45,190 nucleotides of DNA from Alistipes sp. (GTDB lineage: Bacteria > Bacteroidota > Bacteroidia > Bacteroidales > Rikenellaceae): positions 1-45,190 of the forward strand of contig JAFZFP010000019.1 in assembly GCA_017555905.1 (NCBI GenBank), written 5' to 3'. Under the pieces are notes generated by a model. That model was not told the DNA's origin. It saw only the letters and a list, made by a program, of their open reading frames with translations, and made no database searches. A program made the translations under genes and the position numbers. How positions within the stretch are numbered: the stretch's first letter is position 1; each line of letters starts with the position of its first letter. Positions 1 through 45,190 of this stretch are shown one piece after another.

Positions 1-66
1 AGTGTGAAGATTTTTGGCCGCAAGACTCCAATGGAGTTGAGCTTTACACAAGTTGAAAAAGAATAA
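1..66 (+). CDS. nusG: NusG transcription antitermination factor, C-terminal end (partial)
   Basis: The window opens inside an open frame whose last 21 residues read SVKIFGRKTPMEL followed by SFTQVEKE and a TAA stop at 64-66. This matches the end of the NusG KOW domain (family pattern: V-x-I-F-G-R-x-T-P-V-E-L-x-F-x-Q-V-E-K). NusG binds RNA polymerase, affects pausing and termination, and links it to ribosomal protein S10. The gene sits directly upstream of rplK, its usual place in Bacteroidota and most bacteria. Only the tail is visible, so nothing can be said about the NGN domain. Confidence 0.9.
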   Translation, partial: SVKIFGRKTPMELSFTQVEKE

Positions 67-82
67 TTAACCAAGGAAAATT

Positions 83-523
83 ATGGCAAAAGAGGTTGCT
101 GCATTTATTAAATTGCAGATTAAAGGTGGTGCCGCAAATCCTTCACCTCCAGTTGGTCCTGCATTGGGTTCTAAGGGAGTCAACATTATGGACTTCTGTA
201 AGCAGTTCAATGCACGTACACAGGATAAGGCAGGTAAGGTTCTTCCAGTCATCATCACTGTTTACAGCGATAAGTCGTTTGACTTTGTAGTTAAACAGCC
301 ACCTGTAGCCATTCAGCTCAAGGAAGCAGCTAAGATCCAGGCAGGTTCGGCTCAGCCTAACCGCCAGAAGGTCGGCCAGGTAACATGGGACCAGATTAAG
401 GAGATCGCTGAGGGCAAGATGCCTGATATGAACTGCTTCACTATTGACGCTGCTATGCGTATGGTTGCTGGTACTGCTCGCAGTATGGGTATCAACGTAG
501 TGGGTGAATTTCCTAACATGTAA
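83..523 (+). CDS. rplK: 50S ribosomal protein L11
   Basis: L11 forms the base of the L7/L12 stalk on 23S rRNA and takes part in factor-dependent GTPase activation. The 146-residue product has the family length. The N-terminal half carries the Pro-rich stretch [20 protein letters not shown] (about residues 20-39), and the C-terminal rRNA-binding half ends in a conserved Met-rich, Gly-Ile segment ([14 protein letters not shown]-like). The ATG at 83 lies 16 bases after the nusG stop, so it is cotranscribed. No Shine-Dalgarno sequence is needed or strong here (CCAAGGAAAATT precedes the ATG). Confidence 0.98.
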
Positions 524-537
524 CGAACATTACAAGA

Positions 538-1233
538 ATGAGTAAGTTGACAAAAAATCAAAAGATTGCTTACGCTAAGGTCGAGGACAAGGCGTACAAG
601 CTTTCTGAGGCTGCAGCTCTTCTGAAGGAAATTACCTTTACGAAATTTGATGCCTCAGTAGACATTGACGTCCGTTTGGGCGTTGACCCTCGTAAGGCTA
701 ATCAGATGGTTCGTGGCGTTGTGACTTTGCCACACGGTACAGGTAAGACTGTACGTGTTTTGGTTCTCTGTACTCCTGACAAGGAGGCTGAGGCTCAGGC
801 AGCAGGCGCAGACTATGTAGGTCTTGACGAGTACATTGAGAAGATCAAGGGCGGTTGGACAGATGTAGACGTAATCATCACCACTCCTAACGTAATGGGT
901 AAGGTAGGTGCTTTGGGTCGTATCTTGGGTCCACGCGGTTTGATGCCAAACCCTAAGACAGGTACTGTTACTATGGACGTAGCAAAGGCTGTTCAGGAGG
1001 TTAAGGCAGGTAAGATCGACTTCAAGGTTGATAAGTACGGTATTATCCACACATCTATCGGTAAGGTATCATTTACTCCCGAGCAGATTGTAGATAACGC
1101 ACACGAGGTTATGAGCACAATCATTAAGCTCAAGCCAGCAGCTGCTAAGGGTACATATGTAAAGAGCATCTATCTCTCTACAACAATGAGCCCTGGTATT
1201 GAGGTTGATACCAAATCAGTAGACGTTAAATAA
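538..1233 (+). CDS. rplA: 50S ribosomal protein L1
   Basis: L1 binds 23S rRNA at the L1 stalk and helps release deacylated tRNA. In many bacteria it also represses its own operon. The product is 231 residues, the usual length. The diagnostic central block [18 protein letters not shown] lies at about residues 124-141, followed by the conserved [14 protein letters not shown]. The ATG at 538 is 14 bases after the rplK stop. I did not find an obvious copy of the L1 rRNA target in the short spacers, so autoregulation here is unproven. Confidence 0.98.
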
Positions 1234-1236
1234 TTG

Positions 1237-1243
1237 AAGGAGG
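1237..1243 (+). promoter_or_regulatory. Strong Shine-Dalgarno (AAGGAGG) in front of rplJ
   Basis: AAGGAGG ends 10 bases before the rplJ ATG at 1254, in the 20-base gap after rplA. It stands out because most starts in this window have no anti-SD complementarity, as is usual in Bacteroidota, where the 16S 3' tail is largely sequestered. It may set high L10 output or be a remnant. The sequence match is direct; the functional meaning is inference. Confidence 0.6.
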
Positions 1244-1253
1244 ATAGAAAATT

Positions 1254-1778
1254 ATGACTAAGCAAGAAAAGTTGGCCGTTATTAACGGTCTCAGCGAGCA
1301 GCTCACAAACTACCCTCACTTCTATTTGGTAGACATCGAGGCGTTGAACGCTGAGCAGACTGCAGCATTGCGTCGCCAGTGTTTCGAGAAGAAGATTAAG
1401 CTTGTTGTTGTTAAGAACACATTGCTTTGCAAGGCTTTGGAGAACGTCGAGAAGGCTGACGCTGAGTTGGTAGCCACTTTGAAGGGCTCTACATCAATTA
1501 TGTTCACCGAGACAGGTAAGGCTCCTGCACAGCTCATCAAGGAGTTCCGCAAGAAGAGCGACAAGCCTGTATTGAAGGCAGCCTATGTTGAGGGTTGCGT
1601 TTACGTAGGTGACAACCAAATCGACACTCTTTGCAACATCAAGAGCCGCGAGGAGCTTATCGGCGATATCGTATTGCTCTTGCAGTCGCCTGCTAAGAAT
1701 GTCATCTCTGCTTTGCAGTCAAATGCAGGTCAGAAAATCGCGGGCCTCGTAAAGGCTCTCGAGGAGAGAAATAACTAA
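1254..1778 (+). CDS. rplJ: 50S ribosomal protein L10
   Basis: L10 anchors the L7/L12 dimers to the ribosomal stalk. The 174-residue product begins with the typical MTKQEKLAVINGLSEQL helix, contains the VVVKNTLLCKAL segment (residues 42-53; family pattern x-V-x-K-N-T-L) and KGSTSIMF, and ends in the helical L12-binding tail. It sits 20 bases after rplA and 40 bases before rplL. The E. coli-type long rplJ leader, where L10-L12 represses translation, is absent because the upstream gap is too short. Confidence 0.97.
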   Translation: MTKQEKLAVINGLSEQLTNYPHFYLVDIEALNAEQTAALRRQCFEKKIKLVVVKNTLLCKALENVEKADAELVATLKGSTSIMFTETGKAPAQLIKEFRKKSDKPVLKAAYVEGCVYVGDNQIDTLCNIKSREELIGDIVLLLQSPAKNVISALQSNAGQKIAGLVKALEERNN

Positions 1779-1818
1779 TTTTTAGATTAAAAACAAAATT
1801 AAAAAAAATATTACAACT

Positions 1819-2196
1819 ATGGCAGATGTAAAAGTATTGGCAGAGGAGTTGGTAAACTTGACTGTTAAGGAGGTAAACGAGTTGGCTACTATCCTCAAGG
1901 AGGAGTACGGTATTGAGCCTGCTGCAGCAGCTGTTGCAGTTGCAGCTCCAGCAGCTGGCGCAGGTGAGGCTGCTCCTGCTGAGAAGTCAACTTTCGATGT
2001 AATCTTGAAGAGCGCTGGTCAGGCTAAGCTTCAGGTTATCAAGGTTGTTAAGGAGCTCGCTGGCTTGTCATTGGGTGACGCTAAGGCTTTGGTTGATGGC
2101 GCTCCTAAGGCAATCAAGGAGGGTATCTCTAAGGAGGAGGCTGAGTCAATCAAGTCAAGCCTTGAGGAGGCTGGTGCTGAGGTTGAGCTTAAGTAA
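1819..2196 (+). CDS. rplL: 50S ribosomal protein L7/L12
   Basis: This is the stalk protein, present in several copies per ribosome, that recruits translational GTPases. It has 125 residues: an N-terminal dimerisation helix (about 1-35), an Ala/Pro/Gly hinge (about 36-55, [22 protein letters not shown]) and the C-terminal domain with the conserved [28 protein letters not shown] surface that contacts EF-G and EF-Tu. It is the last gene before the long structured spacer preceding rpoB, so the high stoichiometry of L12 over RNA polymerase probably depends on what that spacer does. Confidence 0.98.
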
Positions 2197-2230
2197 TTCC
2201 TACGGGATTATTTAGTCTCTCACTACCATT

Positions 2231-2270
2231 AAGGTGTAGGGCTTACGTAAAAGTAAGCTCTATGCCTTTT
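2231..2270 (+). terminator. Hairpin plus T-run between rplL and rpoB (partial terminator/attenuator)
   Basis: AAGGTGTAGGGCTTAC (2231-2246) pairs with GTAAGCTCTATGCCTT (2253-2268), giving 16 pairs including three G-T wobbles around a 6-base loop, followed by TTTT at 2267-2270. It begins 35 bases after the rplL stop. In E. coli a partial terminator in the same place reduces rpoBC transcription relative to the ribosomal genes. The same role here is inferred from position and shape; the short T-run suggests leaky termination. Confidence 0.6.
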
Positions 2271-2359
2271 GTGGTCTAATATTCGGGAGTGCGTAGTTGA
2301 GCTGTGCCCGCTTATTAGAAATGTCTATGCTCTCAGGGTGTACTTCATTGACACTGAGG

Positions 2360-2392
2360 GCATTGGTAGGATTAATACCTGCATATTTTTTT
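2360..2392 (+). terminator. Second terminator-like hairpin in rpoB leader
   Basis: GCA-TT-GGTA (2360-2368) pairs with TACC-TGC (2376-2382) with a 2-base bulge and a 7-base loop, followed by ATA and seven T residues (2386-2392). Its first three bases are also the 3' end of the stronger upstream hairpin at 2328-2362, so the two stems compete over those bases. The stem alone is short, so terminator function is tentative. Confidence 0.35.
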
Positions 2393-2644
2393 CAGACTTA
2401 TGCCCAGGTCGTTGCTCCTTGGTGCTAGCGAGATGGAGGTTGTGCCGTCTTGCCGTGATGTTAGGGGAGTGGTGGGTATCTTAGTTCTGAGGTTTTGTGA
2501 ATTTGCCGACGTCTTAGACTTAGGTCTATGTGCCGAGGCTCTTGGATAAGACCTCTTAAACCCGAAGGTTCTTTGCTCACTGTAGACAACTAAGTTGTGA
2601 AGTTTTTCTGTTGTCGCGAACACTCCTTGTGAGTAGAAGGGACG

Positions 2645-2743
2645 ATGGATTGCCCAACGAGGTTTGTCGCCGAGCGAGAGTTGAAGGGTTTGACCGAGAT
2701 ATTCGAACGTCGTTTGTCGGAAATGGTTAGCCGACGGTTATAG
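2645..2743 (+). CDS. Candidate 32-codon upstream ORF in the rpoB leader
   Basis: An ATG at 2645, preceded by AGAAGG eight bases upstream, opens a 32-residue frame ending with TAG at 2741, 41 bases before the rpoB ATG. The second half ([22 protein letters not shown]) reads like an amphipathic helix rich in Glu and Arg, which is more protein-like than the rest of this spacer. I do not recognise it. It may be a short leader peptide coupled to rpoB or simply chance coding. Nothing beyond length, start context and composition supports it. Confidence 0.2.
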
Positions 2744-2784
2744 GTTTTTCAATTATAGTTCTTCAACTAAAACTATTGGATTAT

Positions 2785-5700
2785 ATGTCCACAACACAAC
2801 AACAACGTATAAGCTTCTCTACCATCAAGAATAGGGTTCCATACCCAGACTTGTTGGAGATTCAGCTTAAGTCATTCCGAGATTTCTTCCAGCTTGACAC
2901 TACGACTGAGAACCGCAAGAATGAGGGTCTCTACCGTGTGTTCAACGAGAATTTCCCGATCACCGACACAAGAAACAACTTCGTTCTGGAGTTTATTGAC
3001 TATTACATCGACCAGCCTCGCTACTCTATCGAGGAGTGCTTGGAGCGTGGTTTGACGTATAGTGTACCTCTCAAGGCTAAGCTTAAGCTCTACTGCACTG
3101 ACACCGAGCACGAGGATTTTGATGAAGTAGTACAGGATGTTTACTTCGGTCTTATCCCTTATATGACCGAGCGTGGTACGTTCATCTTCAATGGTGCAGA
3201 GCGCGTAGTAGTATCACAGCTTCACCGTTCACCAGGTGTATTCTTTGGCCAGAGTATGCATACAAATGGCACGAAGCTCTACTCAGCACGTATCATCCCA
3301 TTCAAGGGTTCGTGGATTGAGTTTGCTACCGACATCAACAACGTGATGTATGCCTACATCGACCGTAAGAAGAAGTTGCCTGTAACAACCCTTTTGCGTG
3401 CTATCGGTTACGAGACCGACCAGCAGATTTTGGAGATCTTCGACCTCGCAGACGAGGTTAAGGTTAGCAAGGCTAACTTGAAGAAGAATGTAGGCCGCAA
3501 GCTTGCTGCACGTGTATTGTCTACTTGGGTAGAGGACTTCGTAGATGAGGATACAGGTGAGGTAGTCTCTATCGAGCGTCACAAGGTCATCGTAGACCGT
3601 GAGGTAGAGCTCGAGGAGAGCCACATCGACGAGATTATCGAGTCAGGTACTAAGACCATTCTCTTGCACAATGAGAATCCATCAGGTATCGACTTCTCGA
3701 TTATCTACAACACCCTCCACAAGGATCCTTGTAACTCCGAGAAGGAGGCCGTGGTTTACATCTACAGGCAGTTGCGCGCTTCGGAGCCACCAGATGAGGC
3801 TACTGCACGCGACGTTATCGAGAAGTTGTTCTTCTCTGACAAGCGTTATGACTTGGGCGACGTAGGTCGTTTCCGTATCAATAAGAAGCTTGATCTTTCG
3901 ATCGATCCAGCGATCCGTACACTTACTCGCGAGGATATTATCGAGATTATCAAGTATCTCATCAAACTTATCAACTCTAAGGCAGAGGTTGATGATATCG
4001 ACCACTTGTCTAACCGTCGAGTACGTACGGTAGGTGAGCAGCTTGCTAACCAGTTCTCGGTAGGTTTGGTACGTATCGCTCGCACCATCCGTGAGCGTAT
4101 GAATGTTCGTGATAGCGAGGTATTTACCCCAGAGGATTTGATCAATGCTAAGACTTTGGCGAGCGTTGTAAACTCATTCTTCGGTACCAGCCAGTTGTCA
4201 CAGTTTATGGACCAGATCAACCCATTGGCAGAGATTACGCATAAGCGTCGTCTTTCGGCGTTGGGTCCTGGTGGTTTGTCACGTGATCGCGCAGGTTTCG
4301 AGGTGCGAGACGTACACTATACCCACTATGGTCGTTTGTGTCCTATTGAGTCTCCTGAGGGTCCTAACATCGGTCTTATCTCATCTTTGTGTGTATTCGC
4401 AAAGATCTCTGATATGGGATTCATCGAGACACCTTATCGTAAGGTAAATGAGGGCGTTGTAGACCTCAATAACGATAATATCCGCTACTACTCAGCCGAG
4501 GAGGAGGAGGGTATGGTCGTAGCACAGTCAAATGAGCCACTCACTGACGACGGTCACTTCATCAATGTTGATCGTATCAAGGCTCGTCTTGGTGCCGACT
4601 TCCCTGTTGTTAACGACACTAAGGTAGACCTCGTGGATGTTGCACCTAACCAGGTTGCCTCTATCGCAGCGAGCCTTATTCCTTTCCTTGAGCACGATGA
4701 TGCTAACCGTGCGTTGATGGGATCTAACATGATGCGCCAGGCAGTGCCATTGGTTCGTCCTGAGGCTCCTATCGTAGGTACAGGTATCGAGAAGGATATG
4801 ATCGTAGACAGCCGTGTTCAGGTTGTTGCCGAGGGTGAGGGTGAGGTAGTATTTGCTGATGCTACACGCATCGAGGTACGCTACGAGCGTAGCGAGGACC
4901 AGCAGATCGCTTCCTTTGCACCAGAGGTTACTGTCTACACTCTCCCACGTTACCGTCGTACAAACCAGAATACAACAGTTACGCTTAAGCCTACTGTCCT
5001 CACTGGCGACAAGGTTACTAAGGGTCAGATCCTTACCGAGGGTTACTCTACCGAGCGTGGCGAGTTGGCTTTGGGTCGCAACTTGAAGGTTGCGTTTATG
5101 CCCTGGAAGGGTTATAACTTCGAGGATGCTATCGTTATCTCAGAGCGTATTCAGCGTGAGGATATCTTCACTTCTGTACACGTTGATGAGTATATTATGG
5201 AGGTTCGTGATACTAAGCGTGGTGTCGAGGAACTTACCTCAGACATTCCTAACGTATCGGAGGATGCAACTAAGGACTTGGATGCTAACGGTATTATCCG
5301 TGTAGGTGCCAAGGTTACTCCTGGTGATATCCTTATCGGTAAGATTACTCCTAAGGGCGAGAGCGATCCTTCACCAGAGGAGAAGTTGCTTCGTGCTATC
5401 TTCGGTGATAAGGCGGGTGATGTTAAGGATGCGTCGCTTAAGGCGCAGCCATCATTGCACGGCGTGGTTATCGATACTAAGCTCTATAGCCACACACAGA
5501 AGGAGGGTAAGCGTAATCGTGCAGCCGAGAAGGCTCAGATGGATCAGCTCGATGCCGAGTACGCAGCACAGGTAGCCGACCTTACGAAGATTCTTGTTGA
5601 GAAGTTGTGGCGCTTGTTGGAGGGTAAGACCACCACAGGTATCTACGACTACTACAACGTAGAGCTCTTCGCTCCAGGTGAGAAGTTCAGTATTAAGATG

Positions 5701-6642
5701 CTCGAGAGCATCGCGACAATCTCTACCGACAGCAAGACAGGTGTCGCTAACGGCTATATGTCGTTGGGTCAGACCCGTTGGACAGGAGATGCGCACGATG
5801 ATGCACTTATCTCATTGACCATCAACAACTACACTATCGAGTGTAAGAAGATTGCTGCGGCAGTGAACCGTGAGAAGTACAACCTCACAAATGGTGACGA
5901 GATTCCAATCTCAGGTGTTATCCAGATGGCTAAGGTCTACATCGCTAAGAAGCGTAAGCTTAAGGTAGGTGATAAGATGGCGGGTCGTCACGGTAACAAG
6001 GGTATCGTAGCCAAGGTTGTTCGCGACGAGGATATGCCATTCTTGGAGGATGGTACTATAGTGGATATCTGTTTGAACCCACTTGGTGTGCCTTCACGAA
6101 TGAACCTCGGACAGATCTATGAGACTGTTCTTGGTTGGGCAGGTAAGGAGCTTGGTCTCAAGTTCGCTACGCCTATCTTCGATGGTGCTTCTTTGGAGCA
6201 GATCAACGAGTATACCGCACAGGCAGGTGTTCCACGCAGTGGCCGTTGCTACCTCTATGATGGTGGTACAGGTGAGCGTTTCGACCAGCCAGCAACCGTG
6301 GGTGTCATCTATATGCTTAAGCTCGGTCATATGATCGACGATAAGATGCACGCTCGTTCTATCGGTCCATACTCACTCATTACACAGCAGCCATTGGGCG
6401 GTAAGGCACAGTTTGGTGGTCAGCGTTTCGGAGAGATGGAGGTTTGGGCACTCGAGGGCTTCGGTGCAGCCAACATCTTGCAGGAGATTCTTACTATCAA
6501 GTCAGACGATGTTGTCGGACGTGCTAAGGCGTACGAGGCTATTGTCAAGGGTGACAATCTTCCACGCCCCGGTGTTCCCGAGGCAATGAATGTGCTTTTG
6601 CACGAGTTGCGTGGTTTGGCACTGTCGGTAAAACTTGAGTAA
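2785..6642 (+). CDS. rpoB: DNA-directed RNA polymerase subunit beta
   Basis: This is the catalytic-core subunit of RNA polymerase. I start it at ATG 2785 ([17 protein letters not shown]), which matches Bacteroidota RpoB N-termini, rather than at the in-frame TTG at 2776; the product is 1285 residues. Landmarks: SPGVFFGQS, the rifampicin pocket S469-Q-L-S-Q-F-M-D476...H486-K-R-R-L-S491 (equivalent to E. coli 509-531), [11 protein letters not shown], and the C-terminal [14 protein letters not shown] and clamp segments. The pocket residues D476, H486 and S491 are all wild type, so target-based rifampicin resistance is not indicated. It lies 23 bases before rpoC and after the long structured spacer. 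Confidence 0.98.
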
Positions 6643-6665
6643 GCGAACTTTAAAACTTGGACACT

Positions 6666-9600
6666 ATGTCATTTAATAAAGATAATAATAGAATGAGCAG
6701 CTATAGCCGTATTTCGATTGGTCTTGCATCTCCTGAGGAGATTCGCGCCCAGTCGAGCGGCGAGGTTCTCAAACCTGAGACCATCAACTATCGCTCATAT
6801 AAGCCCGAGCGCGATGGTTTGTTCTGCGAGCGCATCTTCGGTCCTGTAAAGGATTATGAGTGCCATTGCGGTAAGTACAAGCGTATTCGCTATAAGGGTA
6901 TCGTCTGCGACCGTTGTGGTGTAGAGGTAACTGAGAAGAAGGTACGTCGTGAGCGTATGGGTCACATCTCATTGGTTGTTCCTGTAGTTCACATCTGGTA
7001 CTTCCGTTCGTTGCCATCAAAGATTGGTTACTTGTTGGGTATTCCATCGAAGAAACTCGAGGCTATCATCTACTACGAGCGCTATGTAGTAATCAATGCG
7101 GGTGCTGCTAAGGAGCAGGGTGTTGAGCGTTTGCAGACCCTCTCAGAGAAGGAGTACCTCGATATCGTTGCTGCACTTCCTAAGGGAAATCAGGCTCTCG
7201 ACAATGATGATCCAGAGAAGTTCGTTGCCGAGATGGGTGGTGAGGCTATCCTCAAACTCCTCAAGCAGGTAGATCTCGACTCTATGTCATACGCTTTGCG
7301 TGACCGTGCTTCACGTGAGACATCACAGCAGCGTAAGACTGAGGCACTCAAGTGTTTGAATGTCATCGAGTCGTTCCGTGCTTCAAACGGCAAGAATAAG
7401 CCTGAGTGGATGGTACTTACCGACATTCCAGTTATTCCACCAGAGTTGCGCCCATTGGTACCACTTGATGGTGGTCGTTTCGCTACTTCGGACCTCAACG
7501 ACTTGTATCGTCGCGTAATCATCCGTAATAACCGTCTTAAGCGTCTTATCGAGATTAAGGCACCAGAGGTTATCTTGCGTAATGAGAAGCGTATGTTGCA
7601 GGAGGCTGTTGACTCGTTGTTCGACAACTCACGTAAGAGCAATGCCGTAAAGAATGAGTCTAACCGTCCATTGAAGTCATTGTCTGACTCGTTGAAGGGT
7701 AAGCAGGGCCGTTTCCGTCAGAACTTGTTGGGTAAGCGTGTCGATTACTCTGCACGTTCGGTAATTGTCGTTGGTCCAGAGCTTAAGATGCACGAGATGG
7801 GTATTCCAAAGGATATGGCGGCAGAGTTGTACAAGCCATTCGTTATCCGTAAGCTCATCGAGCGTGGTATCGTTAAGACCGTAAAGTCAGCAAAGAAGAT
7901 TATCGATAGAAAGGATCCCGTTATTTGGGGTATCTTGGAGAATGTCATCAAGGGTCATCCAGTATTGATGAACCGTGCTCCGACCCTTCACCGTCTCGGT
8001 ATCCAGGCCTTCCAGTCAAAGCTTATCGAGGGTAAGGCAATGCAGCTCCACCCACTCTCTTGTACTGCGTTTAACGCGGACTTCGATGGTGACCAGATGG
8101 CGGTTCACTTGCCATTGGGCAACGCTGCAATCCTTGAGGCTCAGATCCTTATGTTGGGATCACACAACGTCCTCAACCCTGCTAACGGTGCGCCTATTAC
8201 CGTACCATCACAGGATATGGTCCTTGGTCTTTACTACATCACCAAGCCACGTCCAGGTGTTAAGGGTACAGGTTTGAAGTTCTACGGTCCTGAGGAGGCT
8301 ATTATCGCCTACAACGAGAAGCGTGCTGAGTTGCACGCCGAGGTAAAGTGCCGTGTGCGTGATCTCGATGAGAATGGCAACGAGGTGTACGTATTGAAGG
8401 ATACAACCATCGGTCGTATCTTGTTCAACCAGTACGTTCCACAGGAGGTTGGCTACATCAACGAAATCTTGACTAAGCGTTCTTTGCGTGATATCATCGC
8501 AGTTGTGATGAAGAAGGCAGGTGCTGATAAGGTTGCTAAGTTCTTGGATGATATCAAGAATATGGGTTACCGTATGGCATTCCAGGGTGGTCTATCGTTT
8601 AACCTCGACGCGGTAATTATCCCAGAGGATAAGCAGGATCTTATCAACGAGGGTTATGCTGCTGCAGATGCCGTTATCGACGACTATAATATGGGTCTTA
8701 TCACCAACTCTGAGCGTTACAACCAGATTGTCGATATTTGGACATCCATCAACAACCGTCTTACAAGCAAGGTAGTTCACACCTTGCAGACCGACCAGGA
8801 TGGATTCAACCCAGTATATATGATGCTTGACTCAGGAGCGCGTGGTTCGCGAGAGCAGATTCGTCAGCTTTCAGGTATGCGTGGTCTTATGGCTAAGCCA
8901 CAGAAGTCAGGTGTTGAGGGTGGTCAGCAGGTTATCGAGAACCCTATCTTGTCGAACTTTAAGGAGGGACTTTCGGTGTTGGAGTACTTTATCTCTACCC
9001 ACGGTGCTCGTAAGGGTTTGGCGGATACGGCGTTGAAGACTGCGGATGCAGGTTACTTGACTCGTCGTTTGGTGGATGTGGCACAGGATGTCATCATCAA
9101 CGAGGAGGATTGCGGTACTTTGCGTGGTCTTACTGCTACTGCTATCAAGCGTAACGAGGATGTTGTTCAGACATTGTACGATCGCATCTTGGGCCGTACA
9201 GCGTTGAACGATGTTATTCACCCAACCACAGGCGAGGTTATCTGCCGTGCTGGTGAGGAGATTACCGAGGAGATTGCCGAGGCTATCGACAAGTCACCAT
9301 TGGAGTCTGTAGAGATTCGTTCGGTACTCACTTGCGAGGCTCGTCGTGGAGTATGTGCTAAGTGTTACGGTCGCAACCTTGCTACCGCACGTATGGTACA
9401 GAAGGGTGAGGTTGTAGGTGTTATTGCAGCACAGTCTATCGGTGAGCCAGGTACTCAGCTTACACTTCGTACGTTCCACGTCGGTGGTGTTGCGGGTGGC
9501 TCTACAGTTGAGACTAACGTAGTCTCTAAGTATGAGGGTCGCCTTGAGATTGAGGAGTTGCGCACTATTAAGGGTAAGAACTCTGCAGGTGACACAATCA

Positions 9601-10922
9601 ATATCGTTATGTCTCGTCAGTCGGAGATTCGCATCGTAGATCCTAAGACTGAGATTACACTCTATACTCACGCTTTGCCTTATGGTGCTACACTCTATAT
9701 GCGTGATGGCGATGAGGTTAAGAAGGGTGATATGATCTGCGAGTGGGATCCATATAACGCAGTTATCATCGCTGAGACTGAGGGTAAGATTGTTTACGAG
9801 AGCATCATCGAGGGTGTGACTTATCGTGAGGAGCGTGACGAGCAGACAGGTCTTTCTGAGCGCGTAGTTATCGACTCTAAGGATAAGACTAAGAACCCTG
9901 TGATTAAGATTGTGAACAAGGAGGGTGAAGAGGTTAAGGCTTACAACTTGCCTGTTAATGCCCACATTATGGTTAAGAACAACGGTAAGATTCACGCAGG
10001 TGACATCCTTATCAAGATTCCACGTGCTGTAGGTAAGTCTGGTGGCGATATCACCGGTGGTCTTCCACGTGTAACCGAGTTGTTCGAGGCTCGTAACCCA
10101 TCTAACCCAGCAATCGTATCGGAGATCGATGGTGAGGTAACATTCGGTAAGATCAAGCGTGGTAACCGCGAGATTATCATTACCTCTAAGGATGGCGACC
10201 AGAAGAAGTATCTCGTACCATTGTCACGTCAGATCATCGTTCAGGAGAACGACTATGTACGTGCAGGTATGGCCCTCTCTGATGGTGCTATCACTCCAGG
10301 TGATATCTTGCGCATCCTCGGTCCTACCCGAGTTCAGGAGTATATCGTGAACGAGGTACAGGAGGTTTACCGTATGCAGGGTGTAAAGATTAACGATAAG
10401 CACTTCGAGGTTATCGTTCGTCAGATGATGTCTAAGGTACAGATCGAGGATCCAGGAGATACCCGCTTCTTTGAGGATCAGGTAGTTGATAAGTGGGAGT
10501 TTATGGACGTTAATGATGAACTCTACGACAAGGTTGTAGTAACCGAGGCAGGTGGTTCACAGAATGTTCAGCCAGGTCAGATTATCTCTATGCGCAAGTT
10601 GCGTGACGAGAACTCGGCTTTGAAGCGCCGTGATTTGGCTCTCGTTGAGGTACGTCCTATCGTTCCTGCTACTTCTAACCAGGTACTTCAGGGTATTACT
10701 CGTGCTGCATTGCAGACATCAAGCTTCATCTCTGCTGCATCGTTCCAGGAGACCACTAAGGTCCTCAACGAGGCTGCTATCCAGGCGAAGACTGATGACT
10801 TGGTTAATCTTAAGGAGAATGTTATCACAGGTAACCCTATCCCAGGTGGTACAGGTTTGCGCGACTACGAGGATTTGATCGTAGGCTTGCGTGCCGACTT
10901 GGAGACATCAAGCGAGGAGTAA
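6666..10922 (+). CDS. rpoC: DNA-directed RNA polymerase subunit beta'
   Basis: This is the largest RNA polymerase subunit; it forms the active site with RpoB. I start it at ATG 6666 ([20 protein letters not shown]) rather than TTG 6657; the product is 1418 residues. The N-terminal zinc site is C66-x-C68...C81-x2-C84. The Mg-binding catalytic loop N470-A-D-F-D-G-D476 carries D472, D474 and D476. The second zinc cluster is in the [17 protein letters not shown] region, and [13 protein letters not shown] marks the trigger-loop area. The gene ends the operon and is followed 18 bases later by a strong terminator. The many long antisense frames across it are by-products of codon bias. Confidence 0.98.
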
Positions 10923-10940
10923 TCCTTAATATAGAAAAAG

Positions 10941-10974
10941 GAGCGTGTTCCAGATTGGGACACGCTCTTTTTTT
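10941..10974 (+). terminator. Rho-independent terminator of the rpoBC operon
   Basis: GAGCGTGTTCC (10941-10951) pairs with GGGACACGCTC (10957-10967), 11 pairs with one wobble and loop AGATT, followed by seven T residues. It begins 18 bases after the rpoC stop. A second, weaker stem (TGCATA/TATGCA with inner GTCG/CGAC, 10977-11007) follows before the converging hydrolase gene; it lacks a T-run. Confidence 0.92.
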
Positions 10975-11019
10975 GTTGCATATGTCGTAAAATGTGCGAC
11001 TTATGCAGTTGTTGAGTTG

Positions 11020-11817
11020 TTATGCTTTTATCATATTGAGTATTGCTTCAGCGCACTTCTCTGGCTCCTCATAGAATCCCATATGGCCCGACTCCTCAAG
11101 CCAAACAACCTTGGCGTTGGGGTCTTGTTCTATCATCTCGTCTGCAACCTCCTGAGGGATGTAGTAGTCGTGACGACCAAAGATGAAGAGGTGGGGGATG
11201 TTGCTGTCGCGCAACTGCTCGCCTCGGCTTTTGCGCTCAATCATTCCGCCAAGGATAGCAATGACGCCCTCATCCTCGGAGATAAGTATCAATTCGCGAA
11301 TATCCTCGATATAGTCCTTTAGGCGATTTACATTCTGCGTAGCGAAGCCCACGTGAGGCACCAGACGTGCCAACGTATTCTTCTTACCCGCCTTGATAAG
11401 CTCTATCTCCCTACGACGTCTATCGCACTTCTCCTGGCTATCTGCCGAGGTGGTTGAACTCAGAAGTATGATATTTTCGAGGTGCTTGGCGTACTTGTCG
11501 AGCATTGCTAATGCCACGTAACCACCCATAGAGTGACCCACGACACTATACTTGTCGATGCCCAATGCGTCCATCGTAAGGGCCACACAATCAGCCAAGT
11601 ACTCCATAGTATGTACCTCACCATTAATCATCGAGACACCGTGTCCTGGCAGGTCGAGCGTTATCACGCGAAGATCCCTCTTTAGCAAATCGACAAACTC
11701 ATCCCATACGAGCATCGACTCTAAGTATCCGTGTAGCAACACCACACAGCGCTCGCCACGCTCCGTGTCGGCAACGTGCATAGGGGTCTCGCCCGCCATA
11801 ATAAACTTCTCGGTCAT
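11020..11817 (-). CDS. Alpha/beta-hydrolase
   Basis: A 265-residue alpha/beta-hydrolase with the full catalytic triad in the expected order: nucleophile S96 in GHSMGG, acid D217 in FGRHD, and H245 in ESGHMGF. H29-G30 (LLHGYLES) supplies the oxyanion-hole motif and DLPGHG follows at about residue 55. No signal peptide is seen, so it is probably cytoplasmic. Close relatives act as esterases, lipases or C-C hydrolases, but the substrate cannot be read from sequence. It is a single-gene unit with its own promoter, facing rpoC at its 3' end and divergent from dapF. Confidence 0.88.
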   Translation of the reverse strand: MTEKFIMAGETPMHVADTERGERCVVLLHGYLESMLVWDEFVDLLKRDLRVITLDLPGHGVSMINGEVHTMEYLADCVALTMDALGIDKYSVVGHSMGGYVALAMLDKYAKHLENIILLSSTTSADSQEKCDRRRREIELIKAGKKNTLARLVPHVGFATQNVNRLKDYIEDIRELILISEDEGVIAILGGMIERKSRGEQLRDSNIPHLFIFGRHDYYIPQEVADEMIEQDPNAKVVWLEESGHMGFYEEPEKCAEAILNMIKA

Positions 11818-11844
11818 AGGTATATAGTTAAGGTTAATGCTTTA

Positions 11845-11875
11845 CAATATTACAAAAAAAAGTGGACATAGACAA
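11845..11875 (-). promoter_or_regulatory. Promoter for the alpha/beta-hydrolase gene
   Basis: On the minus strand, TTG (11873-11875) is followed by 20 bases and TAATATTG (11845-11852), one mismatch from the Bacteroidota -7 element TAnnTTTG. It ends 27 bases upstream of the hydrolase start. It is divergent from the dapF promoter, with about 40 bases between the two. Confidence 0.5.
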
Positions 11876-11913
11876 TAGGTCGCGACAAAAAGGTGGGATT
11901 ATGTACCCATAAT

Positions 11914-11944
11914 TTTGTAGTGGTGGAAATATTTTGTAACTTTG
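11914..11944 (+). promoter_or_regulatory. Canonical Bacteroidota promoter for dapF-tamL
   Basis: TTTG (11914-11917), exactly 19 bases, then TAACTTTG (11937-11944). This is a perfect match to the primary sigma factor consensus TTTG-N19-TAnnTTTG. Predicted transcription starts near 11950, which rules out any dapF start upstream of that point and supports the ATG at 11992. Confidence 0.88.
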
Positions 11945-11991
11945 AACGATATATATACGTAATGAAGAGAGTTTTCGGCGAAACAGAGAGT

Positions 11992-12936
11992 ATGGCTAAT
12001 ATAGATATCATAAAGTGTCAAGGCTCGGGTAACGACTTTATCCTTGTGGATTGTGTCGCTAACGAGGCGTTGGCTAATGTGGATTGGAGTGGCTTTGCAC
12101 GTGTGGCGTGCGACAGAGAGCGAGGCATCGGAAGCGATGGCATCTTGCTGGTTGTGCGCTACGACGATGGTTGCTACGGTATGGATATGCTCAACCCCGA
12201 TGGTACACACGCAGAGATGTGTGGTAATGGCATAAGGTGTGTTGCTCGTTATGCTATGGAGCGTGGCTATATTGGCCCGAGGGGTCTGCTTCGTTCGGGC
12301 GGTAGAGATTATAATGTTGCCGAGGCCGAGGCTATCGGTGAGGGTATTCCCACCTATTCGGTAGATATCCCTATCCGCACGTCGAGTCCCGATTTCGCCT
12401 TCTTCTACCCCAAGAGTAGTTTTCTTGGTCGTAGGATCGAGGCTTTGGATGGCGAGTTGGAATTTACGGCACTCAATTTGGGTAATCCCCATATTGTTGC
12501 AAAGGTCGATGCCATCTCGTTGGAACACCTCGCAGAGTTGGGTGAGCGAGTCAAGGTACTCAAGGAACTCTTCCCCAATGGTGTAAATGTATCGTTGTAT
12601 GAGTGTCGAGGCCCTCGAAGCATCTTTGTCGCCACCTATGAGCGTGGCGCAGGAATCACCCTCTCGTGTGGTACGGCAATGACGGCCTCTGCTACAGCCT
12701 CTGCGTTGCTTGGCTTTGTTGTGCGTGGCGAGCGTATCGAGGTGCGCAATCGTGGTGGTAAGGTCCACTGCACAACGCTCTTGGGCGATGAGATTGTTAC
12801 ACGCCTGGAGGGTAATGCCTCGTTTGAGTGGCGTGGCGTGGCACGTTTTGATGAGGATGCCTTCGATTTTGAGGTCGCGGTTCATAGTGGCGAAGAGGAG
12901 GCATGGGCGCGTTTTGTTGAGAGTGTAAACAGATAG
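11992..12936 (+). CDS. dapF: Diaminopimelate epimerase
   Basis: DapF converts LL- to meso-diaminopimelate, the last shared step before lysine and peptidoglycan cross-linking. From ATG 11992 the product is 314 residues. It has both catalytic cysteines, C77 in AEMCGNGIRC and C226 in LSCGTAM, plus GSGNDFILVD at the N-terminus and the LGNPHIV substrate motif. Longer starts at 11893 or 11962 are disfavoured: the first precedes the promoter, and family members begin just before the GxGNDF block. It is followed 24 bases later by tamL, probably on the same transcript. A 348-codon frame runs antisense over the whole gene and is not believed. Confidence 0.96.
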   Translation: MANIDIIKCQGSGNDFILVDCVANEALANVDWSGFARVACDRERGIGSDGILLVVRYDDGCYGMDMLNPDGTHAEMCGNGIRCVARYAMERGYIGPRGLLRSGGRDYNVAEAEAIGEGIPTYSVDIPIRTSSPDFAFFYPKSSFLGRRIEALDGELEFTALNLGNPHIVAKVDAISLEHLAELGERVKVLKELFPNGVNVSLYECRGPRSIFVATYERGAGITLSCGTAMTASATASALLGFVVRGERIEVRNRGGKVHCTTLLGDEIVTRLEGNASFEWRGVARFDEDAFDFEVAVHSGEEEAWARFVESVNR

Positions 12937-12960
12937 TTCAACCAAAGAGGGGCATAAGGT

Positions 12961-15351
12961 ATGAGGCTCGGGTTTATTAGATATATGCTACTTGTAGCGA
13001 TGATGCTTGTCATCGCTTCGTGTAGTGTTACCCGCTCCTTGCCCGAGGGTGAGTACCTGCTCACCAGAGTAAAGTTCGAGGAGGATAAATCTACTCCCCG
13101 AAGCGAGCGTATCACCTTGGATAAGGATGGTCTTGAGACCTACGTGCGCCAGTCGCCCAATAAGCGAATCTTTGGTATCGACTTCTACGTGTGGGTATAT
13201 GAGAAGGCAAATCCCGAGAAGGATAATTGGTGGAATAACTTCAAACGTAAGATTGGCGAGGAGCCTGTCCTCTTGGATAGCGCCTTGACAGATAAGTCGT
13301 TGCAGAATTTGCAGACATACCTCCATACCCGAGGTTACTTCTCATCGAGTGTTAGGTGTGATGTAGATACCACCAGCCGCAAGCGACGTGCGATGCTCAC
13401 TTACGTCATCAAGCAGGGCGAGCCTACGCGTATCGACTCGTTGTGCTACGACTTCCGCGACGAGTCTTTGCGCGATATAATCCTTTCGGACACAGCCTCT
13501 TCGACGCTTGAGCGAGGTTCAATCCTCGACATCGAGCGACTCAATGCCGAGCGCGACCGTATAGCGGGTATGCTCAATAATAGAGGTTATTTCGACTTTA
13601 CGGCTAATAACATATCCTATGAGGTAGATACCATAGGCCGAGGTGTCAATGCCGAGGTGCGTATGATAATACGACCTACGCTCACGGGCTACGACGAGCG
13701 TGGTGTGGCTGTCTATGAGGATAACTCGGTCTATCGTCTGCGTAACATCAATGTATATCCTACCTACGACCCTATGCTTCGCTCGACATCGGGCTTTAGG
13801 AGCGATGCTGAGATTGACACGATTGACTACTACGGACTTAAAATTATCCGCGATAAGAAGACTACGCCACAGCTGCGTAATTCGGTGTTGCGTCGCACTA
13901 TACCTATCTATCCAGGCTATATATACGACGCCTCGCAGATATCGCGTACGAATAAGGAGTTGATGTCGTTGGGTTTCTTCCGCAACTCTAAGATCGTCTT
14001 CGACAGGGTGCCATCCGACGGCAACTTCATCACCTATGTCGGTGAGGGAGAGTCTATGTCTATCGTGACTGACACCAAGGAGTCCTACCTCGATTGCAAC
14101 ATATATGCTACGCCAGCCCTTAAGCAGAGTATGAAGGTGGAGGTCGAGGCCTCTTCAACCTCTACGTTCTATGGTCTTAGTGCTACGCTCGGTTACTCGA
14201 ATAAGAATGTCTTTCGTGGTGCCGAGGCCTTCGATATTGCGGCACGCTTTGGTTTCGAGTTTATGTATGCCCGCGATGTTGAGAAGCGCACGGCTCAGGA
14301 GTTTGGCCTCACCGCGGGCCTCTCGTTCCCTCGATTCTTGGCTCCATTTAGGATTGCTCCTCGAGACAATGTGGCGCAGGCACGTACACGCCTCGAGTTG
14401 GCCTTCGACTATCAGGATAGACCCTACTACCGCCGTAATATCTTCACCACTCGTTGGGCCTATAGTTGGCAACAGGGTGAGCGTTCATCGTTTGTCTTGC
14501 GCCCCGTGGATATCAACTGGATCGATGTGAAGAGTGTGAATCAGCAATTCCTTGAGGATATCGACAACCGCTATTTGCAGACCTCCTTCGAGTCGCAACT
14601 TACGGCGGGACTCTCGGCTTCGTGGATTTATAATACCCAGCGTTCGGACTTCGACCAGAATGTTACCATCGTGCGTGCAAACCTTGAGAGTGCGGGTAAC
14701 CTTATACAGGGCTTGGAGTCGCTCTTCTCGCACCACGCCCCAGGCAAGGAGTATTACGAGATTTTGGGTGTCCGTTATTCGCAGTATGTGCGCGGTGAGT
14801 TGAGTGCCAGCCATAAGATAGACCTCGGCTATAAGATGGCCCTTGCGGGTCGCCTCTTTGGTGGTGTCGGTGTCACATACGGCAACTCTATGGGTCGCTC
14901 TATACCATTCGATCGAATGTTCTATTGTGGTGGTGCTAACTCTATGCGTGGTTGGGTGCCTCGTACCTTGGGCCCTGGTAATAAGTCACAACCAAAGGAT
15001 GCTACCTACCCTGCACAGGTGGGTGATGTACGTTTGGAAGCCAACCTTGAGTTCCGCTTTCCGGTGTGGTGGATCTTCCACGGTGCGCTATTCTGCGACT
15101 TGGGAAATGTGTGGTATCTGCGTGATACGGAGGATAATGACCCTGAGGAGGTCTTCCGATTCAATAACTTCTATCGACAACTCGGCTTCAATACGGGACT
15201 TGGTCTGCGTATCGATGTTACGTTTGTGGTTTTGCGCTTCGACCTTGGTATTCAGCTACATAACCCAGGTATGCCCGAGGGTCAGCGCTGGATTCACGAC
15301 TTCAAGTGGAGTAATATGGCCCTTAACTTTGGTGTGGGCTATCCATTCTAA
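12961..15351 (+). CDS. tamL: TamL: lipidated BamA/TamA-family outer-membrane protein
   Basis: This is an Omp85-superfamily protein of 796 residues. The signal sequence ends in VIAS-C21, a lipobox, so this is the Bacteroidota lipoprotein form of TamA (TamL) rather than BamA. The segment SLPEGEYLLTRVKF with YVRQSPNKRIFG is typical of the family. POTRA-like repeats follow (LHTRGYFSSSV at about 120, LNNRGYFDF at about 205, MSLGFFRNSKI), then a barrel from about residue 400, with SMRGW in place of the VRGF/Y loop motif and a terminal aromatic residue (GVGYPF). It acts in the outer membrane, presumably with a TamB partner encoded elsewhere. The operon context is dapF upstream and an OmpA protein downstream, an envelope cluster. 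Confidence 0.85.
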   Translation: MRLGFIRYMLLVAMMLVIASCSVTRSLPEGEYLLTRVKFEEDKSTPRSERITLDKDGLETYVRQSPNKRIFGIDFYVWVYEKANPEKDNWWNNFKRKIGEEPVLLDSALTDKSLQNLQTYLHTRGYFSSSVRCDVDTTSRKRRAMLTYVIKQGEPTRIDSLCYDFRDESLRDIILSDTASSTLERGSILDIERLNAERDRIAGMLNNRGYFDFTANNISYEVDTIGRGVNAEVRMIIRPTLTGYDERGVAVYEDNSVYRLRNINVYPTYDPMLRSTSGFRSDAEIDTIDYYGLKIIRDKKTTPQLRNSVLRRTIPIYPGYIYDASQISRTNKELMSLGFFRNSKIVFDRVPSDGNFITYVGEGESMSIVTDTKESYLDCNIYATPALKQSMKVEVEASSTSTFYGLSATLGYSNKNVFRGAEAFDIAARFGFEFMYARDVEKRTAQEFGLTAGLSFPRFLAPFRIAPRDNVAQARTRLELAFDYQDRPYYRRNIFTTRWAYSWQQGERSSFVLRPVDINWIDVKSVNQQFLEDIDNRYLQTSFESQLTAGLSASWIYNTQRSDFDQNVTIVRANLESAGNLIQGLESLFSHHAPGKEYYEILGVRYSQYVRGELSASHKIDLGYKMALAGRLFGGVGVTYGNSMGRSIPFDRMFYCGGANSMRGWVPRTLGPGNKSQPKDATYPAQVGDVRLEANLEFRFPVWWIFHGALFCDLGNVWYLRDTEDNDPEEVFRFNNFYRQLGFNTGLGLRIDVTFVVLRFDLGIQLHNPGMPEGQRWIHDFKWSNMALNFGVGYPF

Positions 15352-15449
15352 ACTCTCCACCTCTCCCACATATAGTTCTATTGTTTGGCGTGGTATTTGA
15401 ATATCTCGTAGGCAACATAATGTGTGTAAAATACATAAATGCTTTGTTT

Positions 15450-16649
15450 ATGAGAAGATTAATACTTTGTATCGTTATGGCTACCATCCTCACCACCGCG
15501 AGTGCTTTTGCGGGCGAGGGTGAAGAGCAACCCCGTTGGAGAGGTTTTGAGACCAACCGTTTTTGGGATAATTGGGAGGTGGCCATTGGAGGAGGTAACT
15601 CCTTCTTGCAGTTGTCGCAAAAGTGGGGTAGTGACCCTGGAAAATTCCTTAAGAGGAATGGCTGGAATGCCAATCTGAGCGCTAGAAAGTGGTTTGCCCC
15701 TGTGCTTGGTATGCGCCTACAGGTCGATGCAGGAGAGTTTCGCAACTACTCCTACGATATGTCTCGATTTGGTGACGGAGCCTTCAAAACGCCCTATATC
15801 TTTGTTCACGGCGACATCTTAGTCAATATGTCGAACTGGATTGGTGGCTATAAGCCTGATAGGCTCTATAGTGCAGTTTCCTACTTTGGCTTTGGCTATA
15901 CTGCGATGTCGTGGACTAAGAAGTCGGTGGGCTCCTATAATGGTGAGTTTGCCTTCTCGTCGGGTCTGTTGAGTAAGTTTAGGGTAATCCCTCAGTTAGA
16001 TATAGAGTTGGACCTTCGCACTTGGTTGTTCGCCGAGAACTCGCTCCCAGAGCAGATACGCAGTGGTGGCCGTTACACCTTTGGTATGTCGGCCTCTGTG
16101 GGTGTGGCCTATCGCTTCAATCAGCGTGAATGGTCGAGGGCCTACCCCGAAGTTGTTGTAGATGGCTATATCCTAGAGGCTATGGCTCTTGAGGAGCAAC
16201 TCATAGCCCGCGACAAGGAGTTGCAGAGCGCTCTATCCCAGGTGCAATCGCTCACCAATAAGAATCGAAGCCTTGCTAACGACTTGGAGCAGAGCAAGAG
16301 GAGCCTTGAAAAAGAGGAGAAGAGGTGTGTGGTGCCTGAGTGTGTAGTATTCTTCGAGATTGGAAAGAGTAAGATGAGCGACTATGCTAAGGCTACGTTG
16401 GATAACTATATCGAACAGGTTAAGGGGCTCGACTCTCCACTTATGGTGGTCGGTTATGCCGACAAGGAGACGGGAAGTACTGCGCGTAACGAACAACTCT
16501 CTAAGGAGCGTGCCTATAGCGTGGCCAACTATATGGAGTCAAGGGGCATAGATCCTAATCGTATCGCTACTACGTGGGTGGGCGACAATGTCGAGGCCTT
16601 CACCTCGCCTGATTCTCCAACCGTAAACCGTTGTGTAATAATCGAGTAG
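15450..16649 (+). CDS. OmpA-family outer-membrane protein
   Basis: I start it at ATG 15450, where a clean signal peptide begins (MRRLILCIVMATILTTASAFA); the frame extends further upstream, but those residues would precede the signal. The mature protein has an N-terminal barrel-like region (about 25-235), a coiled-coil linker (about 245-290, EEQLIARDKELQSALSQ) and a C-terminal OmpA domain. The latter has VVGYADKETGS, N-x2-LS-x2-RA (RNEQLSKERA) and NRCVIIE, the peptidoglycan-binding fold. It probably tethers the outer membrane to peptidoglycan. It lies 98 bases after tamL; no confident promoter is visible between them. The 399-residue length suits Bacteroidales OmpA proteins. Confidence 0.85.
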   Translation: MRRLILCIVMATILTTASAFAGEGEEQPRWRGFETNRFWDNWEVAIGGGNSFLQLSQKWGSDPGKFLKRNGWNANLSARKWFAPVLGMRLQVDAGEFRNYSYDMSRFGDGAFKTPYIFVHGDILVNMSNWIGGYKPDRLYSAVSYFGFGYTAMSWTKKSVGSYNGEFAFSSGLLSKFRVIPQLDIELDLRTWLFAENSLPEQIRSGGRYTFGMSASVGVAYRFNQREWSRAYPEVVVDGYILEAMALEEQLIARDKELQSALSQVQSLTNKNRSLANDLEQSKRSLEKEEKRCVVPECVVFFEIGKSKMSDYAKATLDNYIEQVKGLDSPLMVVGYADKETGSTARNEQLSKERAYSVANYMESRGIDPNRIATTWVGDNVEAFTSPDSPTVNRCVIIE

Positions 16650-16670
16650 GAAGTATCTTGTACAATGACA

Positions 16671-16707
16671 ATGGGTTAGATTAGAGCGAAGGCTCAATCT
16701 AACCCAT
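16671..16707. terminator. Bidirectional terminator between the OmpA gene and the radical SAM gene
   Basis: ATGGGTTAGATT (16671-16682) pairs with AATCTAACCCAT (16696-16707), and an inner GAGC/GCTC stem with loop GAAG extends it to about 16 pairs with one bulge. It sits between two converging genes. Downstream T content is modest (TATTTTAG on the plus strand), so termination efficiency is uncertain, but position and symmetry fit a shared terminator. Confidence 0.65.
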
Positions 16708-16733
16708 AACTATTTTAGCACTTAAGCGATGCT

Positions 16734-17810
16734 CTACTTTAGCATATTATAGTGGCAATACATAAGTTTTCCCTTGTCGTCGCGTAGGTGCATACCTCCA
16801 CCTCGGCAGAACTCCCATACCTTGCAGTCGCTGCACTCGTCGCACTTGGTCCACTCCCTGTCGCGGTACTCTGTGAAGCGGTTCTGCCATACGTCCCAGA
16901 ACTTGTCGCGATAGATGTTTCCTTGTGCGTAGTTGCCACGAACGCTTGTGCAACCCGATATGTCGCCATTCACACGAATTGAGGCTACGGTGATGCCCGC
17001 ATTACACATATAGAAGTGGTCGCGCACTTCTGTTTCGTATCCGCCCAAGAAGCCCTCGCAGGCGTAGTTTAAGTTTATGCGACCCTCCTTGCGTGTGCGA
17101 CTGATGAACTCCATAAGCGAGCGGAACTGCTCGGCGTTGAGGTGTAGTTTGTCGTCGCGCTTGGCACGGCCAGCAGGGAATATCGAGAAGATGCGCCAGT
17201 GTGAGATGCCTCGGCTGATGAGGTACTCCTTCCACTCTTCGAGACGCTCTATGATGGCTGGCGTTACGCAGGTGATAACGTCGTAGGTAAGACCCTCAAC
17301 TTGACGGATGTAACCTATGGCACGCTCGGCCTTAGCGAAACTATCGGGGTTTTGGCGAATGTCGTTGTGGATATCTGCAAAACCATCGAAACTTACAGAT
17401 ACTGAGCGCAGTCCAGCATCGACTAAGGCGTGTAGTCGCTCCTGACTGAGGCTCAGACCATTGGTTACCATACCCCACATATAACCTCTCTTTGTCACCT
17501 CACGACCTGCCTCCTCCAAATCCTTGCGCACCAAGACCTCGCCACCCGAGAAGATAATCAACACCTCCTTGGGATCTACGTTTGGCGTAACCTCATTGTC
17601 GAGGACATCGAGGAAGTCCTGAAGTGGCATATCGAGTTCCGAGGCGTCGGTACGGCAGTCGCTACCGCAGTGACGACAGCGCAGGTTACAACGAAGCGTA
17701 CACTCCCAAAAGAGTGTACGCAACCTGTGACGCTCCACGACACCGTCGTAGATGCTCTTAAATATCTTAAGTCCCAGGTACTTCCTAAGACCTAAACGCT
17801 TACCTTTCAC
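16734..17810 (-). CDS. Radical SAM/SPASM enzyme of a radical SAM/lipoprotein pair
   Basis: A radical S-adenosylmethionine enzyme. The 4Fe-4S motif CNLRCRHC (C-x3-C-x2-C) lies near residue 41 and is flanked by two more cysteines (WECTLRC and GSDC). IIFSGGE follows at about residue 85, and a SPASM-like C-terminal cysteine cluster (CDECSDCKVWEFC ... MYC) suits auxiliary iron-sulfur clusters. Such proteins often modify peptides. No ATG start exists: I chose GTG 17810 (358 residues), 13 bases after the lipoprotein stop; TTG 17849 would overlap that gene by 26 bases. NCBIfam, as I recall it, recognises a Bacteroidota-only radical SAM enzyme paired with a small lipoprotein; this pair fits. The reaction is unknown. 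Confidence 0.85.
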   Translation of the reverse strand: MKGKRLGLRKYLGLKIFKSIYDGVVERHRLRTLFWECTLRCNLRCRHCGSDCRTDASELDMPLQDFLDVLDNEVTPNVDPKEVLIIFSGGEVLVRKDLEEAGREVTKRGYMWGMVTNGLSLSQERLHALVDAGLRSVSVSFDGFADIHNDIRQNPDSFAKAERAIGYIRQVEGLTYDVITCVTPAIIERLEEWKEYLISRGISHWRIFSIFPAGRAKRDDKLHLNAEQFRSLMEFISRTRKEGRINLNYACEGFLGGYETEVRDHFYMCNAGITVASIRVNGDISGCTSVRGNYAQGNIYRDKFWDVWQNRFTEYRDREWTKCDECSDCKVWEFCRGGGMHLRDDKGKLMYCHYNMLK

Positions 17811-17823
17811 AATGTGAGGGGTG

Positions 17824-18153
17824 TTACTCCTGAGAAGTCTCCTCAACAACCTCGGCCTTCTCCATCTGCTCGATGCGCTTTGCAGCCTCCTCCTCAGTGA
17901 GTGGGCTTACAACACGGCCGTCAGGGAATGGAACGCCACCCTTGTTAGGTGTATTCTCATCATCGATAGGGCGAACTACAGTGCCGTCAGGGAATGGCAC
18001 GCCATACATAAGCATAATGCGTGGATCCTCCTCCTCGGTAACGATATCCTGACTCTTCTTATCTTCGCTCTTTGTTGCCTTCTTAGTGCCACAGCACGCT
18101 ACGGTCGAGAAACCGAGAAGTGACAATAGAGCAACCTTCCATTTCATATTCAT
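17824..18153 (-). CDS. Small lipoprotein with duplicated GVPFPDG motif, partner of the radical SAM enzyme
   Basis: The product has 109 residues (107 if it starts at the second Met, 18147). The signal sequence MKWKVALLSLLGFSTVA ends at tandem cysteines C20-C21, a lipobox. The mature part is polar and contains two near-copies: GVPFPDGTVVRPI (51-63, preceded by IMLMY) and GVPFPDGRVVSPL (73-85), separated by an Asn/Asp/Lys-rich spacer; the end is acidic and helical. The repeats are also nearly identical at DNA level, so the duplication is recent or constrained. It lies just upstream of the radical SAM gene on one transcript, so it is the likely substrate or partner. The YGVP block resembles lipoproteins described next to such enzymes; assignment to that family is by memory. 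Confidence 0.75.
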   Translation of the reverse strand: MNMKWKVALLSLLGFSTVACCGTKKATKSEDKKSQDIVTEEEDPRIMLMYGVPFPDGTVVRPIDDENTPNKGGVPFPDGRVVSPLTEEEAAKRIEQMEKAEVVEETSQE

Positions 18154-18194
18154 AACACCAAGTTTTATGTTGTTAGTGACTTAATACTCTTCGA

Positions 18195-18226
18195 CAAATA
18201 TAAGAGATTTTATCATATTTTACAAA
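18195..18226 (-). promoter_or_regulatory. Promoter for the lipoprotein-radical SAM operon
   Basis: On the minus strand, TTTG (18223-18226) is followed by 20 bases and TATATTTG (18195-18202), matching the Bacteroidota consensus with one extra spacer base. It ends 41 bases upstream of the lipoprotein start. Confidence 0.7.
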
Positions 18227-18253
18227 TATAACGCAAAAAAAAGGTCTCAGAGT

Positions 18254-18284
18254 ATTGCTCCGAAGAATAAAATTCGTAACTTTG
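18254..18284 (+). promoter_or_regulatory. Promoter for the cold-shock-domain gene
   Basis: ATTG (18254-18257), 19 bases, then TAACTTTG (18277-18284), ending 24 bases before the ATG at 18309. The -7 element matches the consensus fully. It is divergent from the lipoprotein promoter about 30 bases away. Confidence 0.75.
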
Positions 18285-18308
18285 AACTACCAAAAATGAT
18301 AATAGGGT

Positions 18309-18515
18309 ATGAATGGTCGCGTGAAATGGTTCGATGATAAGCGTGGTTATGGCTTCATTACTTCGGATGAGGGCAGTGATACCTATGTCCATTTTACGGC
18401 TATTGTGAGCGATGGCTATCGCACGCTAAAGCATAATTGGCGTGTGGAGTACGACGTAATCACCACACCCGAGGGGCGTGAGGAGGCCCGCAATGTGGTG
18501 GTGAAAAGGAAGTAA
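18309..18515 (+). CDS. Cold-shock domain protein
   Basis: A single cold-shock (OB-fold) domain of 68 residues that binds single-stranded RNA or DNA and typically loosens RNA structure. RNP1 is KRGYGFITSD (about 11-20) and RNP2 is TYVHFTAI (about 25-32; the canonical form is VFVHFS), so the second motif is slightly divergent. The start MNGRVKWFDDKRGYGFI is the standard CspA-type opening. It has its own promoter and lies upstream of the methionine leader. No terminator is evident after it, so some read-through into the met leader is possible. Confidence 0.92.
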   Translation: MNGRVKWFDDKRGYGFITSDEGSDTYVHFTAIVSDGYRTLKHNWRVEYDVITTPEGREEARNVVVKRK

Positions 18516-18526
18516 ACGAAAAAAGT

Positions 18527-18558
18527 TTTGCAAAATAATATATTTCTTCTTATCTTTG
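18527..18558 (+). promoter_or_regulatory. Promoter of the metY-metX-hom leader
   Basis: TTTG (18527-18530), 20 bases, then TATCTTTG (18551-18558), a good Bacteroidota promoter. Transcription should begin near 18565, giving a leader of about 215 bases before metY that contains the short Met-rich peptide ORF and several hairpins. Confidence 0.75.
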
Positions 18559-18578
18559 TGTAACCTACTGACCTAAAG

Positions 18579-18662
18579 ATGAAGACGACAAGACATAGCA
18601 ACTCTACTCGTTGTGGTGCTTCTGCTCCACAAATCACTATGTCTATGCGAATGTGCCGTTAG
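18579..18662 (+). CDS. Met-rich leader peptide upstream of metY-metX-hom
   Basis: ATG 18579, about 15 bases after the predicted transcription start, opens a 27-residue peptide beginning MKTTRHSNSTRCG and ending TMSMRMCR before TAG at 18660. Three Met codons and one Cys codon fall within the last seven sense codons, directly before and inside a GTGCC/GGCAC hairpin that spans the stop. This is the layout of a transcription-attenuation leader that senses charged tRNA-Met (or Cys), and the downstream genes make homocysteine, the methionine precursor. Promoter, peptide and hairpin are seen; regulation is inferred. It is too short to be recognised by homology. Confidence 0.6.
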   Translation: MKTTRHSNSTRCGASAPQITMSMRMCR

Positions 18663-18745
18663 GCACTATTATATATTATGTGGCTACGCGCCACACCTCT
18701 CCAACCCATTTTCATAAATTAACTGAGCCTCATAACCATTGAGGT
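18653..18745 (+). promoter_or_regulatory. Hairpins in the met operon leader (putative attenuator)
   Basis: Three stems follow the Met codons. GTGCC/GGCAC (18653-18666, loop GTTA) overlaps the leader stop codon. TGTGGC/GCCACA (18679-18695, loop TACGC) is GC-rich and compact. CCTCA/TGAGG (18728-18744) lies about 37 bases before the metY ATG at 18781. No stem is followed by a long T-run, so control could act on translation or through Rho rather than by simple intrinsic termination. I looked for SAM-riboswitch signatures and found none. Confidence 0.45.
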
Positions 18746-18780
18746 CGAACTTTGTTGTATATATTTAATATTGATATACT

Positions 18781-20064
18781 ATGTCAGATAGAAAACTACG
18801 TTTCGAGACGCTACAGATTCACGGTGGTTACCACGTCGATGAGTCTAATGCACGAGGCATCGCCATACATCCAACTGCTGCATACCACTTCCCAACTTGT
18901 GACTATGCCGCAAACCTATTCACCCTTAGTGAGCCAGGTTATATCTATACTCGCCTCCACAACCCTACAACAGCGGCCTATGAGGAGCGTATCGCGGCCC
19001 TCTATGGTGGTGTAGGCGCTTTGGCTACAGCATCGGGAATGTCGGCCATACTTCTTACCGTGACTGCCTTGGCTAAGGCGGGTGAGAATATTGTGGCATC
19101 GCCCTACCTCTATGGTGGTACTCATAACCAGTTTGTTATCTCGTTGCGCAACGTCGGCATCGAGTGTCGTTTGGCCGAGAGCGATAGCTCAGAGGATATC
19201 GCGAAACTCATCGACGAGAATACTCGTGCAGTCTTTGTGGAGTCTATGGGTAACCCTACCTGCCGTGTTGCAGATATCGAGGCGTTGGCCGAGGTGGCGC
19301 ATAGTAACAATATCCCACTTATCGTAGATAATACGTTTGGTGCGGGAGGTTACCTCTGCAACCCCTTCGAGTGGGGCGCAGATATCATCACCGACTCGGC
19401 TACAAAGTGGATTAATGGTCACGGTACGGCTATGGGCGGTATCATCGTCGATGGCGGTAAGTTCGATTGGCGTGCGTCGGGTAAGTTTCCTCAGATTGAT
19501 GGTCCATCGGAGGGTTATCACGGCCTAAACCTCTACGAAGCCTTTGGCCCTCAGGCCTTTATAGTGAAGTGTAGAGTGGATGGTATGCGTGACTTCGGTT
19601 GTTGTCCTTCGGCCTTCGACGCCTATCTGATGTTGCTCGGTTTGGAGACATTGTCGTTGCGAGTTAAGCACGAGGTAGAGTCGGCCTATAAGTTGGCGGA
19701 GTTCTGTCGTCAGCACCCTAAGGTTGAGCGAGTTAGTTTCGTAGGTTTCGAGGATCACCCATCATATAAGTTGGCGCAGAAGTACTATCGTTTTGGCGCT
19801 TCGGCTGTTCTCACCATAGAACTTAAGGGCGACTTGGACTCTACCATTAAGTTCGTCGAGAGCCTCAAACTATCGGGCAATATGACTATGATTGGCGATT
19901 CGATATCTGTCGTTACCCATCCAGCCTCTACTACGCACAAGCAACTATCCGACGAGGCTAAGCGTGCCGCAGGTATCACACCTACACTCTTGCGCGTATC
20001 GTTGGGTTTGGAGAATGTGGAGGATATCATTGCTGACTACGAGGAGGCTCTTGCAAACGTATAG
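18781..20064 (+). CDS. metY: O-acetylhomoserine sulfhydrylase (O-acetylhomoserine aminocarboxypropyltransferase)
   Basis: A PLP enzyme of the Cys/Met-metabolism family that forms homocysteine from O-acetylhomoserine and sulfide. At 427 residues it has the MetY length, longer than cystathionine synthases (about 380-400). The PLP lysine is K209 in DSATKWINGHG; YTRLHNPT (56-63) and the SGMSAI cofactor-phosphate segment are present, and the C-terminus has LLRVSLGLEN(V)EDI. The first residues (RKLRFETLQIHGGY) match MetY openings. It is the first gene of metY-metX-hom behind a Met-rich leader. The gene directly downstream makes its substrate, which supports the acetyl-ester specificity. Confidence 0.94.
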   Translation: MSDRKLRFETLQIHGGYHVDESNARGIAIHPTAAYHFPTCDYAANLFTLSEPGYIYTRLHNPTTAAYEERIAALYGGVGALATASGMSAILLTVTALAKAGENIVASPYLYGGTHNQFVISLRNVGIECRLAESDSSEDIAKLIDENTRAVFVESMGNPTCRVADIEALAEVAHSNNIPLIVDNTFGAGGYLCNPFEWGADIITDSATKWINGHGTAMGGIIVDGGKFDWRASGKFPQIDGPSEGYHGLNLYEAFGPQAFIVKCRVDGMRDFGCCPSAFDAYLMLLGLETLSLRVKHEVESAYKLAEFCRQHPKVERVSFVGFEDHPSYKLAQKYYRFGASAVLTIELKGDLDSTIKFVESLKLSGNMTMIGDSISVVTHPASTTHKQLSDEAKRAAGITPTLLRVSLGLENVEDIIADYEEALANV

Positions 20065-20074
20065 GCGTTGAGGT

Positions 20075-21091
20075 ATGAGTAAGGTCTATCATCATAACAC
20101 CCCTTTATGCCTTGAGTCTGGCGAGATACTCCCAGAGGTAGATATTGTCTACGACACCTTTGGAGAACTCAACGAGGCTAAGGATAATGTTATCTGGGTT
20201 TGTCACGCTCTTACGGCGAACTCCGATGTTGCCGATTGGTGGCCACATACTGTGGAGGAGGGGCGTTTCCTCGACCCTTCGCGCTACTTTATCATCTGCG
20301 CAAACTTCCTTGGCTCCCACTATGGTACCACCTCTCCGTTGTCGATAAACCCTGCTACGGGCGAGAAGTACTACTACGACTTCCCACGTATCACGGTGCG
20401 CGATATGGTGCGATGCCACCAACTCTTGGCCCGCCACTTGGGTATCGAGCGAGTGAAGATGCTAATCGGTAGTTCCATCGGAGGTTTCCAGTGTATGGAG
20501 TGGGCGATTATGGAACCCCACTTTATGGAGCATCTAGCCCTTATTGCCACAACGACTTGTTCTGAGCCTTGGGCTGCGGCCTTCAATGAGTCGCAACGAA
20601 TGGCGATTCGCCTCGATAGGAGTTGGGGTGAGCGACGCGATGATGCAGGCCTTGATGGTATGGCCGTAGCACGCTCCATAGCCCTCATTAGTTATCGTGG
20701 AGGTGCTGCCTATAACGCAACACAGCAGGATAACAACGTCGATATCTCCTTCGAGCGCAGGGCGCATAGTTATCAGCAGTATCAGGGCGAAAAGTTGCGC
20801 AGAAGGTTTAATGCCATCTCCTACTACAGACTCTCCGAGGCGGTGGATTCTCACAACATAGCCCGAGAGAGAGGCTCAATTGCCCAGGCGCTCAGTGCCA
20901 TTAAGGCTCGCACGTTGGTCGTAGCAATCTCCTCCGATATACTCTTTCCTCCCGAGGCTCACATCCCTCTTAGGGAGCATATCTCGGATGTGGAGTATCA
21001 CCTCATAGAGTCGGAGTTTGGTCACGATGGTTTTTTGGTTGAACACGACAAATTAAATAGGATAATTACGAACTTTATAAATACTAAGTAG
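20075..21091 (+). CDS. metX: Homoserine O-acetyltransferase
   Basis: An alpha/beta-hydrolase-fold acyltransferase that transfers an acyl group, normally acetyl, to homoserine to activate it for sulfhydrylation. It has 338 residues. The triad is S134 in IGSSIGGFQ, D288 in AISSDILFPP and H317 in EFGHDGFL. The N-terminal VCHALTANS and NFLGSHYGTTSP loops match the MetX oxyanion and substrate pocket. It starts 10 bases after metY and ends 3 bases before hom, so the three genes are clearly one operon. Acetyl versus succinyl specificity is not certain from sequence, but pairing with MetY favours acetyl. Confidence 0.94.
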   Translation: MSKVYHHNTPLCLESGEILPEVDIVYDTFGELNEAKDNVIWVCHALTANSDVADWWPHTVEEGRFLDPSRYFIICANFLGSHYGTTSPLSINPATGEKYYYDFPRITVRDMVRCHQLLARHLGIERVKMLIGSSIGGFQCMEWAIMEPHFMEHLALIATTTCSEPWAAAFNESQRMAIRLDRSWGERRDDAGLDGMAVARSIALISYRGGAAYNATQQDNNVDISFERRAHSYQQYQGEKLRRRFNAISYYRLSEAVDSHNIARERGSIAQALSAIKARTLVVAISSDILFPPEAHIPLREHISDVEYHLIESEFGHDGFLVEHDKLNRIITNFINTK

Positions 21092-21094
21092 GTT

Positions 21095-22276
21095 ATGAAA
21101 AACTTGAATATAGGACTCTTTGGTTTTGGAAATGTGGGTCGCGGTTTGTACGACGTTCTTAAGCGTATCAATTCGGAGAATGTACACATCAAGCGTGTAT
21201 GTGTGCGCGATCTTAACAAGCCACGTGGCGTAGAGGCTGAGTTTACCAACAATGCCGACGACATCTTCAACGATAAGGATATCAACCTCATTGTCGAGGT
21301 TATCGACGATGCCGAAGCAGCATACGATATCGTTAAGCGTGCGTTGAAGAGTCGCATTCCTGTAGTTTCAGGCAACAAGAAGATGTTGGGTCACCATATC
21401 CTTGAACTCATCGACATTCAGGCACAGTACAACACTCCATTGCTCTACGACGCTTCGGCGTGTGGCTCAATTCCAGTGATTCGTAACCTCGAAGAGTACT
21501 ACGACAACGACCTTCTCTGCTCGGTGAAGGGTATCTTGAATGGCTCATCAAACTTCATCCTTTCGAAGATCTTCAACGAGCATATGTCCTATGGCGACGC
21601 TTTGAAGTTGGCACAGGACTTGGGCTTTGCCGAGAGCAACCCAACACTTGACATCGATGGCTGGGACTCGTTGTATAAACTCATCATCATCACCGTTCAC
21701 GCCTTCGGTGTCTATGTTGCTCCCGAGGAGATTCTCACCTACGGTATCTCTACGATGAACGATGCCGACATCCGCTTCGCTTTGGAGAAGGATCGCCGTA
21801 TCAAACTCGTAGCACACGTCGAGAAGATTGATGATAGACTTATTATGTGTGTGTTGCCTCAGTTGATCTCTCGCAACAAGTATATCTATAGTGTTGAGGA
21901 TGAGTTCAATGGCGTGGTAATCAAGGGTTTGTTCTACGACAAACAGTTTATGTTCGGTCGTGGTGCTGGTGGTCACCCAACTGGCTCGGCTGTGCTTAGC
22001 GATATCACCGCTTGTGCCTACAACTATCGCTACGAGTACAAGAAGCGCAACGACTCGGTGTTGCCTCGTTACACCACCGAGCATACCTTCCGTGTCTACT
22101 TCCGCTATAAGAGTGCAGAGCAACGTAATCTGTTGAACTTTACAAAGATACGTGAGCAGTACACATCCGATGATTATAACTATATCGTGGGTGATGTTAC
22201 CTTGAGCAACCTCAAGGCTCATCAGGAAGAGTTGCGAATCAAGGATTGTTTCGTTGCAGCCTATCCGCTCGACTAA
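21095..22276 (+). CDS. hom: Homoserine dehydrogenase
   Basis: It reduces aspartate semialdehyde to homoserine with NAD(P)H, supplying the substrate of MetX. It has 393 residues and is not fused to aspartokinase. The Rossmann motif GFGNVGRG is at 9-16; VVSGNKKML (about 90-98) and ACGSIPVI...KGILNGSSNFIL form the catalytic domain. After about residue 310 the protein is divergent and I cannot see a clear ACT domain, so Thr feedback inhibition may be absent or altered. Placement behind metY-metX, rather than with thrB/thrC, suggests that this enzyme is dedicated to or controlled with methionine synthesis. Confidence 0.9.
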   Translation: MKNLNIGLFGFGNVGRGLYDVLKRINSENVHIKRVCVRDLNKPRGVEAEFTNNADDIFNDKDINLIVEVIDDAEAAYDIVKRALKSRIPVVSGNKKMLGHHILELIDIQAQYNTPLLYDASACGSIPVIRNLEEYYDNDLLCSVKGILNGSSNFILSKIFNEHMSYGDALKLAQDLGFAESNPTLDIDGWDSLYKLIIITVHAFGVYVAPEEILTYGISTMNDADIRFALEKDRRIKLVAHVEKIDDRLIMCVLPQLISRNKYIYSVEDEFNGVVIKGLFYDKQFMFGRGAGGHPTGSAVLSDITACAYNYRYEYKKRNDSVLPRYTTEHTFRVYFRYKSAEQRNLLNFTKIREQYTSDDYNYIVGDVTLSNLKAHQEELRIKDCFVAAYPLD

Positions 22277-22296
22277 AATAAAGAGGAGTAATGAAA

Positions 22297-22330
22297 CGAG
22301 GCGTGTCCATCATCGGACACGCCTCGCTTT
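22297..22330. terminator. Terminator between hom and rlmD
   Basis: CGAGGCGTGTCC (22297-22308) pairs perfectly with GGACACGCCTCG (22315-22326), 12 pairs with loop ATCATC, followed by CTTTG on the plus strand and TTTC on the minus strand. It lies between converging genes and probably serves both. Confidence 0.8.
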
Positions 22331-22360
22331 GTAAGGTTAAGTGTGGTAGTATAACCACTG

Positions 22361-23770
22361 TTATCTCTTTCGCAACTTCACGACATTCTCCACGTGGTGT
22401 GTATGTGGGAACATATCCACGGGCTGAACAGCCAATATCTCGTACATATCGTCGAGAAGTGCTAGGTCGCGAGCCTGAGTCGAGGGGTTGCAACTAACAT
22501 ATACCATACGCTCTGGTGCTGCCCTCTTGATAACCTCGATAACCCTCTCGTCCACACCCGCACGTGGTGGGTCGAGGATGATGACATCGGGGCGACCATT
22601 ACGTGCTACGAACTCATCGCTAAGCACATCCTTCATATCGCCAGCATAGAAGGTTGTATTGTCGATGCCGTTAATCATAGAGTTGATCTTAGCATCCTCG
22701 ATAGCCTCGGGAACATACTCCACGCCGACAACACGCTTGGCTCTGCGGGCGCAGAAGTTAGCGATGGTACCCGTACCTGTGTAGAGGTCGTAGAGGGTAT
22801 CACTATCCTTCAACTCGGCAAAGTCGCGAGTGACCTTGTAGAGTTCGTATGCCTGCTCGGAATTTGTCTGGTAGAAGGACTTTGGGCCAACCTTGAATTG
22901 TAGTCCCTCCATCTCCTCGATGATGTGGTCCTTGCCAGCGAAGCAGATAGGCTCACGGTCGCCGAGCGAGTCGTTCCACTTCTCGTTAATCATATAGATA
23001 AGCGATGTAATCTCAGGGAACTCGCTCTTGAGATACGACATAAGGGCGTTGATGCGCTCTGTGTCGTTCTCGTTGAATACCACGATCACCATCACCTCGC
23101 CTGTTGAGGCGGTGCGGATAACCATTGTTCGCATCAAGCCCTCGTGGGCGCGAGCGTTATGGAACGAATAGCCGTTCTCTATACAGAAGGCCTTAGTAGC
23201 CAGACGAATACGATTCGAGAGGTCTATCTGAAGGTGGCACTTGTTGATATCCAATACCTTGTCGAAACAGCCAGGGATATGGAAACCTACGGCAGGTGCA
23301 GCCTCGATGTTATCGCCCGAAGATATCTCCTCGTAGGTAAGCCAGCGACGGTCGGCAAAGGTGAACTCCAACTTGTTGCGGTACTCGCGTGTCTGTGCCG
23401 AGCCGAGGCAGGGTAACACCTCAGGGATATTGAGGTGACCGATGCGCACGAGTTGGTCGATAACCTGCTGGCGCTTCTGCTTGAGCTGCTCCTCGTAGGG
23501 TAGGTTTTGCCACTTGCAACCGCCACAGATGCCGAAATGCTCGCAGAAGTGCTCTACACGCAGTGGCGACTTCTCCACGAAGCGCACCACGACACCCTCC
23601 ATAAAGCGGCGGTGGTGTTTGCGAATCTGCACATCTACAACATCTCCAGGTACTGTCATAGGCACAAAGACAACCTGATTATCCACCTTTCCCATTGCCT
23701 TTCCCTCGGCAGCCAAGGTGGTTATATGTAGTCCCTCAATAAGTGGGTAGTCCTTTCTTCTTTTTCCCAT
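22361..23770 (-). CDS. rlmD: 23S rRNA (uracil-5-)-methyltransferase, RlmD/RumA family
   Basis: A SAM-dependent RNA m5U methyltransferase of 469 residues. An N-terminal TRAM domain (about 10-65) is followed by the 4Fe-4S ligands C76, C82, C85 and C178. The Rossmann motif is DLYTGTG (329-335). Catalysis uses DPPRAG (400-405) and the nucleophile C427 in VSCNPST. Family proteins modify U1939/U747-type positions in 23S rRNA or tRNA U54; which one applies here is not decidable from sequence, although the four iron-sulfur cysteines favour RlmD/RlmCD over TrmA. It is last in the ricT-gldH-trmB-rlmD run, 11 bases after trmB. Confidence 0.9.
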   Translation of the reverse strand: MGKRRKDYPLIEGLHITTLAAEGKAMGKVDNQVVFVPMTVPGDVVDVQIRKHHRRFMEGVVVRFVEKSPLRVEHFCEHFGICGGCKWQNLPYEEQLKQKRQQVIDQLVRIGHLNIPEVLPCLGSAQTREYRNKLEFTFADRRWLTYEEISSGDNIEAAPAVGFHIPGCFDKVLDINKCHLQIDLSNRIRLATKAFCIENGYSFHNARAHEGLMRTMVIRTASTGEVMVIVVFNENDTERINALMSYLKSEFPEITSLIYMINEKWNDSLGDREPICFAGKDHIIEEMEGLQFKVGPKSFYQTNSEQAYELYKVTRDFAELKDSDTLYDLYTGTGTIANFCARRAKRVVGVEYVPEAIEDAKINSMINGIDNTTFYAGDMKDVLSDEFVARNGRPDVIILDPPRAGVDERVIEVIKRAAPERMVYVSCNPSTQARDLALLDDMYEILAVQPVDMFPHTHHVENVVKLRKR

Positions 23771-23781
23771 AAATTCCTCAA

Positions 23782-24534
23782 TTAAAAAGCCTTAGTTCTA
23801 TTCTCCTCGGCATCCTTCTCTAAGATGTCGTCGCCTTCCCAGTCGAAGTACTCGAAGTCGGTACATCCTTCGAGGCTGAAGCGTGTGTAGGTGATAGGTA
23901 GGCCCATCGCTACGAACTTTGTCTCGTAGGCAGTCTTTACCGAGAGTACCTCGTCGGCATATCCCGATCCATAGATATCGTCGTTCTGTACCTCCGCTTT
24001 GAGTCCGAGACGCTCAATCACGGCGGCGGTATAGTTGAATAGGTGCTTCGAATCGGTCTTCAGGTTGATTACACCTGTCTCTTCGAGCATTCGTTTGTAG
24101 TCGGCCAAGAAGAGTGGAGATGTGAGGCGTTTCTTGGCACGGCGGCTCTTGAGCTGAGGGTCGGGGAAGGTGATCCATATCTCGGCAATCTCGCCCTCGG
24201 CAAAGAACGAGCGGATAAACTCGATGCGTGTGCGTACGAAGCCTACATTCGACATACCGCGCTCCGTAGCGGTCTTTGCGCCTCGCCACATACGTGCGCC
24301 CTTGATGTCGATACCTATGTAGTTCTTGTCGGGGTTGCGCTCCGCGAGGGCCACGGTATATTCGCCTCTGCCACAGCCGAGTTCCAAAATGATTGGGTTG
24401 TCGTTGTGGAAGAAGTCGCTATGCCACTTACCCTTGAGAGGGTGGTCCTTGTGGAATATGTCGTCAAACTCTGGCTGTACCATACACTTGAATGTAAGGT
24501 TTTCAGCAAACTTTCGTAACTTATCTTTTCCCAT
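23782..24534 (-). CDS. trmB: tRNA (guanine-N7)-methyltransferase
   Basis: It makes m7G at position 46 of tRNA. It has 250 residues. The SAM motif is LELGCGRGEYT (50-60), and the family signature is ITFPDPQLKSRRAKKRL (121-137; the usual form is FPDPW-K-x-RHxKRR), with a Gln-Leu in place of the common Trp-x, as seen in Bacteroidota members. The C-terminal TDSKHLF and YETKF segments fit. It is cotranscribed with gldH upstream (27-base gap) and rlmD downstream (11-base gap), forming an RNA-modification pair. Confidence 0.93.
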   Translation of the reverse strand: MGKDKLRKFAENLTFKCMVQPEFDDIFHKDHPLKGKWHSDFFHNDNPIILELGCGRGEYTVALAERNPDKNYIGIDIKGARMWRGAKTATERGMSNVGFVRTRIEFIRSFFAEGEIAEIWITFPDPQLKSRRAKKRLTSPLFLADYKRMLEETGVINLKTDSKHLFNYTAAVIERLGLKAEVQNDDIYGSGYADEVLSVKTAYETKFVAMGLPITYTRFSLEGCTDFEYFDWEGDDILEKDAEENRTKAF

Positions 24535-24561
24535 TGGGTTAATATGTTTTTTCGTTCGTTT

Positions 24562-25011
24562 CTACTTGTTGGTCTCGCTGTTCGAGGCATTTATGGCAAT
24601 ACCTACGGAGTTGATACCCTCGATAGCGGTGTGAGGGGTCAGGCGGAAGCGGTATCTGCCAGGGGTCTTGAGCAACGCATTGCGCCTATAGACAAAGGTT
24701 TGAGTCTCGGGGCGCAGATTCGAGAGTCGGGGGATGTGGAGAGTGAATGGCTCCTCCACCACCAACGAGTCGGGTGATATGCTCACGATGCTCATTGCCA
24801 CCGAATCGGCGACATACCCTTTGTCGTAGCGCACGACGATAGAGATGTCGCGCAACGAAAGAGTATCTACATTGTCGTAGTAAAACTCCTCGATGCTGTT
24901 CCACATCTTGCGCTCGGTGTCGTGCATCTCAATATCGCTCATCTGGTGGGTATTACAGCCCACGAAGAGGAGTGTAAGGAGTGTGATAAAAAGATAGGTA
25001 ACTCGCTTCAT
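24562..25011 (-). CDS. gldH: GldH-family lipoprotein
   Basis: A 149-residue lipoprotein with signal MKRVTYLFITLLTLLFVG and lipobox Cys19. The mature part is a beta-rich domain; W37, the LSLRDISIVVRYDKGY strand and the C-terminal GRYRFRLTPHTAIEGINSVGIAI resemble the GldH pattern (G-x-Y-x-F-x-I ... L-x-G-I-x-x-V-G-I-x-I). GldH is needed for gliding in flavobacteria, but non-motile Bacteroidales keep a homologue of unknown role. Its place next to ricT is the usual Bacteroidota arrangement and is the best support for the call, since sequence conservation is low. Confidence 0.72.
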   Translation of the reverse strand: MKRVTYLFITLLTLLFVGCNTHQMSDIEMHDTERKMWNSIEEFYYDNVDTLSLRDISIVVRYDKGYVADSVAMSIVSISPDSLVVEEPFTLHIPRLSNLRPETQTFVYRRNALLKTPGRYRFRLTPHTAIEGINSVGIAINASNSETNK

Positions 25012-25040
25012 TATAGTAGGTTTCGTCGCTCTAAGACTCT

Positions 25041-26504
25041 TTAGTTGTTACCCTCCTTGTTCTCCTCGTTGCGGTTGCCGTTGTTGCGACTACGGTTGCC
25101 ATCATTACGTCTGCCACGGCGGAAGTTGCGGTGGCGGTTACGGTCGTTGCGACCCTCGCCACGCTCTTGGCGCTCCTGTCCCTCTTGGTGCTCCTCGCCA
25201 CCCTCGACGTTACGCTTAGCGTCACGAGGCTGGTTATGCTCCTTAGGTGCTTTAGGCTCGCGATTCTCTTTAGGCTCACGCTCCTCGCTCTTTGGGGTGT
25301 TGTCGGTAGCCTCTGTGCTACCCTCGCCCTTCTGTGCTTTCTCGCCACGGTCTCCCTTGTCGCCACGGTCTCCCTTGTCGCCACGGCTACGCTTGTTGCG
25401 CTTATTACGCTTGCTACCCTTGTTGTCGAAGCGGGTGATGCTATCCTCCTCGTTGCGATATGTAGGCTCGGCCACCTGCTCCATACCTTCACCCTCCAAC
25501 TTATCAACCTTGACGCCCTCGCGGTTTAGGGCGATGATCTCTCTGACACGCGAAGCGGGAATTGTTGTGAGGTTGGCGATGGTATTCTTGCTCGTAGAGA
25601 ACGACATCATTCCTGCCAATGGGTCGGTCTTGATGAGGCAGTACTCGCCATCGATAGTCTGCAGTGGCTCTCTTAGGCGTGGTATAGCACGACAAGCGTC
25701 TGCATATACGTCGTACTCATACATAAGGCAACACTTCAACTTAGAACACTGACCAGCCAACTTCTGTGGGTTTAGAGAAATCTCCTGCATACGAGCGGCA
25801 TTGGTCGTCACGCTGGAGAAACTCGACATCCACGACGCACAGCATAACTCACGACCACAAGCACCGATACCACCGATGCGTCCAGCCTCCTGACGTGCGC
25901 CAATCTGCTTCATCTCGATACGTATGTGGAAGCGCTCGGCAAAGACCTTGATCAGCTCTCGAAAGTCTACACGCTCATCGGCGATATAGTAGAATATGGC
26001 CTTGAGTTTGTCGCCCTGATACTCCACATCGCCAATCTTCATATTTAGACCCATCTCCGCAGCAATCTGGCGTGAAGCAATCATCGTCTCGTGCTCCAAG
26101 GCTATCGCCTCCTGCCAGCGCTCGATATCATATGGACGGGCCTTGCGGTATATCTTCTTGAACTCGCCATTGTGGGGGTTGAAGCCTACACGACGCATCT
26201 GCTTAGCCACCATATCGCCTGTGAGCGATACGATGCCGATGTCGTGGCCTGGCTGTGCCTCCACCGCAACGATGTCGCCACGCTTGAGGTCGAGGTTGTT
26301 CACATTCTGGTAGTAGGAGCGACGTGTGTTCTTGAACCTCACCTCGAAGATATCCGATGGTATGTTCACAGGATACTCCTCCAACCAATTAGTCTCGTGG
26401 AGTTTATAACACCCCTCAACTGCTACGGCTTCGATCTCGTCGCCACAGTCGCAGAAGCAACATCCACGGCCCATTTCTGGTATATGTTTTTTATTGCAAC
26501 TCAT
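25041..26504 (-). CDS. ricT: RicT/YaaT (PSP1-domain) protein with a charged low-complexity tail
   Basis: I start it at ATG 26504 (MSCNKKHIPEMGRGCCFCDCG), downstream of its promoter; the product is 487 residues. The PSP1 core (about 50-270) has the hallmark cysteines C216, C221, C222 (GACGRELCC) and C253, C258, C259 (GQCSKLKCC). In Bacillus, RicT belongs to the iron-sulfur RicA-RicF-RicT complex that affects RNase Y and mRNA maturation; the role in Bacteroidota is unclear. From about residue 375 to the end the protein is disordered, rich in Lys/Arg/Glu/Gly/Asn, with KGDRGD repeats and an RGRR/NRSRNN RNA-binding-like end. The cysteine-rich N-terminus is typical of Bacteroidota members. Confidence 0.85.
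   Translation of the reverse strand: MSCNKKHIPEMGRGCCFCDCGDEIEAVAVEGCYKLHETNWLEEYPVNIPSDIFEVRFKNTRRSYYQNVNNLDLKRGDIVAVEAQPGHDIGIVSLTGDMVAKQMRRVGFNPHNGEFKKIYRKARPYDIERWQEAIALEHETMIASRQIAAEMGLNMKIGDVEYQGDKLKAIFYYIADERVDFRELIKVFAERFHIRIEMKQIGARQEAGRIGGIGACGRELCCASWMSSFSSVTTNAARMQEISLNPQKLAGQCSKLKCCLMYEYDVYADACRAIPRLREPLQTIDGEYCLIKTDPLAGMMSFSTSKNTIANLTTIPASRVREIIALNREGVKVDKLEGEGMEQVAEPTYRNEEDSITRFDNKGSKRNKRNKRSRGDKGDRGDKGDRGEKAQKGEGSTEATDNTPKSEEREPKENREPKAPKEHNQPRDAKRNVEGGEEHQEGQERQERGEGRNDRNRHRNFRRGRRNDGNRSRNNGNRNEENKEGNN
25343..25386 (-). repeat. 18-bp tandem repeat inside ricT
   Basis: The unit CGCCACGGTCTCCCTTGT occurs at 25343-25360 and 25361-25378, with a third partial copy to 25386. On the coding strand it encodes a collagen-like RGDKGD repeat in the disordered tail of RicT. 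Being a multiple of three, copy-number change would alter tail length without a frameshift. Confidence 0.8.
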
Positions 26505-26535
26505 ACAATTAATCACGTATATATATAAATCGGGG

Positions 26536-26567
26536 TAAAGATAGGAAAAAAAAGATAGAAAGGCAAA
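26536..26567 (-). promoter_or_regulatory. Promoter for ricT-gldH-trmB-rlmD
   Basis: On the minus strand, TTTG (26564-26567), 20 bases, then TATCTTTA (26536-26543), one mismatch from TAnnTTTG. It ends 31 bases upstream of the chosen ricT start and lies in the short gap after the barrel protein gene, so the operon can be expressed independently. Confidence 0.55.
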
Positions 26568-26587
26568 TGTTGCAAATATATTTTGCG

Positions 26588-29047
26588 CTAAAACCAAATC
26601 GAGAGGTTTAGGCGGAAGGTGCGAGGATAGTTGTAGGTTATGCGGTTGTCCATCGGGCTGAGATAGCCTCGGCCCATAACCTCGTGACGCAGGATGCGGT
26701 TCTGCTCGTAGCCACTATAGATGGTGTGTTGCCCGAAGAGGTTGCGAATATCAACGCCAATGCGGAGTGAACAACTATCTAACCTCCAATACTTTGAGAC
26801 GCTTAGTTCGCCATTGAATATATCGCCGAGGCGTTGTTGTGCAAGGAGCCCCTCACGCGACTCCTCGGAGGAGGTGTGGGTGAGGACATTCATCGTGCGA
26901 CGTACGAACGACGGCGTGACGAATCTGTTTGCTGTGTAGCCCAATGCCAGGGTTGCGCTCCAACCCGACATACGGAACTTCAGGTTGCCATAGAGTGCTA
27001 ATTCGGGCGTACCTGTATTTCTGCCACGCATAAAACTCTCGGAGATAGATATCAGCCTATTGTCGGTGTCGGCATAGGTCTCGACGATGGCATTATCGGT
27101 GTAGCGGCTGGCGCAGTATGAGGCGTAGAAGGATGAGGAGAGGAGACGCGACCAAGTAACATCTGCCGAGGCCTCAATGCCACAGCGGATGATGTTGATA
27201 TTGCGCACCACTCCGACGGAATAGGTCTGGGCGATGTCGCTGTAGAAGTGTATCACGTCGAAGCCGTTAAGGAGTGTAGAGGCAAATAGAGAGCACTTGA
27301 TTATTAAGCGATTAGATATCGCGTAATTGTACGAAGCGTCGAACGAAAAGTTGGTGCCGAGGGTGAGGTTATTCACAAGGCGGTTGTTATACTCCTCTTG
27401 AAGAAATATGGCGCTACTTGGCGGTGTACGACCTTCGATTGCGCCAGAGAGGGTTATGTTGTGGTTGTTGAAGTTGTGTTGCCAAGCCGCGGTAAATAGG
27501 TATGGCGAACTCCAATATTGTGTCGAACGACCCAACGAACCTGCACCAGGGAATAACTCCTTTTCGTAGTAGCCACGACGTTGTATGCCCTTTGAACCAA
27601 CCGATAGGCGACCCTCGACAGTGCCCTCGTCATACTCCCATTTTGCGTTGCAGAAGGCCATAAGCGAGAGGGCGTTGATGCGGTAGTCGTAGCCGAAACG
27701 GTCGCCTTCGTGGATTATACGATTGGGTGTTAATAGGTTGTTTTGCAAGTGGTTGGAGTAGGCCTCGTCGTTGATAAGGTAGAAGTCGTGGTCCACGATA
27801 TGGTCGCTACCCAAAAGGTCGTCCATAACCTTGAAGTTGTGCGAGGTATTGTAGTGGAGGTTGAGTCCTGCCGAGAGATTTAAGTTGCCGATTTTATTCT
27901 CCACGACGGCAGATAGTTGGGCTGTGGTGGTGTTGCTCCGACGACGCTCCACGGCATAGCGTGCGTGGCCATCGGGTTGGAGCGTGTTAGTGTAGTACAA
28001 CTCATCCCAATCTATCTGCGTATATCTTAAGTCGTTCTGAGTCCAACTATCTGTTACGTGGCGCTTTGTCTCCTCGTCATTGAAGTAGGAGGGCATATAG
28101 CGGTAGTAGTCGGGTCTTGGTGTTAGGGTGTTAAACCACGCCAAGGAGGTTGTTCCAGTAGCCTCGAAGGCCAAGTCTGCCGAGAGGTGTAGGGTTGATA
28201 TCGTGGTTAGTCGGTAGTCCCATACGGCAATCGCTTCGGGACACAGTGAGGTTGCGATGCGAGAGTTGCGCACATCGCCACGATAGAGTCCCCAGGCGGG
28301 GTTGTATAGCGGATTGGAGGTGAGCGAGATGGCCTCCTCTGTGGATGCTTGACGCAGGCCTCGGTGTGAGTAGGGGAGCAGGGCGATTAGGCTTAGTGCG
28401 CCTCGTCGGTCGCTGCGAGTGGCCTCGACTGCTAAGTCAGCACTATTGTTGTGTACACCCTTGATATATAAGTCATTACCCGCCTTGATACGTGCGATAT
28501 GCGATATTGTCCAACCATCATCAAGGCGTATGCCGTTGGTCAGAGGCTTCCATACCGCTCGGTGGAGGATGCCTCCGAGGTAGCGTCGTCCCGAGAATTC
28601 TGTGTTGATGTATTGTCCCTCGTGGCTATAGCCTCGCTCACGGCCTAAGAGTAGGCGAGTGGTGGAGGTGTTGCCGTGGGGTAGAAGAGAGGTGGAGACC
28701 TCTTTGTCGATGCCTAACGATTGGAGCGTGTATGCGGTATTCCGATTCAGTGCTATCTCGTTTGCGAGCCACACCTCCTCATCATATCCTCCTCCACGCT
28801 GGCGAAATCCTAATTGGCTGAGTGCGTAGCCACCGTAACTGAGTGAGGGATAGCGTATAGACCTCTCATCGACGGGTGTTATAGTGTCTGCAACGACCAC
28901 CAACGGTAACTCATCCTCTTCCTCCTCGTCGTAGAACTTATAGTAGCGATAGTCGTAGTCCACATCTTGGGCTAATGATGTGGCGATAGAGCATAGTAGA
29001 ATAGGTAGCGCGAGCATCAAGGCTCTATGTAGCCCAAGAGGTCTCAT
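26588..29047 (-). CDS. Outer-membrane beta-barrel protein, TonB-dependent-receptor-like
   Basis: An 819-residue secreted protein. The signal peptide MRPLGLHRALMLALPILLCSIATSLAQ is followed by a tyrosine/acid-rich stretch (DYDYRYYKFYDEEEEDE), then long runs of alternating beta-strand character to a C-terminal aromatic residue (NLSIWF), as in outer-membrane barrels. Segments such as GFRQRGGGYDEEVWLANEIALN resemble a reduced plug (IRG-x-G) and SKYWRL...IRNLFGQ resembles the last strands of TonB-dependent receptors. No carboxypeptidase-like N-terminal domain, no convincing TonB box and no SusD partner are visible. The substrate is unknown. It is single or first in the minus-strand run, 83 bases before ricT. 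Confidence 0.65.
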   Translation of the reverse strand: MRPLGLHRALMLALPILLCSIATSLAQDVDYDYRYYKFYDEEEEDELPLVVVADTITPVDERSIRYPSLSYGGYALSQLGFRQRGGGYDEEVWLANEIALNRNTAYTLQSLGIDKEVSTSLLPHGNTSTTRLLLGRERGYSHEGQYINTEFSGRRYLGGILHRAVWKPLTNGIRLDDGWTISHIARIKAGNDLYIKGVHNNSADLAVEATRSDRRGALSLIALLPYSHRGLRQASTEEAISLTSNPLYNPAWGLYRGDVRNSRIATSLCPEAIAVWDYRLTTISTLHLSADLAFEATGTTSLAWFNTLTPRPDYYRYMPSYFNDEETKRHVTDSWTQNDLRYTQIDWDELYYTNTLQPDGHARYAVERRRSNTTTAQLSAVVENKIGNLNLSAGLNLHYNTSHNFKVMDDLLGSDHIVDHDFYLINDEAYSNHLQNNLLTPNRIIHEGDRFGYDYRINALSLMAFCNAKWEYDEGTVEGRLSVGSKGIQRRGYYEKELFPGAGSLGRSTQYWSSPYLFTAAWQHNFNNHNITLSGAIEGRTPPSSAIFLQEEYNNRLVNNLTLGTNFSFDASYNYAISNRLIIKCSLFASTLLNGFDVIHFYSDIAQTYSVGVVRNINIIRCGIEASADVTWSRLLSSSFYASYCASRYTDNAIVETYADTDNRLISISESFMRGRNTGTPELALYGNLKFRMSGWSATLALGYTANRFVTPSFVRRTMNVLTHTSSEESREGLLAQQRLGDIFNGELSVSKYWRLDSCSLRIGVDIRNLFGQHTIYSGYEQNRILRHEVMGRGYLSPMDNRITYNYPRTFRLNLSIWF

Positions 29048-29072
29048 TAGTAGGTTAAGTGGTTAGGTAAAA

Positions 29073-29103
29073 CAAAGTTAATAATATTTTGGAAAAGGTG
29101 CAA
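29073..29103 (-). promoter_or_regulatory. Promoter of the outer-membrane barrel gene
   Basis: On the minus strand, TTG (29101-29103), 20 bases, then TAACTTTG (29073-29080), a full -7 match ending 25 bases before the ATG at 29047. Between this promoter and the fusA2 promoter (29104-29310) the sequence is AT-rich and I see no gene or clear element. Confidence 0.65.
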
Positions 29104-29310
29104 CTCGTCGCTTATCTTTCGGATTGAATAACTCAGCGAAAAAGACTATATTCATAATGTGGACGAATTGCCTTGATTTTTGACTTTTGCAATGATAGAT
29201 TTTTGAGTGGTGGAGGAGCGGATAAAATGGCTATACCATATTTATATAAGGGAGAGGGGTTTGCAAAAGTGGAAGAAAATAACCTATTTTTGAAAAATAT
29301 TGGTTTTTAT

Positions 29311-29341
29311 TTTGCAGTTTGAAAAAAAGTCTTTAATTTTA
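29311..29341 (+). promoter_or_regulatory. Promoter of the EF-G paralog gene
   Basis: TTTG (29311-29314), exactly 19 bases, then TAATTTTA (29334-29341), one mismatch from TAnnTTTG. It predicts a transcript with a 5' UTR of about 90 bases that holds a strong hairpin. A canonical fusA would lie in a ribosomal operon, so this stand-alone promoter fits a separately controlled paralog. Confidence 0.6.
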
Positions 29342-29356
29342 TAATCCACAAAGACA

Positions 29357-29404
29357 CTTAAGCAGATTTGCGCTCCCGTTTTGTGGCGCAAAATACCGCT
29401 TAAG
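29357..29404 (+). promoter_or_regulatory. Strong hairpin in the 5' UTR of the EF-G paralog
   Basis: CTTAAGC (29357-29363) pairs with GCTTAAG (29398-29404), and TTTGCGC (29367-29373) pairs with GCGCAAA (29386-29392) above a small internal loop; the apical loop is TCCCGTTTTGTG. That is 14 perfect pairs ending 33 bases before the ATG. It has no T-run, so it is not a terminator. It may control mRNA stability or ribosome access, or bind a regulator. Confidence 0.65.
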
Positions 29405-29437
29405 AGGATACAAAAAAACCTAAAAAACTATTATACT

Positions 29438-31591
29438 ATGAAAAACTATTTAGCAAAAGAGATTAAGAACATCGTTCTTATTGGTGCGCCTGGCGCCGGT
29501 AAAACTACCCTTGCTGAAGCAATGGCTTTCGAGGGTAAGGTAATTGACCGCAGGGGTAGTATCGAGAATAACAATACGATTTCGGATAATACCGATATCG
29601 AGCATGAATATAAACGATCTATATATTCAACAACCCTCTTCACAGAGTTTATGGGTCGCAAGCTCAATATCATTGACTGCCCAGGCTCAGACGACTTCTG
29701 TGGATCTTTGTTCTCAGCATTTAAGGTAGGTGACGTTGGCGTTATGGTACTCAACGCACAGAATGGCTGGGAGGTAGGCTCTGAGTTGCAGTCACGCTAC
29801 GCTCGCATCCTCAACAAGCCTCTCATCGGTGTTATCAACCAACTCGATGGCGACAAGGCAAACTACGAGGCAACTCTCGAGGGTATCCGTGCTAACTCTT
29901 CTGTTAAGCCTGTTATCGTTCAGTATCCTGTAAACCAGGGCGCTGGCTTCGACTCATTCATCGACGTATTGATGATGAAGTTGTATAAGTTCGTAGACGA
30001 GAACGGTAAGCGTGAGGAGTATGACATCCCAGAGAACGAACTTGAGCGCGCACAGGCTTTGAATCAGGAGTTGGCTGAGGCTGCTGCTGTATATGATGAC
30101 GCTCTTATGGAGCTCTACTTCGAGAAGGGTTCACTTACTCAGGATGATATCCGTGCCGGTTTGAAACTTGGTGTTTCTAAGCGTGATATTATGCCTATCT
30201 TCTGTGCTTCAGGTAAGCGCGACATCGGTACTAAGCGTCTTATGGAGTTCATCATCAACGTAGGTCCAGGCCCATTGAAGGCACCTGCATTCCTCTCAAC
30301 TGAGGGTGAGGAACTCGTAGCAAACGAGGAGGAGCCAACCGTAGCATTCGTATTCAAGAGTCAGATCGAGCAGCATATCGGCGAGATTACCTACTTCCGT
30401 GTAGTTCGCGGTAAGGTTACCGAGGGTATGGAACTTGTGAACTCACGTACAGGTAATAAGGAGAAGTTGTCTCAGTTGTTCGCCGTAGCAGGTAAGAACC
30501 GTGTTAAGGTTACTGAGTTGTCAGCAGGTGATATCGGTTGCACCGTTAAACTTAAGGGTACACGCACTAACGATACACTCGCAGCACCTTCTGCACCTGT
30601 TGCTGTTGAGCCTATCGTATTCCCAGAGCCTCGCTACCGTGCAGCCGTTAAGGCAAAGGAGCAGAGCGACGAGGAGAAACTCGGCAAGTTGCTCAACGAC
30701 GCTAAGTATGAGGATCCTACAATCCTTGTAGAGTACTCTAAGGAACTTAAGCAGACTATCATCCAGGGTCAGGGTGAGCACCACCTCAACATCCTCAAGC
30801 AGCGTCTCTCAACTGAGAATAAGATGGAGATCGAGTACTTCGCTCCAAAGATTCCATATCGCGAGACTATTACTAAGGTTGCTCAGGCTGACTACCGTCA
30901 CAAGAAGCAGTCTGGTGGTTCAGGTCAGTTCGGTGAGGTACACATGGTTATCGAGCCTTACTACGACGATATGCCAGAACCTACAAAGTATAAGGTTAAT
31001 GGTCAGGAGATCGCAGTGAGCGTTAAGGGTAAGGAGGAGTACGACCTTCCTTGGGGCGGTAAACTCCAGTACTACAACTCTATCGTTGGTGGTGCTATCG
31101 ACGCACGCTTTATGCCTGCTATTTTGAAGGGTATTATGGAGAAGATGGATGAGGGTCCATTGACAGGTTCATACGCTCGTGATATCCGCGTTGTTATCTA
31201 CTACGGTAAGATGCACCCAGTAGATTCAAACGAGCTTTCGTTCAAACTTGCAGGCCGTAACGCCTTCAAGGATGCGTTCCGCAATGCAGGTCCAAAGATT
31301 ATGGAGCCTATCTACAACGTAGAGGTACTTACCCCAAGCGAGTATATGGGTGCTGTAATGAGCGACCTCCAGAACCGTCGTGCTATGATTATGGGTATGG
31401 AGTCAGATAAGGGCTTCGACCGCCTCAATGCACGTGTGCCTCTTGCAGAGCTCTATCGCTACTCAACATCATTGTCATCATTGACCTCTGGTGCAGCAAC
31501 CTACACAATGCAGTTCGCATCATACGAGCAGGTGCCAGCAGATGTTCAGGATAAGTTGTTGAAGGCTTATACCGACACCGACGAAGAGTAA
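29438..31591 (+). CDS. fusA2: EF-G paralog (EF-G2 type) lacking catalytic GTPase residues
   Basis: Five-domain EF-G architecture of 717 residues from ATG 29438 (MKNYLAKEIKNIVLIG); the upstream in-frame start at 29381 lies inside the leader hairpin. The P-loop is GAPGAGKTT (16-24). Switch II reads D80-C-P-G-S84-D-D-F where active EF-G has D-T-P-G-H-V-D-F, so the catalytic His is Ser. The switch I R-G-I-T motif reads R-S-I-Y, losing the Mg-coordinating Thr, and NKxD is N134-Q-L-D. A Bacteroides thetaiotaomicron EF-G2 paralog is reported to support translation without GTP hydrolysis and to matter under carbon limitation; this protein looks like that class. Domains III-V are well conserved (SGGSGQFGEV, GPLTGSY, RRAMIMGM). 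Confidence 0.88.
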   Translation: MKNYLAKEIKNIVLIGAPGAGKTTLAEAMAFEGKVIDRRGSIENNNTISDNTDIEHEYKRSIYSTTLFTEFMGRKLNIIDCPGSDDFCGSLFSAFKVGDVGVMVLNAQNGWEVGSELQSRYARILNKPLIGVINQLDGDKANYEATLEGIRANSSVKPVIVQYPVNQGAGFDSFIDVLMMKLYKFVDENGKREEYDIPENELERAQALNQELAEAAAVYDDALMELYFEKGSLTQDDIRAGLKLGVSKRDIMPIFCASGKRDIGTKRLMEFIINVGPGPLKAPAFLSTEGEELVANEEEPTVAFVFKSQIEQHIGEITYFRVVRGKVTEGMELVNSRTGNKEKLSQLFAVAGKNRVKVTELSAGDIGCTVKLKGTRTNDTLAAPSAPVAVEPIVFPEPRYRAAVKAKEQSDEEKLGKLLNDAKYEDPTILVEYSKELKQTIIQGQGEHHLNILKQRLSTENKMEIEYFAPKIPYRETITKVAQADYRHKKQSGGSGQFGEVHMVIEPYYDDMPEPTKYKVNGQEIAVSVKGKEEYDLPWGGKLQYYNSIVGGAIDARFMPAILKGIMEKMDEGPLTGSYARDIRVVIYYGKMHPVDSNELSFKLAGRNAFKDAFRNAGPKIMEPIYNVEVLTPSEYMGAVMSDLQNRRAMIMGMESDKGFDRLNARVPLAELYRYSTSLSSLTSGAATYTMQFASYEQVPADVQDKLLKAYTDTDEE

Positions 31592-31593
31592 TT

Positions 31594-31826
31594 CTTTGTT
31601 GTGATAAGGGGTCATCTTTGCCCCATCCCAAAAGTAGACCACCCTGGGCTGTACGTTTCTGTACTATCCCAGGGTGGTCTCTTTCGCGATAGACCAAATC
31701 TAACCCCTTCTCACAACAAAGATGCGCACTCCAAAGCCCCCTCCCTCTGGGCTGTACGTTTCTGTACTATCCCAGGGTGGTCTCTTTCGCGATAGGCCAA
31801 ATCTACCCTCCCCTCTCACAACAAAG
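31594..31826. repeat. Palindromic intergenic element with an internal duplication
   Basis: An outer inverted repeat, CTTTGTTGTGATAAGGGGT (31594-31612) and ACCCCTTCTCACAACAAAG (31703-31721), pairs at 18 of 19 positions. Inside it AGACCACCCTGGG (31636-31648) pairs perfectly with CCCAGGGTGGTCT (31668-31680), with GTAC/GTAC in its loop. A 59-base block from this element (31644-31702) is repeated at 31747-31805 with one difference (A31693 to G31796), and the CTCACAACAAAG end is repeated too (to 31826). The second copy has lost the long left arm. No open frame in it is credible. It may be a mobile palindromic (REP/MITE-like) unit and could also terminate fusA2 transcription. Confidence 0.8.
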
Positions 31827-31893
31827 AGGGGCATCATTTATGTTGAGGTAGAGTGAAAAAGTATTTCGATGGATATCTTTTTCTCCCTAAATG

Positions 31894-31924
31894 TTGTGAA
31901 AGTTTCCATTTTTTTCTAACTTTG
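31894..31924 (+). promoter_or_regulatory. Promoter of glnA
   Basis: TTG (31894-31896), 20 bases, then TAACTTTG (31917-31924), a full match to the -7 element, ending 35 bases before the ATG at 31960. Confidence 0.7.
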
Positions 31925-31959
31925 CTTAGGAATGTTATCACATATAAAACTCAAAAAAT

Positions 31960-33462
31960 ATGAACAAGGAGTTAGAACTTAATCCCAACAAGGTGGTTGC
32001 CTTTTTGGGTAAGCCTGCAAGGGAGTTTACAAAGGCCGATATCATCGAGTATATTCGCAAGAATGAGGTGCGTATGGTCAATTTTATGTATCCTGCGGGC
32101 GATGGTCGTCTCAAGACACTTAACTTTGTGATTAACAATATAGAGTACCTCGATACAATCCTCACCTGTGGTGAGCGTGTCGATGGTTCGAGCCTCTTCC
32201 CATTTATCGAGGCTGGTAGTAGCGACCTCTATGTCGTGCCACGTTTTAGCACCGCCTTCCTCGATCCGTTTGCCGAGATTCCTACGTTGAGTATGCTATG
32301 CTCGTTCTTCAATAAGGATGGTGAGCCTTTGGCCTCAGCGCCTCGTTACACCCTACTCAAGGCGTTGCGTGCCTTCGAGGATGTTACGGGTATGCAGTTC
32401 GAGGCGATGGGTGAGTTGGAGTACTACGTCATTGCTCCTGACGAGTCGCTCTTCCCAGCAACCGACCAGAAGGGTTATCACGAGTCGGCACCATTTGCGA
32501 AGTTCAACGAGTTCCGCACAGAGTGTATGGCCTACATCGCTCAGGCGGGTGGCAAGATTAAGTATGGCCACTCGGAGGTGGGTAACTTCACCATCGACGG
32601 TTACGTATATGAGCAGAATGAGATAGAGTTCCTCCCAGTATCGGCTGCCGATGCTGCCGACCAACTCGTGTTGGCTAAGTGGATTATTCGCAACTTGGCA
32701 TACCGTTACGGTTTCGATATTACCTTCGCGCCAAAGATTACTGCGGGCAAGGCCGGCTCAGGTCTCCATATCCATATGCGTTTGATGAAGGATGGTCGTA
32801 GCGTGATGATTAAGGATGGTGTATTGTCTGACGAGGCACGCAAGGCTATCGCTGGTATGATGGTGTTGGCTCCATCTATCACAGCCTTTGGTAACACCAA
32901 CCCTACATCATACTTCCGTCTTGTGCCACATCAGGAGGCTCCAACGAATGTATGCTGGGGTGATCGCAACCGTTCGGTATTGGTACGAGTACCATTGGGC
33001 TGGACTGCTAAGAGCGATATGTGTCGCATAGCAAACCCATTGGAGGCTGATAGTAATATCGACACAACACAGAAGCAGACCGTGGAGATGCGCTCTCCAG
33101 ATGGTTCGGCAGATGTTTACGAACTTATCGCAGGTCTCGCCGTGGCTTGTCGCTATGGCTTCGAGATGGAGGATGCCTTGGCTATTGCTGAGCGCACTTA
33201 TGTCAATGTCAATATTCACCAGAAGGAGAATGCTGACCGTCTTGAGAAGTTGGAGCATCTGCCAGACAGTTGTGCCCTCTCGGCAGACTGCTTGGAGCGT
33301 CAGCGTGAGATCTTCGAGCGCTACGGTGTCTTCAGTCCAGCGATGATTGATGGCATCCTCAAGGCTCTGCGTAGTTTCAACGATAGAACTCTTCGTGAGG
33401 ATATAGGTAACGACAGAGAGCAGATGCTTGAACTCGTGCGTAAGTACTTCCACTGCGGATAG
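31960..33462 (+). CDS. glnA: Glutamine synthetase, type I family
   Basis: It makes glutamine from glutamate, ammonia and ATP, the main ammonia-assimilation step. The product is 500 residues with a beta-grasp N-domain (to about 120) and the catalytic domain: E152/E154 (GELEYYV), GSGLHIHM (267-273, H270), NRSVLVRVP (337-345) and VEMRSPDGSADVY (375-387). It is shorter than type III enzymes (about 730) common in Bacteroides and lacks the usual adenylylation Tyr loop as far as I can see. Divergence from the archetype leaves a small chance of a glutamine-synthetase-like gamma-glutamyl ligase. It has its own promoter and is followed by a hairpin before dprA. Confidence 0.85.
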   Translation: MNKELELNPNKVVAFLGKPAREFTKADIIEYIRKNEVRMVNFMYPAGDGRLKTLNFVINNIEYLDTILTCGERVDGSSLFPFIEAGSSDLYVVPRFSTAFLDPFAEIPTLSMLCSFFNKDGEPLASAPRYTLLKALRAFEDVTGMQFEAMGELEYYVIAPDESLFPATDQKGYHESAPFAKFNEFRTECMAYIAQAGGKIKYGHSEVGNFTIDGYVYEQNEIEFLPVSAADAADQLVLAKWIIRNLAYRYGFDITFAPKITAGKAGSGLHIHMRLMKDGRSVMIKDGVLSDEARKAIAGMMVLAPSITAFGNTNPTSYFRLVPHQEAPTNVCWGDRNRSVLVRVPLGWTAKSDMCRIANPLEADSNIDTTQKQTVEMRSPDGSADVYELIAGLAVACRYGFEMEDALAIAERTYVNVNIHQKENADRLEKLEHLPDSCALSADCLERQREIFERYGVFSPAMIDGILKALRSFNDRTLREDIGNDREQMLELVRKYFHCG

Positions 33463-33473
33463 TTTAAGGATTG

Positions 33474-33507
33474 GGGAGGGTTGTCAATCGCGAGTTGCGA
33501 CCCTCCC
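33474..33507 (+). terminator. Hairpin after glnA (possible weak terminator)
   Basis: GGGAGGGTTG (33474-33483) pairs with CGACCCTCCC (33498-33507), 10 pairs with one wobble, loop 14 bases. No T-run follows, so it may only reduce read-through into dprA or protect the glnA 3' end. Confidence 0.45.
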
Positions 33508-33539
33508 TCATTATATGTAAAACCATTAAGTAGCCCAAA

Positions 33540-34649
33540 ATGAAGTTCGAGGACTTAGCCATACTCTTCGTGCGAGGTTTAGGAAGTCGCAAGTTAGCCT
33601 TTCTTATCGACTCGCTCGGCTCTTCGGAGGCTATTTTTGCCACTCCTGCTAAGGAGTTGCAGAGTCTCTATGGCATCAGCGAGGGTGTTGCTCAGCAGAT
33701 AGCCAGTAAGGAGTGTTTCAAGGATGCGGAGCGTGAGGCTGCCTATTGCCGACAGCGCGGTATATGTGCGGTGTCGGTAGAGGATAGCGAATATCCTAAA
33801 CCGCTGTTGGAGACTATCGACCGCCCTCACGTGCTGTTTGTCAAGGGAAATTTCGAGGCCTTCACCAAGCGTTCGCTCTCGGTGGTGGGTACTCGCGAAA
33901 TATCGCCCTCAGGACTCAATGTCATTGACAAGATGATTGGCGGACTTGCAAGTAGTGTCTATAACCTCTCCATAGTCAGCGGTTTGGCCTATGGCGTTGA
34001 TGCGGCAAGCCACCGTGCTGCCATAGCCAACCACATCCCAAGTATTGCGGTGATGGCTAATCCTTTGCCAGATATCAACCCAACGGCTCACCGTGCCTTG
34101 GCCGAGGATATCATCAATAATGGGGGTGCCTTGGTGTCGGAGTTGCACTCGCAGACCAAGCAGAATGGTAAACTCTTCTTGGCTCGCAACCGCATAATTG
34201 CTGGTTGGAGTATGGGAACATTGATTGTTGAGGCTGGCGCTTCGGGAGGCTCGTTGGCAACGGCGGATATGGCCGATGGCTACAATCGTACGCTGATGGC
34301 GATACCTGGCCGTATAACCGATTCCACATCGTTTGGAACGAATAACCTTATCCGTTCGGGCAAGGCGCGCTTAGTCCTCACACCGAACGACATAATTGAG
34401 GATATGAATTGGAATGCTATGGCGAAACCCGTAGCGACAAACTCAGGAGGTCGTCTTGAGAAGGAGGGTGGCCTCACTTCTTCGGAATTGACTATCCTGA
34501 ACGCCTTGGATGGCGCAATAACCCTAAACTATGACCAACTTTTGGAGGCTACGGGGCTCACGATGGGTGATTTAACAATGTCGATTATGACATTGGAAAT
34601 CAAGGGCTTCATACGCCGTCTCTCGGGAAAGATGTACGAAAAGATTTAA
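33540..34649 (+). CDS. dprA: DNA-processing protein DprA
   Basis: DprA loads RecA onto incoming single-stranded DNA during transformation; it is kept in many bacteria not known to be competent. It has 369 residues. An N-terminal helix-hairpin region (about 1-60) precedes the Rossmann-like DNA_processg_A domain with VVGTREIS, SGLAYGVDAASH, ARNRIIAGWS and EAGASGGSLATA motifs (about 110-260). A C-terminal winged-helix-like domain (about 300-369) ends in GFIRRLSGKMYEKI. It starts 77 bases after glnA and lies 5 bases before tatD, so dprA and tatD are coupled. Confidence 0.93.
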   Translation: MKFEDLAILFVRGLGSRKLAFLIDSLGSSEAIFATPAKELQSLYGISEGVAQQIASKECFKDAEREAAYCRQRGICAVSVEDSEYPKPLLETIDRPHVLFVKGNFEAFTKRSLSVVGTREISPSGLNVIDKMIGGLASSVYNLSIVSGLAYGVDAASHRAAIANHIPSIAVMANPLPDINPTAHRALAEDIINNGGALVSELHSQTKQNGKLFLARNRIIAGWSMGTLIVEAGASGGSLATADMADGYNRTLMAIPGRITDSTSFGTNNLIRSGKARLVLTPNDIIEDMNWNAMAKPVATNSGGRLEKEGGLTSSELTILNALDGAITLNYDQLLEATGLTMGDLTMSIMTLEIKGFIRRLSGKMYEKI

Positions 34650-34654
34650 TAGAG

Positions 34655-35431
34655 ATGATTGATACTCATTCACATATATACGATAGTGCCTTCGACGAGG
34701 ATCGTGCCGAGGTGCTTCAGCGTGCCTGGGATTCGGGAGTTGAGATGTTGCTTCTACCCGATATAGATTCCGATAGCCGAGAGGCTATGTTTGCTGTGGC
34801 TCGTGAGAATCCTCAGCGATGTGTGGCGATGGTAGGTCTGCACCCTACCTCGGTAAACGATAATCCGAAGTGGAAAGAGGAACTTGATACGGTGGAGCAT
34901 CTGTTGAAAGCCCCTCCAATGAGGCTATGTGGTGTCGGTGAGATAGGTCTCGACCTCTATTGGAGCCAGGATTTCTACCGCCAACAACGAGAGGTGTTGC
35001 ACGCACAACTCGAACTCGCCCTGCAGTATGATATGGCCGTGGCGATACATACTCGTTCGGCCTATAAGGAGATGGTCGATGCCGTGGCAACCTATCGCGG
35101 ACGAGGCCTAAGAGGTGTCTTCCACGCCTACGCTTCGGATGTAGATATGGCGCATAAGTTGTTGCGCTGTGGCGATTTTGTCTTTGGCGTTGGAGGAGTT
35201 GTTACGTTTAAGAATGGTGGTGTGGCTGAGGTGGTTAGAGAACTCCCTGCGGAGTTGTTGCTCTTAGAAACCGACTGCCCATACCTCACACCTGTCCCAT
35301 TTCGAGGTAAGCGTAATGAGTCGTCGTATGTGAAATATGTGTGCGATAAGGTGGCAGAGTTGCACGGCACGACACCCGAAAAAATCGACGAAATAACCTC
35401 TGCTACAACAAGGCGCATATTCAATCTGTGA
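34655..35431 (+). CDS. tatD: TatD-family metal-dependent DNase/hydrolase
   Basis: A TIM-barrel metal hydrolase; family members act as 3'-5' exonucleases or D-aminoacyl-tRNA-processing enzymes. It has 258 residues. The metal ligands are all present: H5 and H7 (DTHSHIYD), E96 (GVGEIGLD), H132, H157 (VFHAYA) and D207 (ETDCPYLTP). It is cytoplasmic with no signal. It starts 5 bases after dprA in one transcription unit. The substrate is not defined by sequence. Confidence 0.92.
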   Translation: MIDTHSHIYDSAFDEDRAEVLQRAWDSGVEMLLLPDIDSDSREAMFAVARENPQRCVAMVGLHPTSVNDNPKWKEELDTVEHLLKAPPMRLCGVGEIGLDLYWSQDFYRQQREVLHAQLELALQYDMAVAIHTRSAYKEMVDAVATYRGRGLRGVFHAYASDVDMAHKLLRCGDFVFGVGGVVTFKNGGVAEVVRELPAELLLLETDCPYLTPVPFRGKRNESSYVKYVCDKVAELHGTTPEKIDEITSATTRRIFNL

Positions 35432-35508
35432 TATGCGCAATATGCATAATTATAGCCCCGTAGACGAAAAAAAAGTGGATAAAAATTCTGCGATAACATT
35501 TTTTTGTC

Positions 35509-35538
35509 TATCTTTGTGGTTATTAGTGCGTCACTAAT
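35509..35538 (+). promoter_or_regulatory. Promoter -7 element and 5'-end hairpin upstream of ansA
   Basis: TATCTTTG (35509-35516) matches the Bacteroidota -7 element; no clean TTTG is found 19-20 bases upstream (TCTG is nearest). Directly after the expected start, ATTAGTG (35522-35528) and CACTAAT (35532-35538) form a perfect 7-bp inverted repeat with loop CGT. This may be a stabilising 5' stem-loop or an operator overlapping the start site. Confidence 0.55.
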
Positions 35539-35555
35539 GGCGTATTTAAGGAACA

Positions 35556-36593
35556 ATGAAGCGTTCATCAATACTTATAATATATACCGGTGGTACTATC
35601 GGTATGAAGACCGACGAGGCAACTGGCGCATTGGTGCCATTCGACTTCAGCGGTATCTATGAGGAGTTTCCCTCGCTCAAGCGTCTAAAGGTAGATTTAG
35701 AGGTGCTTACCATTAAGCCCCCAATTGACTCGTCTAACGTATCGACGGAGAACTGGGTGGATATGGCACGCCTCATTCGAGATAACTATAATCTCTACGA
35801 TGGCTTTGTGGTTTTGCACGGCACGGATACTATGTCCTATTCGGCAGCGGCCCTCAGTTTTATGCTTGAGAATCTCTCTAAGCCAGTGATATTTACCGGT
35901 AGTCAGATTCCTATTGGCATCCTTCGTACGGATGGTCGTGAGAACCTTATCACGGCTATTGAGATTGCAGGTGCGCACAACGAGAAGGGTGAACCATTGG
36001 TACCCGAGGTGGCCCTCTATTTTCAGAATAAACTTATGCGAGGCAACCGCACTACTAAGTTTAGTGCCGAGGCTCTCAACGCCTTTGCATCGTTCAACTA
36101 TACCGCTTTGGCCGATGTAGGTGTTAATATCCAATATAACACCTCGGCAATTATGCCATATTCGGAGGGTAAGGACAAGGAGTTCTATATCAGCGAGTCG
36201 CTCTGCAACGATATCGTCGTTGTGAAGCTCTTCCCAGGCATCCGTCCAGCAACGCTTAGAACGATGCTCTTGGAGAGTGGCGCACGTGGTGTTGTCCTTG
36301 AGACCTATGGTGCAGGAAATGCTCCTACGTCGGAGTGGTTTGTCGATTTGGTAAAAGAGGCTATCGACAGAGGCGTCGTGGTGGTAAATATCTCGCAGTG
36401 TAAGGATGGTATGGTGCAGATGCACCTTTATGAGACAGGTTTGGCATTGCAGGAGGCTGGCGTTGTGTCGGGTCAGGATATGACCATCGAGGCTGCAGTG
36501 ACGAAGTTGATGTACGTTTTAGGCAAAAATTTGCCACTTTCAGAAACTTTGCAGTTGATGCGTACACCTCTCCGAGGCGAATTTACAATGTAA
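35556..36593 (+). CDS. ansA: L-asparaginase, type I
   Basis: It hydrolyses asparagine to aspartate and ammonia. It has 345 residues with no signal peptide, so it is the cytoplasmic type I form. The catalytic Thr lies in YTGGTIGM (T11), and the second motif is VLHGTDTMSYSA (T90-D91). IFTGSQIPIG and YGAGNAP are conserved. It has its own promoter, 124 bases after tatD. Nearby glnA uses ammonia, but the genes are separate units. Confidence 0.94.
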   Translation: MKRSSILIIYTGGTIGMKTDEATGALVPFDFSGIYEEFPSLKRLKVDLEVLTIKPPIDSSNVSTENWVDMARLIRDNYNLYDGFVVLHGTDTMSYSAAALSFMLENLSKPVIFTGSQIPIGILRTDGRENLITAIEIAGAHNEKGEPLVPEVALYFQNKLMRGNRTTKFSAEALNAFASFNYTALADVGVNIQYNTSAIMPYSEGKDKEFYISESLCNDIVVVKLFPGIRPATLRTMLLESGARGVVLETYGAGNAPTSEWFVDLVKEAIDRGVVVVNISQCKDGMVQMHLYETGLALQEAGVVSGQDMTIEAAVTKLMYVLGKNLPLSETLQLMRTPLRGEFTM

Positions 36594-36850
36594 GACGTTG
36601 CATTTTTAAGAATTTATTTGTATATTTCGCTCTGTAAAATGTCTCAAAATGTAGCGCTGTAAGGGCAGAAAGTCTGCGTTGAGACGTGTAACGTATTGAT
36701 TGATATGATGTTTTGAAACTGTTGCAGGGAGATTGTGCCTTGTAACTTAGTGCGTTTGATATAGGCGAATAAGGAATAGAAAATTAAACTATAGAAAAGA
36801 AACATAGAAAACAACTACTAAAAATTACAAATTTTAACTAACAAAACGCT
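36594..36850 (+). promoter_or_regulatory. ansA-exbB spacer with a stem structure and candidate promoters
   Basis: There is no gene here. GTCTCAA (36641-36647) pairs with TTGAGAC (36679-36685), enclosing a small GCAGA/TCTGC hairpin (36665-36677), which indicates a folded RNA or regulator site. Promoter-like elements are imperfect: TTG, 20 bases, TATATTTC near 36605-36635, and TAACTTAG near 36752. The last 70 bases are A-rich, as before other highly expressed genes in this phylum. Confidence 0.4.
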
Positions 36851-37630
36851 ATGAAAAAATTATTTTTGGTTTTGGCAGCTGCTACCCTCTCTTTCGGCGC
36901 TGCTTATGCACAGGATGCTAATGAGGCACCCGCACAGGAGACCGCAGTAGAGCAGGTTGTAGCTCCAGAGGCTGACGCTGTTGAGGAGTTGGCAGGTGAG
37001 CCTATGCACTTCGCTCTTATGAAGAAGTTCTTGGAAGGTGGTTGGGAGTGGATGCTTCCAGTACTTGTCTGCTTGGTACTTGGTTTGGCTATCGCTATCG
37101 AGCGTATCCTTTACTTGACTATGGCTCAGATCAACACCAAGAAGTTCACTGAGGAGGTTGAGCGTTTGCTTAACGAGAAGGGCGTTGAGGCTGCTTTGGA
37201 GTATTGTCGCAACACACGTGGTCCTATCGCTTCTATCTACTATCAGGGTCTTTTGCGTTACGACCAGGGTCTTGAGGCTGTTGAGAAGGCTGTTGTATCT
37301 TACGGTTCAGTTCAGCAGGGTCATCTTGAGTCAGGTCTCTCTTGGATTTCATTGTTCATCGCTTTGTCTCCATCACTCGGTTTCATGGGTACCGTAGTAG
37401 GTATGATCCAGGCATTCGATGATATCCAGGCACAGGCAACTATCTCTCCAGCAGTCGTAGCAGGTGGTATCAAGGTTGCGCTTTTGACTACTATGTTGGG
37501 TCTTATCTCTGCAGTTATTCTTCAGGTGTTCTTCAACTACATCCTCTCTAAGATCGAGGGTCAGGTAGTTAAGATGGAGGATACTTCAATCACTTTGATT
37601 GATATGCTCACAGCATACAACAAGCGATAA
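36851..37630 (+). CDS. exbB: ExbB/TolQ/MotA-family proton channel protein
   Basis: The ExbB-like subunit of a proton-driven inner-membrane motor that energises outer-membrane processes through TonB or a similar partner. It has 259 residues. A signal-like first segment (MKKLFLVLAAATLSFGAAYA) and an acidic Ala/Glu/Pro stretch (21-50) precede the usual three transmembrane helices: about 66-90, 163-187 and 205-230. The cytoplasmic loop contains RGPIASIYYQGL, and the helix-2 motif SPSLGFMGTVVGMIQAF is diagnostic. It is the first gene of a four-gene operon with two ExbD proteins. The cleavable-looking extension is a Bacteroidota feature. Confidence 0.9.
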   Translation: MKKLFLVLAAATLSFGAAYAQDANEAPAQETAVEQVVAPEADAVEELAGEPMHFALMKKFLEGGWEWMLPVLVCLVLGLAIAIERILYLTMAQINTKKFTEEVERLLNEKGVEAALEYCRNTRGPIASIYYQGLLRYDQGLEAVEKAVVSYGSVQQGHLESGLSWISLFIALSPSLGFMGTVVGMIQAFDDIQAQATISPAVVAGGIKVALLTTMLGLISAVILQVFFNYILSKIEGQVVKMEDTSITLIDMLTAYNKR

Positions 37631-37662
37631 TTTAGACCTAATTCAAATAAGTTAAGTCAATT

Positions 37663-38628
37663 ATGAAAAAATTACATAGTTACATATTCTTGGCTTTCGC
37701 CCTCGTATCTATTGCGATGGTAGCGTGGGCAATTAGCGCAGGTTGGAATGCTCCAGACTCTGCAAAGATTGCTAACAGCACACCACTCGTACAGCAGTTC
37801 GACGAGAACGGCGTAGCCGTGAATACAGAAGATGACCAGCCGGTGGCCGTAGAGTCGACATCGGAGGGTATCCGAGCTCTTGGCATCATCTTCGCCAACC
37901 AGCTCGAAGAGGGTATCCTCACTCCAGAGGGTATCGAGGCAGAGCAGGAGAAGCTCCAGAACACTGTAGAGAATCTCATCCCTGCATACGAGGCAAAGGT
38001 TAGCGCAAGCCGCGAGGAGGCTACAGCTGCTCAGGCTAAGATCGCTGAGTTGAGCGAGGTTAAGCGTCTCAGCGCAGCTCAGAAGCGCGAGCTTGAGGCT
38101 GCTAAGACTGTAGAGTCAAACTTCAAGGCTTTGAACGACACTCTCAACCAGCACCGCGAGAACGTATCTATTATGGAGGAGAACATCGCTTCTTCTATCA
38201 AGGCTAACGACGAGGCTCGTCAGAATGGTGAGAACATAGTGGCTTTGGCTACTGCTATCCACTGGAACCTTATGTGGTTCTACTTCTTGATGGTATTCTC
38301 AATCTCATTCATCATTATCGGTGCTATCTGGAATATGATGCTTGATGCAGGTGGTTTGAAGAAGACCGTTCTTTCAATCCTCGTTGTAGCAGGTGTTGTA
38401 GCAGTTGCTTACTTCATCGCTCGTGGCAATGGCTGGGCTGATGGTGCAACTTTGAAGGATGCAGCAGGTTATGATCTTGGTATCGGTACAGATCCTACTA
38501 CTCGTACAGTATTCGGTGAGTTCGAGTATATGATGGCTGATACTAGCATTATGGTAACTTACATCACATTTGCCGGTGCAGCATTGGCAGCAATCCTTTC
38601 GGCTGTTCGTGGTATCTTTAAATCGTAG
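37663..38628 (+). CDS. Unknown membrane protein with long coiled coil, inside the Exb operon
   Basis: I do not recognise a named family. The 321 residues comprise a transmembrane helix or uncleaved signal (7-26), a soluble region that is strongly coiled-coil and Ala/Glu/Lys-rich (about 90-195, with EAKVSASREEATAAQAKIAEL), then three hydrophobic segments (203-224, 235-253, 295-315) with a short loop. It starts 32 bases after exbB and ends 5 bases before exbD, so cotranscription is certain enough to suggest a stable partner of the motor. A periplasmic coiled coil could span towards peptidoglycan or bind a TonB-like protein; this is inference only. Confidence 0.8.
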   Translation: MKKLHSYIFLAFALVSIAMVAWAISAGWNAPDSAKIANSTPLVQQFDENGVAVNTEDDQPVAVESTSEGIRALGIIFANQLEEGILTPEGIEAEQEKLQNTVENLIPAYEAKVSASREEATAAQAKIAELSEVKRLSAAQKRELEAAKTVESNFKALNDTLNQHRENVSIMEENIASSIKANDEARQNGENIVALATAIHWNLMWFYFLMVFSISFIIIGAIWNMMLDAGGLKKTVLSILVVAGVVAVAYFIARGNGWADGATLKDAAGYDLGIGTDPTTRTVFGEFEYMMADTSIMVTYITFAGAALAAILSAVRGIFKS

Positions 38629-38633
38629 TTAAT

Positions 38634-39230
38634 ATGGCAAAAACTAAGAAAAAGGCTGGAGATATCAACTCCAGTTCAATGGCGGATATCGCTTTCCTGC
38701 TGTTGATATTCTTCTTGGTGACAACTACGATGGATGTTGACACAGGTATGAAGCGTACGCTTCCACCTTGGATCGACCCTACGGAACAGCAGAATGATGT
38801 TGATGTAAATGAGCGTAACGTACTTAAGGTAAACGTATCGCGTAGCGGTGCTATTATGGTTGGCACCGATGAGTATCGTCCTAACGACTTGCGTCGTAGC
38901 GGTGAGCACTCACGTCTTTCTCGCGAGGTTTATTACTTCCTTGTAGATCCTAACCGTTCTGATAAGGAGGCTAAGACCATCGACGGAGGTACTTACAACA
39001 TCAGCAAGGGTCTTGTGTCCCTAAAGGCCGATGACGAGACAGAGTATAAGGTATATCTTAAGGTTCAGGATGAGTTGACTCACGCCTTCAACCTCTATCG
39101 TGACGATATCGCGCGCGAGGTATATGGTATGGCTTATGATGAGTTGAGCGAGCTTGAGGCGCAGAATATACGTAAGGCTGTACGAATGCAGATTTCAGAG
39201 GCAGAACCTAACGATCAAACAAAGAAGTAG
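38634..39230 (+). CDS. exbD: ExbD/TolR-family protein (long form)
   Basis: A biopolymer transport protein of 198 residues. A basic N-tail (MAKTKKKAGD) leads to one transmembrane helix with the conserved proton-path Asp (SSMADIAFLLLIFFLVTTTMD, D18), then the periplasmic domain. The periplasmic part is longer than the usual ExbD (about 140 residues in total) because of an insertion around residues 85-125 (LSREVYYFLVDPNRSDKEAKTI) and a charged C-terminus. It is one of two ExbD paralogs in tandem, suggesting a heteromeric ExbD pair beneath one ExbB. Confidence 0.9.
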   Translation: MAKTKKKAGDINSSSMADIAFLLLIFFLVTTTMDVDTGMKRTLPPWIDPTEQQNDVDVNERNVLKVNVSRSGAIMVGTDEYRPNDLRRSGEHSRLSREVYYFLVDPNRSDKEAKTIDGGTYNISKGLVSLKADDETEYKVYLKVQDELTHAFNLYRDDIAREVYGMAYDELSELEAQNIRKAVRMQISEAEPNDQTKK

Positions 39231-39232
39231 TT

Positions 39233-39691
39233 ATGGCAGTAATGGCAAAAAAGGGCAAGCGTGAAGTGCCCGCAATGTCGACATCATCACTTCCCGATAT
39301 CGTATTTATGCTTCTCTTCTTCTTTATGGCAGCAACTACGATGCGTGAGGTAGATCCATTGGTATCTGTGCAGATGCCTGAGGCTAATGAGATCACTGAG
39401 CTCGACAAGAAGAATCTTGTGAATATTTGGATGGGTAAGCCACTTGGCGCTGCCAAGGGCGAGGATGCGTTGAAGATTCAGCTCAACGATCAGACCCGTG
39501 AGGTAGAGGATATTCGTGACTTCATCTCAGCAACAACAGTAACTAAGGGCGTAGGTCCTAACGATATCGTTGTCAATTTGCGCGTTGATGAGGGTGCAAC
39601 TGTAGGTAAGCTTACTGCTGTAAAGCAGGAGTTGCGTAAGGCAGAGGCGCTTAACATCTCATACGCAGCACGTGCGATGGAGAATAAGTAA
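39233..39691 (+). CDS. exbD: ExbD/TolR-family protein (short form)
   Basis: The second ExbD, 152 residues (149 if it starts at ATG 39242). The helix STSSLPDIVFMLLFFFMAATTM carries the conserved Asp in SxxDI; the Ser-Leu-Pro-Asp order differs from the SMAD of the first copy. The periplasmic domain is of standard length, with VVNLRVDEGATVGKLTAVKQELRKA matching the ExbD C-terminal helix. It begins two bases after the stop of the previous gene, so translation is coupled. It ends the operon before a UUCG terminator. No tonB gene is present here. Confidence 0.9.
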   Translation: MAVMAKKGKREVPAMSTSSLPDIVFMLLFFFMAATTMREVDPLVSVQMPEANEITELDKKNLVNIWMGKPLGAAKGEDALKIQLNDQTREVEDIRDFISATTVTKGVGPNDIVVNLRVDEGATVGKLTAVKQELRKAEALNISYAARAMENK

Positions 39692-39713
39692 TCTCTACGT
39701 AAATTTGAAAGTG

Positions 39714-39745
39714 GAGGCAACCTTCGGGTTGCCTCTATTTTTTTT
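39714..39745 (+). terminator. Rho-independent terminator of the Exb operon
   Basis: GAGGCAACC (39714-39722), TTCG tetraloop, GGTTGCCTC (39727-39735), then TATTTTTTTTT. A nine-pair perfect stem closed by the very stable C(UUCG)G loop. Confidence 0.95.
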
Positions 39746-40092
39746 GAGTGTATTGATTGGTAAAAGTATTTGGGTGAATAGATGGCGAATAGGTGTGTTG
39801 GGAGGGGTTGTGAGAGGGAGGAGTGTATTGTATGGTGGAGTGTATATATGGGCTAAGGCGTAGGGTAGAGGACTCTCTTTTGATGTGATTATAGAGTGAT
39901 GTTAGGAGGGGGTGAGTGATGAGATAGAGAGCGATGGGTAGTGCCATAGTATTGCGTATAACGGCCGATTAGCCTATCTCTGGTTGGTTTATACCTATGT
40001 ATATTAATGTAGGCATAGTAAGTGGGGGGCTTAGAGGAGTCTATGTGAAATAATGGATGTGTATGGGCGGTATTGTTGGCGTAAGGTTATAC
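39746..40092. other. G-rich, C-poor gap between converging operons
   Basis: No gene is seen. From about 39746 to 39960 the plus strand is very rich in G and nearly free of C (about ten C in some 215 bases by eye). It includes GGGAGGGG and GAGAGGGAGG (39800-39821), an imperfect G-quadruplex candidate, and a GGAGGGGG run near 39905. The short frames crossing it (such as 39672-39863 plus) are low-complexity and not believed. This could be decayed sequence under strand-biased mutation, or structured DNA at a transcription-convergence zone. Confidence 0.6.
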
Positions 40093-40125
40093 AAAAAAGG
40101 AGTTGTCACTTGCTGACAACTCCTT
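40093..40125 (-). terminator. Terminator of the pgk-M13 peptidase unit
   Basis: AAGGAGTTGTCA (40097-40108) pairs perfectly with TGACAACTCCTT (40114-40125), 12 pairs with a 5-base loop. Read on the minus strand, the stem is followed by six T (40093-40098 as A on the plus strand, overlapping the stem end). It lies 45 bases beyond the peptidase stop. Confidence 0.9.
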
Positions 40126-40170
40126 CTTGTATGAGTTATGAACTCGCGCTCCTAACTATTTATAGCCATA

Positions 40171-42198
40171 TTACCAGATGATAACACGCTCCTCAACAGG
40201 CATATACATTGCATCCTCCTCGGTTACGTTGAATGCGTCGTACCAAGACTGGATGTTGCGCAATGTAGCGTTTACTCGGTTGCGACCCAAAGAGTGTACA
40301 TCAACCTTTGTGAGACGCTCCTTCTCCTGGTCGGTGATGTTCTGAGCCCAAAGGGTAGCATAACCGATGTAGAAGCGCTGCTCGCCAGTGAAGCCGTCGA
40401 TATCTTCTGGACGACCCTCTGCCCAAGCATAGTCGGTAAGACCTGTGAATGCAAGGCGCAAGCCACCCTGGTCAGCGATGTTCTCGCCCAAAGAGAACTT
40501 GCCATCAGCGAACAAGCCTGGCAAAATCTCGATAGCGTTGAACTGCTCAACCAATACAGCGGTCTTCTTCTCGAATGCCTCGCGATCCCCCTTAGTCCAC
40601 CAATCGAGCATATTACCCATCTTGTCGAACTGAGAACCCTGGTCGTCGAAGCCGTGAGTCATCTCGTGAGCGATAACCACGCCGATAGCACCATAGTTTA
40701 CAGCGTCGTCAGCGTTAGGGTTGTAGAATGGAGGCTGAAGGATTGCTGCAGGGAAGCAGATCTCGTTTGTTGTAGGCATATAGTATGCGTTTACCATCTG
40801 AGGTGGCATCATCCACTTCTCGCGGTCTACGGCCTTACCTACCTCAGACATAGAGTCGGCAGTGTACCAGCGGTTAGCCTCGAGTACATTCTCCCAATAA
40901 CTCTTTGCAGGATCCACAACCAAAGTTGTATAGTCCTTCCACTTGTTAGGGTAGCCAATCTTCACGGTGAAGGCCTCGAGTTTCTCCTGAGCCTTAACCT
41001 TTGTAGCGTCGCTCATCCAATCCAAAGCGTCGATATGCTTAGAGAATGCCTTCTGGATGTTAGAAACCATCTTCTCTACGCGAGCCTTCTCGCTCTCTGG
41101 GAAGTACTTAGCCACATACATCTGACCTACAGCCTCTGAGAGGATGTTGTTAGGCACACCCATAGCGCGCTTCCAGCGTGGACGAATCTCCTGAGTGCCA
41201 GACATAGTCTTGCCGAAGAACTCGAACGATGCTACTGCGAAGTCCTCGCTGAGGTATGACGCAGCATTAGAGATGTAGTGTGAAGCAACGTATGCCTTCA
41301 ATGCCTCCAACGATGTTGTAGAGAGTACATTGAGGATGTTGGTGAATGATGAAGGCTGGCTAACTACAATTTTGTCGATGTTTTCAACACCCATAGTCTT
41401 GAAGTAGGCATCCCAATCTACGCCTACGAAAGCGATCTTGAAAGCCTCGTAAGTGAATGGGTTGTAGCCCTTCTGGATGTCGCGGCACTCTACGTTAGAC
41501 CAAGACTTCTCAGCGATAGCATCCTCAACGGCAACAACGTCTGCAACCATCTTCTCGATGTCGCCCTCAACGCCAGCCAAGGTGAAGATCTTGTTGAGGT
41601 ATGTGTGGTATGCCTCCTTGATCTCAGCATTCTTCTGGTCGATGTAGTAGTCGCGGTTACCCATACCGAGGCCGCCCTGCTCCATATAGAGAATGGTTAT
41701 ATTGCTATCCTCGAGGTCAGCACCTGGGTAGCTGTAGAAGAATGTGCCTACGCCATCGGTGTGGAGGTTAGCGATAGATGCGATGAGTGCCTCGCGGCTA
41801 TCTGTTGCAAGGATGGCGTTGAGAGCCTCACGGATAGGCTCTGCACCCTCACGGTTAAGACGCTCCTCATCGAGACCCATCTTATACAAGTCTGAAATTT
41901 TCTGCTCTACGCTACCGAACTCGGCCTCGCTCTTAGCCATCTCGCTGAAGAGCTCGTTGATACGAATCTCGTTGTTCTCACGCAATACGTCGAAAGAGCC
42001 GTAGCGAGAGTACTCAGGCTTGAGAGGGTTGTTCTTCTGCCAACCACCTGTAGCCCACTGGTAGAAGTCGTCGTTACGAACGATAGTCTCGTCGAAGTTG
42101 TTCACGTCGATAGCAGGCACCTCTGCTTGCTTGTCCTGGTTTGTTGCACACGCAGTCATAGTAAGTGCTGATGCCAAAATGATAAATAGTTTTTTCAT
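40171..42198 (-). CDS. pepO: M13-family zinc metallopeptidase, lipoprotein (PepO/neprilysin-like)
   Basis: A zinc endopeptidase of 675 residues, the full M13 length. The signal MKKLFIILASALTMTA ends at lipobox Cys17, so it is anchored in the envelope. The active site is H511-E-M-T-H515 with the third ligand E572 in GENIADQGG; the substrate-binding N470-A-Y-Y is present and the C-terminus ends in VIIW, as is typical. It probably trims or degrades peptides in the periplasm or at the cell surface. It follows pgk by 39 bases and may be cotranscribed with it. Confidence 0.94.
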   Translation of the reverse strand: MKKLFIILASALTMTACATNQDKQAEVPAIDVNNFDETIVRNDDFYQWATGGWQKNNPLKPEYSRYGSFDVLRENNEIRINELFSEMAKSEAEFGSVEQKISDLYKMGLDEERLNREGAEPIREALNAILATDSREALIASIANLHTDGVGTFFYSYPGADLEDSNITILYMEQGGLGMGNRDYYIDQKNAEIKEAYHTYLNKIFTLAGVEGDIEKMVADVVAVEDAIAEKSWSNVECRDIQKGYNPFTYEAFKIAFVGVDWDAYFKTMGVENIDKIVVSQPSSFTNILNVLSTTSLEALKAYVASHYISNAASYLSEDFAVASFEFFGKTMSGTQEIRPRWKRAMGVPNNILSEAVGQMYVAKYFPESEKARVEKMVSNIQKAFSKHIDALDWMSDATKVKAQEKLEAFTVKIGYPNKWKDYTTLVVDPAKSYWENVLEANRWYTADSMSEVGKAVDREKWMMPPQMVNAYYMPTTNEICFPAAILQPPFYNPNADDAVNYGAIGVVIAHEMTHGFDDQGSQFDKMGNMLDWWTKGDREAFEKKTAVLVEQFNAIEILPGLFADGKFSLGENIADQGGLRLAFTGLTDYAWAEGRPEDIDGFTGEQRFYIGYATLWAQNITDQEKERLTKVDVHSLGRNRVNATLRNIQSWYDAFNVTEEDAMYMPVEERVIIW

Positions 42199-42237
42199 AT
42201 TTTCAGTTTAAGGTTATTACGTTAAACGTGTGGTTGC

Positions 42238-43497
42238 CTACTTTCTGATAGCAGCAACACCTGGGAGCTCCTTACCCTCCATATACTCCAAGAGGGCACC
42301 ACCACCTGTTGATACGTATGATACTCTGTCGGCCAAACCAAACTTGTTGATGCACGCTACAGAGTCGCCACCACCGATGAGTGAGTATGCACCCTTGTCA
42401 GTAGCCTCAGCGATAGCCTCAGCCACGGCGCGTGAACCTGTAGAGAACTTGTTGATCTCGAATACGCCTACAGGGCCATTCCAAAGGATGGTCTTGCAAC
42501 CCAAGATGTGCTCGCGGAACTTAGCCTTACCGCCAGAAGCGATGTCCACACCCTCCCACTCGTCTGGGATGTTGTTTGCTGGAGCCTCCTGAGTATTTGC
42601 TGACTCAGAGAAGTCGTCGCAGATAAGTGCATCTGGTGAGCGAAGGATCTTCACGCCACGCTCCTGGGCCTTCTTCAAAATCTCGAGTGCTACAGGGAAC
42701 ATATCTGGCTCGCAGATAGACTTACCCTCCTGGCCACCCTCAGCACCAGCGAAGGTATAGGTCATACCGCCACCAATGATGATTGAGTCCACCTTCTCCA
42801 TAAGTTTCTCGATGATGGTAATCTTTGTAGATACCTTCGAACCACCGATGATAGCGCAGAATGGACGCTCTGGGTTCTCCATAACGCCGTCAATAGCCTT
42901 AAGCTCGTTCTCCATAACGTAGCCGAACATCTTGTCCTGTGGGAAGTAGTCGGCGATGAGTGCTGTAGAGGCGTGAGCGCGGTGAGCAGTACCGAATGCG
43001 TCGTTGATGTAGCAGTCGGCGTATGAAGCAAGGCGCTTCACGAACTCCTTCTGTGACTCCTTAACAGCCTTCTTAGCCTCCTTCTTCTCCTCCTCGGTAG
43101 CATCCTCAGCCAAGCCGCGAGGCTTGCCCTCCTCCTCAGCGTAGAAACGCAAGTTCTCGAGCAACATCACCTCACCTGGCTTAAGTGCCTTAGCCATCTC
43201 TGCGGCACGCTCACCCATACAGTCACCAGCGAAGGCTACCTTCTGGCCGAGGCGCTCCTCGATAGCGTAGATAATCTGCTCCAAAGAGTACTTTGTATCT
43301 GGATTCTTCTTAGGACGACCGAGGTGCGACATAAGAATCACAGAGCCACCACCAGCCAATACCTTCTTAATAGTAGGGATTGCTGCGCGGATACGAGTGT
43401 CATCAGTAACCTTACCCTCGCTATTGAGAGGTACGTTAAAGTCTACACGGATGATTGCTCTCTTACCTGAGAAATTGTAGTTGTCAATAGCAAACAT
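42238..43497 (-). CDS. pgk: Phosphoglycerate kinase
   Basis: The glycolytic enzyme that makes ATP from 1,3-bisphosphoglycerate. It has 419 residues, slightly long, with the Bacteroidota insert near residues 125-150 ([20 protein letters not shown]). RVDFNVPL (17-24), [29 protein letters not shown] and the nucleotide-binding GGGDS near the C-terminus are all intact. It has its own promoter upstream and the M13 peptidase gene downstream. Confidence 0.97.
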
Positions 43498-43548
43498 AAT
43501 CTTTATATTTTAGTTAAACATTGTCCTTGATTAGACATACTTACTCTG

Positions 43549-43556
43549 CAAAGTTA
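43549..43556 (-). promoter_or_regulatory. Promoter -7 element of pgk
   Basis: TAACTTTG on the minus strand (43549-43556), a full consensus match, with a GATAACTTTGC context shared with other genes here. The nearest TTG upstream (43580-43582) is 23 bases away, longer than usual, so the -33 element is uncertain. The 5' UTR would be about 45 bases. Confidence 0.6.
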
Positions 43557-43682
43557 TCGATTTTTTTTGATAATTTCTACAATTATACCTATTTATATTA
43601 GTACGATAGGTTCATTTTATTCTCTTATATAGCCTTGCGACCTCCTCGTTTATGCTTTTAGACGATTGGATCGAGGCAATTA

Positions 43683-45190
43683 CTATTCCAATATTATGCC
43701 GATTTCTGCTATGGAGGTCATCGCGCGCTCCTTGATTTCGCGTGTAGGAACTAACTTAAAGTAGCGTGCCGAGTAGTGCTTGCCGAAGCGTACAGCGTAA
43801 GGGATTGGGTTGTGCATTATGTTGCAGAACTCACCATTAGTGTCGCAGAGAGTCCACTCCTTGTTGTCGGTGCTGACGTAGAATTTGTAGTTAAATATGG
43901 TGCCTTCAACAGCCTCATTTGCTGGAGTATAGCAGAAGCCCGCGATATCCATTACTTCGCCCATATCTACAACCAGAGGGGTTAATCCCTCACTTCGCCA
44001 TACGCTATTGCGGTCGTTGTCGAAGGCCTCGGTTGCATTGGCACCCACTGCTTGCCAACCGGAGGTATCAACGTCGCTGAAGCTATGGTGGGTGGTGCTA
44101 CTCTCAAGAGGTGTCGCATAGTAGAGTCCTGAGTTAAGGATATGTGCTGGGCCTCGGCTACTGCGGATTGTGATTCGGACTCTTTCGGGCGAGCAGTCCG
44201 AAAAGCGTAGCAGTCGCTTGTAGCCGATGGTACTACCCTCGGTGATGTAGTGCCAAGAGCCGTTGTAGAAGCCCTCCACCACGAACTCCTCGACGTGCTG
44301 TCCCAAGGAGATATCCTCCTGCATAAGTAGGGTGTTTACCACTGCGTTTGGGGTTACGTCGTAATCTTGTGAATTTCCCTCGCTAATCGTGCAACGTGTT
44401 GAACTATTGGCAATTAGGTTTTCGTTGAAACTCTTCGTAATATATGCAGAAAGAGCCTTGAGGCGTTGGCAGTCGGTTTCGTGAATTAGGCCTCGCTGGT
44501 CTGGAGGAATGTTAAGTAGAAGTAGTGAGTTACGGCCCACGGAGTTGAAGTATATATCTACTAAGTTACTCAGCGAACGAACCTTATCATCCTCTGAGGA
44601 GCGGTAAAACCAGCCTGGTCGAATAGATACATCTACCTCAGAGGGATACCAGTATGCCTCCGAGGCTTGTGCTATTAACTCTCTGCTACCGAGGTCTTTA
44701 GACATCTCCTCAAGGCCGAGAGCGTGGTTGTTGGCGACCTTGTCCGTATAGCACCCTGGCGCTATGGCCGTGGCGCTCCACTCTGTAGGTCGGCCTATGC
44801 CCCCTTCGTTGCCTACCCAGCGCACGTCGTCGCCCATAATTGCTGTTACGGCTGTGGGCTGTAGTTGTCGAATAGTTCTGAGGATAGCCTCCCAGTCGTA
44901 CTCCTGTCTCTTGCCGTTCGCTCCTTCGGCACACGCGCCATCAAACCATACCTCATCCACTTTGCCATAGTTGGTGAGTAGTTCGGTGAGTTGTGCGATG
45001 AAGAGTCTGTTGTAGGTGGGGGAGTCGCCATAGCACTCGGCATTGCGATCCCAGGGTGAGAGGTAGACTCCGAATTTAAGGCCATACTTCTGGCAGGCGT
45101 CACGTAACTCCTTGACTACATCGCCTTTACCCTTGCGCCACGGAGAACTCTTTACCGAGTAGTCGGTTGTTGCTGTAGGCCAGAGGCAGA
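43683..45190 (-). CDS. Alpha-L-fucosidase (GH29) with C-terminal F5/8C-type domain (partial)
   Basis: The open frame runs off the right end of the window; the visible 502 codons begin CLWPTATTDYSVKSSPW, typical of GH29. FGVYLSPWDRN and KVDEVWFDGACAEG follow; the Asp in VWFDG is the family nucleophile. LLLNIPPDQRG closes the catalytic domain, and the last 130 or so residues (SGWQAVGANATEAFDNDRNSVW ... ARYFKLVPTRE) form a discoidin/F5/8C (CBM32-like) carbohydrate-binding domain. It releases fucose from host or dietary glycans and is presumably exported, but the N-terminus is outside the window. The ATG at 44960 is internal, not the start. Confidence 0.92.
   Translation of the reverse strand, partial: CLWPTATTDYSVKSSPWRKGKGDVVKELRDACQKYGLKFGVYLSPWDRNAECYGDSPTYNRLFIAQLTELLTNYGKVDEVWFDGACAEGANGKRQEYDWEAILRTIRQLQPTAVTAIMGDDVRWVGNEGGIGRPTEWSATAIAPGCYTDKVANNHALGLEEMSKDLGSRELIAQASEAYWYPSEVDVSIRPGWFYRSSEDDKVRSLSNLVDIYFNSVGRNSLLLLNIPPDQRGLIHETDCQRLKALSAYITKSFNENLIANSSTRCTISEGNSQDYDVTPNAVVNTLLMQEDISLGQHVEEFVVEGFYNGSWHYITEGSTIGYKRLLRFSDCSPERVRITIRSSRGPAHILNSGLYYATPLESSTTHHSFSDVDTSGWQAVGANATEAFDNDRNSVWRSEGLTPLVVDMGEVMDIAGFCYTPANEAVEGTIFNYKFYVSTDNKEWTLCDTNGEFCNIMHNPIPYAVRFGKHYSARYFKLVPTREIKERAMTSIAEIGIILE

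Follow-up and report, generated by a model that had tools for sequence, protein, structure and literature searches.

A Tyr-Gly core as the probable modification site of a lipoprotein paired with a radical SAM enzyme in Alistipes

In the window (the whole 45,190-nucleotide stretch of Alistipes sp. DNA that was analyzed), a lipoprotein gene is followed closely by the gene of a radical SAM/SPASM enzyme, and the question that we take up here is a narrow one: if the enzyme modifies the lipoprotein, where does it act? We argue that the site is very probably the Tyr-Gly of an M-Y-G-V motif, and judging by the sequences of relatives, the doubled GVPFPDG block of the same protein is probably not the site. 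Unrelated lipoprotein scaffolds that stand beside enzymes of this family (TIGR04133) have X-Y-G-x-P in common.

The operon and its two genes

The operon occupies 18226-16734 on the minus strand, and our analysis confirms what had been observed there by the sequence-only reading. Its features are as follows.

18195..18226, minus strand: promoter-like element TTTG-N20-TATATTTG, an exact pattern match
17824..18153, minus strand: putative lipoprotein of 109 aa, the proposed substrate, from its sequence and from homologues upstream of the enzyme in relatives
18094..18153, minus strand: signal peptide MNMKWKVALLSLLGFSTVAC, residues 1-20, with LLGFS and the lipobox Cys, from sequence; proposed to double as leader
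17998..18009, minus strand: M-Y-G-V, residues 49-52, the proposed modification core (X-Y-G motif), from conservation in relatives
17965..18003, minus strand: block 1, GVPFPDGTVVRPI, overlapping the Y-G core, from sequence
17899..17937, minus strand: block 2, GVPFPDGRVVSPL, which follows KG and has no Tyr, from sequence
16734..17810, minus strand: TIGR04133 radical SAM/SPASM enzyme, GTG start, 358 aa, from profile score, the start from relatives
17667..17690, minus strand: CxxxCxxC then GS (C54, C58 and C61, numbered in the 371-aa frame), without variation in an alignment of 30 sequences that includes the window's
16671..16707, no strand assigned: inverted repeat ATGGGTTAGATT...AATCTAACCCAT, found by eye in the gap that separates the stop of the enzyme from the convergent OmpA-family gene

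A promoter ahead of the pair had been proposed, and it is borne out: the pattern TTTG-N20-TATATTTG has four occurrences in the window, where shuffled sequence would be expected to give 0.28, and the copy at 18226-18195 is presumably a Bacteroidales-type promoter (the -33/-7 consensus). The neighbors are the convergent OmpA-family gene and a divergent cold-shock gene. The inverted repeat, which is absent from the output of the terminator scan, is possibly a terminator shared by the enzyme gene and the OmpA-family gene; Rfam gave no matches.

The enzyme's frame (17849-16734, minus strand, 371 aa) has no ATG ahead of CxxxCxxC, as had been noted. In relatives that keep the stretch, the codon just before KGK(R/H) is ATG, GTG or TTG; it is GTG in the window, and we have therefore put the start at that codon, 17810-17808. 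With this start, the gap from the lipoprotein's TAA (17826-17824) is 13 nucleotides, stop to start, and with the alternative upstream TTG (17849), the two genes overlap, exactly the two layouts that the earlier reading had offered.

That reading had also called the enzyme SPASM-type and stated that the pairing has a name. Both points are correct. Pfam Radical_SAM and SPASM each match the enzyme, and it is a full member of TIGR04133 in NCBIfam (559.5 bits, cut-off 425, profile positions 1-349 of 350), where the pairing is already known by name as TIGR04133 rSAM_w_lipo and TIGR04134 lipo_with_rSAM. The NCBIfam comparison thus placed one of the two proteins, the enzyme, and not the other: at E<=0.1, the window lipoprotein matches nothing in Pfam or in NCBIfam, TIGR04134 (cut-off 39.8 bits) included, and a TIGR04134 search of the window's own genome found two places only, both on another contig (C21), the window lipoprotein not among them. 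In other words, the window lipoprotein is of a type for which NCBIfam and Pfam hold no model. The window pair resembles the NCBIfam pair in its full-member enzyme, in the lipoprotein gene directly upstream and in the Y-G core after the lipid Cys; it differs in that the lipoprotein fails TIGR04134 and carries, past the Y-G core, a charged, Pro/Glu-rich tail with P-D-G blocks.

Tyr-Gly or the repeated block?

By its signal peptide and lipobox Cys, the 109-aa protein reads as a bacterial lipoprotein, putatively lipidated, with the core Tyr 30 residues after the lipid Cys. The two near-identical 13-residue blocks described earlier are both present. They differ in context (LMYGVPFPDG for block 1 and NKGGVPFPDG for block 2), and the conserved Tyr belongs to the first only.

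A scan of genome contigs gave 46 enzyme-related loci, most of them from Alistipes. From 41 of the 43 close loci that were wanted (two, L026 and L033, dropped out through the enzyme pattern), we took, without filtering by motif, the one signal-bearing open reading frame (ORF) that immediately precedes the enzyme gene. YG is present in 41/41, and [ML]YGV and LG[FL][ST] are each present in 40/41; the exception to [ML]YGV is L032, which has another type of lipoprotein with CYGVG. We then chose 39 distinct window-type proteins by [ML]YGV, so that the invariance of YGV among them is partly built in. Met precedes Y-G in 38 of these and Leu in one, and 38 have exactly one YG, with two in L016.

The repeats behave differently. 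It had been suggested that they are the modification sites, and two things speak for that reading: the window protein has two near-identical blocks, and some relatives have as many as four blocks of the form P-[DNE]-G. Against it, the number of blocks varies from protein to protein (none in 9, one in 8, two in 15, three in 6 and four in 1), so that 22/39 have at least two and 17/39 have none or one, each of the latter beside an enzyme, as compared with a Tyr-Gly in every close locus. In two of the one-block proteins (L008 and L013), a second block is present in degenerate form, with EDG. In many of the YG lipoproteins built on different scaffolds, no block of this kind is visible in the stretches examined. 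We consider it very improbable that the repeats are the sites. The doubled block is better seen as a lineage variant, as had also been proposed, because its number ranges from 0 to 4 among the 39 proteins.

The other strongly conserved part of the lipoprotein is the signal peptide, which makes it the likely recognition element: within its LLGFS, one L, the G and the S are invariant in the 39 proteins, and F is kept in 85%. Among the loci examined here, the window-type lipoprotein was met only in Alistipes and other Rikenellaceae, judged by the titles of the records and by kinship.

X-Y-G on several scaffolds

Does the Tyr-Gly core extend beyond the close relatives? We took the surroundings of 60 TIGR04133 matches outside the window genome, from a draw of 198 Bacteroidales genomes. 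In 56/60, a YG-bearing exported protein is encoded either upstream of the enzyme, at a distance of up to about 0.8 kb, or directly after it. It is directly downstream in L072, L078, L085 and L104, and in the first three of these, it is a secreted protein with AQYG, not a lipoprotein. Three loci have no YG neighbor (L071, L075 and L090), and a fourth (L109) is cut by the contig end.

For counting, we kept the 109 loci that match a strict enzyme pattern; 13 of 122 do not (L026, L033, L043, L047, L049, L061, L087 and L105-L110), and YG neighbors were found in 10 of these 13, the exceptions being L043, L047 and L109. Also outside the 109-locus set are L036 and the TIGR04103-like loci. YG is present in 94/101 lipoprotein-like ORFs that lie 340 nt or less upstream of the codons for the cluster motif of the enzyme, and YG.P in 76/101. 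The fractions are 23/52 and 17/52 for other such ORFs within 1.4 kb upstream, and they are 9/58 and 0/58 for distant lipoprotein-like ORFs of at least 25 aa in the same loci. Fisher's test of near against far ORFs gives p values of 4e-24 (YG) and 8e-24 (YG.P), both of them too strong, since related loci and a few duplicate loci were counted. Seven nearest ORFs lack YG, and several of these resemble chance frames; that of L075 looks like a real lipoprotein. The signal motif [LIW]LGF is found in 50/94 of the YG-bearing nearest lipoproteins vs. 0/58 of the distant ones.

Across 117 ORFs that have YG, Y-G is preceded by Met in 55, Cys in 17, Glu in 16, Lys in 10, Val in 7, Ala in 6, Leu in 4, and Asp and Ser in 1 each. 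The residue after Y-G is mostly Val or Thr, with Ser, Cys, Gln, Ala, Ile, Gly, Asp and others also represented; even Gly and Pro occur there (KYGGP and KYGPP). The position that follows YG-x is Pro in 93 and Arg in 12. The scaffolds that carry the core are of different kinds: TIGR04134 proteins, short tandem peptides, proteins with CYGTP at the lipid Cys itself and charged proteins with VYGSPEV. The window genome itself has a second TIGR04133 gene, on contig C21, preceded by a tandem of three lipoproteins (with AMYGCP, DMYGCP and ACYGTP), the middle one of which (about 58 aa) is not listed by the TIGR04134 model. Elsewhere in the Rikenellaceae, the only YG motif of L126 and L127 is VYGDD, and L128 shows no YG neighbor on a contig that begins 168 bases before the match.

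Co-occurrence and natural controls

The two genes are not found apart as often as together. A profile of the window-type lipoprotein matches in 7/61 Rikenellaceae genomes, each time directly beside TIGR04133 (in G523, the score is a weak 25.2 bits). In the larger Bacteroidales draw, of 359 genomes, with presence of the enzyme defined as TIGR04133 at E<=1e-80, the enzyme was found in 52/54 genomes that have a TIGR04134 protein over the cut-off and in 39/305 others (Fisher 5e-35, a value that is too strong, with related genomes counted). This co-occurrence supports the earlier view of a peptide-modification pair, for which export after modification, as then suggested, would be the natural order.

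Genomes without a detected enzyme serve as controls of a sort. G613, which has none at E<=1e-80, carries a TIGR04134 homologue (79.7 bits) that reads GNGSPYAK where its relatives have EYGSPSAD, that is, Asn for Tyr; a homologue that lacks the Tyr, in a genome with no detected enzyme, is a natural control. In G078, no enzyme is over the cut-off (the best score, 42 bits, is at noise level), and the TIGR04134 homologue is without YG. Three more enzyme-less genomes (G087, G088 and G152) have weak hits of 24-27 bits, also without YG, which may not be true homologues; nine other weak hits, in frames of at least 577 aa, were not counted as TIGR04134 members.

One could imagine instead that the lipoprotein is no substrate at all, that Y-G-x-P binds a partner and that the enzyme acts elsewhere or is an assembly factor. 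As would befit a general binding motif, YG is kept, within the enzyme-bearing genomes of the first draw, in 11/12 TIGR04134 proteins encoded far away from the enzyme (the exception is L153, which lacks YG), and G550, a 94% complete assembly with no enzyme at E<=1e-80, keeps YG in two TIGR04134 proteins. The tight co-occurrence, the adjacency of the genes and the missing Tyr in G613 and G078 weigh against a binding role, and we think it improbable. To the thought that the two genes are chance neighbors or a decaying pair, we give almost no weight: a broken TIGR04133 gene does exist, in G018, where CYGTPQ is kept beside a gene that matches only model positions 1-41 and 248-349, but the window pair is intact, is kept in relatives, and has its promoter and operon structure. 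We infer that the lipoprotein is the substrate and its Tyr-Gly the site.

Kinship with the spliceases

What would such an enzyme do to a Tyr-Gly? The available text of PMC10533398 describes PlpXY, which excises tyramine (C8H9NO, -135.0757 Da) from X-Y-G, with MYG and LYG as natural sites; among the tags of its Table 1, which tests places in FtsZ, are GGPIRPLYGLPI and GAVAAGYGVVFPG, and most of the tags there, including these two, are unmodified. PlpX is IPR026482, and its partner is the RRE protein PlpY (available text of PMC11002830). Wide occurrence and protease inhibition are reported in the parts available of PMC10373908 and PMC11117315.

Against this background, the window enzyme is no PlpX-family member, scoring 115.2 bits with the TIGR04103 model (cut-off 725). 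We take IPR026482 to correspond to TIGR04103. The best non-self NCBIfam score of the window enzyme is that of TIGR03913 (131 bits), and we rejected raw scores of this kind as proof of kinship: TIGR03913, NirJ2 and heme b synthase models all score at least as high as TIGR04103, and for NirJ2 and heme b synthase, this is why kinship was judged by a tree instead. The tree holds 38 enzymes (22 of TIGR04133, 8 of the TIGR04103/TIGR03913 type and 8 outgroups); PlpX itself is absent, and one further outgroup, out_Indio2 (branch 10), which does not look like a real homologue, was left out. TIGR04133 groups with the TIGR04103/TIGR03913-type enzymes with support 100/99 against the eight outgroups, a thin sampling, and forms within this clade a separate long branch (2.49). 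HCGS after the cluster motif is found in 30/30 members of the clade and in 0/8 outgroups.

Partners with a Y-G are met elsewhere in the clade as well. A Nostoc plasmid enzyme annotated with the TIGR04103 title lies beside a Nif11 precursor ending in ALYGLPPELF and a 71-aa ORF, a PlpY candidate for which Pfam gave no match. Other neighbors have six KYGYP motifs (L134), VMYGTG in a 35-aa ORF (Agathobacter) and LLYGTPP (L113). In the TIGR04103-like L112/L133, the homologue of the L113 partner ends in VLYMAHSK, without YG, and L133 stands nonetheless in the tree group labeled XYG; for L114/L135, we found no YG partner. The three best NCBIfam models for L132 and L133 are TIGR03913, TIGR04103 and TIGR04133; for L134, TIGR04133 comes fourth. 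The TIGR03913 GDL-motif maturases share the clade and that best non-self score with the window enzyme, and they differ in their partners, small DUF1843 proteins that do not always have Y-G.

The likeness to PlpXY is therefore one of several parts: a radical SAM enzyme of the SPASM type from the same broader clade; an X-Y-G core, which in the window is MYG, as in a native PlpXY site; and x-P after Y-G, as in the LYGLPI of a tag in the available text of PMC10533398. The differences are just as plain. The window enzyme belongs to a sister family; nothing PlpY-like adjoins the pair, to go by the NCBIfam and Pfam matches of its neighbors; and the protein proposed as substrate is a lipoprotein that carries a Sec signal, as opposed to a Nif11 or NHLP precursor. 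One SPASM Cys is missing, too. The motif CX2CX5CX3C is incomplete in the window enzyme (CSDCKVWEFCRGGG), and its last Cys is Gly or Ala in 21/21 TIGR04133 rows that have the stretch and kept in 8/8 TIGR04103/TIGR03913-type rows, so that the auxiliary clusters and the chemistry may differ from those of spliceases; six of the eight outgroups also lack that Cys at that place, and hence, its loss is not unusual.

Some other radical chemistry at Tyr-Gly (a Tyr crosslink, oxidation or desaturation at the Tyr C-beta, epimerization or a three-residue cyclophane) is thus a competitor to be taken seriously, if one that we hold to be the minority prospect. In its favor are the separate long branch and the missing SPASM Cys, and so is the mycofactocin maturase, another SPASM enzyme, which treats a Tyr differently (available text of PMC8326336). 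On the other side, the residue after Y-G is so variable in the 117 ORFs, with Gly and Pro included, that a crosslink to it would be a poor fit, and the part that stays constant is Y-G, the very thing that a splicease requires. Given the X-Y-G motif and the kinship, splicing to an alpha-keto-beta-methionine would be the most economical chemistry.

A proposed pathway

Putting these pieces together, we imagine that the operon supplies a lipoprotein precursor and a dedicated modifying enzyme. The cytosolic TIGR04133 enzyme would probably recognize the precursor by its unusual signal peptide (LLGFS), which would thus serve as leader, and would act on the single Tyr-Gly of M-Y-G-V prior to Sec export and lipidation. 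The likeliest chemistry would be a PlpX-like excision of tyramine, by which Met-Tyr-Gly would become an alpha-keto-beta-methionine residue next to the Gly. This would leave an electrophilic ketoamide on a protein anchored in the envelope, plausibly, by analogy with spliceases, a tethered protease inhibitor, in which the side chain of X (here, Met) would set the protease target. The remainder of the lipoprotein, the doubled block too, would be a replaceable scaffold.

To this full account (a lipoprotein-directed X-Y-G enzyme, a PlpX-like tyramine excision and an envelope-anchored ketoamide), we would give an even chance. The more general proposal, that TIGR04133 as a whole is a lipoprotein-directed splicease family with the signal peptide as leader, several unrelated scaffolds bearing the X-Y-G warhead site and X setting the protease target, is more tentative, and we rate it a little below even. 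If this proposal is true, the envelope lipoproteins of gut Bacteroidales display beta-amino-acid (ketoamide) residues of ribosomal origin, and if the substrates are the X-Y-G lipoproteins, common gut bacteria would carry reactive ketoamides on their envelope.

Earlier work and occurrence of the family

TIGR04133 and TIGR04134 are not named in the literature that we searched, and neither the shared X-Y-G core nor the link to spliceases was found there; Scott et al. 2022, the likeliest to have it, and Morinaka et al. 2018 are outside that search. The portions available of PMC10533398, PMC10373908, PMC11002830, PMC11117315, PMC8326336, PMC10885120, PMC10352776, PMC12114271 and PMC10994174 draw no connection between TIGR04133 and splicing. 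One of these, PMC10352776, deals with RiPP mining in Bacteroidales, and its main text, as far as available, is without the words lipoprotein and Alistipes.

TIGR04133 is, in NCBIfam terms, a hypothetical-equivalog family, and it is a common one: it occurs in 49/198 Bacteroidales genomes and in 91/359 (about a quarter) of a larger, overlapping draw as well as in 16/61 Rikenellaceae genomes. In a phylum-wide draw, it was found in 2/296 genomes, one of the two being the window's own. Three phage records have weak matches. The family is also present on a plasmid of Treponema saccharophilum, and the lipoprotein there has SCYGMP.

Candidate substrates and a second system

Loci fetched around relatives of the enzyme (L numbers) held these features:
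L134, 5455-6099: 214-aa protein with an adjoining TIGR04103-like (PlpX-type splicease model) enzyme, Bacteroidales genome
L140, 2809-2916: 35-aa ORF where no gene is listed, Agathobacter rectalis plasmid
L003, 1501-2518 (G000:C21): second TIGR04133 system with three tandem lipoproteins, in the window's own genome
L159, 911-1334 (G018:C80): broken TIGR04133 gene

The 214-aa protein ends, at its C terminus, in six KYGYP motifs (five KYGYPC and one KYGYPGC), and it looks like a multi-site splicease substrate in this Bacteroidales genome. The 35-aa ORF has GPVMYGTGVRM as its C-terminal end, and directly 3' of it lies a radical SAM gene of the TIGR04133/TIGR04103/TIGR03913 clade. One of the three tandem lipoproteins of L003, about 58 aa long, is absent from the matches to TIGR04134, the lipoprotein partner model. 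Beside the broken enzyme gene of L159, the lipoprotein, which carries CYGTPQ, is intact.

Other elements in the window

17696-17721 (-): inverted repeat with a 10-bp stem, GCGTACACTC / GAGTGTACGC, within the enzyme gene at the RTLFWECT codons
18527-18558 (+): a further exact match to the Bacteroidales-type promoter, from the pattern scan

The promoter match sits 5' of a run of genes (18781-22276) that, their translations read by eye, look like methionine biosynthesis; an Rfam search found zero elements. As for the inverted repeat, its stem is intact in 25 of 109 loci, every one closely related to that of the window, and in the remainder part or most of it is gone; across 27 Alistipes-type loci, codon conservation averages 0.65 over the gene and is about 0.95 at the eight RTLFWECT residues.
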